Shown here one piece after another: positions 1 to 38,726 of a stretch of 38,726 nucleotides of DNA. Positions within the stretch are counted from its first letter, which is position 1. Each line of letters starts with the position of its first letter. This DNA comes from Pseudomonadota bacterium (GTDB lineage Bacteria; Pseudomonadota; Gammaproteobacteria; Steroidobacterales; Steroidobacteraceae). Both the position numbers and the translations under genes were made by a program. Below the pieces are notes generated by a model, which was not told the DNA's origin, ran no database searches, and saw nothing but the letters and a program-made list of their open reading frames with translations. The DNA lies in NCBI GenBank assembly GCA_021785405.1, contig JAJYFF010000025.1, forward strand, positions 1-38,726. The letters run 5' to 3'.

Positions 1-1217
1 CCGGCGACGCGGTTGCCGATATACGAGCCAGGCTCCAAGCGCAGCGCGTTTCGGCAGGCCGTCAATCCCTCGGCGAAGCGTCCCTTACTGCGGTGAGCCG
101 AGCCCATTGCCGCGTGCGAATCGGCGAGATTCGGATCGAACCGCAGCGCCATTTCGGCCGCCTGTTCGCCGTCATCGTCGGAATCGCCGCGCCAGAACAT
201 GTTCCATTGCCCCAGCGCCATGGTGGCCCAGGCTTGCGCGTATTTCGGATCGATTTCGATGGCGCGCTTGCAGATACGCACGACGATCTCGTCGTATCGA
301 TCGTTGTCGAGTAGCCAGAATTGCCGCGCCATCAAGTACAGCTTGTAAGCGTCCGTATTGGTCGTGCCGCGCTGTTCGAGGGCCTGCTTTTCCTCCGGCA
401 GCAGCGTGAGCCGAAGCGCAGCGGCGATCGCTTTCGAGATTTCGTCTTGCAGCGCAAAGATGTCGTTCAAGTCCCGGTCGTAGCGTTCGCCCCACAACTG
501 CGCGTCGTTCGCGGCGCCGATCAGCTGTGCGGTGATCCGAACCCGGGCGCCGGCTTTCCTGACACTACCGACCAGAACATACGAGGCCTTCGTCTGCCGC
601 GCGAGCTGCGCCATGTCGACCTTCGTCCCTTTGAAAGAAAACGCCGTATTGCGCGAAACCACCGACAGTGACGATATCTTGCCGAGGTCGGTGATGATGT
701 CTTCGGTGATGCCGTCGCTGAAATACTCCTGTTCGGGATCGCCGCTCATGTTCGCGAACGGAAGCACGCAGATCGCGACGGCAGGGCGTTTGTCCTTGAG
801 AGCGTTTGCGATTGTCTTCGGCACCGACAACTTCAGCTTCGCATCCAGCGCCACGCACAGCGCTTTGAACGGGGCACTGTCGGGATTTCCGGCCCAACCG
901 TCGAGTTCGGTCGTGTGGATTGCGCGCACATCGATGGGCAGGCGCGCATTCTCGAAGCGGACCGGCACCAACACGCCCCGATCGGCGGCGTCCCGCGCTT
1001 CGCCCTTGACCCAGCGCGAATCGACCGAGGCAGGGGTCCAGACGACGACGACCGCACGCGCGGCTTCGAGTTCGGCACCGATCATCGCGTCGAATTCGTC
1101 CCCCGGCGTGATCTCCGGGTCCCACCAGACGGACCAGCCCCGCGCTTCGAGTGCCGCAATCAGGGGGGCGACACGCGCCTTGTCGGTGCGGGAATAGGAA
1201 ACGAAGATATCCGCCAT
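1..1217 (-). CDS. TIR-domain / FlgO-like / TPR signalling protein (3' end outside window)
   Basis: The frame opens with ATG at 1217 and stays open to the left edge, so only the first 405 residues are visible. Residues 1 to about 130 look like a bacterial TIR domain: it begins MADIFVSYSRTDKARV, then a GWSVWWD strand and a WVKGEARDA segment. Residues from about 145 to 270 match the FlgO-like domain common in TPR-containing adenylate-cyclase-type and CadC-type regulators (VLPFANMSGDPEQEYFSDGI, then VVSRNTAFSFKG, then GERYDRDLNDIFALQDEI). From about 290 onward there are TPR-like helices (YAQAWATMALGQWNMFW, then DSHAAMGSAHRSKGRFAEGL). TIR domains act as NADases or as protein adaptors. Which applies here cannot be read from the sequence. 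No partner gene or membrane segment is visible. The domain calls are firm; the function is unknown. Confidence 0.85.
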   Translation of the reverse strand, partial: MADIFVSYSRTDKARVAPLIAALEARGWSVWWDPEITPGDEFDAMIGAELEAARAVVVVWTPASVDSRWVKGEARDAADRGVLVPVRFENARLPIDVRAIHTTELDGWAGNPDSAPFKALCVALDAKLKLSVPKTIANALKDKRPAVAICVLPFANMSGDPEQEYFSDGITEDIITDLGKISSLSVVSRNTAFSFKGTKVDMAQLARQTKASYVLVGSVRKAGARVRITAQLIGAANDAQLWGERYDRDLNDIFALQDEISKAIAAALRLTLLPEEKQALEQRGTTNTDAYKLYLMARQFWLLDNDRYDEIVVRICKRAIEIDPKYAQAWATMALGQWNMFWRGDSDDDGEQAAEMALRFDPNLADSHAAMGSAHRSKGRFAEGLTACRNALRLEPGSYIGNRVA

Positions 1218-1486
1218 TGCCGAAGAAATCCGCTCGTTTCTATCGCCTCACGGTATCACAGGTGGCGGCGGGGGACGCAATCGCACGATCGGCTCCGTGG
1301 GATGGTCCGGAGCGAACGCGCATCGATCCGCGGCACGCTGGCTGGGTGGCTCGGCGAAGGCCGGGGGGCTCTCCGCCGAAGCCTGCTGGCGCCCCGAGTT
1401 TCCAGGCAAGCCATGCGGCCCCCACGCTTGGACACACCATGAGGCCGGCTACGCGTCCCGGTGGTGGGCCGACCAAAGATTTGGCG

Positions 1487-1867
1487 TCAACACATTCGCT
1501 TGGCGTAGTACTTGACTCCCGGCAACCGATCGAAGTCCGCATCCTGCGTCCAAAGCGTCGCGCGATGTCGTTGCGCGGTTGCGAGCATTGTGCTGTCCGC
1601 CATGGCCATCCCGTGCAGGATCGAGAGTCGCGCCGCTTCAATGGCCGTCGCGCGGTCGAGATCCACGACGCTTCCTTGTTCCATAACAGCGACGGCGCGC
1701 AACGCGTCGTCCTCACTGCGCTGCTGGCTGACCCGCTTGAACACCTCGAACAATGACAAGGAGGGAACGAGCAGCGACCGCGTCGATTCGATTGGCTTTG
1801 CGAACACTGAAGCGTTGGGCCCGTCGGCGAAGTACTCGAGCCAAGCCGAGGAATCGACGACGTTCAT
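1487..1867 (-). CDS. vapC: VapC-type PIN-domain ribonuclease toxin
   Basis: This 126-residue protein has the size and acidic residues of a PIN-domain toxin: Asp5 (MNVVDSSAW), Glu41 (SLFEVFKRV), Asp91 (MADSTMLATA) and Asp109/Asp111 (TQDADFD). VapC proteins are Mg-dependent RNases that cut tRNA or rRNA when not bound by their antitoxin. Its ATG overlaps the end of the upstream vapB by 4 bp, which is the usual coupled antitoxin-toxin order. All catalytic acids are present, so it is probably active. The RNA target cannot be predicted. Confidence 0.92.
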   Translation of the reverse strand: MNVVDSSAWLEYFADGPNASVFAKPIESTRSLLVPSLSLFEVFKRVSQQRSEDDALRAVAVMEQGSVVDLDRATAIEAARLSILHGMAMADSTMLATAQRHRATLWTQDADFDRLPGVKYYAKRMC

Positions 1868-2070
1868 ACTCGATCCGATTCCCTCGAGACGTCGGTGTCA
1901 ATACCCTTGAGTGATCCCCGCGCAGATTTGGTCGGTCGCACCGGTACCAATTCGATCCGCCCTCGATACTCAATGGCATGCAGCTTCTCGCCCGGCTTGA
2001 TCCTGAGCGCTTCACGAATCTTCGACGGAATGACTATCTGGTACTTCGAGGATACGGTTATGGTACTCAT
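1864..2070 (-). CDS. vapB: VapB-type antitoxin with AbrB/SpoVT DNA-binding domain
   Basis: This 68-residue protein starts MSTITVSSKYQIVIPSKIRE, the swapped-hairpin AbrB/MazE fold used by many VapB antitoxins. The following KPGEKLHAIEYRGRIELVPV completes that domain. The C-terminal 20 or so residues are polar and would wrap the VapC active site. A GGAG Shine-Dalgarno lies about 7 nt before the ATG. Antitoxins of this type usually repress their own operon, and the palindrome at 2080-2089 is a possible operator. Confidence 0.9.
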   Translation of the reverse strand: MSTITVSSKYQIVIPSKIREALRIKPGEKLHAIEYRGRIELVPVRPTKSARGSLKGIDTDVSRESDRV

Positions 2071-2079
2071 ACAAATCTC

Positions 2080-2089
2080 CGATCGATCG
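2080..2089. promoter_or_regulatory. Palindrome upstream of vapBC, possible autoregulatory operator
   Basis: CGATCGATCG is a perfect 10-nt palindrome overlapping the region just before the vapB ribosome-binding site. AbrB-type antitoxins bind such palindromes. GATC-rich words also occur by chance in this GC-rich genome, so this is only a candidate. Confidence 0.3.
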
Positions 2090-2134
2090 ACATTTCGTAA
2101 GACAACTGTTCCAGACTAGCATGCATCGCGCTAG

Positions 2135-2386
2135 GTGTCACAGCGCTTGCCGGACGACGTTCCATTCGAGCCCGCAACCGAGGAGTTTGAGGTCCACACC
2201 ATCGTGCAACTGGCGGTCCTCGCACAGATGAGCCCGTCCACCTGTCGTCAGCATTTCCGCGGCATCACCGGCGTAAGCTCGCGGCAATACCCAATGCAGT
2301 GGCGCCTCCAGGCGGCACGGCAACTGCTGCTCAACGAGGATCTCGACCCCGCGCGATGCGGGTGTAGTTCGATGGTAGAACTGTAG
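2135..2386 (+). pseudogene. Remnant of an AraC-family regulator (C-terminal HTH piece)
   Basis: The frame has a GTG start directly after an in-frame TAG. It contains a recognisable piece of an AraC-type double-HTH domain: VQLAVLAQMSPSTCRQHFRG, then SSRQYPMQWRLQAARQLLLN. The N-terminal ligand-binding half is missing, and the second HTH is cut where the tRNA-Gly gene begins at 2358. The open frame ends inside the tRNA. This looks like a broken regulator left next to a tRNA gene, the kind of scar left by integration and excision. A functional small protein is unlikely. Confidence 0.6.
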
Positions 2387-2431
2387 CTTCCCAAGCGACT
2401 GACGTGGGTTCGATTCCCATCACCCGCTCCA
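2358..2431 (+). tRNA. tRNA-Gly (anticodon CCC), CCA encoded
   Basis: The cloverleaf can be folded by eye. The acceptor stem GCGGGTG (2358-2364) pairs with CACCCGC (2421-2427). The D arm is GTTC/GAAC. The anticodon loop TTCCCAA gives anticodon CCC. The T arm has GTGGG, loop TTCGATT and CCCAT. The discriminator is T and the terminal CCA is encoded at 2429-2431. One A-G mismatch lies in the middle of the anticodon stem. The gene abuts the AraC remnant on its 5' side. Confidence 0.93.
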
Positions 2432-2460
2432 TTCCCGATCCTCCGCCCGCGGCGGTCGTG

Positions 2461-5400
2461 CTAGATCGGCGGTGGGGCGGCGCTCAGCAGCCCGGGCACC
2501 TGCTCGGCCGGAACCGCCTTGCTGATCAGGAATCCTTGCGCGAAGTCGCAACGCAGCAGGTGCAGCAGCCGGAACTGTTCCTCGGTTTCCACGCCTTCCG
2601 CGACGGTCTTCAGGCCGAGCGACCGTGCGAGCGAGATGATGGTCGAGACCATCGTCATGCTCTGCGGCGACGACGCCAGCTCGGAGACGAATGATCGGTC
2701 GATCTTGAGGGTGCCGACCGGCAGTCGCGCGAGGTAGCCGAGCGACGAGTAACCGGTGCCGAAGTCGTCCACCGCGATGTCGACGCCGAGGCGGCGGATG
2801 GCCTCGAGCTTGTCGACGGTCTCGCGCATGTCGTGCATCAGCACGCTTTCGGTGATCTCCAGGCTGAGCAGCGCGCCGCTCTTGCCGAAGCCGCGCACCG
2901 CCCGCTCGATCATGTTCACGAATCGCGGGTTGTGCAGTTGTACGGCGGATACGTTGACCGCGACCCGCGGCGGCTCCAGGCCCGCGGCGCGCCACTGGAT
3001 GCAGTCGATCATCGCCTGGCGCACGACCCAAGTCCCCACGCGGGAGATCATCCCGGTTTCCTCCAGCACCGGGATGAACTCGCTCGGCGCCACGAGGCCC
3101 TTGTCCGGATCCTGCCAACGAATCAGCGCTTCCAGACCGACGACGTCACGCGTCGGGATGCTCACGACCGGCTGGTAGTGCAGCACGAACTGCTCCTGCT
3201 CCAGTGCATTGCGCAGGCGCAGCTCGAGGTTGAGGACTCGCGCGGTGTCGCCATGGACCTTGGGCTCGAAGAATCGGTAGCGCTCGCCGCGCCGCCGCGC
3301 GTGCATCATCGCCGACTCGGCCCGTCGCATCAGCGTCTCGGCGTCCTCCCCGTCCGCGGGGAACGTCGCGATGCCGGCGGTCATGCGGATCGACAGTTCG
3401 TGATCGTCGACGAGGATGGGTTCGCGCAGCGTCCGGCTCACCGGGTCGATCAGCTTGCCGATGATGGTCTCACCGCTCCCCTGGCCGAGCAGCATGCCCG
3501 CAAAGCGGTCCCCGCCGACGCGGCACAGGTATCGTCGATCCGGCCAGACCGATTGCAGACGTTCGGCAATCCGGCGCAGCACGGCATCGGCGGTCTTGCG
3601 GCCGAAGACTTCGTTGACATGGCGGAAGTCCTTCACGTCGGCGACGGTGACTGCCACATTGACGCCGCTCTGCCGGGCTTTCTCCAGGACACGATCGAGG
3701 CGCTCGACGAACAGCGCCCGGTTCGGCAGTTGGGTCAGCGGGTCGAAGAAGGCCTGTCGGATCAGGCGATGCTCGTTGGCGATGAACTCCACGGCGTAGC
3801 CGAGGCTGGCGACGATCTCGCGGGTCAGGCTGACCTCGCCCGCCTCGAAGTAATCCGGCTCCCGGGCGGCGAGGCCTACCACGCCCACGGTGCGGTGCTC
3901 CGTGATCAGCGGGACGATCGCCAGCGAGCGAAGCCCGCCCGCCAGGATCCGGCGACACAGCGGGAACTCGGACCACCGGGTATCGGCGAGGTCGTCCACG
4001 ACCTGGATCTCGCGCCGCGCCAGCGCCATGCCGACGGGATTGCCGGGATCGTCGGCCGCGGCCTGCAACTCTGCCTGGATGTCGATCTCGCCGGCGACGG
4101 CCGGGACCTTCAGATGCCGTCCGCTGCCATCGAACTGGCCGATCCAGGCCAGGCCGAAGCCGCCGGCGTCCACCGCAATTCGGCAGACCTCCCGGTACAG
4201 CCGGCGCCGGTCGCGAATCTGGATCACGGCGGCGTTCACTTCGCTCAGCCAGCGGTGCACCCGCGCGAGGCGCGCGACCCGCCGCTCGCTGCTGACGCGC
4301 TCGCGCCACCGCTCGATATGCGAGGCAATGGCCGTCACGGCCAGCGCCGTCTCGGCATGGAACGGTCGTTGCCGGACGCAGAAGACCTCGAGCACGCCGG
4401 TGATCTCGCCGTGGGACATCAGCGGTACGGCGATGCCGGTGTGCAAACCGGACGCTGCGGCGGCGGCGGCGCGCAGTATCGCGGGGTCGGTCGATGCGTC
4501 CTCGATCCACACGGTCTCGCCGTCCTGCCACACCTGTCCCGGCAGGCCCTGCCCCCGCTCGAGCCGCAGTCCTCGCGTCCGGTCCGCAAAGGCCGCCGGG
4601 CCGTCGAGGGGTACCGCATGCACGGCATGACAGTAGAGCCGTTGCGCGTTCGGGTCGACGTTCCAGAGTGCCGCGACCGCGAATTCCAGCCCGGAGCAGA
4701 GGGTTGCCAGCACGGCGGGCAGCGGGTCCTCCCCCGGAGCGGCCTGGGCGACGACGCGCGAGACGGCGTATTGCGTGGCGAGCCGGCGCTCGGCGGCGGT
4801 GCGTTCGTCGATCTGGCGGCGGAGTTGTTCGGTTTGGTGCCGCAGGTGCTGGTTGAGGCTCCCGTTCTCGTAGAGACGCCCCGATTGCGCGGCGAGTATC
4901 GCGAGCAGGCGTTCGTCCTCGGCCGAGAATTCCGGTGCCGCCAGCTTCTCCAGCAGGCAGATCCAGCCGTAGTTCGCGTGCAGTGACCGGATGGGGGCCG
5001 CGAGCATCGATCGGTTGCCGACCAATCGTCGCAGCTTCCGGTCGCGCGGCGCCGCGCCGGCGTCGGCGCCGACGCGCAGCGGCAGGCCGGCGGTGACCCG
5101 CCGGGCGAGCCGATCCCATTTCCACGGAGGGGCGGTACTGGCACAGTCCTCGACGTCGACCGGCAGCAGACTGACGCCGCCGCGATCCGTGGTGTCGCCG
5201 CCCGGTCGGCGCGCCAGCACCACGCCGGAACGGGCGCCGAGCAGCGACATCGCCGCGCGTCGCACCTCGTCGAGCAGGCGAGCCGGATCGCTCGTGGACG
5301 CCAGCTGCATGTTGACGTTGACCAGTGCGGCCAGGCGCTCGTTGGTCGTCTCGAGGGCCGCGGTCTGAGCCGACAGTTTGTCGACCAGCAGCCGCTCGTG

Positions 5401-5820
5401 CGCCGCGAGGAAGCGGGCGCGGTCCTCGTCGGACCAGGTCGGCGCCGGCGCGCGTGCCCCGGTTGCCTCGTCGATGATCCGCAGCATCTCCTCCGGTGAA
5501 CTCGGCTTGGTGATCACGGCCGTGACGCTGCCGTCGAGGGTCAGCCGCCGGACCTCTTGTTCTTCGTAGTACGCGGTGTAGAACACCACGCGGGTCGTGG
5601 CGAGCTGCTGATCGCTGCGCAAGGCCTCCACCAATTCGAAGCCGTCCATGACCGGCATCAGGATGTCCGAGATCACGAGATCCGGTCGCTCGCGACGGAC
5701 GATCTCGAGCGCCTCGCGCCCGTTCGCCGCCTCCAGCAGCCGGTGGCCGCGGTGCTTGACGAGCACCGCCAGCACGCCGCGGTTGGCCGGGATGTCGTCG
5801 ACGATCAGGATGGTGGCCAT
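2461..5820 (-). CDS. REC-GAF-GGDEF-EAL protein, probable c-di-GMP phosphodiesterase
   Basis: The 1,119-residue protein starts MATILIVDDIPANRG. Domains in order: a receiver at 1-120 (Asp8/Asp9, phospho-acceptor Asp52, Lys in ITKPSS), three GAF-like sensor regions at about 165-690 separated by helical linkers, a GGDEF domain at about 690-860, and an EAL domain at about 870-1110. The cyclase signature reads GGDRF, so the catalytic Glu is replaced by Arg and cyclase activity is unlikely. The EAL domain keeps EALIRW, the Asn of VAVNVS, EITES, DDFGTGYSSLGYL, LKIDRSF and EGVETEEQ, so it should hydrolyse c-di-GMP. The frame is open further upstream (to 6072), but the receiver begins at this ATG and the extension overlaps the preceding gene. 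It is last in the kinase/regulator operon, 14 bp after the response regulator. Confidence 0.93.
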   Translation of the reverse strand: MATILIVDDIPANRGVLAVLVKHRGHRLLEAANGREALEIVRRERPDLVISDILMPVMDGFELVEALRSDQQLATTRVVFYTAYYEEQEVRRLTLDGSVTAVITKPSSPEEMLRIIDEATGARAPAPTWSDEDRARFLAAHERLLVDKLSAQTAALETTNERLAALVNVNMQLASTSDPARLLDEVRRAAMSLLGARSGVVLARRPGGDTTDRGGVSLLPVDVEDCASTAPPWKWDRLARRVTAGLPLRVGADAGAAPRDRKLRRLVGNRSMLAAPIRSLHANYGWICLLEKLAAPEFSAEDERLLAILAAQSGRLYENGSLNQHLRHQTEQLRRQIDERTAAERRLATQYAVSRVVAQAAPGEDPLPAVLATLCSGLEFAVAALWNVDPNAQRLYCHAVHAVPLDGPAAFADRTRGLRLERGQGLPGQVWQDGETVWIEDASTDPAILRAAAAAASGLHTGIAVPLMSHGEITGVLEVFCVRQRPFHAETALAVTAIASHIERWRERVSSERRVARLARVHRWLSEVNAAVIQIRDRRRLYREVCRIAVDAGGFGLAWIGQFDGSGRHLKVPAVAGEIDIQAELQAAADDPGNPVGMALARREIQVVDDLADTRWSEFPLCRRILAGGLRSLAIVPLITEHRTVGVVGLAAREPDYFEAGEVSLTREIVASLGYAVEFIANEHRLIRQAFFDPLTQLPNRALFVERLDRVLEKARQSGVNVAVTVADVKDFRHVNEVFGRKTADAVLRRIAERLQSVWPDRRYLCRVGGDRFAGMLLGQGSGETIIGKLIDPVSRTLREPILVDDHELSIRMTAGIATFPADGEDAETLMRRAESAMMHARRRGERYRFFEPKVHGDTARVLNLELRLRNALEQEQFVLHYQPVVSIPTRDVVGLEALIRWQDPDKGLVAPSEFIPVLEETGMISRVGTWVVRQAMIDCIQWRAAGLEPPRVAVNVSAVQLHNPRFVNMIERAVRGFGKSGALLSLEITESVLMHDMRETVDKLEAIRRLGVDIAVDDFGTGYSSLGYLARLPVGTLKIDRSFVSELASSPQSMTMVSTIISLARSLGLKTVAEGVETEEQFRLLHLLRCDFAQGFLISKAVPAEQVPGLLSAAPPPI

Positions 5821-5834
5821 GGCGTGCCGAGGGG

Positions 5835-6227
5835 TCAGCGGCCATCCCGCTGCAGGCCGCGCGCCGGGTCGAGCGCATCCTCCAGAATCGCCACGATGGT
5901 GGCGGGATCGAAGGGCTTGACGATGTAGCGCGCGAAGCCGGCCGCGAGGGCGCGTTCGCGGTCCGCGGGCAATGCCGCGGCGGTCACCGCGACGAGCGGC
6001 ACGTCGCGCAGCAACGCGTCGTCCCTCATGAAGGCGGCGACTTCCAGGCCACTGCGACGCGGCATCTGGCAATCGCAGATCACGAGGTCCGGGATCGAGT
6101 CGAGCATCGCCAAGATGCCGCGCTCGCCGTCGTTCGCGGTGCGCACGGCGTGCCCGGCATGGCGCAGCAAGTAGGCCAGCAGTTCGCGGCTGGCGCCGTC
6201 ATCGTCGATGACCAGGATCTCGGCCAT
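5835..6227 (-). CDS. Single-domain response regulator
   Basis: The 130 residues form one receiver domain with no output domain. The acidic cluster is Asp8/Asp9/Asp10 (MAEILVIDDDGAS), the phospho-acceptor is Asp52 (LVICDCQMP), the switch Thr is in VAVTAAA and the conserved Lys is in YIVKPFD. It lies 7 bp after the histidine kinase and 14 bp before the REC-GAF-EAL gene, all on the minus strand. It probably takes a phosphate from that kinase and acts by protein contact, possibly as a shuttle to the EAL protein's receiver. The frame is open upstream to 6482, but that extension is inside the kinase gene. Confidence 0.92.
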   Translation of the reverse strand: MAEILVIDDDGASRELLAYLLRHAGHAVRTANDGERGILAMLDSIPDLVICDCQMPRRSGLEVAAFMRDDALLRDVPLVAVTAAALPADRERALAAGFARYIVKPFDPATIVAILEDALDPARGLQRDGR

Positions 6228-6234
6228 GGGAGTC

Positions 6235-7716
6235 TCAGGCCACCGGTAAGCGCAGCACGAAGACGCTGCCCTGCGGTTCGCGCGGTTCGACGCGAATCGC
6301 GCCGCCGAGTTGCTCGGCCATGCGCAAGCTGAGGTACAGGCCGAGGCCGGTGCCCTCGGTGGCCGGATCGATTCGCTTCGCGAGTCGCTCGAACGGACGG
6401 AAGATGCGCTCCCGGTCCTCGTCGGCAATACCCGGGCCCGTATCGGCCACGCACAGATCCAGCGCGTCGGGGCCACCTCCATTGGTGCGGCTGGCCGTGA
6501 GTCGAACGGATCCCGTGGCCGTGAACTTGATCGCGTTGCCGACCAGGTTGATGAGAATCTGCCGGACGGCGCGGGCGTCCGTGTGGGCGAGCAGGGGGCC
6601 CTCCGGCAGGCTCAGTTCGAGGCGTAGTCCCTTCCCCTCGGCCTGCGGCCGCAGTGCCGCGACGACGTCGACCGCGATCGCACCGACGTCCTGCTCCATC
6701 CGGTGAAATTCCGTCCGGCCCGCGTTGATGCGGGCCACGTCGAGCAACTCGTTGATCAACTCCAGCAGGTGGTGCGCGCTCGCCCGCACCGTCTGCAGCT
6801 GGCTCCGCTGTTCATCATTCAGCGGCCCGGGCAGGCTCATGAGCAGCGTGCCGGTGTAGCCGATGATGCCGTGTAGCGGGGTGCGCAACTCATGGCTCAT
6901 GTTGGCGAGGAAGGTGTCCTTGGCGTGGTTGGCGGCCGCCAGTTCGGCGTTCTTCTGCTCCAGCTCGCGCTGGATGCGCTTGCGGTCCGTGATGTCGCGG
7001 ATGGCGCTCATCACCATCGCATCGCCATTGACCTCGAGCGGGCACAGGCTGATCTCGACCGGGAACTCGCTGCCATCCTTGCGGCGGCCGTGCAGCTCCA
7101 GGCCCATGCCCATCGCGCGGGTCCTCGGTTGGGCGCGATACGCGTGGCGGTGCGCGACGTGCGCCTGCCGCAGGCGCTCCGGGAGCAGGGTCTCGACCGG
7201 CTGGCCGACCAACTCCCCGGGCGGATAGCCGAACAGGGTGTGCGCGTGCGTGTTGGCCAGCACGACGTGACCGGTCTGGTTCGCGATCACGATGGCATCG
7301 GGCGTCGAGTCGAGCAGCTTCGCATAGCCGGCGCTGACGCTGCCCGCGTCGCGACGCGCCCGCAGCTGAGTGACGTCCTGCATCGTCACGAGCAGCATCG
7401 TGGGAGACGAGGGTTCGTTCACGACGCGCGTGTAGACGATGTCGACGCGCGCGAGCGACCCGTCGCGCCGCTGGCGAAACGATTCGAGGTTGGCCTCGCC
7501 GCGGGCGATGGCGTGCTGCCGGGCCTGTTCGTCCTCGGCGACGAGGTCGGTCGGCACGATCAGGGAGGCGAGTGTCCGCGACCGCGCCTCATCGGGCGCA
7601 TAGCCGAACAGCCGGGTGGCGGCCCGATTCCAGTGCAGCACCGCCCCGTCGGCATCGATGACGACGATGGCGTGCGGCATCTGCCGCAACGTGAGCAACG
7701 AGAAATCTTGCACCAC
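6235..7716 (-). CDS. PAS-PAS sensor histidine kinase
   Basis: It has 493 residues from a GTG at 7716, preceded by GGGAGG six bases upstream. A more distal ATG at 7797 would add a non-conserved Arg-rich tail. Two PAS domains (about 6-117 and 130-245) are followed by HisKA with phospho-acceptor His275 (NMSHELRTPLHG) and HATPase_c with the N box (NLVGNAIKF), G1 box (DTGPGI) and G2 box (GTGLGL). No transmembrane segments are seen, so it is a cytoplasmic sensor. The PAS ligands are unknown. It is the first gene of the operon with the response regulator and the EAL protein and is likely their phosphate donor. The promoter should lie in 7717-7984, shared with the divergent universal stress protein. 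Confidence 0.93.
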   Translation of the reverse strand: MVQDFSLLTLRQMPHAIVVIDADGAVLHWNRAATRLFGYAPDEARSRTLASLIVPTDLVAEDEQARQHAIARGEANLESFRQRRDGSLARVDIVYTRVVNEPSSPTMLLVTMQDVTQLRARRDAGSVSAGYAKLLDSTPDAIVIANQTGHVVLANTHAHTLFGYPPGELVGQPVETLLPERLRQAHVAHRHAYRAQPRTRAMGMGLELHGRRKDGSEFPVEISLCPLEVNGDAMVMSAIRDITDRKRIQRELEQKNAELAAANHAKDTFLANMSHELRTPLHGIIGYTGTLLMSLPGPLNDEQRSQLQTVRASAHHLLELINELLDVARINAGRTEFHRMEQDVGAIAVDVVAALRPQAEGKGLRLELSLPEGPLLAHTDARAVRQILINLVGNAIKFTATGSVRLTASRTNGGGPDALDLCVADTGPGIADEDRERIFRPFERLAKRIDPATEGTGLGLYLSLRMAEQLGGAIRVEPREPQGSVFVLRLPVA

Positions 7717-7984
7717 GTGACGCCTCCCGCATCGCACTCGATGGGTCGGGCGAACCGGCTCAACGCGACGCCCCGACGGACGTTCGCGAAGCGCCACTCG
7801 CGAGTCTTACGATACTCCAGGCGAAATGCGAATCAACCTCGTTGGCCAAAGGCGACAGTCGGGCCGCTTGCGGCCCATTGCGCCGGCCCGGCGCGCCCCC
7901 GCGCGCGCCGCGAGTCGCCCGACCCCCCCGGTCCCCGCGCAAAGGATTTGCAATGCGCTGGAGCACGCCGGTAGATTGATCCGT

Positions 7985-8791
7985 ATGGACACACCCTTCG
8001 TTCTCGTCCTGCTCGCCTCGACGACCGGGGCGACGGAATGCCTCAGCATCGGGGTCCGCGTCGGCGAGACGCTCGGGCGCCCCGTGCAGATCGCCCACGT
8101 CGAGGTCGGCCCGGGCGCCATCATCCTGCCGTCGCAGGAGCAATTGAGCGAATACGAGGCCGAGCATTTCGCCGAGCGCGAGAAGGCCGAGACCGAGGCG
8201 GTCCGTGCGCTCGTCAGTGCATGGAATGCCAAAGCCGGCGCGAGCCTGCCGCTCGAGATCTTCAAGGGAGACGAATGGCGCGTGATGCGCCATTACCGCG
8301 GTCACGCGGCCCTGGTCGTGCTCGCGTCACCGCATACCCAGCCGATGGGGCATCGCGATACGCTGCGCGCAGCGCTGCTGCGTACCCGGCATCCGGTCGT
8401 GGTGGTGCCGCCCGGCTGGACCCAAGGGTTCGGTCGGCGCCTGGTGGTGGGCTGGGCCGATGCGCCACCGCTGCATCGCGCCATCGCGGCGTTCACGCCG
8501 TTCCTGGCCAAGGCCGAAGCGGTGGACGTGGTGGCCGTCGGCCAGGATCCGGCGGTGCTGGAGAAGGCGCGCGCCGTGCTCGGACCCATCGCCCCGGCCG
8601 CGCACTACCGGACGGTCGCACCCGAGGGTCGGCGGACCGCCCACGTGCTGCTCGCCGAGGCTCGCAGCGCGCAGGCCGACGGTCTCGTGGTGGGCGCGTT
8701 CCGCCGCGGCGAGATCCTCAACTGGCTCGTTCCGGGCACGTCGAGCCGTTTGATCCGCGAGACGACGCTCCCGTTGCTGATGTCCGCCTGA
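7985..8791 (+). CDS. Universal stress protein family (tandem Usp)
   Basis: This 268-residue protein is about twice the length of a single Usp domain. It starts MDTPFVLVLLASTTGATECL. The second half carries an RRLVVGWADAPPLHRAI strand-helix. It ends with DGLVVGAFRRGEILNWLVPG, then SSRLIRETTLPLLMSA, the usual C-terminal Usp nucleotide-loop region. Such proteins are cytoplasmic and often induced by stress or low oxygen. It is divergent from the kinase operon. An upstream TTGCAA-N18-TAGATT pair (7948-7977) could be a promoter, but it would start transcription almost at the ATG. The longer upstream frame (from 7826) lacks Usp similarity. Confidence 0.85.
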   Translation: MDTPFVLVLLASTTGATECLSIGVRVGETLGRPVQIAHVEVGPGAIILPSQEQLSEYEAEHFAEREKAETEAVRALVSAWNAKAGASLPLEIFKGDEWRVMRHYRGHAALVVLASPHTQPMGHRDTLRAALLRTRHPVVVVPPGWTQGFGRRLVVGWADAPPLHRAIAAFTPFLAKAEAVDVVAVGQDPAVLEKARAVLGPIAPAAHYRTVAPEGRRTAHVLLAEARSAQADGLVVGAFRRGEILNWLVPGTSSRLIRETTLPLLMSA

Positions 8792-8854
8792 GGGCGTTGC
8801 GGAGCGGTCAGCCTCGCGGTGCGCGCTGCCGCCGGCCGCGTGCGCGGCGTCCGA

Positions 8855-10129
8855 TCAAAGCCAGCCCAGGCCGCGTGCCAGCATGTTCAGCGCGACGAGC
8901 ACGATCACCGGCACGAACACGCGCTTCAGCCAGACGTTCGACATGCGCGTGAGCGTCTTGGCGCCGAGCATCGCGCCGACGAGCACGCCGAGCGCGACCG
9001 GAGCGGCGATCGCCGGGTCGATGTCGCCGCGCTGGAAGAAGATCCCCGCGGACGCCGCGGCCGTGACGCCGATCATGAAATTGCTGGTGGTGGTCGAGAC
9101 CTTCATCGGCAGCCGCATCGCGGTATCCATCGCGAGCACCTTGAACGTGCCGCTGCCGATGCCGAGCAGGCCGGAAATCAGGCCCGCCACGTACATCAGG
9201 CCGAAACCCCAGCGGATGTGCGCGACCTTGTACGCGACGTCCTGATGCGTGCGTCGATCGGGATAGGTGCCGGGCAGACGCAGCCGGGCCGCCCACTTGT
9301 GGTTCACCACGTTCGCGGGCAGCTCTTCGCCAAGGCGCATCACCAACGGCATCGCCGAGATCAGCAGCACCACGCCGAACACGATGAACAGCACCGTCGC
9401 GTTGAGCACGGTGGAGAGCAGCGCGCCGCAAATCGCGCCCAGCGTGGTCGCGATCTCCAGGAACATGCCGACGCGCAGATTGGTCATCCGGTCGCGCACG
9501 TAGGCCGCCGCCGCGCCCGAGGACGTCGCGATCACCGAGACGATCGAGGCACCGATCGCCGCGTCGAAGGGCACGTGAAAGATGAGCGTCAGGATCGGCA
9601 CGATGAACACGCCGCCGCCGAGACCGACCAGCGCGCCGATGAAGCCGGCGAAGGTGGACGCACAGAGCACGACGAAGAAGAACCCCAGTCGGCCGTCCTG
9701 CACCAACGCGGGTTCCGGTCGGCCGAGCCAGGCGCCGACGCCGAACACGCTGAACAGCAGGATCGCGAGCACCAGCGTCGTGATGATCACGTAGGTGCGA
9801 TCTTGCTCGATGGCGAACGCGACGATCGAGACGGCGACCCGCAGCACCGGCGTCGCGAGCAGCACCAGCAGCCCGAGGACGGCGACGGCGAGCGGATCGG
9901 CGGCGACGACCCCCTTGATCACGGCCGGCAGTGTGTCGGGGAAGGTGGGGTTCGCGAGCGTTCCCGTGTAGTGCTGCACGAAGAACCAGGAAATGCCCGT
10001 GAGGATGATCGCGACGCTGAGCAGCACCCCGCCGCGCAGCACGCCGCTGATGATCAGTTCGGTCTTCCGGATGATGCTATCGTCGGGCCCGAGGGAAATG
10101 AAATTGCCGTCGCCGGATTCGCTTGCCAT
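8855..10129 (-). CDS. DUF1634-TauE/SafE fusion, putative sulfite/anion exporter
   Basis: The 424-residue membrane protein joins two families usually encoded by neighbouring genes. Residues about 20-135 resemble DUF1634 with three membrane helices (VLRGGVLLSVAIILTGISWF; DPLAVAVLGLLVLLATPVLR; VIITTLVLAILLFSVFG). Residues about 150-424 are TauE/SafE: GFIGALVGLGGGVFIVPIL is the family repeat, and its second copy is LISGLLGIGSGTFKVLAM. TauE/SafE proteins export sulfite, sulfoacetate or related anions across the inner membrane. It is on the same strand as, and 168 bp downstream of, the decarboxylase and persulfide dioxygenase genes, which fits export of sulfite made by the latter. The substrate is inferred, not shown. 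Confidence 0.88.
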   Translation of the reverse strand: MASESGDGNFISLGPDDSIIRKTELIISGVLRGGVLLSVAIILTGISWFFVQHYTGTLANPTFPDTLPAVIKGVVAADPLAVAVLGLLVLLATPVLRVAVSIVAFAIEQDRTYVIITTLVLAILLFSVFGVGAWLGRPEPALVQDGRLGFFFVVLCASTFAGFIGALVGLGGGVFIVPILTLIFHVPFDAAIGASIVSVIATSSGAAAAYVRDRMTNLRVGMFLEIATTLGAICGALLSTVLNATVLFIVFGVVLLISAMPLVMRLGEELPANVVNHKWAARLRLPGTYPDRRTHQDVAYKVAHIRWGFGLMYVAGLISGLLGIGSGTFKVLAMDTAMRLPMKVSTTTSNFMIGVTAAASAGIFFQRGDIDPAIAAPVALGVLVGAMLGAKTLTRMSNVWLKRVFVPVIVLVALNMLARGLGWL

Positions 10130-10297
10130 GAGACCGTCAGCTTTCGAGAATTGCCGCTATCGCGAGCGCGGACCGCGGCTCGCCTGCCGGGTAAAGCGCT
10201 GATCTTACGCGAAATTCTGGCGGACTGCAGGGTCCGATGAGCGGCGGCTCGACCGCTGCTCGGGCGATGGGCATCGCCGCCGGTGCCGCGCCGATCG

Positions 10298-11911
10298 TCA
10301 CGCGCTCAAACGCTTCACGCCCGCGACGAAGCGCGCGAGCGTCGTCGACAGCACGCCGCGCGGGAGCGTGACCTCGATCAGCTGGAATCGTCCACGGGCG
10401 GTGGCGGCCTTCTCGAGCGCCGCCTGGAGCTGCGCGCGCGTGTCGACCCGGACGCCGTCCCCGCCGAGCCCGGCCGCGATGCCCGCGTAGTCCCAGCGGT
10501 CGAGGTCGTTGAAGCGGGACTCGGGCTGGAAGGTGCGCAACATTTCCCAGCTCGCGTTGTTGAAGAGCACGACGATCGGGTCCCAGCCGTAGCGGCGGCA
10601 GTTGCCGAGTTCCCAGCCGGTCATCTGAAACGCACCGTCGCCGACCAGGATCAGCGGACGCTCGCCGGTGGCCGCTTGCAGTCCGAGTCCGGCCGGCACG
10701 CCGTAGCCCATCGTCGCGTAGTAACCTGGTGCGACCAGCGGCGTCGGCGCGATCTCCATCGCGGTGAACAGGCAATCGCCCATGTCGGATGCGATCGGCA
10801 TCCGGCCGTGGCGCGCGAGCAGGTCGTTGATCGCGGTCGCGACGTCGCTCGGAGAGATCGGCGCGTCGTCCGCGACGAGCCCGCGGGGGAAGGCTTGGCG
10901 CGCCGCCGGCCGCGGCCGTTCGATCGCACCGACCCGTTCGAGCATGCGGTCGACGAGCGCGGCGAGCGGGATCTCGGGATAGGTGTGGTAGCCGAGCGTC
11001 ACGCGGCCGTCGAGCGCCTGGATGGTCCTGCGCATGTCGATGCGAGTCTGCGAGACCGCGAAGTTGGTATCGCAGATGATCTCGCCGAGCAGGAACAACC
11101 CGTCGGATTCCTCGACCAGGCGGGTGATCTCGGGCGTGCCGGCGACGCCCATGTAGGTGCCGACCAGCATGTCCTCGTCGGCGAGCAGGCCGCGCCCCAT
11201 GAAGCCGGACACGACCGGTAGCCCCAGCCGTCGCGCGAGCTGCGCCACGCGGTGCTCCAGGCGGTAGCGGCGCACCTCGACGCCGACCATCAACACCGGC
11301 GCGCGCGCGCGCGACAGCCGCTCGAGGATGTCCTCGACACACGCGTCCAGGGCGTCAGGGTCGGGAACGGCCGGCGCGGCCGGCACCACGGTGGCGCATT
11401 CGACCGCGACCATGTCGCGCGGAATCTCGAGGTACACCGGTTCCGACCGGCGCAGACAGCTCGCGAGCACACGCGCGATCTCGGTCGGTGCTTGCGCCGC
11501 GTCGTCGAGCCGCGCTTGGTCGCAGGTGACTTCCTTGAAGATCTCGAACTGCGAGTCGATCCGCTTCGCTTGATGATGCAGCAGCAGTCCCGACCGCGCC
11601 TCGTCCTTGCCCGGCGCGCCCGACAGCACCACGAGCGGGACCTTCTCGGCGTACGCGGCCGCGACCGAATTGATCATGTTCAGCGCGCCGGCGCCGTAGG
11701 TCACCGCCGCGACCGCGGGCGCGCAGCCGATCCGCGCCGCCGCGTCGGCCGCGAACCCGACGCCGGGCTCGTGCGACAAGGTGTACAGCGGCAGGATCCC
11801 GGAGGATTCGATGATCCGGAAGTACGGCAGGGCGAAATCCCCGGGGATTCCGAAGATCAAGCGTGCGCCATGCGCCTGCAGCGCCTGCAGGAGCGATTCG
11901 GTGAGGTTCAT
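10298..11911 (-). CDS. ipdC: Phenylpyruvate / indole-3-pyruvate decarboxylase (ThDP enzyme)
   Basis: This 537-residue thiamine-diphosphate enzyme decarboxylates aryl 2-oxo acids to aldehydes. It closely resembles, from memory, the Azospirillum brasilense phenylpyruvate decarboxylase/IpdC over its whole length: FGIPGDFALPYFRIIE, TLSHEPGVGFAADAAAR (with the cofactor-activating Glu), LLLHHQAKRIDSQFEIFKE, DMGDCLFTAMEIAP and NNASWEMLRTFQPESRFNDL. The ThDP/Mg motif is GDGAFQ...NN. A role in indole-3-acetate or phenylacetate formation is known for the family. Its ATG overlaps the stop of the upstream persulfide dioxygenase (ATGA), so the two are translationally coupled, an odd metabolic pairing. A long upstream extension of the frame (to 12217) lies inside that gene and is not used. 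Confidence 0.9.
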   Translation of the reverse strand: MNLTESLLQALQAHGARLIFGIPGDFALPYFRIIESSGILPLYTLSHEPGVGFAADAAARIGCAPAVAAVTYGAGALNMINSVAAAYAEKVPLVVLSGAPGKDEARSGLLLHHQAKRIDSQFEIFKEVTCDQARLDDAAQAPTEIARVLASCLRRSEPVYLEIPRDMVAVECATVVPAAPAVPDPDALDACVEDILERLSRARAPVLMVGVEVRRYRLEHRVAQLARRLGLPVVSGFMGRGLLADEDMLVGTYMGVAGTPEITRLVEESDGLFLLGEIICDTNFAVSQTRIDMRRTIQALDGRVTLGYHTYPEIPLAALVDRMLERVGAIERPRPAARQAFPRGLVADDAPISPSDVATAINDLLARHGRMPIASDMGDCLFTAMEIAPTPLVAPGYYATMGYGVPAGLGLQAATGERPLILVGDGAFQMTGWELGNCRRYGWDPIVVLFNNASWEMLRTFQPESRFNDLDRWDYAGIAAGLGGDGVRVDTRAQLQAALEKAATARGRFQLIEVTLPRGVLSTTLARFVAGVKRLSA

Positions 11912-12972
11912 GGTCGTACGCTCGGGTGATGCTCGGCGATCCAGCGCAGCATGCCGCCGGCGAGGTTCGCGACGCGCTTGAAGTCGGCCTTCTGTAGCAA
12001 CACGGCCGCTTGCGCGGACCGCGAACCGCTCTGGCAGACGGTCACGATCGGTCGGTCGCGCTGGAGTTCGTCGGCCCGGGTGGCGAGTTGATCGAGCGGC
12101 AGGCAGCGCGCGCCGTCGATGTGTCCGGTGGGTCCTTGGAATTCCTCCGTCGAGCGCACGTCGAGGATCAGCACCTCGTCGGCGCACTCGGCGAGGCCCG
12201 CCGGATCGATTTCCCACAGACCGGCGACCGTGAACCGCAAGGGCGCCCAGTTCGGCCGATCTCGCGCCTCGACGCCGGGATCGGGCTCACCGAGCCGTAG
12301 GTTCGCGGGGACCGCCCGATCGATTTGCTTCGGGTGCGGCAGGTTCAGGTTGCGCATGTGGCCGAGGAAATCGCGCTCCGCGACGCCGTCCGCGATCCGG
12401 GGATTGAATCGGCGCTCCTCGGTGACGCTGCTGACGGTGAGGCCGCGATAATCGTGTGCGGGATACAGCAGGCAGGCATCCGGCAGGGTCAAGATGCGCT
12501 CGCGGATCGAGCGGAACATCGCGGCGGCGTCGCCCCGCTGAAAATCGGTGCGTCCGGTGCCGCGGATCAACAGACAGTCGCCGGTGAACGCCGCGCTCTC
12601 GTCGTCGAGCACGTAGGTCACGCAGCCCGGCGTGTGCCCGGGGGTCGCACGAACGCTCAGGTGCCGATGCCCGACCTGGATCCGATCCCCATCGGCGAGC
12701 GGCCGGTCGATGCTTGCCGCGCCGCTCGCCGCGGCGAGCGCGATCGGGCAACCGAATTCGCGTTTCAACCACCACGCCCCGGTCACGTGGTCGGCGTGCA
12801 CGTGGGTTTCGAGGATCGCGACCGGCCTGAGGTCGAGCTCGCGGACCAGCGCGGCGTCGCGTTGCCAGTGCTCGAGCACGGGGTCCACGATCACGGCGTC
12901 GCCGGTCGCGCGATCGCCGACCAGATAGGTGTAGGTCGAGGACGTTGGATCGAAGAGTTGCCTGAATAACAT
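11908..12972 (-). CDS. Persulfide dioxygenase-rhodanese fusion (ETHE1 type)
   Basis: The 354-residue protein has an N-terminal metallo-beta-lactamase-fold dioxygenase (1-245) with the HxHxDH site (His57, His59, Asp61, His62 in ETHVHADHVTG), ATPGHTPGCV and FTGDCLLIRGTGRTDFQRG. The last two are hallmarks of ETHE1-like persulfide dioxygenases rather than glyoxalase II. The C-terminal third is a rhodanese domain (VLILDVRSTEEFQGPTGHIDGA) with active-site Cys in VCQSGSRSAQA. Such fusions (PRF) oxidise glutathione persulfide to sulfite and then form or use thiosulfate. GGGA precedes the ATG by about 6 bases. It follows the GH39 gene by 29 bp and is coupled to ipdC. Downstream TauE/SafE could export the sulfite. 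Confidence 0.92.
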   Translation of the reverse strand: MLFRQLFDPTSSTYTYLVGDRATGDAVIVDPVLEHWQRDAALVRELDLRPVAILETHVHADHVTGAWWLKREFGCPIALAAASGAASIDRPLADGDRIQVGHRHLSVRATPGHTPGCVTYVLDDESAAFTGDCLLIRGTGRTDFQRGDAAAMFRSIRERILTLPDACLLYPAHDYRGLTVSSVTEERRFNPRIADGVAERDFLGHMRNLNLPHPKQIDRAVPANLRLGEPDPGVEARDRPNWAPLRFTVAGLWEIDPAGLAECADEVLILDVRSTEEFQGPTGHIDGARCLPLDQLATRADELQRDRPIVTVCQSGSRSAQAAVLLQKADFKRVANLAGGMLRWIAEHHPSVRP

Positions 12973-13001
12973 CGAAGTCCCGGTGGGTCCGGCGGAGCCG
13001 A

Positions 13002-14558
13002 TCATACGCCAGGGACCGTCGCGGCGGGATGGACCGGCGGGATCTCGACGAGCGCCAGTGCGTAGGCGGGCAAGGTCAGCGTCACGGTGTCGTCGTGCAG
13101 CCGGATCGCGATCGACGACGGGAGCCGCGCCGCTCGCCGTAGTGCGGCGATCTGGCTCGGGGTCGGATACCGCGGCGAGCCCATGCGCCGGTACGCCGCG
13201 AGCCAGTCGCCGTGCAGGGAATCGATTTGCGTGAGCGTCGCCGTCGCGTTGCCCGCGCCGGGCACGCGCAGCGCGAAGCGGCGCGCGGGTCCCGGCCGGC
13301 CGGGCGGCGCGTAGTTCCACAGCGCGATCACCAGCGTGCCATCGGCGCGGCGCGTCGCGAGCGCCGCCTGCGAGGCGAGCGCGAGGCGGGTGTGGCCGAG
13401 CCGGTGCAACAAGCGGAACGCGTTGAACGAGGGCTTCGGGATGCCTCGCTCCGCGATCAAGCCGAAGCCGCCGTACGAGGGCTTGCGGATCACGCCCTGT
13501 TCCTCGAACACGTCCGAGAACGTCCAGTACGACATCATCTTCGCGAGGCCGTCGCAGCGACTGACCGTCGTCGCGAGCCAGGGCCCCATGTACGCCGAGT
13601 CGGTGACCGCCGGATCGTTGTTGTAGGCCGCGTTGAACTCGCTCCAGATCAACGGGAGCCCCGGCCTTGCGGACGCGAGGATTTCCCGGTGGACCTTGCG
13701 GACGGCGCGGCAGACCATCCGATCGCGCGGGATTCGCTGGTCGGTGCCGAACACGTTCTGCGCGCTGTCGTTCCCGTAGACGTGGCTGGAGACGAAATCC
13801 AGCGGCACGTGGTGCGCGACCGCGTGGGCGATGAACGCGGTGACCCAGGCCGCCTGCGCGGTCGCCGGGCCACCCACGCGCAGCCGGGGATTCACCTGCT
13901 TCAATGCCCGCGCGGTGTGATCGTAGAGCTCGAAGTAGCTCGCCTGGCGCGGCGTGCCCCGCCAGAAATCGAGGTTCGGCTCGTTCCAGACCTCGAAGTA
14001 CCAGCTCGCCACCTCGTCGATCCCGTAGCGGCTCACCAGGTGGCGGGCGAACGCGCGAATCAGCGCGTCCCAGCGCGCATAGCTCTTCGGCGGCGACACG
14101 TTCGGCCGGTACCAGAACGCGTGACGCAGCGGTCGAGCCGCGAGTTCGGGCGGCATGAAGCTCAGTTCGACGAACGGCTTGACCCCGGCCGCGAGCAAGC
14201 CGTCGTAGATCTGATCGACGTACGAGAAGTTGTAGTGCGGGTGGCCGTGCGCATCCACGTGGTAAACGCCGACCTCGTGGTCGAAGATGCCGTGGAAGCG
14301 CACGTAGCGCATCTCGGTCACGCGCTGGGTCGCCCGCAGGTCGCGCCGGTAGCGGTCGCGCAGCGCGAGGATCGCGCGCCCCGAACCGAACATCTGCTCC
14401 CAGAAATGCGGGAACGGGTGCGCGGGCGCGGTCCGATCGATCACGATCGGCGTCGTCGCCGTGTCCACGCGCGCCGCGTCGGCACGCGCCGTGACCGCGC
14501 CGCACGCGGCCGCGAAGAGCAGCGCGAGCGGGCAGAGGAGCCGGGTGTTCGCGAACAT
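13002..14558 (-). CDS. Secreted GH39-family glycoside hydrolase
   Basis: The 518-residue protein has a signal peptide (basic start, hydrophobic LLCPLALLFAAACGAVTARA, probable cleavage near residue 26). The body matches clan GH-A family 39 (beta-xylosidase / iduronidase type): the acid/base Glu193 in YFEVWNEPNLDFW and the nucleophile Glu307 in LPLIWSEFNAAY are both present, with HVYGND between them. It would act in the periplasm or outside the cell on beta-xylosides or a related glycan. The exact sugar cannot be told. It sits between the SDR (76 bp upstream) and the persulfide dioxygenase (29 bp downstream) in one minus-strand run. Together with the MFS transporter and SDR it suggests uptake and oxidation of a sugar. 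Confidence 0.87.
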   Translation of the reverse strand: MFANTRLLCPLALLFAAACGAVTARADAARVDTATTPIVIDRTAPAHPFPHFWEQMFGSGRAILALRDRYRRDLRATQRVTEMRYVRFHGIFDHEVGVYHVDAHGHPHYNFSYVDQIYDGLLAAGVKPFVELSFMPPELAARPLRHAFWYRPNVSPPKSYARWDALIRAFARHLVSRYGIDEVASWYFEVWNEPNLDFWRGTPRQASYFELYDHTARALKQVNPRLRVGGPATAQAAWVTAFIAHAVAHHVPLDFVSSHVYGNDSAQNVFGTDQRIPRDRMVCRAVRKVHREILASARPGLPLIWSEFNAAYNNDPAVTDSAYMGPWLATTVSRCDGLAKMMSYWTFSDVFEEQGVIRKPSYGGFGLIAERGIPKPSFNAFRLLHRLGHTRLALASQAALATRRADGTLVIALWNYAPPGRPGPARRFALRVPGAGNATATLTQIDSLHGDWLAAYRRMGSPRYPTPSQIAALRRAARLPSSIAIRLHDDTVTLTLPAYALALVEIPPVHPAATVPGV

Positions 14559-14634
14559 CGATGTTCCGTCGATCGTCGGGCAGGGATCGCCCTCGCGAAA
14601 TTATCGCAAATCGCCGTCCAGCGCGCGCCCGCGG

Positions 14635-15393
14635 TCAGATCCGCAGACCGCCGGTCACCGGAATCACTTCGCCGGTCACGTAAGCGGCCCCGGCGCACAG
14701 GTACACGATCAGCTCGGCGTAGTCGGCCGGTTGGCCGACGCGCCCGAGCGGTACCGAGTCGGCGGCGGCCGCGTCGATGTCGCCGAAGCTGCAGGCCCAG
14801 TTCGAATTCACGAAGCCCGGCGCGATCCCGTTCACCCGGACCTCGGGCGCGAGCCCGCGGGCGAGTTCCCGGGTCAAGCCGGCGAGCCCGGCCTTCGCGG
14901 TCGCATAGGCCGTGCTGCTGCCGCCGCCGCCGAACGCGGCGCTCGACACCGTGTTCACGACCGCGCCGCGCGCTGCCCGCAACGCGGCCGCGACCGACCG
15001 CGTGACCCAGAACGCGCTCAGCAGGTTGATCCTCAGGATCCGATCCCAGAATTCCTCGGTCAACGCGTCGAGATCGGCGGGTGGGATCGGCTCGCGGGTG
15101 AGCGGCGCACCCGCGTTGTTCACGAGGAAGTCGAGGCCCGCGAGCCGCCGTGCGGCCTCGCGGCCGACCTCGCGCGCGGTCGCGGCGTCGGCGAGATCGC
15201 CGGGTACGGCCTCGACCGCGAGTCCGCGCTCGCGCAAGCGCTCGAGCGCGAGCGCGAGCGCCGGCGTCGGCAGGTCGTTCATCGCGACGCGCGCGCCGCT
15301 CCGCGCGAGCAACTCCGCGGTCGCGAAGCCGATGCCGGAGGCGGCGCCCGTGACCAGGGCGCGGCGGCCGGCGAGCTGGAATTCGATCGTCAT
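14635..15393 (-). CDS. Short-chain dehydrogenase/reductase
   Basis: The 252-residue classical SDR carries the cofactor motif TGAASGIG (15-22), Asp40 after the second strand (suggesting NAD), NNAG (92-95), Asn123, Ser150/151, Tyr163 and Lys167 (YATAK). It ends with a VTGEVIPVTGGLRI tail, usual for sugar or 3-oxoacyl dehydrogenases. It starts 7 bp after the MFS transporter stop, so the two form an operon and the substrate may be whatever the transporter imports. The ATG at 15393 is chosen over 15429, which would overlap the MFS gene. Confidence 0.88.
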   Translation of the reverse strand: MTIEFQLAGRRALVTGAASGIGFATAELLARSGARVAMNDLPTPALALALERLRERGLAVEAVPGDLADAATAREVGREAARRLAGLDFLVNNAGAPLTREPIPPADLDALTEEFWDRILRINLLSAFWVTRSVAAALRAARGAVVNTVSSAAFGGGGSSTAYATAKAGLAGLTRELARGLAPEVRVNGIAPGFVNSNWACSFGDIDAAAADSVPLGRVGQPADYAELIVYLCAGAAYVTGEVIPVTGGLRI

Positions 15394-15400
15394 GGTCCGT

Positions 15401-16702
15401 TCACTCCACCGCCGCCACGGCGCGGCCACTGCGCCAACGCAGCGGCGCGATCCGGGGCAGCATGAATACCCAGCCGACCAGGCCGAGCACGTTGACCGCG
15501 GCCGCGAGCGCGAACGCGAGATCGAAGCGGCCGGTCCGCTCGACCAGCACCCCGGTGACCGCCGGCGCGATCAACCCGGCGGCATTGCCGGCGGCGTTCT
15601 GGATGCCGACCCAGCGGCCGGTCGCCGCCGGCCCGGCGATGATCTGCGGAATCGCGAACAAGCCGGGATACGAGAACCCGCTGATCAACTCGAACGCGAA
15701 CAGCGCGATCAACGACCCGGTCTGCCGGAGATCGACCATGCCCACCATGCACACGATGCCGGCGAGGTGCGCGGTCGCCATGATCGTCTTGTAGACGAGG
15801 TTCGGGCTGATCCCCGCGCGTATCCAGCGGTCCGCCGCCCAGCCCATCGCCAATGCCCCGAGCGCGTTCACGAGATAGGCCCACGAGGCGGTCTCGGCCA
15901 TCGACTCGATCGAGAAGCCCCGGGCCTTCACGAGGTAGAACGGCAGCCACGACACGATGAAGTAGTAGCCGTAGTTCGCCGCGAAATGTCCGAGCGAAGC
16001 CCCCCAGAGTGCGCGCTGGCGCAGGATCTCGCGGAACGCGGGCGGCGATTGTGCGGGCACGCCGGCGGTGCCGGCTTCCGGGATCCGCGTGCGCCACCAC
16101 GGGACCAGCCAGAGTATCGCGAGCGCCCCGAACACGAGGAACACCGGCCGCCAACCGAACCGCGCCATCAACGCGCCACCCAGCAGGGTGCCCACGGCGG
16201 GCCCGAGCAGATAGCCGAAGCTCAGCACGCCGTTCGCGATCCCGAGACGTCCCACGGCGACCGTGTTCGCGAGCACTTTCGACGCGCACGGAAACGCGAC
16301 GCTCTCGCCGACGCCGAGCAGGATCCGCAAGCCGAGCAGCGCGCCGAAGCTCCCGACGAACCCGGTGCCGAAGGTCGCGAGCGACCAGAGCGATACCCCG
16401 GCCGCGAGCACCGCCCGCGCGCCGAAGCGCTCCGCGAGCCAGCCGGTCGCCGGCATGCAGATCACGTAGCCGTAGTAGAACGCCGACAACACCACGCCGA
16501 GCTCGGCGGCCGAGAGGTGCAGCTCGTCTTGCATCAACGGCGCCGCGGTCGCGAGGTTGCCGCGATCGATGTAGTTGATGAACACCGCGAGCGTGACCAG
16601 CCCGACGATCCGCGTCGAGCTCGCACCGCCGGTCAGTCGGCTGCGCGCGGCGATCGGCTGCGCGAGTACCTCGGTGCTCGAGTCGCGAGGGTCGATGTTC
16701 AT
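15401..16702 (-). CDS. MFS transporter, anion:cation symporter (ACS) type
   Basis: The 433-residue protein has twelve predicted membrane helices. The first helix runs into INYIDRGNLATAAP, the signature of hexuronate/phthalate/glucarate-type ACS transporters. The loop GWLAERFGAR is the MFS A-like motif. Further family blocks are LGVGESVAFPCASKVLA and GASLGHFAANYGYYFIVSWL. It is the first gene of the minus-strand run that continues with the SDR and GH39 genes. A GntR-type palindrome lies 19 bp upstream of its start. It resembles the MFS protein at 30701-31903 closely, and the two are probably paralogues. The imported acid is unknown; a sugar acid is the best guess. Confidence 0.9.
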   Translation of the reverse strand: MNIDPRDSSTEVLAQPIAARSRLTGGASSTRIVGLVTLAVFINYIDRGNLATAAPLMQDELHLSAAELGVVLSAFYYGYVICMPATGWLAERFGARAVLAAGVSLWSLATFGTGFVGSFGALLGLRILLGVGESVAFPCASKVLANTVAVGRLGIANGVLSFGYLLGPAVGTLLGGALMARFGWRPVFLVFGALAILWLVPWWRTRIPEAGTAGVPAQSPPAFREILRQRALWGASLGHFAANYGYYFIVSWLPFYLVKARGFSIESMAETASWAYLVNALGALAMGWAADRWIRAGISPNLVYKTIMATAHLAGIVCMVGMVDLRQTGSLIALFAFELISGFSYPGLFAIPQIIAGPAATGRWVGIQNAAGNAAGLIAPAVTGVLVERTGRFDLAFALAAAVNVLGLVGWVFMLPRIAPLRWRSGRAVAAVE

Positions 16703-16720
16703 CCGGGTCCCGGAACTGAC

Positions 16721-16742
16721 ATTGGTCTGCCAAATGACCAAT
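16721..16742. promoter_or_regulatory. Inverted repeat, candidate GntR/FadR-type operator
   Basis: ATTGGTC-N8-GACCAAT is a perfect 7-bp inverted repeat in the 87-bp gap between the divergent MFS and AcuI genes. Its TTGGTC/GACCAA core resembles operators of FadR-subfamily GntR regulators, which often control ACS sugar-acid transporters. No GntR gene is in the window. Confidence 0.5.
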
Positions 16743-16789
16743 AATGGCACGAGCGGGCGCAGTCGCGCGCGCGAAACGGAGGTGCGTCG

Positions 16790-17773
16790 ATGTTCAAGGC
16801 TTTGGTGCTCGACTCGGCGAACGGCGCGGTCACGGCGGCGGTTCGGGAACTCGAAGATTCGAGCCTGCCCGCGGGCGACGTCACGGTCGCGGTCGCGGCC
16901 TCCACGCTCAACTACAAGGACGGGCTCGTACTCGCAGGCCGCGGCGGCCTCGTGAAGCAGTACCCGCACGTCCCCGGAATCGATTTCGCCGGCACGGTGA
17001 TCGCCTCCGAGAGCCCGGCCTGTGCGGTCGGCGACCGGGTGGTACTCACCGGCTGGCGCGTCGGCGAACTGCAGTGGGGCGGATACGCCGAGATCGCGCG
17101 GGTGCGCGGCGAGTGGCTCGTGCCGTTGCCGCCGGCCTTGTCCTTTCGGGACGCGATGGCGATCGGCACGGCGGGCTTCACCGCGATGCTCGCGGTGATG
17201 CGCCTCGAGGCGCACGGTCTCGTGCCGGGCAGCGGCGAGGTACTGGTGACCGGAGCGGCCGGCGGCGTCGGGTCGGTCGCGACCGCGATCCTCGCGAAGC
17301 GCGGTTACACGGTCGTCGCGTCGACCGGCCGCGCGGAGGCGGCCGATTACCTGCAGCGCCTCGGCGCGGCGTCGGTGATCGATCGGTCGGCGTTCGCCGA
17401 GCCGGCCAAGCGACCGCTCGAGAGCGAGCGCTGGGCGGGCTGCGTCGATTCGGTCGGCGGCAATACGCTCGCCCGCGTGCTCGCGCAGACCCGGTACGGC
17501 GGTTCGGTCGCGGCGGTGGGACTCGCCGGCGGCGCGGAATTGCACCACTCGGTCGTGCCGTTCCTGCTGCGCGGCGTGAACCTGCTCGGCATCGATTCGG
17601 TGATGTGTCCGCGCGAGCCCCGGCTCGCGGCCTGGCGCCGACTCGTCGACGACCTGCCGCGCGACGCGCTCGAGGCGTTCACCGTCGGCGCGCGACTCGA
17701 GGATCTGCCGCGACTCGCGTCCGAGATCCTCGCCGGCAAGATCCGCGGCCGCGTGGTCGTCGACCTGCGCTGA
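16790..17773 (+). CDS. acuI: Acrylyl-CoA reductase (AcuI/YhdH) family oxidoreductase
   Basis: The 327-residue zinc-free medium-chain dehydrogenase matches the AcuI/YhdH group: LNYKDGLVLAGRGGLVKQYP, VPGIDFAGTVI, TGWRVGELQWGGYAE, VTGAAGGVGSVAT (NADPH-binding loop) and a C-terminal ILAGKIRGRVVVDL. AcuI reduces toxic acryloyl-CoA to propionyl-CoA with NADPH. A strong GGAGG lies 7 bases before the ATG. It is divergent from the MFS operon and may share the palindrome in between. The specific substrate is inferred from the family only. Confidence 0.87.
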   Translation: MFKALVLDSANGAVTAAVRELEDSSLPAGDVTVAVAASTLNYKDGLVLAGRGGLVKQYPHVPGIDFAGTVIASESPACAVGDRVVLTGWRVGELQWGGYAEIARVRGEWLVPLPPALSFRDAMAIGTAGFTAMLAVMRLEAHGLVPGSGEVLVTGAAGGVGSVATAILAKRGYTVVASTGRAEAADYLQRLGAASVIDRSAFAEPAKRPLESERWAGCVDSVGGNTLARVLAQTRYGGSVAAVGLAGGAELHHSVVPFLLRGVNLLGIDSVMCPREPRLAAWRRLVDDLPRDALEAFTVGARLEDLPRLASEILAGKIRGRVVVDLR

Positions 17774-17850
17774 GGCGATCGCGACCGGTTGAGGCGCACC
17801 GGGCGCGTGTGACACGATGCGCGCATGCGACCCAAGGCGACGGTGACGCG

Positions 17851-18522
17851 ATGAAGACCTTCCTGCTCGCGTTCACCGCGTTGTTCTCGATCGTGAACCC
17901 GCTGTCCGGCGCGTTCATCTTCTACGGGGCGACCAGCGGACTCGGTCAGCGCGAGCGCTTGGCGGTGTCGCGCTGGGTCGCGATCTACGCGTTCTCGATC
18001 GTCTGCGCGTCCTTGTACATCGGCGCGTACGTGCTCGGATTCTTCGGCATCTCGATCCCGGTGTTGCGGGTCGCCGGCGGCATCGTGATCGCGATGTCCG
18101 GGTGGCGCATGCTGACCGAGCCCGACGCGACCGAGCATCGCCGCAGCGAGACGCCGTCGCCGCGCTCGATCGACATCCCGGCGAGCCGGCTGGCGTTCTA
18201 TCCGCTCACGATGCCGCTCACGACCGGACCGGGAACGATCTCGGTCGCGATCTCGCTCGGCGCGAGCCGCCCGAACGGACTGCATCCACCGCTCCTCGAG
18301 TTCTTCGTCGAAACGCTGGTCGCGGTCGTGCTGCTCACGCTGTTGATCTACGTCGCCTATCGGTACTCGTCGCGCATCGCCGAGGCGATCGGCGCGACCG
18401 GCACCACGATCATCGTGCGGCTGTCGGCGTTCTTGCTGTTCTGCATCGGCATCCAGGTGCTGTGGAATGGCGCGGCGCAATTGCTCGGCACGCTGCCGCT
18501 CGGCTCCGCCGGGATCAGCTGA
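17851..18522 (+). CDS. MarC family integral membrane protein
   Basis: The 223-residue protein has six predicted membrane helices and the MarC signatures FTALFSIVNPLSGAFIFYG near the N terminus, LRVAGGIVIAMSGWRML and FYPLTMPLTTGPGTISVAI in the middle. MarC/UPF0056 proteins sit in the inner membrane. Despite the old name they are not established in drug resistance, and transport of small amino acids has been proposed for some. It follows acuI by 77 bp and precedes the cobalamin riboswitch. Its link to either is unclear. Confidence 0.88.
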   Translation: MKTFLLAFTALFSIVNPLSGAFIFYGATSGLGQRERLAVSRWVAIYAFSIVCASLYIGAYVLGFFGISIPVLRVAGGIVIAMSGWRMLTEPDATEHRRSETPSPRSIDIPASRLAFYPLTMPLTTGPGTISVAISLGASRPNGLHPPLLEFFVETLVAVVLLTLLIYVAYRYSSRIAEAIGATGTTIIVRLSAFLLFCIGIQVLWNGAAQLLGTLPLGSAGIS

Positions 18523-18564
18523 GCGCGACCCCGCGTCCGCCGTGCGCGCGTTGACCCCAAAGCC

Positions 18565-18795
18565 GTTCCGGGGCAGACTGCCCGGGCGTCCAGGAGTCCG
18601 TCGGCCACCACGGCCGGCGGGTGAAACGGGAAGCCGGTGAAGCCCGCCCTCGGGCCAGTCCGGCGCTGCCCCCGCAACGGTCGGCGAGTCAAGCCAGGTC
18701 CTCGGCAAAGCCACTGCGCGCGAGCGCGGGAAGGCGACCTGGCCGGAATCCGAAGATTCCCCTCGCGAGCCCGTATACCGACCTGAGTCGCACCG
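18565..18795 (+). promoter_or_regulatory. Cobalamin (AdoCbl) riboswitch
   Basis: The leader has the conserved parts of a B12 riboswitch in order: GGTGAAACGGGAAGCCGGTG (starting near 18620), GCGCTGCCCCCGCAACGGT (near 18664), AGCCAGGTC, CACTGCGCGCGAGCGCGGGAAGG (18712-18734), and the 3' element GCGAGCCCGTATACCGACCTG (ending near 18784). It lies directly upstream of btuF, so B12 should switch off the btuFCD-cobQ operon. The edges are approximate because the outer P1 stem was not resolved. Confidence 0.93.
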
Positions 18796-18843
18796 ACACG
18801 GCTTGCGTCGCGCACGGCGGGTGCGCGCAGAGGTTCTTCGACG

Positions 18844-19755
18844 ATGATCGGCTTTCGCGGCGCCGGCATGCGCCCCCGACTTCCCCTGATGATCGCCGCG
18901 TGGTGCTGCCTCGCGCTCGCGCTCGTGCTCGCGCAGGTCGCGGGCGCGGTCGTGCTGCGCGACGACCTGGGTCGTTCGGTCAACGTGCCGACGCCGCCGC
19001 GGCGCATCGTCTCGCTGCTGCCGTCGCTCACCGAGACGGTCTGCGCGCTCGGCGCCTGCGACCACCTGGTCGCGGTCGGCCGATTCGACGATTGGCCGCC
19101 GGCGGTCCGCGGCCTGCCGCGGGTCGGCGACCTCGACCACGTCAGCATCGAGCGCATCGTCGCGCTGCGTCCGGACCTCGTGCTGCTCAGCAATTCGCAG
19201 CGGGCGAGCAACCGCCTCGGGGAACTCGGGATTCCCGCGTTCGCGATGGAGACCGACCGGTACCAGGACATCGCGCGGTCGATCCGACTCATCGGCGCGC
19301 TGCTCGGACGGCCGCGCCGGGCCGCCGCGCTGATCGCCCACATCCAGGCGCAGGTGCGGCGCGTGAGCGCGGCCGCGATCGCGGCGCGTCACGGCGCGTC
19401 CCCGACGGTGTACTTCGAGGTCGATCCGACGCCCTACGCCGCCGGCCCGGCATCGTACATCGGCGGATTGATGACGCAGCTCGGCGTGCGCAACATCGTG
19501 CCGGCGAACCTCGGGCTGTTTCCGTTGTTGAACCCGGAATTCGTCGTGCGCGCGAATCCCGACATCATCGTCGTCTCGCGCATCGACGCGCGACGGCTCG
19601 GCGATCGGCCCGGGTGGGCGGGCATCCGGGCCGTACGCGAGCACCACCTCTGCGTGTTCCCCGCGGCCGTGCGGGACACGATCATGCGTCCCGGTCCCCG
19701 GGTCGCGGAGGGCTTGCGCGCGCTCGCCGCCTGCTTCGCGAGGTACGCGCGGTGA
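18844..19755 (+). CDS. btuF: Periplasmic vitamin B12-binding protein of an ABC importer
   Basis: The 303-residue protein has a signal peptide (PLMIAAWCCLALALVLAQVAG) and a TroA/BtuF-type fold: RRIVSLLPSLTETVCALGA near the N terminus, VGDLDHVSIERIVALRPDLV, GALLGRP, and ANPDIIVVSR near the end. It binds the corrinoid in the periplasm and delivers it to BtuC. The gene follows the cobalamin riboswitch directly and overlaps btuC by 4 bp (GTGA), which supports B12 rather than iron-siderophore as the ligand. An internal ATG at 18868 is a possible alternative start. Confidence 0.9.
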   Translation: MIGFRGAGMRPRLPLMIAAWCCLALALVLAQVAGAVVLRDDLGRSVNVPTPPRRIVSLLPSLTETVCALGACDHLVAVGRFDDWPPAVRGLPRVGDLDHVSIERIVALRPDLVLLSNSQRASNRLGELGIPAFAMETDRYQDIARSIRLIGALLGRPRRAAALIAHIQAQVRRVSAAAIAARHGASPTVYFEVDPTPYAAGPASYIGGLMTQLGVRNIVPANLGLFPLLNPEFVVRANPDIIVVSRIDARRLGDRPGWAGIRAVREHHLCVFPAAVRDTIMRPGPRVAEGLRALAACFARYAR

Positions 19756-20801
19756 ACGCCGCGCGCTCGACCTTCGTGGCCGCGATCATCGAAGGTCCCG
19801 CCGCGGAACGGGTCCCGATCGTCCGCTGGCTCGGCGTGTGCTTCGCGGTCACGCTGCTGTTCACGCTCGGTGGGCTGCTCGTCGGCACCACCAGCATGGC
19901 GACGTCGATCCACTGGCTGTTCGCGCCGAACGCTCAGAGCGCGCTCGTGCTGTGGCAGATCCGCCTGCCGCGCACGATCGGCGCATGGTGCGTCGGCGCG
20001 CTCCTCGGGCTCGCGGGCGCGGTCGCGCAGGGCGTATTCCGCAATCCGCTCGCGGAACCGTACCTGCTCGGCACCGCTTCCGGCGCCGCGCTCGGCGTCA
20101 CCATCGCGCTGCTCGCGAGCGGTGCGTCCGTCGGCGCGCTCGCGTGGGCCGTGCAGCTCGGTCTCACCGGCGCCGCGGTCGTCGGCGCGGCGATCGCGAT
20201 CGTGCTCACGCTCGCGCTCGCCCGCGGCGTGTTGCAGACGTCCAACTTGCTGCTGTCCGGGATCGTCGTCGGCTTCCTGCTGAGCGCGATCACCTCGCTG
20301 TTGCTGCTCGCGAAGCCGGAACTGTGGCGCACGTTGCAGGTGTTCCTGCTCGGGACGACCGCCTTTCTCGGCTGGCGGGCGACGGCGCTGCTGGCCGTCG
20401 TGCTGCTGGTCTGCGCGCTGCCGGCGACCTTGCTGTCGCGCGGGCTCGATGCGCTCACGCTCGGCGAGGACACCGCTCGCTCGCTCGGGCTGTCGCTGCC
20501 GGTGTTGCGGCTCGCGCTGCTCGGGATCGTCGCACTCGCGACCGCCGCCGTCGTCGGCGAGGTCGGCGTCGTCGGGTTCGTCGGACTCGTCGCGCCCCAC
20601 CTCGCCCGCGAGACGCTGAGCGTCAATCACCGCCACCTGCTGGTCGCCTCGCCGTTGTGCGGCGGCGCGCTGCTGCAGGCGGCCGACCTCGTGAGCCGCT
20701 GGATCGTGCGGCCGGCCGAGCTGCCGGTCGGGGCGGTGACCGCCTGCGTCGGCGGCGCGTACCTGGCCTACCTCCTGTGGCGCCGGACGCGCGATGCCTG
20801 A
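19752..20801 (+). CDS. btuC: Vitamin B12 ABC transporter permease (FecCD family)
   Basis: The 349-residue polytopic permease starts at a GTG that overlaps the btuF stop. Family blocks are LWQIRLPRTIGAWCVGALLG, AVAQGVFRNPLAEPYLLG, LLLSGIVVGFLLSAITSLLL, and GEVGVVGFVGLVAPHLAR, the last two lying at the membrane core and the ATPase contact. About ten membrane helices are expected. The upstream frame is open to 18621, but that part lies inside btuF and the riboswitch. The 3' end overlaps btuD by 8 bp. Confidence 0.92.
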   Translation: MNAARSTFVAAIIEGPAAERVPIVRWLGVCFAVTLLFTLGGLLVGTTSMATSIHWLFAPNAQSALVLWQIRLPRTIGAWCVGALLGLAGAVAQGVFRNPLAEPYLLGTASGAALGVTIALLASGASVGALAWAVQLGLTGAAVVGAAIAIVLTLALARGVLQTSNLLLSGIVVGFLLSAITSLLLLAKPELWRTLQVFLLGTTAFLGWRATALLAVVLLVCALPATLLSRGLDALTLGEDTARSLGLSLPVLRLALLGIVALATAAVVGEVGVVGFVGLVAPHLARETLSVNHRHLLVASPLCGGALLQAADLVSRWIVRPAELPVGAVTACVGGAYLAYLLWRRTRDA

Positions 20802-21609
20802 GCGGCCCGCCAAGCTGCCCGCGTCGCTCCCGGCGCTCGCGTGCCAGGGGCTCGTCGTCGGCTACGGGGATCGAGTCGTCCTCGACCGCGTGTCGGTCGA
20901 GATCCCGGGCGGATGCTGGACCGCGATCGTCGGGCCGAACGGCAGCGGCAAGTCGACGCTGTTGCGCGCGCTCGCCGGACTGCTGGTGCCGCGCGCCGGA
21001 ACGGTCCGGCTGCAGGGACGGCGTCTCGGGGAATGGCGCCGTCGCGAACGGGCACAACGCCTCGCCTGGCTCGCGCAGACGCCGGGCGCGACCGATCTGA
21101 CCGCGCGCGAAGTCGTCGCACTCGGCCGCTTCGCGCACGGCGGGTGGCTCGCGCACCGCGACGTCGACGACGATGCGGCGATCGATCGCGCGATGCGTGC
21201 GACGGGTTCGTCGCGCTGGGCCGGCCGACGCGTCTCGACGCTCTCCGGCGGCGAGCGCCAGCGTGTGCACCTCGCCCGCGTGCTCGCGGTCGAAGCCGCG
21301 GTGTTGCTGCTCGACGAACCCACCGCGCACCTCGATCCGCCGCATCAAGAGGACGTCGTGCGTCTGCTGCGCGCGCAGGCCCAGGGCTGCGGCGTCGCGG
21401 TCCTGAGCGCGATCCACGACCTGTCGCTCGCGCTCACCGCGGATCGCCTGATCGTGCTCGCCGAGGACGGCCTCGTCGGTCAGGGTACGGTCCGCGAGGC
21501 GCTGCGGGCCGACTGGCTGTCGCAGGCGTTCCGCCGCCGGATCGACGTCGTCGATCATCTCGGCGCGTGGCTGTGGCGCCCCGCGGTCGACGGCGTGCCG
21601 GATGCCTAG
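20794..21609 (+). CDS. btuD: Vitamin B12 ABC transporter ATP-binding protein
   Basis: The 271-residue ABC ATPase of the FecE/BtuD type has Walker A GPNGSGKST (47-55), Q-loop Gln in LAWLAQTPG, signature LSGGERQ (150-156), Walker B LLLDEP (171-176), D-loop HLD and the switch His in SAIHDL. It powers the BtuC channel. It overlaps btuC (8 bp) at its start and cobQ (8 bp) at its end, so the four-gene unit is tightly coupled and probably under the riboswitch. Confidence 0.93.
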   Translation: MPERPAKLPASLPALACQGLVVGYGDRVVLDRVSVEIPGGCWTAIVGPNGSGKSTLLRALAGLLVPRAGTVRLQGRRLGEWRRRERAQRLAWLAQTPGATDLTAREVVALGRFAHGGWLAHRDVDDDAAIDRAMRATGSSRWAGRRVSTLSGGERQRVHLARVLAVEAAVLLLDEPTAHLDPPHQEDVVRLLRAQAQGCGVAVLSAIHDLSLALTADRLIVLAEDGLVGQGTVREALRADWLSQAFRRRIDVVDHLGAWLWRPAVDGVPDA

Positions 21610-23056
21610 GCGCGGCCGCGCCGTGATGGTGTGCGGCACCACGAGCGGCGCGGGCAAGAGCTTCCTCGTGACCGCGCTCGCGCGCTGGTACGCGCGCGCC
21701 GGTTTCAAGGTGGCGCCGTTCAAAGCGCAGAACATGAGCAACAACGCGCGCGTCGTCGACGGCGGCGAGATCGGCAGTGCGCAGTATTTCCAGGCACTCG
21801 CGGCCCGCCGTGAACCCGACGTGCGCATGAACCCGGTGCTGCTGAAACCGCAGACCGCGACGTACAGCCAGCTGATCCTGCTCGGACGACGCCGCGACGA
21901 GATCGCCGCGGTGGACTGGCGCGAGCGCGAGCCCTTCCTGTGGCCGGCGATCCGATCGAGTCTCGATGCGCTGCTCGAGGAGAACGAACTCGTCGTGATC
22001 GAGGGCGCGGGCTCGCCCGCCGAGATCAACCTCCGGTCGAGCGATCTCGTGAACATGCGCGTCGCGGCGTACGCGCAGGCGGCGACCGTGATCGTCTGCG
22101 ACATCGATCGGGGCGGCGCGTTCGCGCACCTCTACGGCACCTACCAGCTGCTGTCGCCCGAGGAACGCGCGCTGGTCCGCGGCTTCGTGCTGAATCGCTT
22201 CCGCGGCGACCGGGCGCTGCTCGAGCCCGGTCCGCGGATGCTCGAGTCGTTGACCGGGGTGCCGACGCTCGCGGTGTTGCCGATGTGGCGCGAGCACGGA
22301 TTGCCGGAGGAGGACGGGTTGATCGGCGCGGCCGGCGCGGCCGCGGCCGCCGATGGCGACGCACCCGCGCGCACGATCGCGATCGTCGCCTACCCACAGA
22401 TCAGCAATCTCGACGAGTTCGCGCCGCTCGCGCGCGTCGCGAACACGCGGCTGCGCTGGGTCCGCGATCCGGGCGCGCTCGAGCGGGCGGACCTCGCGAT
22501 CCTGCCGGGCTCGAAGCATGTCGCGGCCGACCTCGACTGGCTGCGGCGGCGCGGGATCGACGCGGCGATCGCGGCGCACGTCGCGGCCGGCCGGCCGCTG
22601 CTCGCGATCTGCGGCGGGCTGCAGATGCTCGGCGCCGAGATCCGCGATCCGCACGGCGTCGAGGCGGCCGCGGCGGGGCTCGGGCTGCTCCCGTACGCGA
22701 CCGAGTTTGCCGCCGAGAAGCGATACCGGCGCGGTCGCTACCGGCTCACCGCGACCGGCGGGTGCTGGGGGGCGCTCGCGGAGGTCGAATTCGACGGTTA
22801 CGAAATCCGGCACGGCGAAACCGCGCCGACCGCGACGGCTCGCGAGGCGTCGCTCACGCCGGTGCTCGCGGCGGGCTGCGGGTGGCAGAGCGGCGCGACG
22901 CTCGCGCTGTACACGCACGGCCTGTTCGAGAACGCCGCGGTGATGCGGGCGTTGTTCGGCGCCGCGACGCCGACGCTCGACGACACCCTCGACGGGCTCG
23001 CCGATTTCGTCGACGCCGAGTTCGGTCGCGAGGCGCTGCTGCGGCTCGTCGCCTGA
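21602..23056 (+). CDS. cobQ: Cobyric acid synthase
   Basis: The 484-residue glutamine-dependent amidotransferase amidates four carboxylates (b, d, e, g) of adenosylcobyrinic a,c-diamide. The N-terminal dethiobiotin-synthetase-like ATPase carries CGTTSGAGKS (11-20) and FKAQNMSNNARV. The C-terminal class I glutaminase has the nucleophile Cys337 (AICGGLQMLG) and His439 (LYTHGLFEN). Length is normal for CobQ. It is the last gene of the riboswitch-led btuFCD operon. Pairing import with this step suggests salvage of incomplete corrinoids or a scattered cob pathway, since no other cob gene is in the window. The stop codon lies inside a perfect hairpin. Confidence 0.95.
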   Translation: MPRRGRAVMVCGTTSGAGKSFLVTALARWYARAGFKVAPFKAQNMSNNARVVDGGEIGSAQYFQALAARREPDVRMNPVLLKPQTATYSQLILLGRRRDEIAAVDWREREPFLWPAIRSSLDALLEENELVVIEGAGSPAEINLRSSDLVNMRVAAYAQAATVIVCDIDRGGAFAHLYGTYQLLSPEERALVRGFVLNRFRGDRALLEPGPRMLESLTGVPTLAVLPMWREHGLPEEDGLIGAAGAAAAADGDAPARTIAIVAYPQISNLDEFAPLARVANTRLRWVRDPGALERADLAILPGSKHVAADLDWLRRRGIDAAIAAHVAAGRPLLAICGGLQMLGAEIRDPHGVEAAAAGLGLLPYATEFAAEKRYRRGRYRLTATGGCWGALAEVEFDGYEIRHGETAPTATAREASLTPVLAAGCGWQSGATLALYTHGLFENAAVMRALFGAATPTLDDTLDGLADFVDAEFGREALLRLVA

Positions 23057-23076
23057 GCGCGGCGGTCCGCGCTCAG
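23053..23076. terminator. Symmetric hairpin between convergent cobQ and mttB-like genes
   Basis: CTGAGCGCGG-CGGT-CCGCGCTCAG is a perfect 10-bp stem with a 4-nt loop. It contains the TGA stops of both convergent genes in its two arms. There is no T-run, so it may terminate in both directions only weakly or with help. Confidence 0.5.
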
Positions 23077-24650
23077 CCCTGGGACGCGGCCGGCCGCATC
23101 GCTTCCCGCGGCAGGCGGATCGGCAGGCGCTCGCGGATCGCCGCGTCGACCGACTCCGGCAGATGCGTCGGGAAGTGGCTCGACAGGATCGACTCGAGCT
23201 TGCGCGTCGCGCGCTCGACGACGCTCGGCCGACCCTGGATCACCCATTCGTTCGGACTGGTGCGGTCGCCGACGCTCGGATACACGTATTCCCGCTGCAT
23301 CCGCTGCAGCGTCTGGTCGGCGCCGAGGAAGTGGCCCGGCCCCTCGAGGCAGACCTTGCGGATCGTCTCGAGCGACAGCGATTCGTCGCTGACGTCGATG
23401 CCCTTGATCGTACGTTGCACCGCGCCGATGATGTCGTTGTCGATGATCAGGCTCTCGAAGCTGAAGCCGAGCAGGCTCGCGAGCATGCCGGCCGATTCGT
23501 AGATCAGGTTCGCGCCGGCGTTGCCGACCAACGCGTGGTTGTACGCCTTCTCGTAGCCGGACTGAACGTCGGGCAGCTTCGCGTCGCTCATCCCCGAGGC
23601 GGTTCCGCCGGTCAGGTCGTAGTAGCGCGCGAGCTGGGCGCTCGCGGCCGACAGCAGCGCTTGTTCCGGGCTGCCGCCCGACATCGCGCCGGTCCGCAGA
23701 TCCGAGACGAAGCACCAGGTGCCGAAGATCGCGGGCGCGCCGGGCTTGATCGCGTTCACGTAGACCAGGCCTGCGAGGCATTCGGCGACTTCCTGCACCA
23801 GCGCCGCGCCGAGCGCGGCGGGCGCGGTCGCGCCGGCCTGGCCCGCCGACAACAGCAGCACCGGCATCCCGCCGCGCACCGCGGTCTCGAGGCACAGACA
23901 GGCGTCGTACGCGAACTTCAACGGCGGCACCACGAAGCAGTTCGACTGGCTCACGAACGGTCGTGCCCGCCATTTGTCCTCGCCGCCGGCGATCCAGTGG
24001 AACATCTCCAGGCTCGCCTCGAGGTGCTCCGGCCGGACCCAGCTCGTGCCGACGTGCTTGGTGGTGCCGGCGACGCACGCATAGGCGGTGTTCACGTCCA
24101 TTTCCATCGGGTTCACGAGATCCCGACAGACGACGGATCGCTGGTAGAAGTGCAGGTGCTCGAGGGTGTCCACGACGCGCGCGATGTCGTACAGATCCCG
24201 GGTCGTCGATTCCCGATACTCACCGGTCTTCGCATTCACGATGTGCACCGCCGCCCCGGCGGTGCCGAAGTATACGCGGTTGTCCCAGGGCTCCAGGTCG
24301 TGCTTCGGGTCCTGGCCGTGCAACACGAAGCGGCGGCCCGCCTTCGCGAGCGTGTCCTCGACGAGCGCCCGCGGGAACACCAGTCGACCCTGCGGCGTCA
24401 GTTGCGCGCCCGCCTTGGTCATGTACTCGATGCCCGACGGGGTCGCGTCGGCGAGGCCGATCTGCTCGAGCACGTCGAGCGCGGCCCGGTGAATCCGTAC
24501 CACGTCCGCATCGTTGAGCGGGTGATATCGGCCGCCCGGCATCCCCGGCACGACCGGACGGAGGTTCTCGGGCAACGGTGCGGCGCGGGCGGCATGGCGC
24601 GCGGCACGCGCACCGCCACGACGGACGAGAGTCGATTCGGCTTCGCTCAT
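23073..24650 (-). CDS. MttB-superfamily (quaternary amine) corrinoid methyltransferase, non-pyrrolysine
   Basis: The 525-residue protein belongs to the trimethylamine methyltransferase MttB superfamily: ALDVLEQIGLADATPSGIEY near the N terminus, VYFGTAGAAVHIVNAKTGEY, TYAC-like NTAYACVAGTTKHVGTSWV, GGSPEQALLSAASAQLARYY and GPGHFLGADQTLQRM near the end. No in-frame TAG is used, so it is a non-pyrrolysine member. Characterised relatives demethylate glycine betaine (MtgB), proline betaine, carnitine or gamma-butyrobetaine, passing the methyl group to a corrinoid protein. No such corrinoid protein or RamA is in the window. It is divergent from the TmpAB-like genes and adjacent to B12 uptake genes, so a betaine substrate fits. 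The ATG at 24650 is chosen; a start at 24695 is also open. Confidence 0.88.
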   Translation of the reverse strand: MSEAESTLVRRGGARAARHAARAAPLPENLRPVVPGMPGGRYHPLNDADVVRIHRAALDVLEQIGLADATPSGIEYMTKAGAQLTPQGRLVFPRALVEDTLAKAGRRFVLHGQDPKHDLEPWDNRVYFGTAGAAVHIVNAKTGEYRESTTRDLYDIARVVDTLEHLHFYQRSVVCRDLVNPMEMDVNTAYACVAGTTKHVGTSWVRPEHLEASLEMFHWIAGGEDKWRARPFVSQSNCFVVPPLKFAYDACLCLETAVRGGMPVLLLSAGQAGATAPAALGAALVQEVAECLAGLVYVNAIKPGAPAIFGTWCFVSDLRTGAMSGGSPEQALLSAASAQLARYYDLTGGTASGMSDAKLPDVQSGYEKAYNHALVGNAGANLIYESAGMLASLLGFSFESLIIDNDIIGAVQRTIKGIDVSDESLSLETIRKVCLEGPGHFLGADQTLQRMQREYVYPSVGDRTSPNEWVIQGRPSVVERATRKLESILSSHFPTHLPESVDAAIRERLPIRLPREAMRPAASQG

Positions 24651-24814
24651 GCAACGGATCCTCGATTGGTGTGACGCGCAGGATGCCTCGGCCACCCTCC
24701 CCGAGCAAGGGGGGGCGCAGCGCCGCCGCGTCGTCCGCGCGGTCCGCCGGGGCGGATTTCGCTACACTGGTGGCGCCGCACCACCGGCGCCGCATGGGGT
24801 CGAACGAGACCGCG

Positions 24815-25966
24815 ATGGACGTGATCACGTGCAACGAGGATCTGCAGCGGCTCGCGCGCCGGCGCGTGCCGCGGATGTTCTACGACTACGCCGATTCGGG
24901 ATCCTGGACCGAGGGCACCTATCGCGCGAACAGCGCCGATCTCGCCCGCTTGAAACTGCGCCAGCGGGTCGCGATCGACCTCGAGCATCGTTCGCTGCGC
25001 ACCCAGATGATCGGCCAGGACGTCGCGATGCCGGTCGCGCTCGCGCCGACGGGGCTCACCGGGATGCAATGGGCGGACGGCGAGATCCTCGCGGCGCGGG
25101 CCGCCGCCGCGTTCGGCGTGCCGTTCACGCTGTCGACGATGAGCATCTGCTCGATCGAGGACGTCGCCGCGCAGTCCCCGGCGCCGTTCTGGTTCCAGCT
25201 GTACGTTATGCGGGATCGGGACTTCGTCGAGCGCTTGATCGACCGGGCGAAGGCGGCCGGATGCTCCGCGTTGATGCTGACCCTGGACCTGCAGATCCTC
25301 GGCCAGCGTCACAAGGACGTGAAGAACGGCCTGTCGGCGCCGCCGCGACCGACGCTCGGCAACCTCCTGAACCTCGTGACCAAGCCCCGTTGGTGCTTGG
25401 GGATGGCGCGCACGCCGCGGCGCAGCTTCGGCAACATCGTCGGGCACGTACGCGGCGTGGAGGACATGGCGTCGCTCAGCGCGTGGACGAACACCCAGTT
25501 CGATCCGCACCTCAGCTGGAAGGACGTGGAGTGGATCAAGCGCCGCTGGGGTGGAAAACTCATCCTGAAAGGCATCCTCGACGCGGGCGATGCGCGCCTC
25601 GCGGCCGAGACCGGGGCCGACGCGCTGATCGTCTCCAATCACGGCGGACGCCAGCTCGACGGCGCACCATCGACGATCGAGGCGTTGCCGGCGGTGGTCG
25701 ATGCGGTCGGATCGCGGACCGAAGTGTGGATGGACGGCGGCGTCCGCAGCGGACAGGACGTGCTGAAGGCGATCGCGCTCGGCGCGCGCGGCACGCTGAT
25801 CGGTCGCGCGTTCCTCTACGGTCTCGGCGCGCTCGGCGAGGCCGGGGTGCGCCGGTGTCTGGAACTGATCCGCAACGAGCTCGACCTGACGATGGCGTTC
25901 TGCGGGTTCACCGACATTCGCGCGGTCGACCGGACGGCGCTCTACCGACCGCCGCCGTCGCCGTGA
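24815..25966 (+). CDS. FMN-dependent alpha-hydroxyacid dehydrogenase (LldD type)
   Basis: The 383-residue TIM-barrel flavoenzyme resembles L-lactate dehydrogenase/glycolate oxidase: RRRVPRMFYDYADSGSWTE, PVALAPTGLTGMQWADGEIL, PFWFQLYVMRDRDFVERLI and DLQILGQRHKDVKNGLSAPP. The catalytic His and Arg lie in VSNHGGRQLDGAPST and the FMN phosphate site in MDGGVRSGQDVLKAIALGA. It oxidises a 2-hydroxy acid to the 2-oxo acid. The ATG at 24815 gives the usual family N terminus; 24794 is seven codons upstream and also possible. A TACACT word at 24763-24768 may be a -10 box. Its stop overlaps the GTG of the next gene, so it belongs to the same operon as the two oxygenases. Confidence 0.88.
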   Translation: MDVITCNEDLQRLARRRVPRMFYDYADSGSWTEGTYRANSADLARLKLRQRVAIDLEHRSLRTQMIGQDVAMPVALAPTGLTGMQWADGEILAARAAAAFGVPFTLSTMSICSIEDVAAQSPAPFWFQLYVMRDRDFVERLIDRAKAAGCSALMLTLDLQILGQRHKDVKNGLSAPPRPTLGNLLNLVTKPRWCLGMARTPRRSFGNIVGHVRGVEDMASLSAWTNTQFDPHLSWKDVEWIKRRWGGKLILKGILDAGDARLAAETGADALIVSNHGGRQLDGAPSTIEALPAVVDAVGSRTEVWMDGGVRSGQDVLKAIALGARGTLIGRAFLYGLGALGEAGVRRCLELIRNELDLTMAFCGFTDIRAVDRTALYRPPPSP

Positions 25967-27111
25967 GCGCGGGGTCGCCGATCGGCCGACTCGACTGGAC
26001 CGCGCGCCGCGTCGCGGTCGAATGGGCGGACGGGGCGCGCGCGGACTTCGCGAGCATCTGGCTGCGCGACAATCGGCGCGAGGACCGCGATCCGCACAGC
26101 GGCCAGCGCCTGATCGACGTCGTCGACCTGCCCGCGCACCCCCGGATTCGATCGGCACGGCTCGTGGACGGCGCGTTGCTCGTCGACTGGGAGGACGGGG
26201 CCGCGGCCACCCGCTACGACAGCGATTGGCTGCGCCGGCATTCGAGCGCCGCGGGGGCGGCCGAGGAGATCGCGCGGAAACCCTGGCTCGAGGGCGCCGC
26301 GCTCGATCCGGGCCGCGATCTCGCGTGGCTGGACTTCGAGACGCTGCGGGGCGGCGGGATGCCGCGCGCCGCCTGGCTCGCGCGGCTGTGGCAAGACGGG
26401 CTCGCGTTCCTGCGCGGGGTGCCGACGACGGACGAGGGCATCCTGCAGGCGATGGCGTCGGTCGGCCGGATCGCCGAGACGAATTACGGCGCGGTGTTCG
26501 ACGTGCGTTCCGTGCCGCGGCCGGAGAATCTCGCGTACTCGGATCTCGGGCTCGGCTTGCACACGGACAATCCCTATCGCGAACCCGTTCCCGGATTCCA
26601 GGCCTTGCACGCGCTCGTCACCTCGCCCGACGGCGGCGAGAGCGTGTTCGCCGACGGCCTCGCGCTCGCCCTGCACCTGCGCGAGCTCGCGCCGGAGGAC
26701 TTCGACCGGCTCGCGCGCACGCCGGTGCCGTTTCATTATCGCAGCGCCGACGTCGACTTGCGCGCACGCCGACCGATCATCCAACTGGCCTGCGATGGCG
26801 CGGTCGCCGCCGTGCACTACAACAATCGCTCGATCGCGCCCGTGCCGCTCGCCGCCGACGAGGCCGAACGGTTCTACGCGGCGTATCGGCGCTTCGGGGG
26901 CCTGCTGCGCGAGGCGCGGTACCGCGTGACCTGGCGATTGCGCGACGGCGACCTGGTCGTGTTCGACAACCAACGGGTGCTCCACGGCCGTACGGCCTTC
27001 TCCTCGGCGCGGCACCCGCGGCACCTGCGGGGCTGCTACCTGACCCGCGACAGCGTTCAGTCGGCGGCGGCGTGCGCGCGACGCGCGGCGACCGAAGGGC
27101 GCCGGACGTGA
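25963..27111 (+). CDS. Gamma-butyrobetaine-hydroxylase-type Fe/2OG oxygenase, TmpA-like
   Basis: The 382-residue protein starts at a GTG overlapping the previous stop (GTGA). The N-terminal GBBH-like domain (1-95) has SIWLRDN and SGQRLIDVVDLP but lacks the zinc-binding cysteines of human BBOX1. The TauD/TfdA-type catalytic domain has Fe ligands His200 and Asp202 (GLHTDNPYREPVPGFQ) and His341 (VLHGRTAF). Arg356 (RHLRGCYL) should bind 2-oxoglutarate. Family members hydroxylate gamma-butyrobetaine or trimethyllysine. TmpA, a family member, hydroxylates 2-trimethylaminoethylphosphonate at C1. Because a PhnZ/TmpB-type gene overlaps its 3' end, the TmpA role is favoured over carnitine synthesis. 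Confidence 0.85.
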   Translation: MSAGSPIGRLDWTARRVAVEWADGARADFASIWLRDNRREDRDPHSGQRLIDVVDLPAHPRIRSARLVDGALLVDWEDGAAATRYDSDWLRRHSSAAGAAEEIARKPWLEGAALDPGRDLAWLDFETLRGGGMPRAAWLARLWQDGLAFLRGVPTTDEGILQAMASVGRIAETNYGAVFDVRSVPRPENLAYSDLGLGLHTDNPYREPVPGFQALHALVTSPDGGESVFADGLALALHLRELAPEDFDRLARTPVPFHYRSADVDLRARRPIIQLACDGAVAAVHYNNRSIAPVPLAADEAERFYAAYRRFGGLLREARYRVTWRLRDGDLVVFDNQRVLHGRTAFSSARHPRHLRGCYLTRDSVQSAAACARRAATEGRRT

Positions 27112-27659
27112 GCGTCGTCGACGAGATCCTGGCGATCTACGCCGCGCGCGGTGCGGGCGCCTACTTCGGCGAGCGCGTCTCGATGCGCGAACACGGGTTG
27201 CAGGCCGCCCATTTCGCCGCGGCCGCCGGCGCGCCCCCGATGCTCGTTGCCGCGGCGCTGTTGCACGACGTCGGGCACCTGATCGTCGACGTGCCCGACG
27301 ACATCGGCGCGTGGACTCAAGACGCGTGCCACGAGGCGATCGGCGCGCGCTGGCTCGCCGAGCGCTTCGCGAGCGGGGTCAGCGAGCCCGTGCGGCTGCA
27401 CGTCGCGGCGAAGCGGTATCTGTGCGCGACGAATCCCGGGTATTTCGCCCGGCTGAGTCCGGCGTCGGTGACCACGCTCGCGCTGCAAGGCGGACCAATG
27501 TCCGCGGACCAAGTGCGGACCTTCGAGACCGAGCCGCACCATCGCGAGGCGGTGCGGCTGCGCCTCTGGGACGATCAGGGCAAGGTCGAGGGGCTGAAAA
27601 CCCGTGAACTCGGCGACTATCGAGACCTGCTCGAATCGCTGACGATCCGGCGTCGCTGA
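27108..27659 (+). CDS. PhnZ/TmpB-type HD-domain mixed-valent di-iron oxygenase
   Basis: The 183-residue HD protein starts at a GTG overlapping the upstream stop by 4 bp. It lines up with PhnZ along its length: AYFGERVSMREHGLQAAHFA, LVAAALLHDVGHLIVDVP, HVAAKRYLCAT, TLALQGGPM and LWDDQGK. From memory, PhnZ uses Tyr24, Glu27, His34, His58, Asp59, His80, His104 and Asp161. Here the equivalents are Tyr19, Glu22, His29, His53, Asp54, His75, His98 and Asp155. Tyr19 and Glu22 are the lid pair that marks the C-P-cleaving oxygenases and sets them apart from hydrolases. Paired with a TmpA-like hydroxylase it should cleave a 1-hydroxyphosphonate, TmpB giving glycine betaine and phosphate. Confidence 0.87.
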   Translation: MSVVDEILAIYAARGAGAYFGERVSMREHGLQAAHFAAAAGAPPMLVAAALLHDVGHLIVDVPDDIGAWTQDACHEAIGARWLAERFASGVSEPVRLHVAAKRYLCATNPGYFARLSPASVTTLALQGGPMSADQVRTFETEPHHREAVRLRLWDDQGKVEGLKTRELGDYRDLLESLTIRRR

Positions 27660-27684
27660 CCCGCCGAGCGCGGCGCCGACCGAC

Positions 27685-28464
27685 TCAAAAGGCGCCCGGG
27701 AACGCGCCGCCGTCGATCAACAGGCTCTGGCCGGTCACGTAGCCGGCGTACTGGCTGCACAGGAAGGCGCACGCGTGACCGAATTCAGCGGGCGTCCCGA
27801 ACCGCTTCGCGGGGATCGCGGCCATGTCCTCACCCGCGACCGTCGATTCGTCCGCGCCGCGTCGGCGCGCGGACGCGGCGATGCCTTGCCGCAGCCGGCG
27901 CGTATCGAAGCTGCCGGGCAACAAATTGTTGATCGTGACGTTACGGTGAGCGACCGTGCGCGCGATGCCGGCGACGAAGGCGGTCAGACCGGCCCGCGCG
28001 CCGCTCGACAGATCGAGCCCCGCGAGCGGCATCTTCACGCTGACCGAGGTGATGTTCACGATCCGGCCGAAGCCGCGCGCGGCCATCCCGTCGAGCACCT
28101 GCTGGATGAGCTCGATCGGCGTCACCATGTTCATCGTGACGCCGGCGAGCATCGCGGCGCGATCGAGCTCGCGAAAATCACGGAACGGCGGGCCGCCGTT
28201 GTTGTTCACGAGGATGTCGGGCTCCGGACACGCCGCGAGCAGCGCGGCTTGCCCGCGGGGGTCGCCGAGATCGGCCGTGACCGGCACGACCGGCACCCCG
28301 TGCAGCCGATGAATCTCGGCGGCGGTTTCCGCGAGCACGGCCGGATCGCGTCCGTTGATCACCAAGGAGACGCCCGCTTCGGCGAGCGCGAGTGCGCAGC
28401 CCTTGCCGAGCCCGCGGCTCGACGCGCACACGATCGCGCGCTTGCCCCGAATACCGAGATCCAT
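27685..28464 (-). CDS. Atypical SDR family protein lacking the Tyr/Lys catalytic pair
   Basis: The 259-residue Rossmann protein has a cofactor motif altered to CASSRGLG (13-20) and NNNGGPP in place of NNAG. The usual YxxxK is replaced: the segment reads GLDLSSGARAGLTAFVAG, with Ser and Arg at the expected Tyr and Lys positions. I recall a subgroup of annotated 3-oxoacyl-ACP-reductase-like proteins with GLSNGARAGLTGFV at the same place, so this is a shared feature and not a local mutation. Ser in VNITSVSVK is kept. Dehydrogenase activity by the standard mechanism is unlikely. The gene is convergent with the HD oxygenase gene (25 bp apart). Confidence 0.85.
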   Translation of the reverse strand: MDLGIRGKRAIVCASSRGLGKGCALALAEAGVSLVINGRDPAVLAETAAEIHRLHGVPVVPVTADLGDPRGQAALLAACPEPDILVNNNGGPPFRDFRELDRAAMLAGVTMNMVTPIELIQQVLDGMAARGFGRIVNITSVSVKMPLAGLDLSSGARAGLTAFVAGIARTVAHRNVTINNLLPGSFDTRRLRQGIAASARRRGADESTVAGEDMAAIPAKRFGTPAEFGHACAFLCSQYAGYVTGQSLLIDGGAFPGAF

Positions 28465-28554
28465 AGCCCACCTCGCCGTTGACGTCGCAGCGGTAAGATA
28501 CCGCAGTTGTCGGTCCGCGGAGAATCCGCGTCGCGCCGATCCTTCAGCCGCCGT

Positions 28555-29661
28555 TCACGAGGCCGCGGCGTCCGGCAGCGCCCGGTAGTCGGTGTAGCCT
28601 TCGGCGCCGCCGCCGTAGAACGTCGCCATGACCGGCGTGGTCAACGGCGCGTCGATGCGCAAACGGTGCACGAGATCCGGATTCGCGATGAACGGCTTGC
28701 CGAACGCGACCATGTCGGCGTGGCCCTGCGCGACCGCCTCGATCGCCGTCGCGCGGGTGTAGCCGTTGTTGACGACCCAGGCGCCGCCGGGATTCGAGTG
28801 CTTGTAGCGGCGTCGTAGCGCCTCGTAGTCGAACGGTGCGACGTCGCGGGCACCCCCGGTCGCCCCTTCGATCACGTGCACGTAGGCGAGCCGGAGCGGC
28901 GCGAGCCGGTCGATGTAGTGCTCGAACAAGCCTTGCGCGTCGCTGTCCTGGCCCGCGTCGTTCACGGGACTCACCGGCGAAATGCGCAGGCCCGTGCGCC
29001 CGCCACCGATTTCCGCGGCCACCGCGGCCACGGCCTCGACCGGAAAGCGAACCCGGTTCTCTCGCGAGCCGCCGTACTCGTCATGCCGATCGTTGATGCT
29101 GTCGCGCAGGAACTGCTCGAGCAGGTAGCCGTTCGCGGAATGCACCTCGACACCGTCGAAGCCGGCGGCGATCGCGTTGCGGGCGGCGCGCGCGTACGCC
29201 TCGACGATGCCCGGGAGTTCCGTGCGATCGAGCGCGCGCGGCGCGGAGACCGCTTCGAACCCCTTGGCCGTGAAGGTCTTCGCACGCGCCGGGCGCGCCG
29301 TGCTCGACACCGGCTGAGCGCCGCCCGGCAGCAACGAACAATGCGAAATGCGGCCGACGTGCCACAACTGCAACACGATCTTGCCGCCCTTGCCGTGCAC
29401 CGCATCGCAGACATGCCGCCAACCCTCGACTTGCTCGGCGCTGTGAATGCCCGGGGTATCCAGGTAACCCTGCGCGGTCGGGCTGATCTGGGTCGCCTCC
29501 GACACGATCAGTCCGGCGCTCGCGCGCTGGCCGTAGTAGGTCGCCATCAACGGCGTCGGCACCTGGTTCGGGCCCGCGCGATCGCGCGTCAACGGCGCCA
29601 TCACCACGCGGTTGGCGGCCTCGATATCACCGAATCGGATCGAATCGAACAAGCTGGGCAT
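28555..29661 (-). CDS. nemA: Old yellow enzyme family alkene reductase (NemA-like)
   Basis: The 368-residue FMN TIM-barrel enzyme reduces activated C=C bonds with NAD(P)H. Visible blocks are NRVVMAPLTRDRAGPNQVPT, ASAGLIVSEATQISPTAQGY, LQLWHVGRISH, the substrate-binding pair His/Asn in VEVHSANGYLLEQFLRD, SINDRHDEYGGSRENRVRFP, and ADMVAFGKPFIANPDLVHRL at the FMN phosphate site. Length is normal for NemA/GTN reductase. It stands alone on the minus strand, 90 bp from the atypical SDR. No TetR-type NemR is next to it. Confidence 0.92.
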   Translation of the reverse strand: MPSLFDSIRFGDIEAANRVVMAPLTRDRAGPNQVPTPLMATYYGQRASAGLIVSEATQISPTAQGYLDTPGIHSAEQVEGWRHVCDAVHGKGGKIVLQLWHVGRISHCSLLPGGAQPVSSTARPARAKTFTAKGFEAVSAPRALDRTELPGIVEAYARAARNAIAAGFDGVEVHSANGYLLEQFLRDSINDRHDEYGGSRENRVRFPVEAVAAVAAEIGGGRTGLRISPVSPVNDAGQDSDAQGLFEHYIDRLAPLRLAYVHVIEGATGGARDVAPFDYEALRRRYKHSNPGGAWVVNNGYTRATAIEAVAQGHADMVAFGKPFIANPDLVHRLRIDAPLTTPVMATFYGGGAEGYTDYRALPDAAAS

Positions 29662-29837
29662 CGTCGCGGCATCCTGTCAGGCGTCTGGGGAGCGAGGGGC
29701 GCGGCTGCGCCTTTACCCCTCGGCGACCATTATAGCCGTCGGTCGCACCGCTCCGGGTCGCGACATTCGAGATCGCGCAGGTACAATCCGCGGCTGTCCA
29801 TCGCACGAGGGATCGGCGCGCGCCGGTCGTCGATCCA

Positions 29838-30704
29838 ATGACCATCTTCCACATCGTGATCCTCGCGTTCATCCAGGGCATGGCCGAGCTGCTGCCGGTC
29901 TCGAGCTCGGCGCACGTGGTCGTCGCCGAGGAAGTCATGGGACTCGATCCGTCGTCGCCGCCGCTGACCTTGCTGCTCGTGATGCTGCACACGGGGACGA
30001 TGTTCGCCGTGATGGTGTATTTCTGGCGCCAGTGGCGGGCGACGTACCTGAAGGATCTGGCGTCGTTCAAGCGCATCACCGGGCCGATCATCGTCGCGAC
30101 GGTGATCACCGCGGTCGTCGGCGAGGTGTTGATCAAGATCATCGAGAAGACCGTATTGCGCCACGTCGTGCATGCCCAGATCGAGGATCTGTTCAGCCAT
30201 CTGGAGTGGATTTCGCCCGCGTTGGCGGTCGGCGGCGTGCTGATCCTCGTGACCGGACTGCGCGATCGGCGCCAGCGCGGCGGCGTGGAGCTCGATCGCG
30301 ACCCGGATCTGCGGCAATCGAGCCTGATCGGCGCGATGCAGGGACTTTGCTTGCCGTTTCGCGGGTTCTCGCGTTCGGGTGCGACGATCTCGGCCGGCAT
30401 GCTGCTCGGCATCTCCAAGGCACGGTCCGAAGCGTTCAGCTTCGCGCTCGCGGTCGTGCTCACCCCACCCGTGGTCGTACGCGAGCTGTGGCGCTTGATG
30501 CAGGCGAAACACCGCCACCCGAACCTCGATTTCAGCTCGGTCGTCGGTCTGTCGGTCCTCGGCATGGCCGTCGCGTTCGTCGCGGGGCTGCTCGCGCTGC
30601 GCTGGCTGAGCGGATGGCTGGAGCGCGGACGCTGGCACCTCTTCGGGATCTACTGCCTCGTCGCGGCCGTCGTCGTCGGGTATCTGTACACGCGCGGTTA
30701 CTAG
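29838..30704 (+). CDS. uppP: Undecaprenyl-diphosphatase (BacA type)
   Basis: The 288-residue inner-membrane protein recycles undecaprenyl diphosphate to the monophosphate carrier used for peptidoglycan and O-antigen synthesis. The signature QGMAELLPVSSSAHVVVAEE is at residues 13-32. The second signature PFRGFSRSGATISAGM is here with Arg-Gly-Phe where Pro-Gly-Val/Ser is common. Several hydrophobic helices follow. It overlaps the stop of the convergent MFS gene by 4 bp (CTAG shared by both stops). Confidence 0.92.
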   Translation: MTIFHIVILAFIQGMAELLPVSSSAHVVVAEEVMGLDPSSPPLTLLLVMLHTGTMFAVMVYFWRQWRATYLKDLASFKRITGPIIVATVITAVVGEVLIKIIEKTVLRHVVHAQIEDLFSHLEWISPALAVGGVLILVTGLRDRRQRGGVELDRDPDLRQSSLIGAMQGLCLPFRGFSRSGATISAGMLLGISKARSEAFSFALAVVLTPPVVVRELWRLMQAKHRHPNLDFSSVVGLSVLGMAVAFVAGLLALRWLSGWLERGRWHLFGIYCLVAAVVVGYLYTRGY

Positions 30705-31903
30705 CCGGCGCCGGCGGTCGGTGGCGGCAGGTCCCAGTGCAATTCCGCGATCGGCGGAATCATCACCAGCCAGCCGTACAAGCCGAGCAGGCTGACCGCG
30801 GCCGCGAGCACGAATGCCCAGGTGAAACGGCCGGTCGCGGCGATCAGGAAGCCGGTCACGGCCGGCGCGACGACCCCCGCGAAGTTCCCCATCGAGTTCT
30901 GCACGCCGACCCAGCGTCCCGCCGCCCGGGGTCCCGCGAGGATCTGCGGGATCGCGAACACGCCCGGGGATGCTGCACCGGTGAGCGCTTGATACACGTA
31001 GATCAACAGGATCGCGACCGGTCGCGGTCCGATCGCGATCCCCAGCATGCAGACGACGGCGCCGGCGTGGGCGGCGGCCATCAGCGATTTGTACGCCCAG
31101 TTGCGCGAGCCGCCGCGCGTGACGTGGCGATCGATCGCCCAGCCCGCGGCGAGCGCGCTCAGCGCCGTGACCACGTAAGCGCTGCCGGCGACCTCCGCCA
31201 TCCCCGTCGTCGAGAAACCCCGGTCACGCACGAGGTAGTACGGCATCCAGGACAGCAGGAAGTAATAGCCGTAATTGCTCGAGAAGTGTCCGAGGCTCGC
31301 GCCCCACAACGCCCGCTTGCGCAAGATCTGCCCAAAGCCCGGGTCGCCCGCCCGGCTCGGTTGCGGACGGGCGTGCCGCTTGCCGACCAGGCGCCACGGC
31401 AACAGCCAGAGGAGCGACAGTGCGCCGAAGCCGACGAACGTGACACGCCAGTCGAATTGGGCGATCGCGATCCCGCCGAAATACGTGCCGAACGCGGGTC
31501 CTATCAGGTAAGCGAAGCCCACGATCCCGTTCGCGATCCCGAGTTGATCGACCGCCACGTTCACCGCGAGCAGCTTCGATACGCACGGGAAGCCGACGCT
31601 CTCGCCGAGTCCGAGCAGCAAGCGCAATGCCAGCATCGTCGCGAACGCATGGGCGATGCCGAACAACATCGTGGCCGTCGCCCACACGACGAGCCCGGCC
31701 ACGAGCACACGCCCGGCGCCGAAGCGCTCGGCGATCCACCCGATCGGGATCTGGATCAGCGCGTAGGTCCAGAAGAACGCGGACAGCAGCACGCCGAGCT
31801 CGCCCGTCGACAGGTGCGTTTGCGCCTGCACGTGATCGGCCGCCGCCGGCAACAAGCCGCGGTCCACGTAATTGACGAACAGAATCGCGGCCAGCAGGAC
31901 CAC
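30701..31903 (-). CDS. MFS transporter (ACS type), paralogue of the one at 15401-16702
   Basis: The protein is about 400 residues with twelve membrane helices: LFVNYVDRGLLPAAADHV, GLGESVGFPCVSKLLAVNVA, GASLGHFSSNYGYYFLLSWM and GPRAAGRWVGVQNSMGNFAG all match the same places in the other MFS protein. The start is uncertain. There is no ATG between the first helix and 32143, and that distant ATG would add 80 Arg-rich residues inside the aldolase gene. GTG at 31903 is reported, but it trims helix 1. A CTG at 31960 overlapping the aldolase stop is an alternative. It follows the class II aldolase in one operon. Confidence 0.85.
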   Translation of the reverse strand: MVLLAAILFVNYVDRGLLPAAADHVQAQTHLSTGELGVLLSAFFWTYALIQIPIGWIAERFGAGRVLVAGLVVWATATMLFGIAHAFATMLALRLLLGLGESVGFPCVSKLLAVNVAVDQLGIANGIVGFAYLIGPAFGTYFGGIAIAQFDWRVTFVGFGALSLLWLLPWRLVGKRHARPQPSRAGDPGFGQILRKRALWGASLGHFSSNYGYYFLLSWMPYYLVRDRGFSTTGMAEVAGSAYVVTALSALAAGWAIDRHVTRGGSRNWAYKSLMAAAHAGAVVCMLGIAIGPRPVAILLIYVYQALTGAASPGVFAIPQILAGPRAAGRWVGVQNSMGNFAGVVAPAVTGFLIAATGRFTWAFVLAAAVSLLGLYGWLVMIPPIAELHWDLPPPTAGAG

Positions 31904-31956
31904 CAGCCAGGTATAAGCCGAGCCGGCGGTACCGACCGGCGTGGAGCGCGCGCGCG

Positions 31957-32736
31957 TCAGGCGGCGTAATCCGGTTCGTCGCGATCGAGCAGGCGTTTCA
32001 GCGCCGCGAAATGCAGTTCCACGCGCTCCTGCCCGTCGACCTTCGTTCCGCCGCGAAACTGATCGACGGTCCTGCGGACGACATCGGCAGGGATCGGCCG
32101 CAACCGACGACCCGTCGACAGCGCGAGCACCTGGGCCTGGCAAGCGCGCTCGAGGAAGTACAGCCGCTCGAACGCCTCGGGCACGGTCCGGCCGATCACC
32201 AGGGCGCCATGATTGCCCATCATCAGCACCGACTTGTCGCCGAGGACGCGCGCGAGCCGCTCGCCCTCGCGGCGATCGAACGCGAGGCCGTTATAGTCCG
32301 TGTCGTAGGCGATGTCCTCGTGGAATACCAGGGCGCTCTGCACGGCCATCTCCAGCCGGGGATCCTCCAGCATGCACAACGCGGTGGCGTAGGGCATGTG
32401 GGTGTGCAAAACGCAGCGCGCACGGGGTGCGATGCGGTGGACCGGCAGGTGGATGTGGAGCGCCGTATCCTCGACCGGCCCTGCGCCGGCCCGAACGTTG
32501 CCGTCGAAGTCGACCTCCATGAAGTGGGAGGCGCGCACCTCCGACCAATGCAGGCCGAACGGCGCGAGATAGAATCGATCTGGCCATCCCGGCACCAGCA
32601 GCGTCAGGTGGTTATCGATGCCCTCGTTGAGACCGAAGCGCGCCGCCAGCCGATGGCAAGCCGCCAAATCGATCCGGGCACGTCGTGCCGCTTCCGCATC
32701 CACGAAAGGACGATCTTGATCGGGCTGCGCGCTCAT
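31957..32736 (-). CDS. Class II aldolase/adducin family protein
   Basis: The 259-residue protein has the class II aldolase fold: LAARFGLNEGIDNHLTLLVP near residue 40, metal-binding His in VLHTHMPYATALCML, Glu/His in VFHEDIAYD, and LMMGNHGALVIGRTVPEAFE. Members include fuculose/rhamnulose-phosphate aldolases and decarboxylating or unknown enzymes. The substrate cannot be told here. GGGAGG lies 6 bases before the ATG at 32736, so this start is preferred to 32757. It is first in an operon with the MFS transporter, suggesting an acid that is imported and then split. This is the last gene with the high-GC codon use. Confidence 0.85.
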   Translation of the reverse strand: MSAQPDQDRPFVDAEAARRARIDLAACHRLAARFGLNEGIDNHLTLLVPGWPDRFYLAPFGLHWSEVRASHFMEVDFDGNVRAGAGPVEDTALHIHLPVHRIAPRARCVLHTHMPYATALCMLEDPRLEMAVQSALVFHEDIAYDTDYNGLAFDRREGERLARVLGDKSVLMMGNHGALVIGRTVPEAFERLYFLERACQAQVLALSTGRRLRPIPADVVRRTVDQFRGGTKVDGQERVELHFAALKRLLDRDEPDYAA

Positions 32737-32775
32737 GAACCCTCCCTCGGCGATCACGATGGGCGAAGTGGGGGA

Positions 32776-32802
32776 AGTATAAACGACGATAGATAGTGTA
32801 AA
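32776..32802 (-). promoter_or_regulatory. Putative sigma-70 promoter of the aldolase-MFS operon
   Basis: Read on the minus strand, TTTACA (32802-32797) and TATACT (32781-32776) are five-of-six matches to -35 and -10 with a 15-nt spacer, a little short. They lie about 40 bp upstream of the aldolase ATG. Confidence 0.4.
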
Positions 32803-33217
32803 TTAATTTTATTTGGACGATAGCAGCGGCTGTGTCCTCAATATGAGGGAACCTCGCGAGGCATGTTGCGGATCCGGCATCAATAGTAACGCGCAGTAGC
32901 GCCGAAATATCTTCGCCATGGAATCAAATGCAAACTGCTCCTGGAAATCCGCAATCCAAGTTGAATTAGCAGGCCTCGCGAAAGTGGATTCCCCGACACT
33001 CTTCATGGACACCAAATACGCGCGCGACCAAGCGAATCTCTAACAACAGCGGCACAGTCGGGAGCTTCGGGACATAAGCGATGCCAACGCACGTGCAACT
33101 TACTTTACGCTTTTATTTGCGAAGATCCGGCGCGACACTTGTCTGGGGGATGCCCGGTGTCGTGGCAAGGGAGCCATCCTTTGAAGTACAGAGCCTTGTG
33201 CAAAAAACCGGGAACTA
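32803..33217. other. Intergenic boundary region of the AT-rich island
   Basis: This 415-bp stretch has no gene I can support. It holds the 10-nt palindrome CCTCGCGAGG (32852-32861), a small hairpin CCTCA-ATA-TGAGG just before it, and CGACAC/GTGTCG arms near 33133-33170. Base composition falls from very GC-rich to mixed here. A 68-codon minus-strand frame (32809-33015) has no recognised similarity and is not called. Confidence 0.6.
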
Positions 33218-34117
33218 TTGATTGTGCGTAGTGGGCGCGACGAACAGCGGCGAGGACCCAGAGTGGATGATGTACCCACGGCCGCGAGGAAGGCTCTTCA
33301 AATATTATTGGAGCCGCTCGCCGCGTTTGTGCTCGAAACCGGTCTTAGCGTGCACGAGTTTGAAGAGCTGTTTAGAATTGCCGCCGTCAGAAGTGCTGCT
33401 GCTCGTCAAAAGGAATTAACTGGTCGTCTTAGCATATCGGGCATTGCGGCGTTAACTGGCATACCTCGAGCGGAAATTTCGCGGATCCTTAAGAAAAAGA
33501 CGCGGGAGCCGTCTCCCGATTTGCAACGTCACGCTGCAAACAGAATTCTGTCGGTTTGGCATGACGATCCCAAGTACGAGGACAATAACGGGGCGCCGGC
33601 TGTGCTTCCGATATTTGGGGCAAGTCCAAGTTTTGATTCGCTCGTTCGTGCAAACGGGCGGGGTATACCAACTCGCGCAATGCTGGACGAGTTGGTTCGA
33701 ACAGGATCTGTAGAAGTCCTATCTGCGAAAAGAGTTCGCGTCAAATCACTTGTAGCCGTGAGCCATGGAGTAGGCCCCCTCGCAGTTAGAGCATTTGGCG
33801 ATACCGCGGCCGAGTTGATGGATACGATGCTCTCCAACATTAGAGATCCAGACAAATTTCACTTCGTTTCGAATATTCAATCCACTGTAAACAGACGAGA
33901 GGTATTGCCCGTGTTTCGCAAGGAAACCTCCAGCCGCGGGCAAACGTTTTTGGCGGGCCTACGAGAGATTTTCCATGGTGAATCTGTAGCTGAAAGCGTA
34001 AAGCGCGACGGAAGTTACCGCACTCGCGTTGGCGTCACGGTTTTTTATTCTGAGAAGGAAAAAAACATCCTGAAACCAAAAGCGGTGTCAGCACGCCAGA
34101 ATCTTCGCCGGAGATGA
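33218..34117 (+). CDS. DUF6502 family protein, copy A
   Basis: The 299-residue protein of unknown function shows the layout I associate with DUF6502: an N-terminal helical block (ALQILLEPLAAFVLETGLSV, then HEFEELFRIAAV), a helix-turn-helix-like segment (ISGIAALTGIPRAEISRILK), the linker ILSVWHDDPKYEDNNGAPAV, and AMLDELVRTGSVEVL. The HTH suggests DNA binding. The frame first opens at TTG 33218. GTG 33224 and GTG 33263 (AGGA six bases upstream) are alternatives. Codon use is clearly AT-richer than left of 32.7 kb. It is convergent with copy B, 13 bp apart. Confidence 0.75.
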   Translation: MIVRSGRDEQRRGPRVDDVPTAARKALQILLEPLAAFVLETGLSVHEFEELFRIAAVRSAAARQKELTGRLSISGIAALTGIPRAEISRILKKKTREPSPDLQRHAANRILSVWHDDPKYEDNNGAPAVLPIFGASPSFDSLVRANGRGIPTRAMLDELVRTGSVEVLSAKRVRVKSLVAVSHGVGPLAVRAFGDTAAELMDTMLSNIRDPDKFHFVSNIQSTVNRREVLPVFRKETSSRGQTFLAGLREIFHGESVAESVKRDGSYRTRVGVTVFYSEKEKNILKPKAVSARQNLRRR

Positions 34118-34130
34118 CAACAGTAAAATG

Positions 34131-34904
34131 TTAGGGCCTGGCGCGACTTTTATTTTTCCGCAGCGCTAAGTAAATCCCGACAGTTGCCTGGGCTCGCGGC
34201 GTACGAGCAGTTTGTTTGCGGCCTGCGCCGCGAGCAGCATCGGCCATCCAACTATCCGCGGACTCAAGCAAGTCCTGTCCATGACGCCTCAACCATATTT
34301 TTAACCGAGGAATCTTTTCTGTAGGCAAATCGCCATTCCACGCCATCCTGAAAAACAGATGGTCGCGTGGCGAGTGCGCGATTCGCAAATTGTGATCGAG
34401 GGTATCCACAAAGTCCCGTAGAGCCCGAATTGTGTGTGCGGTAGCCAGTTCAGAATCGTTGTACATAGGTAACGATCTGGTGGTTGGTATGACTAATCCC
34501 ATTTCGTCCTGTTCTACTACGCCCAGTTTGATGAACTTTTTGAGTACATGTTGTGCGGAAGCGCTAGGTGCTACCTTTCGACATAGTTCTTTAAAAGACA
34601 TTCGGCGCCCGTCAAACGGAAGCGGAACGGGCTCCCCAAATCGGTCTAAATACATGGCGTCCTGATGCCATTTCGTGAGGAGATTTCCGACAATAGTCGC
34701 GGATGGCAGTGCGTGCTGCTTACTCGGGCGATCTCTCGTGGACCTTCTTGAGAGGCTAATCGAATTCTTGATGCCGAGCGAAGAAAACAGTTTTTGAAGG
34801 CTGCCAATTAGGTTAGAAATTTCGTCGGTGTCTGCGGGCCAGCTCCAATTAGCAGACTCGCTGGTGGCGTTCTTAGTTGGACGTCCCCGTTTTTGAGGTT
34901 TCAT
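34131..34904 (-). CDS. DUF6502-like protein, shortened copy B with AT-hook-like start
   Basis: The 257-residue protein shares the central DUF6502 features: LLTKWHQDAMYLDRFGEPVP, LPFDGRRMSFKELCRKVA, VLKKFIKLGVVEQDEMG and FVDTLDHNLRI. It lacks the N-terminal helical/HTH block seen in copies A and C. Its start MKPQKRGRPTKN contains an RGRP core like an AT-hook. Function is unknown. The ATG lies 32 bp inside the end of the OppA-like gene, so the two are co-transcribed and probably coupled. It is convergent with copy A. Confidence 0.7.
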   Translation of the reverse strand: MKPQKRGRPTKNATSESANWSWPADTDEISNLIGSLQKLFSSLGIKNSISLSRRSTRDRPSKQHALPSATIVGNLLTKWHQDAMYLDRFGEPVPLPFDGRRMSFKELCRKVAPSASAQHVLKKFIKLGVVEQDEMGLVIPTTRSLPMYNDSELATAHTIRALRDFVDTLDHNLRIAHSPRDHLFFRMAWNGDLPTEKIPRLKIWLRRHGQDLLESADSWMADAARGAGRKQTARTPRAQATVGIYLALRKNKSRARP

Positions 34905-36576
34905 GAGTTCGCTCAGATCTATAGTTGTGTCGGCGAAAGTATAAATATTTCGAATAGAGGCGGTTCATTTTTGTAGGATGAAATCCGCCAACATATCGTT
35001 TTACTAAGCGGTCGGAGGCGTAAAAATAAATAGGAATCACGGGATAATCGGAGAGCATTACGCGCTCGGCGGCTTCGAGTGTGCGTCGGCGTGTAATAGT
35101 ATCAGCAGTTCGGCCCGCGAGATTCATTAAGGCCGTAAATGCTCGGCTCGAATACCCAGAGTCGTTGTTTGGCGAGTGGGTTCTGAAGATATCCAGGAAG
35201 TCACTCGCGTCATCGTAATCCGCTGTCCAGCCTAACCTAACCACGTCCCATTGAGTCGGATCACGGCGAGACTGTAAAAATACGCGGTATTCCTGTTCGT
35301 CAATTGCTGTTTTGATTCCTAAGACGCTTTGCCACATTGCAGCGATGGCGATCGCAGTCTCCTTAATGGTTGAGTTCGTGTTGATCAATAAGCGCAAGTG
35401 TAGGGGGTGATTGGGAGAGTAACCGGCTTCACGATATAGCTTACGTGCGAGAGCAATGCGTTGGTTGTCGGGCAAATTCCGCCATGACCATGGTTGTTGG
35501 TTGTAATTCCAGGTGCCGGGTGGCACGAAACTGTAAGCGGGCGTTTGACCAAACCGCAGTATTCGTGAAACGAGCATTTTGCGGTCGATCGCCATAGCCA
35601 GAGCTTCACGAAGCTTCAAAGTCATGCGGATTCTAGGGTCGTGCAGATTCACTGCATAATATGCGGTACCCAAGAATGGCCATAAGTGCAGTTCTGCTGA
35701 TTTTTGCTTAGTTACCCAGTTAAGAGCGCTTAGCGGCACGCTGTCGGTGATGTCGAGCTGACCGGCCAAAAATTGGCGGAGCGCGGCGCCCTCGTCGGGA
35801 GTGAATACGTAAATGATGTTGGGAGTAGGCACGTGCGCATAGTCCCAATAAAAAGGGTTGCGCTTTAAGGAGATTTGCTCGCCGGGCATCCACTGAGTGA
35901 GTTCATACGGACCGTCTGAAACCCAAGTTTTAGGCGAATGTGATTCAGCGGATGGTGCAGAGTAAATTGGAAATAGCGCTGTGTGGGTCAGCAGCTGTAG
36001 GAAGTAGGGGCACGGCTCCGATAGAGTAACTTGCAGTCGCGATTTGCCAACAGCGTGTACGCCGAGACGTGATGGTGGCAGGCGGCCTGCGATTATCTCT
36101 GACGCATATGCAATCGGACGTAGTGCATCCGCAACGGGTGACGCGGTTTTCGGATCCACAACTCTCTGCCATGCGTAAACGAAGTCTTGCGGCGTTACGG
36201 GCAGCCCATTCGACCAACGAGCGTTGGGTCGAATCCGGAAAGTGTATTTTGTGCTTGTAGCATTGACTTTCCATGACTCTGCAACACCCGGAATTATCCT
36301 TCCTGTTTGGGATTCGGTGGTCAGGCCCTCGTATACATCGCGCAATACTTCGAAGGAGAAGCTATCTGTCGCCTGTGCGGGATCTAGGGTCGCGGGTTCC
36401 CCATCAAGGCCCCGTCGGATTGTTAAGTGATCGCGCTGGTCTAGCTTTTCACTGCGGCCGTTTGTATGCGAACTACAACCACAGGCGAGGAATGCCAATG
36501 TTAGGAGGACAGGGGCCAGAAATCGCGAAGCGTTACGATTCCGAAAGAACGTTAAATTGTCCGCCCTGTCGTGCAA
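34873..36576 (-). CDS. Orphan peptide/solute-binding lipoprotein (OppA family)
   Basis: The 567-residue extracytoplasmic solute-binding protein (family 5) has a lipoprotein-type signal (FLAPVLLTLAFLACGCSSHT). Core blocks are RRGLDGEPATLDPAQATDSF, LRDVYEGLTTES, YTFRIRPNARWSNGLPVT, DFVYAWQRVVDPKTAS, DGPYELTQWMPGEQISLKRN, LREALAMAIDRKML and NPFYWDYA. OppA/MppA-type proteins bind oligopeptides or murein peptides in the periplasm. No permease or ATPase gene is present, so it would need a transporter elsewhere, or it serves as a sensor or scavenger. The start is TTG at 36576 (in-frame TAG 12 nt upstream, AGAGAG before it). It overlaps DUF6502 copy B by 32 bp. Confidence 0.87.
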   Translation of the reverse strand: MHDRADNLTFFRNRNASRFLAPVLLTLAFLACGCSSHTNGRSEKLDQRDHLTIRRGLDGEPATLDPAQATDSFSFEVLRDVYEGLTTESQTGRIIPGVAESWKVNATSTKYTFRIRPNARWSNGLPVTPQDFVYAWQRVVDPKTASPVADALRPIAYASEIIAGRLPPSRLGVHAVGKSRLQVTLSEPCPYFLQLLTHTALFPIYSAPSAESHSPKTWVSDGPYELTQWMPGEQISLKRNPFYWDYAHVPTPNIIYVFTPDEGAALRQFLAGQLDITDSVPLSALNWVTKQKSAELHLWPFLGTAYYAVNLHDPRIRMTLKLREALAMAIDRKMLVSRILRFGQTPAYSFVPPGTWNYNQQPWSWRNLPDNQRIALARKLYREAGYSPNHPLHLRLLINTNSTIKETAIAIAAMWQSVLGIKTAIDEQEYRVFLQSRRDPTQWDVVRLGWTADYDDASDFLDIFRTHSPNNDSGYSSRAFTALMNLAGRTADTITRRRTLEAAERVMLSDYPVIPIYFYASDRLVKRYVGGFHPTKMNRLYSKYLYFRRHNYRSERTHETSKTGTSN

Positions 36577-36763
36577 ATAAGCTCTCTAACGGTTCCGCGC
36601 GACGGAGACTCAGGTGCGGATCGCGCGGATCTTCATCACGGGTATCCATCATGGGGTCTTTGCCAAATCACCCGAATATTGGCTGATCCGAAGTAATTGA
36701 GTGTCGTACCGCCCGTCACAACTCTATTAATTTCTCCGCTTAATAATCTAATTTAATGAAATT

Positions 36764-36784
36764 TCTCGGAATTTACTTCCGAGA
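36764..36784. promoter_or_regulatory. Perfect inverted repeat 1 upstream of DUF6502 copy C
   Basis: TCTCGGAA-TTTAC-TTCCGAGA forms an 8-bp perfect stem with a 5-nt loop in the divergent region between the OppA-like gene and DUF6502 copy C. It may be an operator or an RNA hairpin. Confidence 0.5.
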
Positions 36785-36817
36785 TGCGGCCCATTCAATT
36801 CGGCCCTAAGCCGCATC
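36783..36817. promoter_or_regulatory. Perfect inverted repeat 2 upstream of DUF6502 copy C
   Basis: GATGCGGC-N19-GCCGCATC forms an 8-bp perfect stem that shares two bases with inverted repeat 1, so the two hairpins are adjacent and partly exclusive. Inside the loop a GGCC pair could extend or compete. It sits 46 bp before the GTG of copy C. Confidence 0.5.
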
Positions 36818-36862
36818 GCAGCATAGCTCCATCCCGCTCCGAAGAATACGCCTCCAACGAAT

Positions 36863-37786
36863 GTGAAATTCGTCACGGAAACCATTGTATTATGTCGCAA
36901 CGTGGCGCAATCTGTTAAACACAATTTACTCGCTGCATTCAGGTATTTGCTGCGACCGATAGTGCGAATAGCGATCCGAAACGGCGTGGCCTTTCCGGAG
37001 TTCGCCGAGATGCTGCAAGACGCCTACGTGCACGTAGCAGCTCGGCAGCTTTCGCAAGCAGGGCGCGAAGTCACACCGGATGCAATTGCGGTGATGACTG
37101 AGGTCGATTCGGCTCAGGTGCGGGATTTTCTGGATGAGCGAGACGACTTAAAGCTGGAAGAGGCCGAACAGAAGATTAATGCGGCAGCGAGAGTCTTGGT
37201 CGGATGGCATACCGACCGCGACTACGTTGGGCCATACGGACTGGTGAGGGACCTACCGTTCTCGGCGGCCATGGGGACAGGAAAGAAATCTGAAATTGGC
37301 TTTTCGGAATTAGCGCAGCGCTATTGCGGTGACTATCCGCCGCGCGTGTTGCTAGACGAATTGGTTAGGACGGGTTGTGTTCAGGATCTCGGTAATGGGT
37401 ATTACCGAGCCGTTACACGATCGTATTTTCCAGAACAACTAAGTGCAGAAAGCATTAGGCGTTTTGCTCAAGTTGTTCACAACGTGCTGGAGACTCTAGA
37501 GCTCAACTTGCGTACGTCAGCGGACGGGGGCCGGCGCGTAGAACGCACGGTGTTCGCGGATTACGGACTCAAAAAGACTGACCTCGAAGCGTTTGACAAA
37601 TACATCCGCGAGCGAGGGCAAATCTTCGCAGACGACATCGATAACTGGTTGTCAACGAGATCTGTGGAGGGGCTTACAGACACCGTGCAAACGGGCGTTG
37701 GCTTCTACCACTACTTGGTTAACGAAGAAGATGAAGAAGCGTTTGGGAAGGCACTGCGGGTCGAAGGGGAAAATAATGGCAAATAA
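36863..37786 (+). CDS. DUF6502 family protein, copy C
   Basis: The 307-residue protein is the most typical DUF6502 member here: NLLAAFRYLLRPIVRIAIRN, then GVAFPEFAEMLQDAYVHVAA, an HTH-like AIAVMTEVDSAQVRDFLDER, VGWHTDRDYVGPYGLVRDLP, FSELAQRYCGDYPPRVLLDE and VVHNVLETLELNL. It has no signal peptide, so it is a cytoplasmic and likely regulatory protein. The frame starts at GTG 36863, and GTG 36902 would fit the family N terminus nearly as well. Its last 11 bases overlap the secreted repeat protein, indicating an operon. Confidence 0.82.
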   Translation: MKFVTETIVLCRNVAQSVKHNLLAAFRYLLRPIVRIAIRNGVAFPEFAEMLQDAYVHVAARQLSQAGREVTPDAIAVMTEVDSAQVRDFLDERDDLKLEEAEQKINAAARVLVGWHTDRDYVGPYGLVRDLPFSAAMGTGKKSEIGFSELAQRYCGDYPPRVLLDELVRTGCVQDLGNGYYRAVTRSYFPEQLSAESIRRFAQVVHNVLETLELNLRTSADGGRRVERTVFADYGLKKTDLEAFDKYIRERGQIFADDIDNWLSTRSVEGLTDTVQTGVGFYHYLVNEEDEEAFGKALRVEGENNGK

Positions 37787-38726
37787 AAAAACGAGCCGAA
37801 CTTCGCATTTTGCGGCTCTCGCGTTTGCGTCACTCGTCGGCTTTTCGATCACAGGAGCACAAGGTGCTTCCCAAAGCGAGAGCTTTCAGCCGCGCTTCAC
37901 GAACAGCAATCTCTTGCTGCGCGGTCCCATCGAAAATATTGATGCGGCGTCTTCGCGTATTCTTGTACTTGGCCAATGGATAGCTGTTTCTAGGGGCCAA
38001 CTCGCAGCGTCTACGGTCGGTCAGTTTGTTGCGGTGTACGGCGCGGTCACTTCTTCCGGCAAGTACATAATTTCCGCGCTACTCCATATCGACTCTATTC
38101 ACTACGTCCCAGGTGCCACTAACGTCTTCATCAAGGGACTGGTGTCTTCCGTAGACCAGAACACTGGATCCTTGCATATTGGCTCTTTGTCTATCGATTA
38201 CACGGCCGCGCTGTCACAGCGAGGTAGCCTTGTAATTTCCAAGGGCGACGAAGTCGCGCTTCGGGGATGGCAATACGGCGCACTTGCGTCTGTTTACGCG
38301 CAGAGCGCGAGAGTCATTCCGTCGAGCAGAGATCTCAGCTCGCTCGGTCAGACCGGTAGCGGTGCTGTCGCGATGGGCCAGACCGGTAGCGGTGCTGTCG
38401 CGATGGGTCAGACCGGCAGTGGTGCCGTTGCGATGGGCCAGACCGGTAGCGGTGCCGTTGCGATGGGTCAGACCGGTAGCGGTGCTGTCGCGATGGGGCA
38501 AACTGGCAGCGGTACACATTCACTCGGTCAGACCGGTAGCGGCGCTGTCGCGATGGGCCAGACTGGCAGCGGTACGCACTCACTTGGCCAGACTGGCAGC
38601 GGTACACATTCGCTCGGCCAAACCGGTAGTGGCGCCGTTGCGATGGGGCAAACCGGTAGCGGTGCTGTCGCGATGGGCCAGACTGGCAGCGGTGCCGTTG
38701 CGATGGGTCAGACCGGTAGCGGTGCT
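37776..38726 (+). CDS. Secreted DUF5666-like protein with GQTGSG repeats (3' end outside window)
   Basis: The first 317 residues are visible, and the frame runs off the right edge. A signal peptide (HFAALAFASLVGFSITGAQG, cleavage near residue 29) is followed by about 150 residues of beta-rich sequence like DUF5666 modules: LLLRGPIENIDAASSRILVL, GQFVAVYGAV, HYVPGATNVFIKGLVSSVDQ and LHIGSLSIDYTAAL. From residue 191 it is pure decapeptide repeat, GQTGSG followed by AVAM or THSL. AGGGGA precedes the ATG by 7 bases, and the start overlaps DUF6502 copy C by 11 bp. It is probably exported to the periplasm or surface. The repeat may form a flexible or beta-solenoid tail. Confidence 0.8.
   Translation, partial: MANKKTSRTSHFAALAFASLVGFSITGAQGASQSESFQPRFTNSNLLLRGPIENIDAASSRILVLGQWIAVSRGQLAASTVGQFVAVYGAVTSSGKYIISALLHIDSIHYVPGATNVFIKGLVSSVDQNTGSLHIGSLSIDYTAALSQRGSLVISKGDEVALRGWQYGALASVYAQSARVIPSSRDLSSLGQTGSGAVAMGQTGSGAVAMGQTGSGAVAMGQTGSGAVAMGQTGSGAVAMGQTGSGTHSLGQTGSGAVAMGQTGSGTHSLGQTGSGTHSLGQTGSGAVAMGQTGSGAVAMGQTGSGAVAMGQTGSGA
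38346..38726 (+). repeat. 30-nt tandem repeat coding a GQTGSG decapeptide
   Basis: There are 12 full units plus 21 nt of a thirteenth, reaching the window edge. Units keep the 30-nt period exactly, and the first six residues never change. The last four residues are AVAM (type A) or THSL (type T), in the order A A A A A T A T T A A A A. Synonymous third-position differences between units show the array is not a recent perfect duplication. Confidence 0.95.

Follow-up and report, generated by a model that had tools for sequence, protein, structure and literature searches.

A predicted TmpA/TmpB-type cassette for oxidative phosphonate cleavage and a probably unrelated LldD-type neighbor in an uncultured gammaproteobacterium

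TmpA and TmpB of Leisingera caerulea (PDB 6npb-6npd and 6npa) are encoded by adjacent genes for a 2-oxoglutarate (2OG) oxygenase and an HD protein. The phosphonate contacts of TmpA are given as N187, N287 and R288 (PMC9296572). For HD oxygenases of the TmpB/PhnZ type a YxxE loop is described, and the TmpB cofactor is regenerated without an external reducing system (PMC8177086). The PhnY*/PhnZ system for AEP and the GmPhnY/GmPhnZ system for methylphosphonate share with the pair studied here the two-step chemistry (predicted in our case), the HD fold and the YxxE loop. Pathways of this kind are already known.

The window, a stretch of 38,726 nucleotides from a Steroidobacteraceae assembly, contains on the forward strand genes for an LldD-type protein, a 2OG oxygenase and an HD protein (Table 1). 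Reading of the ORFs and the sequence showed that both junctions are GTGA overlaps of 4 bp. The ORF coordinates bear out the initial annotation, which had reported the overlap between a γ-butyrobetaine hydroxylase (GBBH)-type 2OG oxygenase and an HD protein as well as an overlapping LldD-type gene upstream, the latter ending at 25966 while the 2OG gene starts at 25963. Matches to curated families were far above chance, with 455.2 bits for FMN_dh (LldD), 161.4 bits for TauD (2OG enzyme) and 204.5 bits for Phn-HD (HD protein). The MttB-type neighbor scored 363.8 bits with PF06253 and 387.5 bits with trimeth_pyl, below the cut-off of 525; its closest solved structures are trimethylamine and glycine betaine methyltransferases.

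Table 1. Positions of the genes discussed in the window
Feature	Position	Strand	Details
MttB-superfamily methyltransferase, divergent neighbor	23073..24575	-	500 aa, without internal stop
LldD-type FMN-dependent alpha-hydroxyacid dehydrogenase	24815..25966	+	383 aa; ATG 24815, TGA 25966
TmpA-like Fe(II)/2OG oxygenase, GBBH-type	25963..27111	+	382 aa; GTG 25963, TGA 27111
TmpB-like HD-domain diiron oxygenase	27108..27659	+	183 aa; GTG 27108, TGA 27659
SDR-family oxidoreductase, bordering the TmpAB cassette on the right	27685..28464	-	PF13561
MFS gene	30704-32143		TIGR00881 (PgtP-type) weak fit; TIGR00893 better

The best PDB match of the 2OG enzyme was TmpA (6npb, E 5.9e-72, against E 4.5e-34 for BBOX1), and the identities to these proteins were 38% and 27%, respectively. 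All three phosphonate contacts of TmpA are kept in the alignment as N189, N288 and R289, together with the Fe ligands H200, D202 and H341 and the cage positions Tyr, Phe, Tyr, Tyr. BBOX1 has a similar overall fold and the aromatic cage positions, but carries Ala where TmpA has R288 and the window protein Arg, and this position separates TmpA from BBOX1. N187 is retained in 55 of 56 TmpB-positive loci, the remaining row ending before the position, and R288 likewise in 55 of 56 (one gap). In a phylogenetic tree the window protein and TmpA fell within one fork of 60 rows with BBOX1 outside, at a support of 90 that is not starred and with the inner order partly unresolved. With the NCBIfam TmpA equivalog model NF049936 the enzyme scored 360.5 bits, below the cut-off of 400, which a Nocardia homolog exceeded (411.4 bits); the locus of the latter holds a PhnT2-like ATP-binding gene. 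The score with the TmpA model does not discriminate by itself, since three members of another 2OG class with Asp at N187 also reached 314.4 to 352.3 bits.

For the HD protein the only PDB matches below E 0.1 were TmpB (6npa, E 2.1e-37, 44% identity) and PhnZ (E 6.2e-29). Tyr19 and Glu22 (YFGE) form the YxxE loop, and the diiron ligands H29, H53, D54, H75, H98 and D155 follow the TmpB/PhnZ pattern with all ligand columns kept; the claim in the initial annotation of Tyr19, Glu22 and a full set of metal ligands in PhnZ spacing was therefore confirmed by sequence and alignment. The protein scored 186.1 bits with the TmpB equivalog model NF049941 (cut-off 300), 156.8 bits with the G. maris PhnZ1 model, and 204.5 bits with the Phn-HD model TIGR03276, just short of its cut-off of 214.6. 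In the tree it joined TmpB without PhnZ, at an SH-aLRT of 88 that is not starred and comes with long-branch warnings; the PhnZ branch is long and its placement unsure.

The nearest solved relatives, the residue checks and the trees thus support a TmpA/TmpB-like reading of the pair, which has the phosphonate contacts, cage positions and Fe ligands of L. caerulea TmpA as well as the YxxE loop and diiron ligands of TmpB. It differs from them by the resident LldD gene in front, by the identities of 38% and 44% and by scores below the NCBIfam cut-offs. Because both proteins fall below these curated TmpA and TmpB cut-offs, we infer the substrate. We consider it likely (probability about 0.75) that 25963-27659 is a TmpA/TmpB-type oxidative C-P cleavage cassette and that LldD is a probable unrelated resident. 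Of the initial interpretation, the TmpA/TmpB-like pair stood and LldD as an extension of the pathway did not. The 2OG enzyme is predicted to hydroxylate 2-trimethylaminoethylphosphonate (TMAEP) at C1, the carbon adjoining phosphorus. The HD enzyme would then break the C-P bond of this product with O2, giving glycine betaine and phosphate; its predicted diiron site would be mixed-valent, with Tyr19/Glu22 as the gate. Phosphonate-type permeases or regulators adjoin homologous pairs.

An assignment of the 2OG enzyme as a true γ-butyrobetaine hydroxylase of carnitine synthesis, with the HD protein as a phosphohydrolase, could be based on the GBBH-like N-terminal domain found in the Pfam scan and on the predicted model, for which the TM-scores to BBOX1 (0.79-0.85) were mostly above those to TmpA (0.78-0.80), although Foldseek placed TmpA 6npb at the top by E-value. 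Against this stand a score of 287.7 bits with the γ-butyrobetaine dioxygenase model TIGR02409 (cut-off 414.75) and the Arg that is Ala in BBOX1. The HD protein gave no match in the Pfam scan, HD included, yet has the YxxE loop and the QGGPM motif as in PhnZ/TmpB, and its PDB matches below E 0.1 are confined to oxygenases of that type. Neither a grouping with true γ-butyrobetaine hydroxylases nor one with inositol oxygenase or hydrolases was seen. Residues and scores led us to reject this assignment, which is extremely improbable. It is unlikely, though to a lesser degree, that the pair performs the same oxidative two-step chemistry on another substrate, such as AEP, a mono- or dimethylated form of it or some quaternary phosphonate other than TMAEP. 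The modest identities and the scores below the cut-offs would agree with this, as would the variation at the TmpA N287 position (N, S, D, T, E) in TmpB-paired relatives, and 2OG/HD pairs or fusions are known for AEP, methylphosphonate and aminopropylphosphonate (PMC10574752). The conserved cage and the three phosphonate contacts argue against another substrate. Compared to the PhnY*/PhnZ and GmPhnY/GmPhnZ systems, the HD protein is closer to TmpB than to PhnZ and the 2OG enzyme is of the GBBH/TmpA type.

The initial annotation had further suggested that the LldD-type enzyme may extend the pathway. It scored 428.4 bits with the broader subfamily model NF008398 (cut-off 376) and 375.6 bits with the L-lactate dehydrogenase exception model NF033901 (cut-off 550). 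An alpha-hydroxy substrate is chemically plausible, for instance if LldD oxidized the hydroxyphosphonate or its wrong enantiomer so that the three genes formed one extended module, and the 4-bp overlap with TmpA, seen in the window, G019 and L029/G005 but not in the fourth genome carrying the two genes together, would fit cotranscription. However, in four of the eight genomes with this LldD (the window and seven sisters) TmpAB separates LldD from the SDR gene that follows, whereas in the other four LldD and the SDR gene are only 25-47 bp apart, so LldD does not track the pair. In G002 an EAL-domain gene separates LldD from TmpA. This LldD was found in 4 of 56 TmpB-positive loci, all of one subclade, and the other 52 are without it on the stretch covered; among the 54 fetched loci it occurs in two, both from the window's subclade, with upstream cover of at least 1.5 kb in 45 and less than 1.5 kb in nine, all of the latter among the 52. 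None of the examined TmpA/TmpB pairs outside the subclade has it nearby. In addition, TmpB does not need an external reducing system to regenerate its cofactor. Since LldD stays in place in relatives that lack the pair, it is probably a mere neighbor, and its role as a pathway gene, which we rejected because of the sites without TmpAB and the lack of linkage to other pairs, is very improbable. LldD would most likely be an unrelated hydroxyacid dehydrogenase, at most on a shared transcript. The cassette lies between the resident LldD and SDR genes, and sister genomes that lack it keep both. As the probable direction of change, the tree favors an old presence with repeated losses.

No recognized phosphonate transporter was present among the nine proteins scanned at 21602-32143, in line with the initial annotation. 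The MFS gene in this region scored 111.3 bits with TIGR00881 (cut-off 407.75) and 167.8 bits with TIGR00893. The lack of a recognized transporter nearby is untypical, as an OPA-type (organophosphate:phosphate-antiporter-like) permease adjoins TmpA in 28 of 34 related loci. The relatives' permease fits GlpT/PgtP-like models below their cut-offs; at the level of these models it resembles the known AEP permease AepP of the OPA family (PMC8316502). The window's own genome gave no close copy of the relatives' permease at E 1e-10 (the same query matches 14 of 60 relatives), no match to PF12974 (control matches in 12 of 14), MFS matches to TIGR00881 below the cut-off only, and no match to the C-P lyase PhnJ (the control matches E. 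coli only, 1 of 14). With the assembly 96% complete, such genome-wide absences are no proof. An apparent permease-TmpA fusion in locus L048 (788-aa frame) was discarded because the permease matches in more than one frame, making a frameshift or broken gene likelier. A literature search over partly accessible texts returned no paper that we recognized on an OPA permease linked to TmpAB, which does not imply that the link is unpublished.

Within the family the TmpA-like protein was matched at E 1e-60 or better in 33 of 150 genomes searched, and by record names several related genomes come from bog and palsa samples. In relatives, another TmpA-like class has next to it a second family of HD-oxygenase-like proteins; for this family we likewise recognized no paper among the texts partly covered, again without bearing on its publication status.

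A highly doubtful extension is that the MttB-family enzyme, encoded beside a cobyric acid synthase gene, and TmpAB form one TMAEP route in the subclade. TmpAB would release phosphate and glycine betaine from TMAEP, after which the corrinoid-dependent MttB-type enzyme would demethylate the betaine. If true, C-P cleavage would feed one-carbon metabolism in a subclade without a detected close copy of the usual permease.

The TmpA/TmpB-type reading places an oxidative phosphonate pathway in uncultured Gammaproteobacteria, with the TmpAB pair seen as a cassette that is present or absent at a single site. The locus also cautions that gene overlap alone is a poor guide to pathway membership, and the OPA-type gene of the relatives is a testable candidate TMAEP permease. 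Judged from its sequence, the pair probably lets this uncultured bacterium obtain phosphate and glycine betaine from a trimethylated phosphonate.

The LldD-type, 2OG oxygenase and HD genes are tightly packed, with a 4-bp overlap at GTGA at both the LldD/2OG and the 2OG/HD junction; the initial annotation had noted both overlaps, giving 4 bp for the latter. The right flank of the HD gene consists of SDR, OYE-type, undecaprenyl-diphosphate phosphatase and MFS genes. Family-library scans covered nine window proteins, from cobyric acid synthase through MFS.

Genes of the TmpA/TmpB-like locus and its left neighbour
Feature	Position	Strand	Length	Remark
MttB-superfamily methyltransferase	23073-24575	-		left of the three genes, adjoins cobyric acid synthase gene
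LldD-type FMN dehydrogenase	24815-25966	+	383 aa	
GBBH/TauD-type 2OG oxygenase	25963-27111	+	382 aa	
Small HD protein	27108-27659	+	183 aa	

Among solved structures the 2OG enzyme was closest to TmpA (E 5.9e-72; 38% identity), followed by DfmD (1.2e-38) and BBOX1 (4.5e-34). The phosphonate contacts of TmpA, given in PMC9296572 as N187, N287 and R288, correspond to N189, N288 and R289 of the window enzyme, whereas BBOX1 and DfmD carry Ala and Thr, respectively, at the R288 position. The 6-residue offset between the TmpA PDB chain and the published numbering was inferred, and with it the positions come out as N, N and R as published. The cage positions (Tyr/Phe/Tyr/Tyr) and the Fe ligands H, D and H also agree with TmpA. 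For the cage residues of BBOX1 we used what we take to be their numbers. A structure search with the predicted 2OG model (mean pLDDT 86.3, pTM 0.73) ranked TmpA first by E-value, while most TM-scores favoured BBOX1 (0.79-0.85) over TmpA (0.78-0.80). The HD protein was closest to TmpB (E 2.1e-37; 44% identity) and then to PhnZ (6.2e-29). It possesses the YxxE loop described in PMC8177086 and every metal ligand, in agreement with the Tyr19, Glu22 and ligands noted initially. The NCBIfam TmpA model scored 360.5 bits on the 2OG enzyme (curated cut-off 400) and the TmpB model 186.1 bits on the HD protein (cut-off 300); the Phn-HD model gave 204.5 bits, also under its cut-off (214.6). Because both proteins score under the curated NCBIfam cut-offs, we do not file them as certified TmpA/TmpB members.

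Genome contigs were searched with the 2OG enzyme in a non-exhaustive, pattern-based scan. The best 80 of 87 confirmed loci, the window and locus L111 made a set of 82, and tblastn detected a TmpB-like gene in 56 of them. N187 and R288 are each kept in 55 of these 56; the L105 sequence ends before the former position and L058 has a gap at the latter. The 82 rows of the 2OG tree, with one enzyme per locus, were three references and the 79 enzymes that reach 300 aa, three shorter rows being left out. The 34-row clade that holds the window enzyme (support 100) comprises 31 TmpB-paired rows and 3 others, while TmpA belongs to a 15-row group (support 89) that includes 14 TmpB-paired rows. Both groups are nested in a 60-row fork (support 90) of partly unresolved inner order. 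TmpB-pairing changes six times on this tree and forms no single clean clade. In the HD tree (76 rows) the window protein and TmpB fall together in a 46-row clade that excludes PhnZ; its support is 88, and long-branch warnings apply. The TmpA/TmpB-like pair proposed initially is supported by the nearest structures, the conserved contacts and ligands and both trees, at scores under the NCBIfam cut-offs. Most likely the pair works like TmpA/TmpB, certified membership not being assigned.

The initial annotation also suggested that the LldD enzyme extends the pathway. Seven sister genomes from the same genus carry close orthologues (81-92%), and in all of them the downstream genes are readable. The pair lies between LldD and SDR in four of the eight loci (window, G019, G005 and G002) and is absent from the other four, where LldD is open over 377-380 codons and its stop is 25 bp (G015, G022), 33 bp (G012) or 47 bp (G008) from the SDR gene end. 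Three loci (window, G019 and L029/G005) share the 4-bp LldD/TmpA overlap, but G002 has an EAL-domain gene between the two. Conversely, only 4 of 56 TmpB-positive loci have a window-type LldD on the same stretch (window, G019 and L028/L029, taken as G002/G005), the upstream reach from the pair being at least 1.5 kb in 45 of the 54 scan-fetched ones. According to PMC10590968, the two-oxygenase route is the only one described for 2-trimethylaminoethylphosphonate (TMAEP), and no FAD-dependent enzyme is known to act on quaternary amines; its passages on these points leave FMN-type LldD enzymes unmentioned. With four sisters keeping LldD without TmpAB, the claim that the dehydrogenase is a novel pathway addition does not stand. 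A four-protein tree (LldD, SDR, OYE, BacA) gave (G019,(window,(G015,G022))) with starred support; by hand count, the pattern takes three losses from an ancestor with the pair but four changes from one without it. An ancestral pair with later losses is therefore likely, a grade set by the unresolved G012/G002 fork, the G008 fork at 87/94 and two outgroup rows that are just 27-29% filled.

A transporter gene commonly accompanies such pairs. Of 34 loci in the wider clade around the window, 28 have an OPA-type (organophosphate:phosphate antiporter) MFS permease adjoining TmpA, as shown by a tblastn count and by clustering of the genes that our own script called; the 34 loci are 32 of the 34 rows of the tree clade (minus window and L111) plus two fragments placed by identity, L060 and L105. 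Among the remaining six, L057 and L105 are cut by the contig end, L038 and L045 have another MFS gene, and L028 and L029 are of the LldD type. In L027 the permease is downstream. One representative scored 158.2 bits with TIGR00881 (cut-off 407.75). PMC8316502 assigns the known 2-aminoethylphosphonate permease AepP to the OPA family, as a relative of GlpT. At L048:6722-8001 the permease gene upstream of TmpA occupies more than one reading frame, indicating a frameshift or decayed gene. In Actinomycetota, the Nocardia locus L070 includes a GntR/UTRA regulator and a PhnT2-like ATP-binding gene (412.5 of 457.7), while L086 encodes PhnE (237.9, over 216.7) together with a PhnD-like binding protein (199.9 of 261.1). 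In the window's genome an OPA query that gives hits in 14 of 60 relatives found no close homologue, and a PhnD-type binding protein was likewise not found.

A second HD family of ca. 190 aa is represented by 18 genes in 18 loci (L076:9114-9692, L087:9146-9733, L049:3254-3820 and 15 more). All diiron ligands are kept, without YxxE or QGGPM. Each gene adjoins or is near a TmpA-like 2OG enzyme, which has Asp at the N187 position in 17 of 18 loci; the exception, L091, has Ser in the best-scoring of two 2OG genes, the single one inspected. The family profile matched PhnZ (3e-11) and TmpB (5e-9) and no other PDB entry below E 0.5; its AlphaFold model (pLDDT 92) matched PhnZ and TmpB at E about 1e-6, then myo-inositol oxygenase at 0.11. 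Together with the Asp-type enzyme, this family is a candidate for an uncharacterised 2OG/HD-oxygenase pair. Its HD member occurs in 29 of 60 relatives and not in the window's genome. Both types stand in tandem at L049:3254-9670: second-type HD, hydroxyisobutyrate-dehydrogenase-like, GntR/PhnR-like regulator and Asp-type 2OG genes, then OPA-type permease, TmpA and TmpB, with a carnitine-dehydrogenase-like gene downstream (11189-12646). TmpB/PhnZ-like HD genes also occur at G004:C9:53171-53710, G034:C15:125650-126183 and G028:C344:8901-9425; searches of these three genomes at E 1e-60 gave no TmpA relative.

The MttB gene of the window has no internal stop and a 48% paralogue at G000:C14:40675-42159. 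Glycine betaine, which TmpAB is predicted to produce, could be the substrate of the encoded enzyme, but the gene also adjoins LldD in G015, G012 and G022, all without TmpAB.

Pairs of this type were reportedly found by Rajakovich in 2019 in over 350 species, and the pair described here is real, well conserved and already known in kind. TMAEP would enter the cell via some carrier, the 2OG enzyme would hydroxylate it at C1, and the HD enzyme would split the C-P bond with O2, in line with the summaries of this reaction given by PMC10574752 and PMC8177086. The most likely function of the pair in this bacterium is the conversion of TMAEP to glycine betaine and phosphate by the 2OG and then the HD enzyme.
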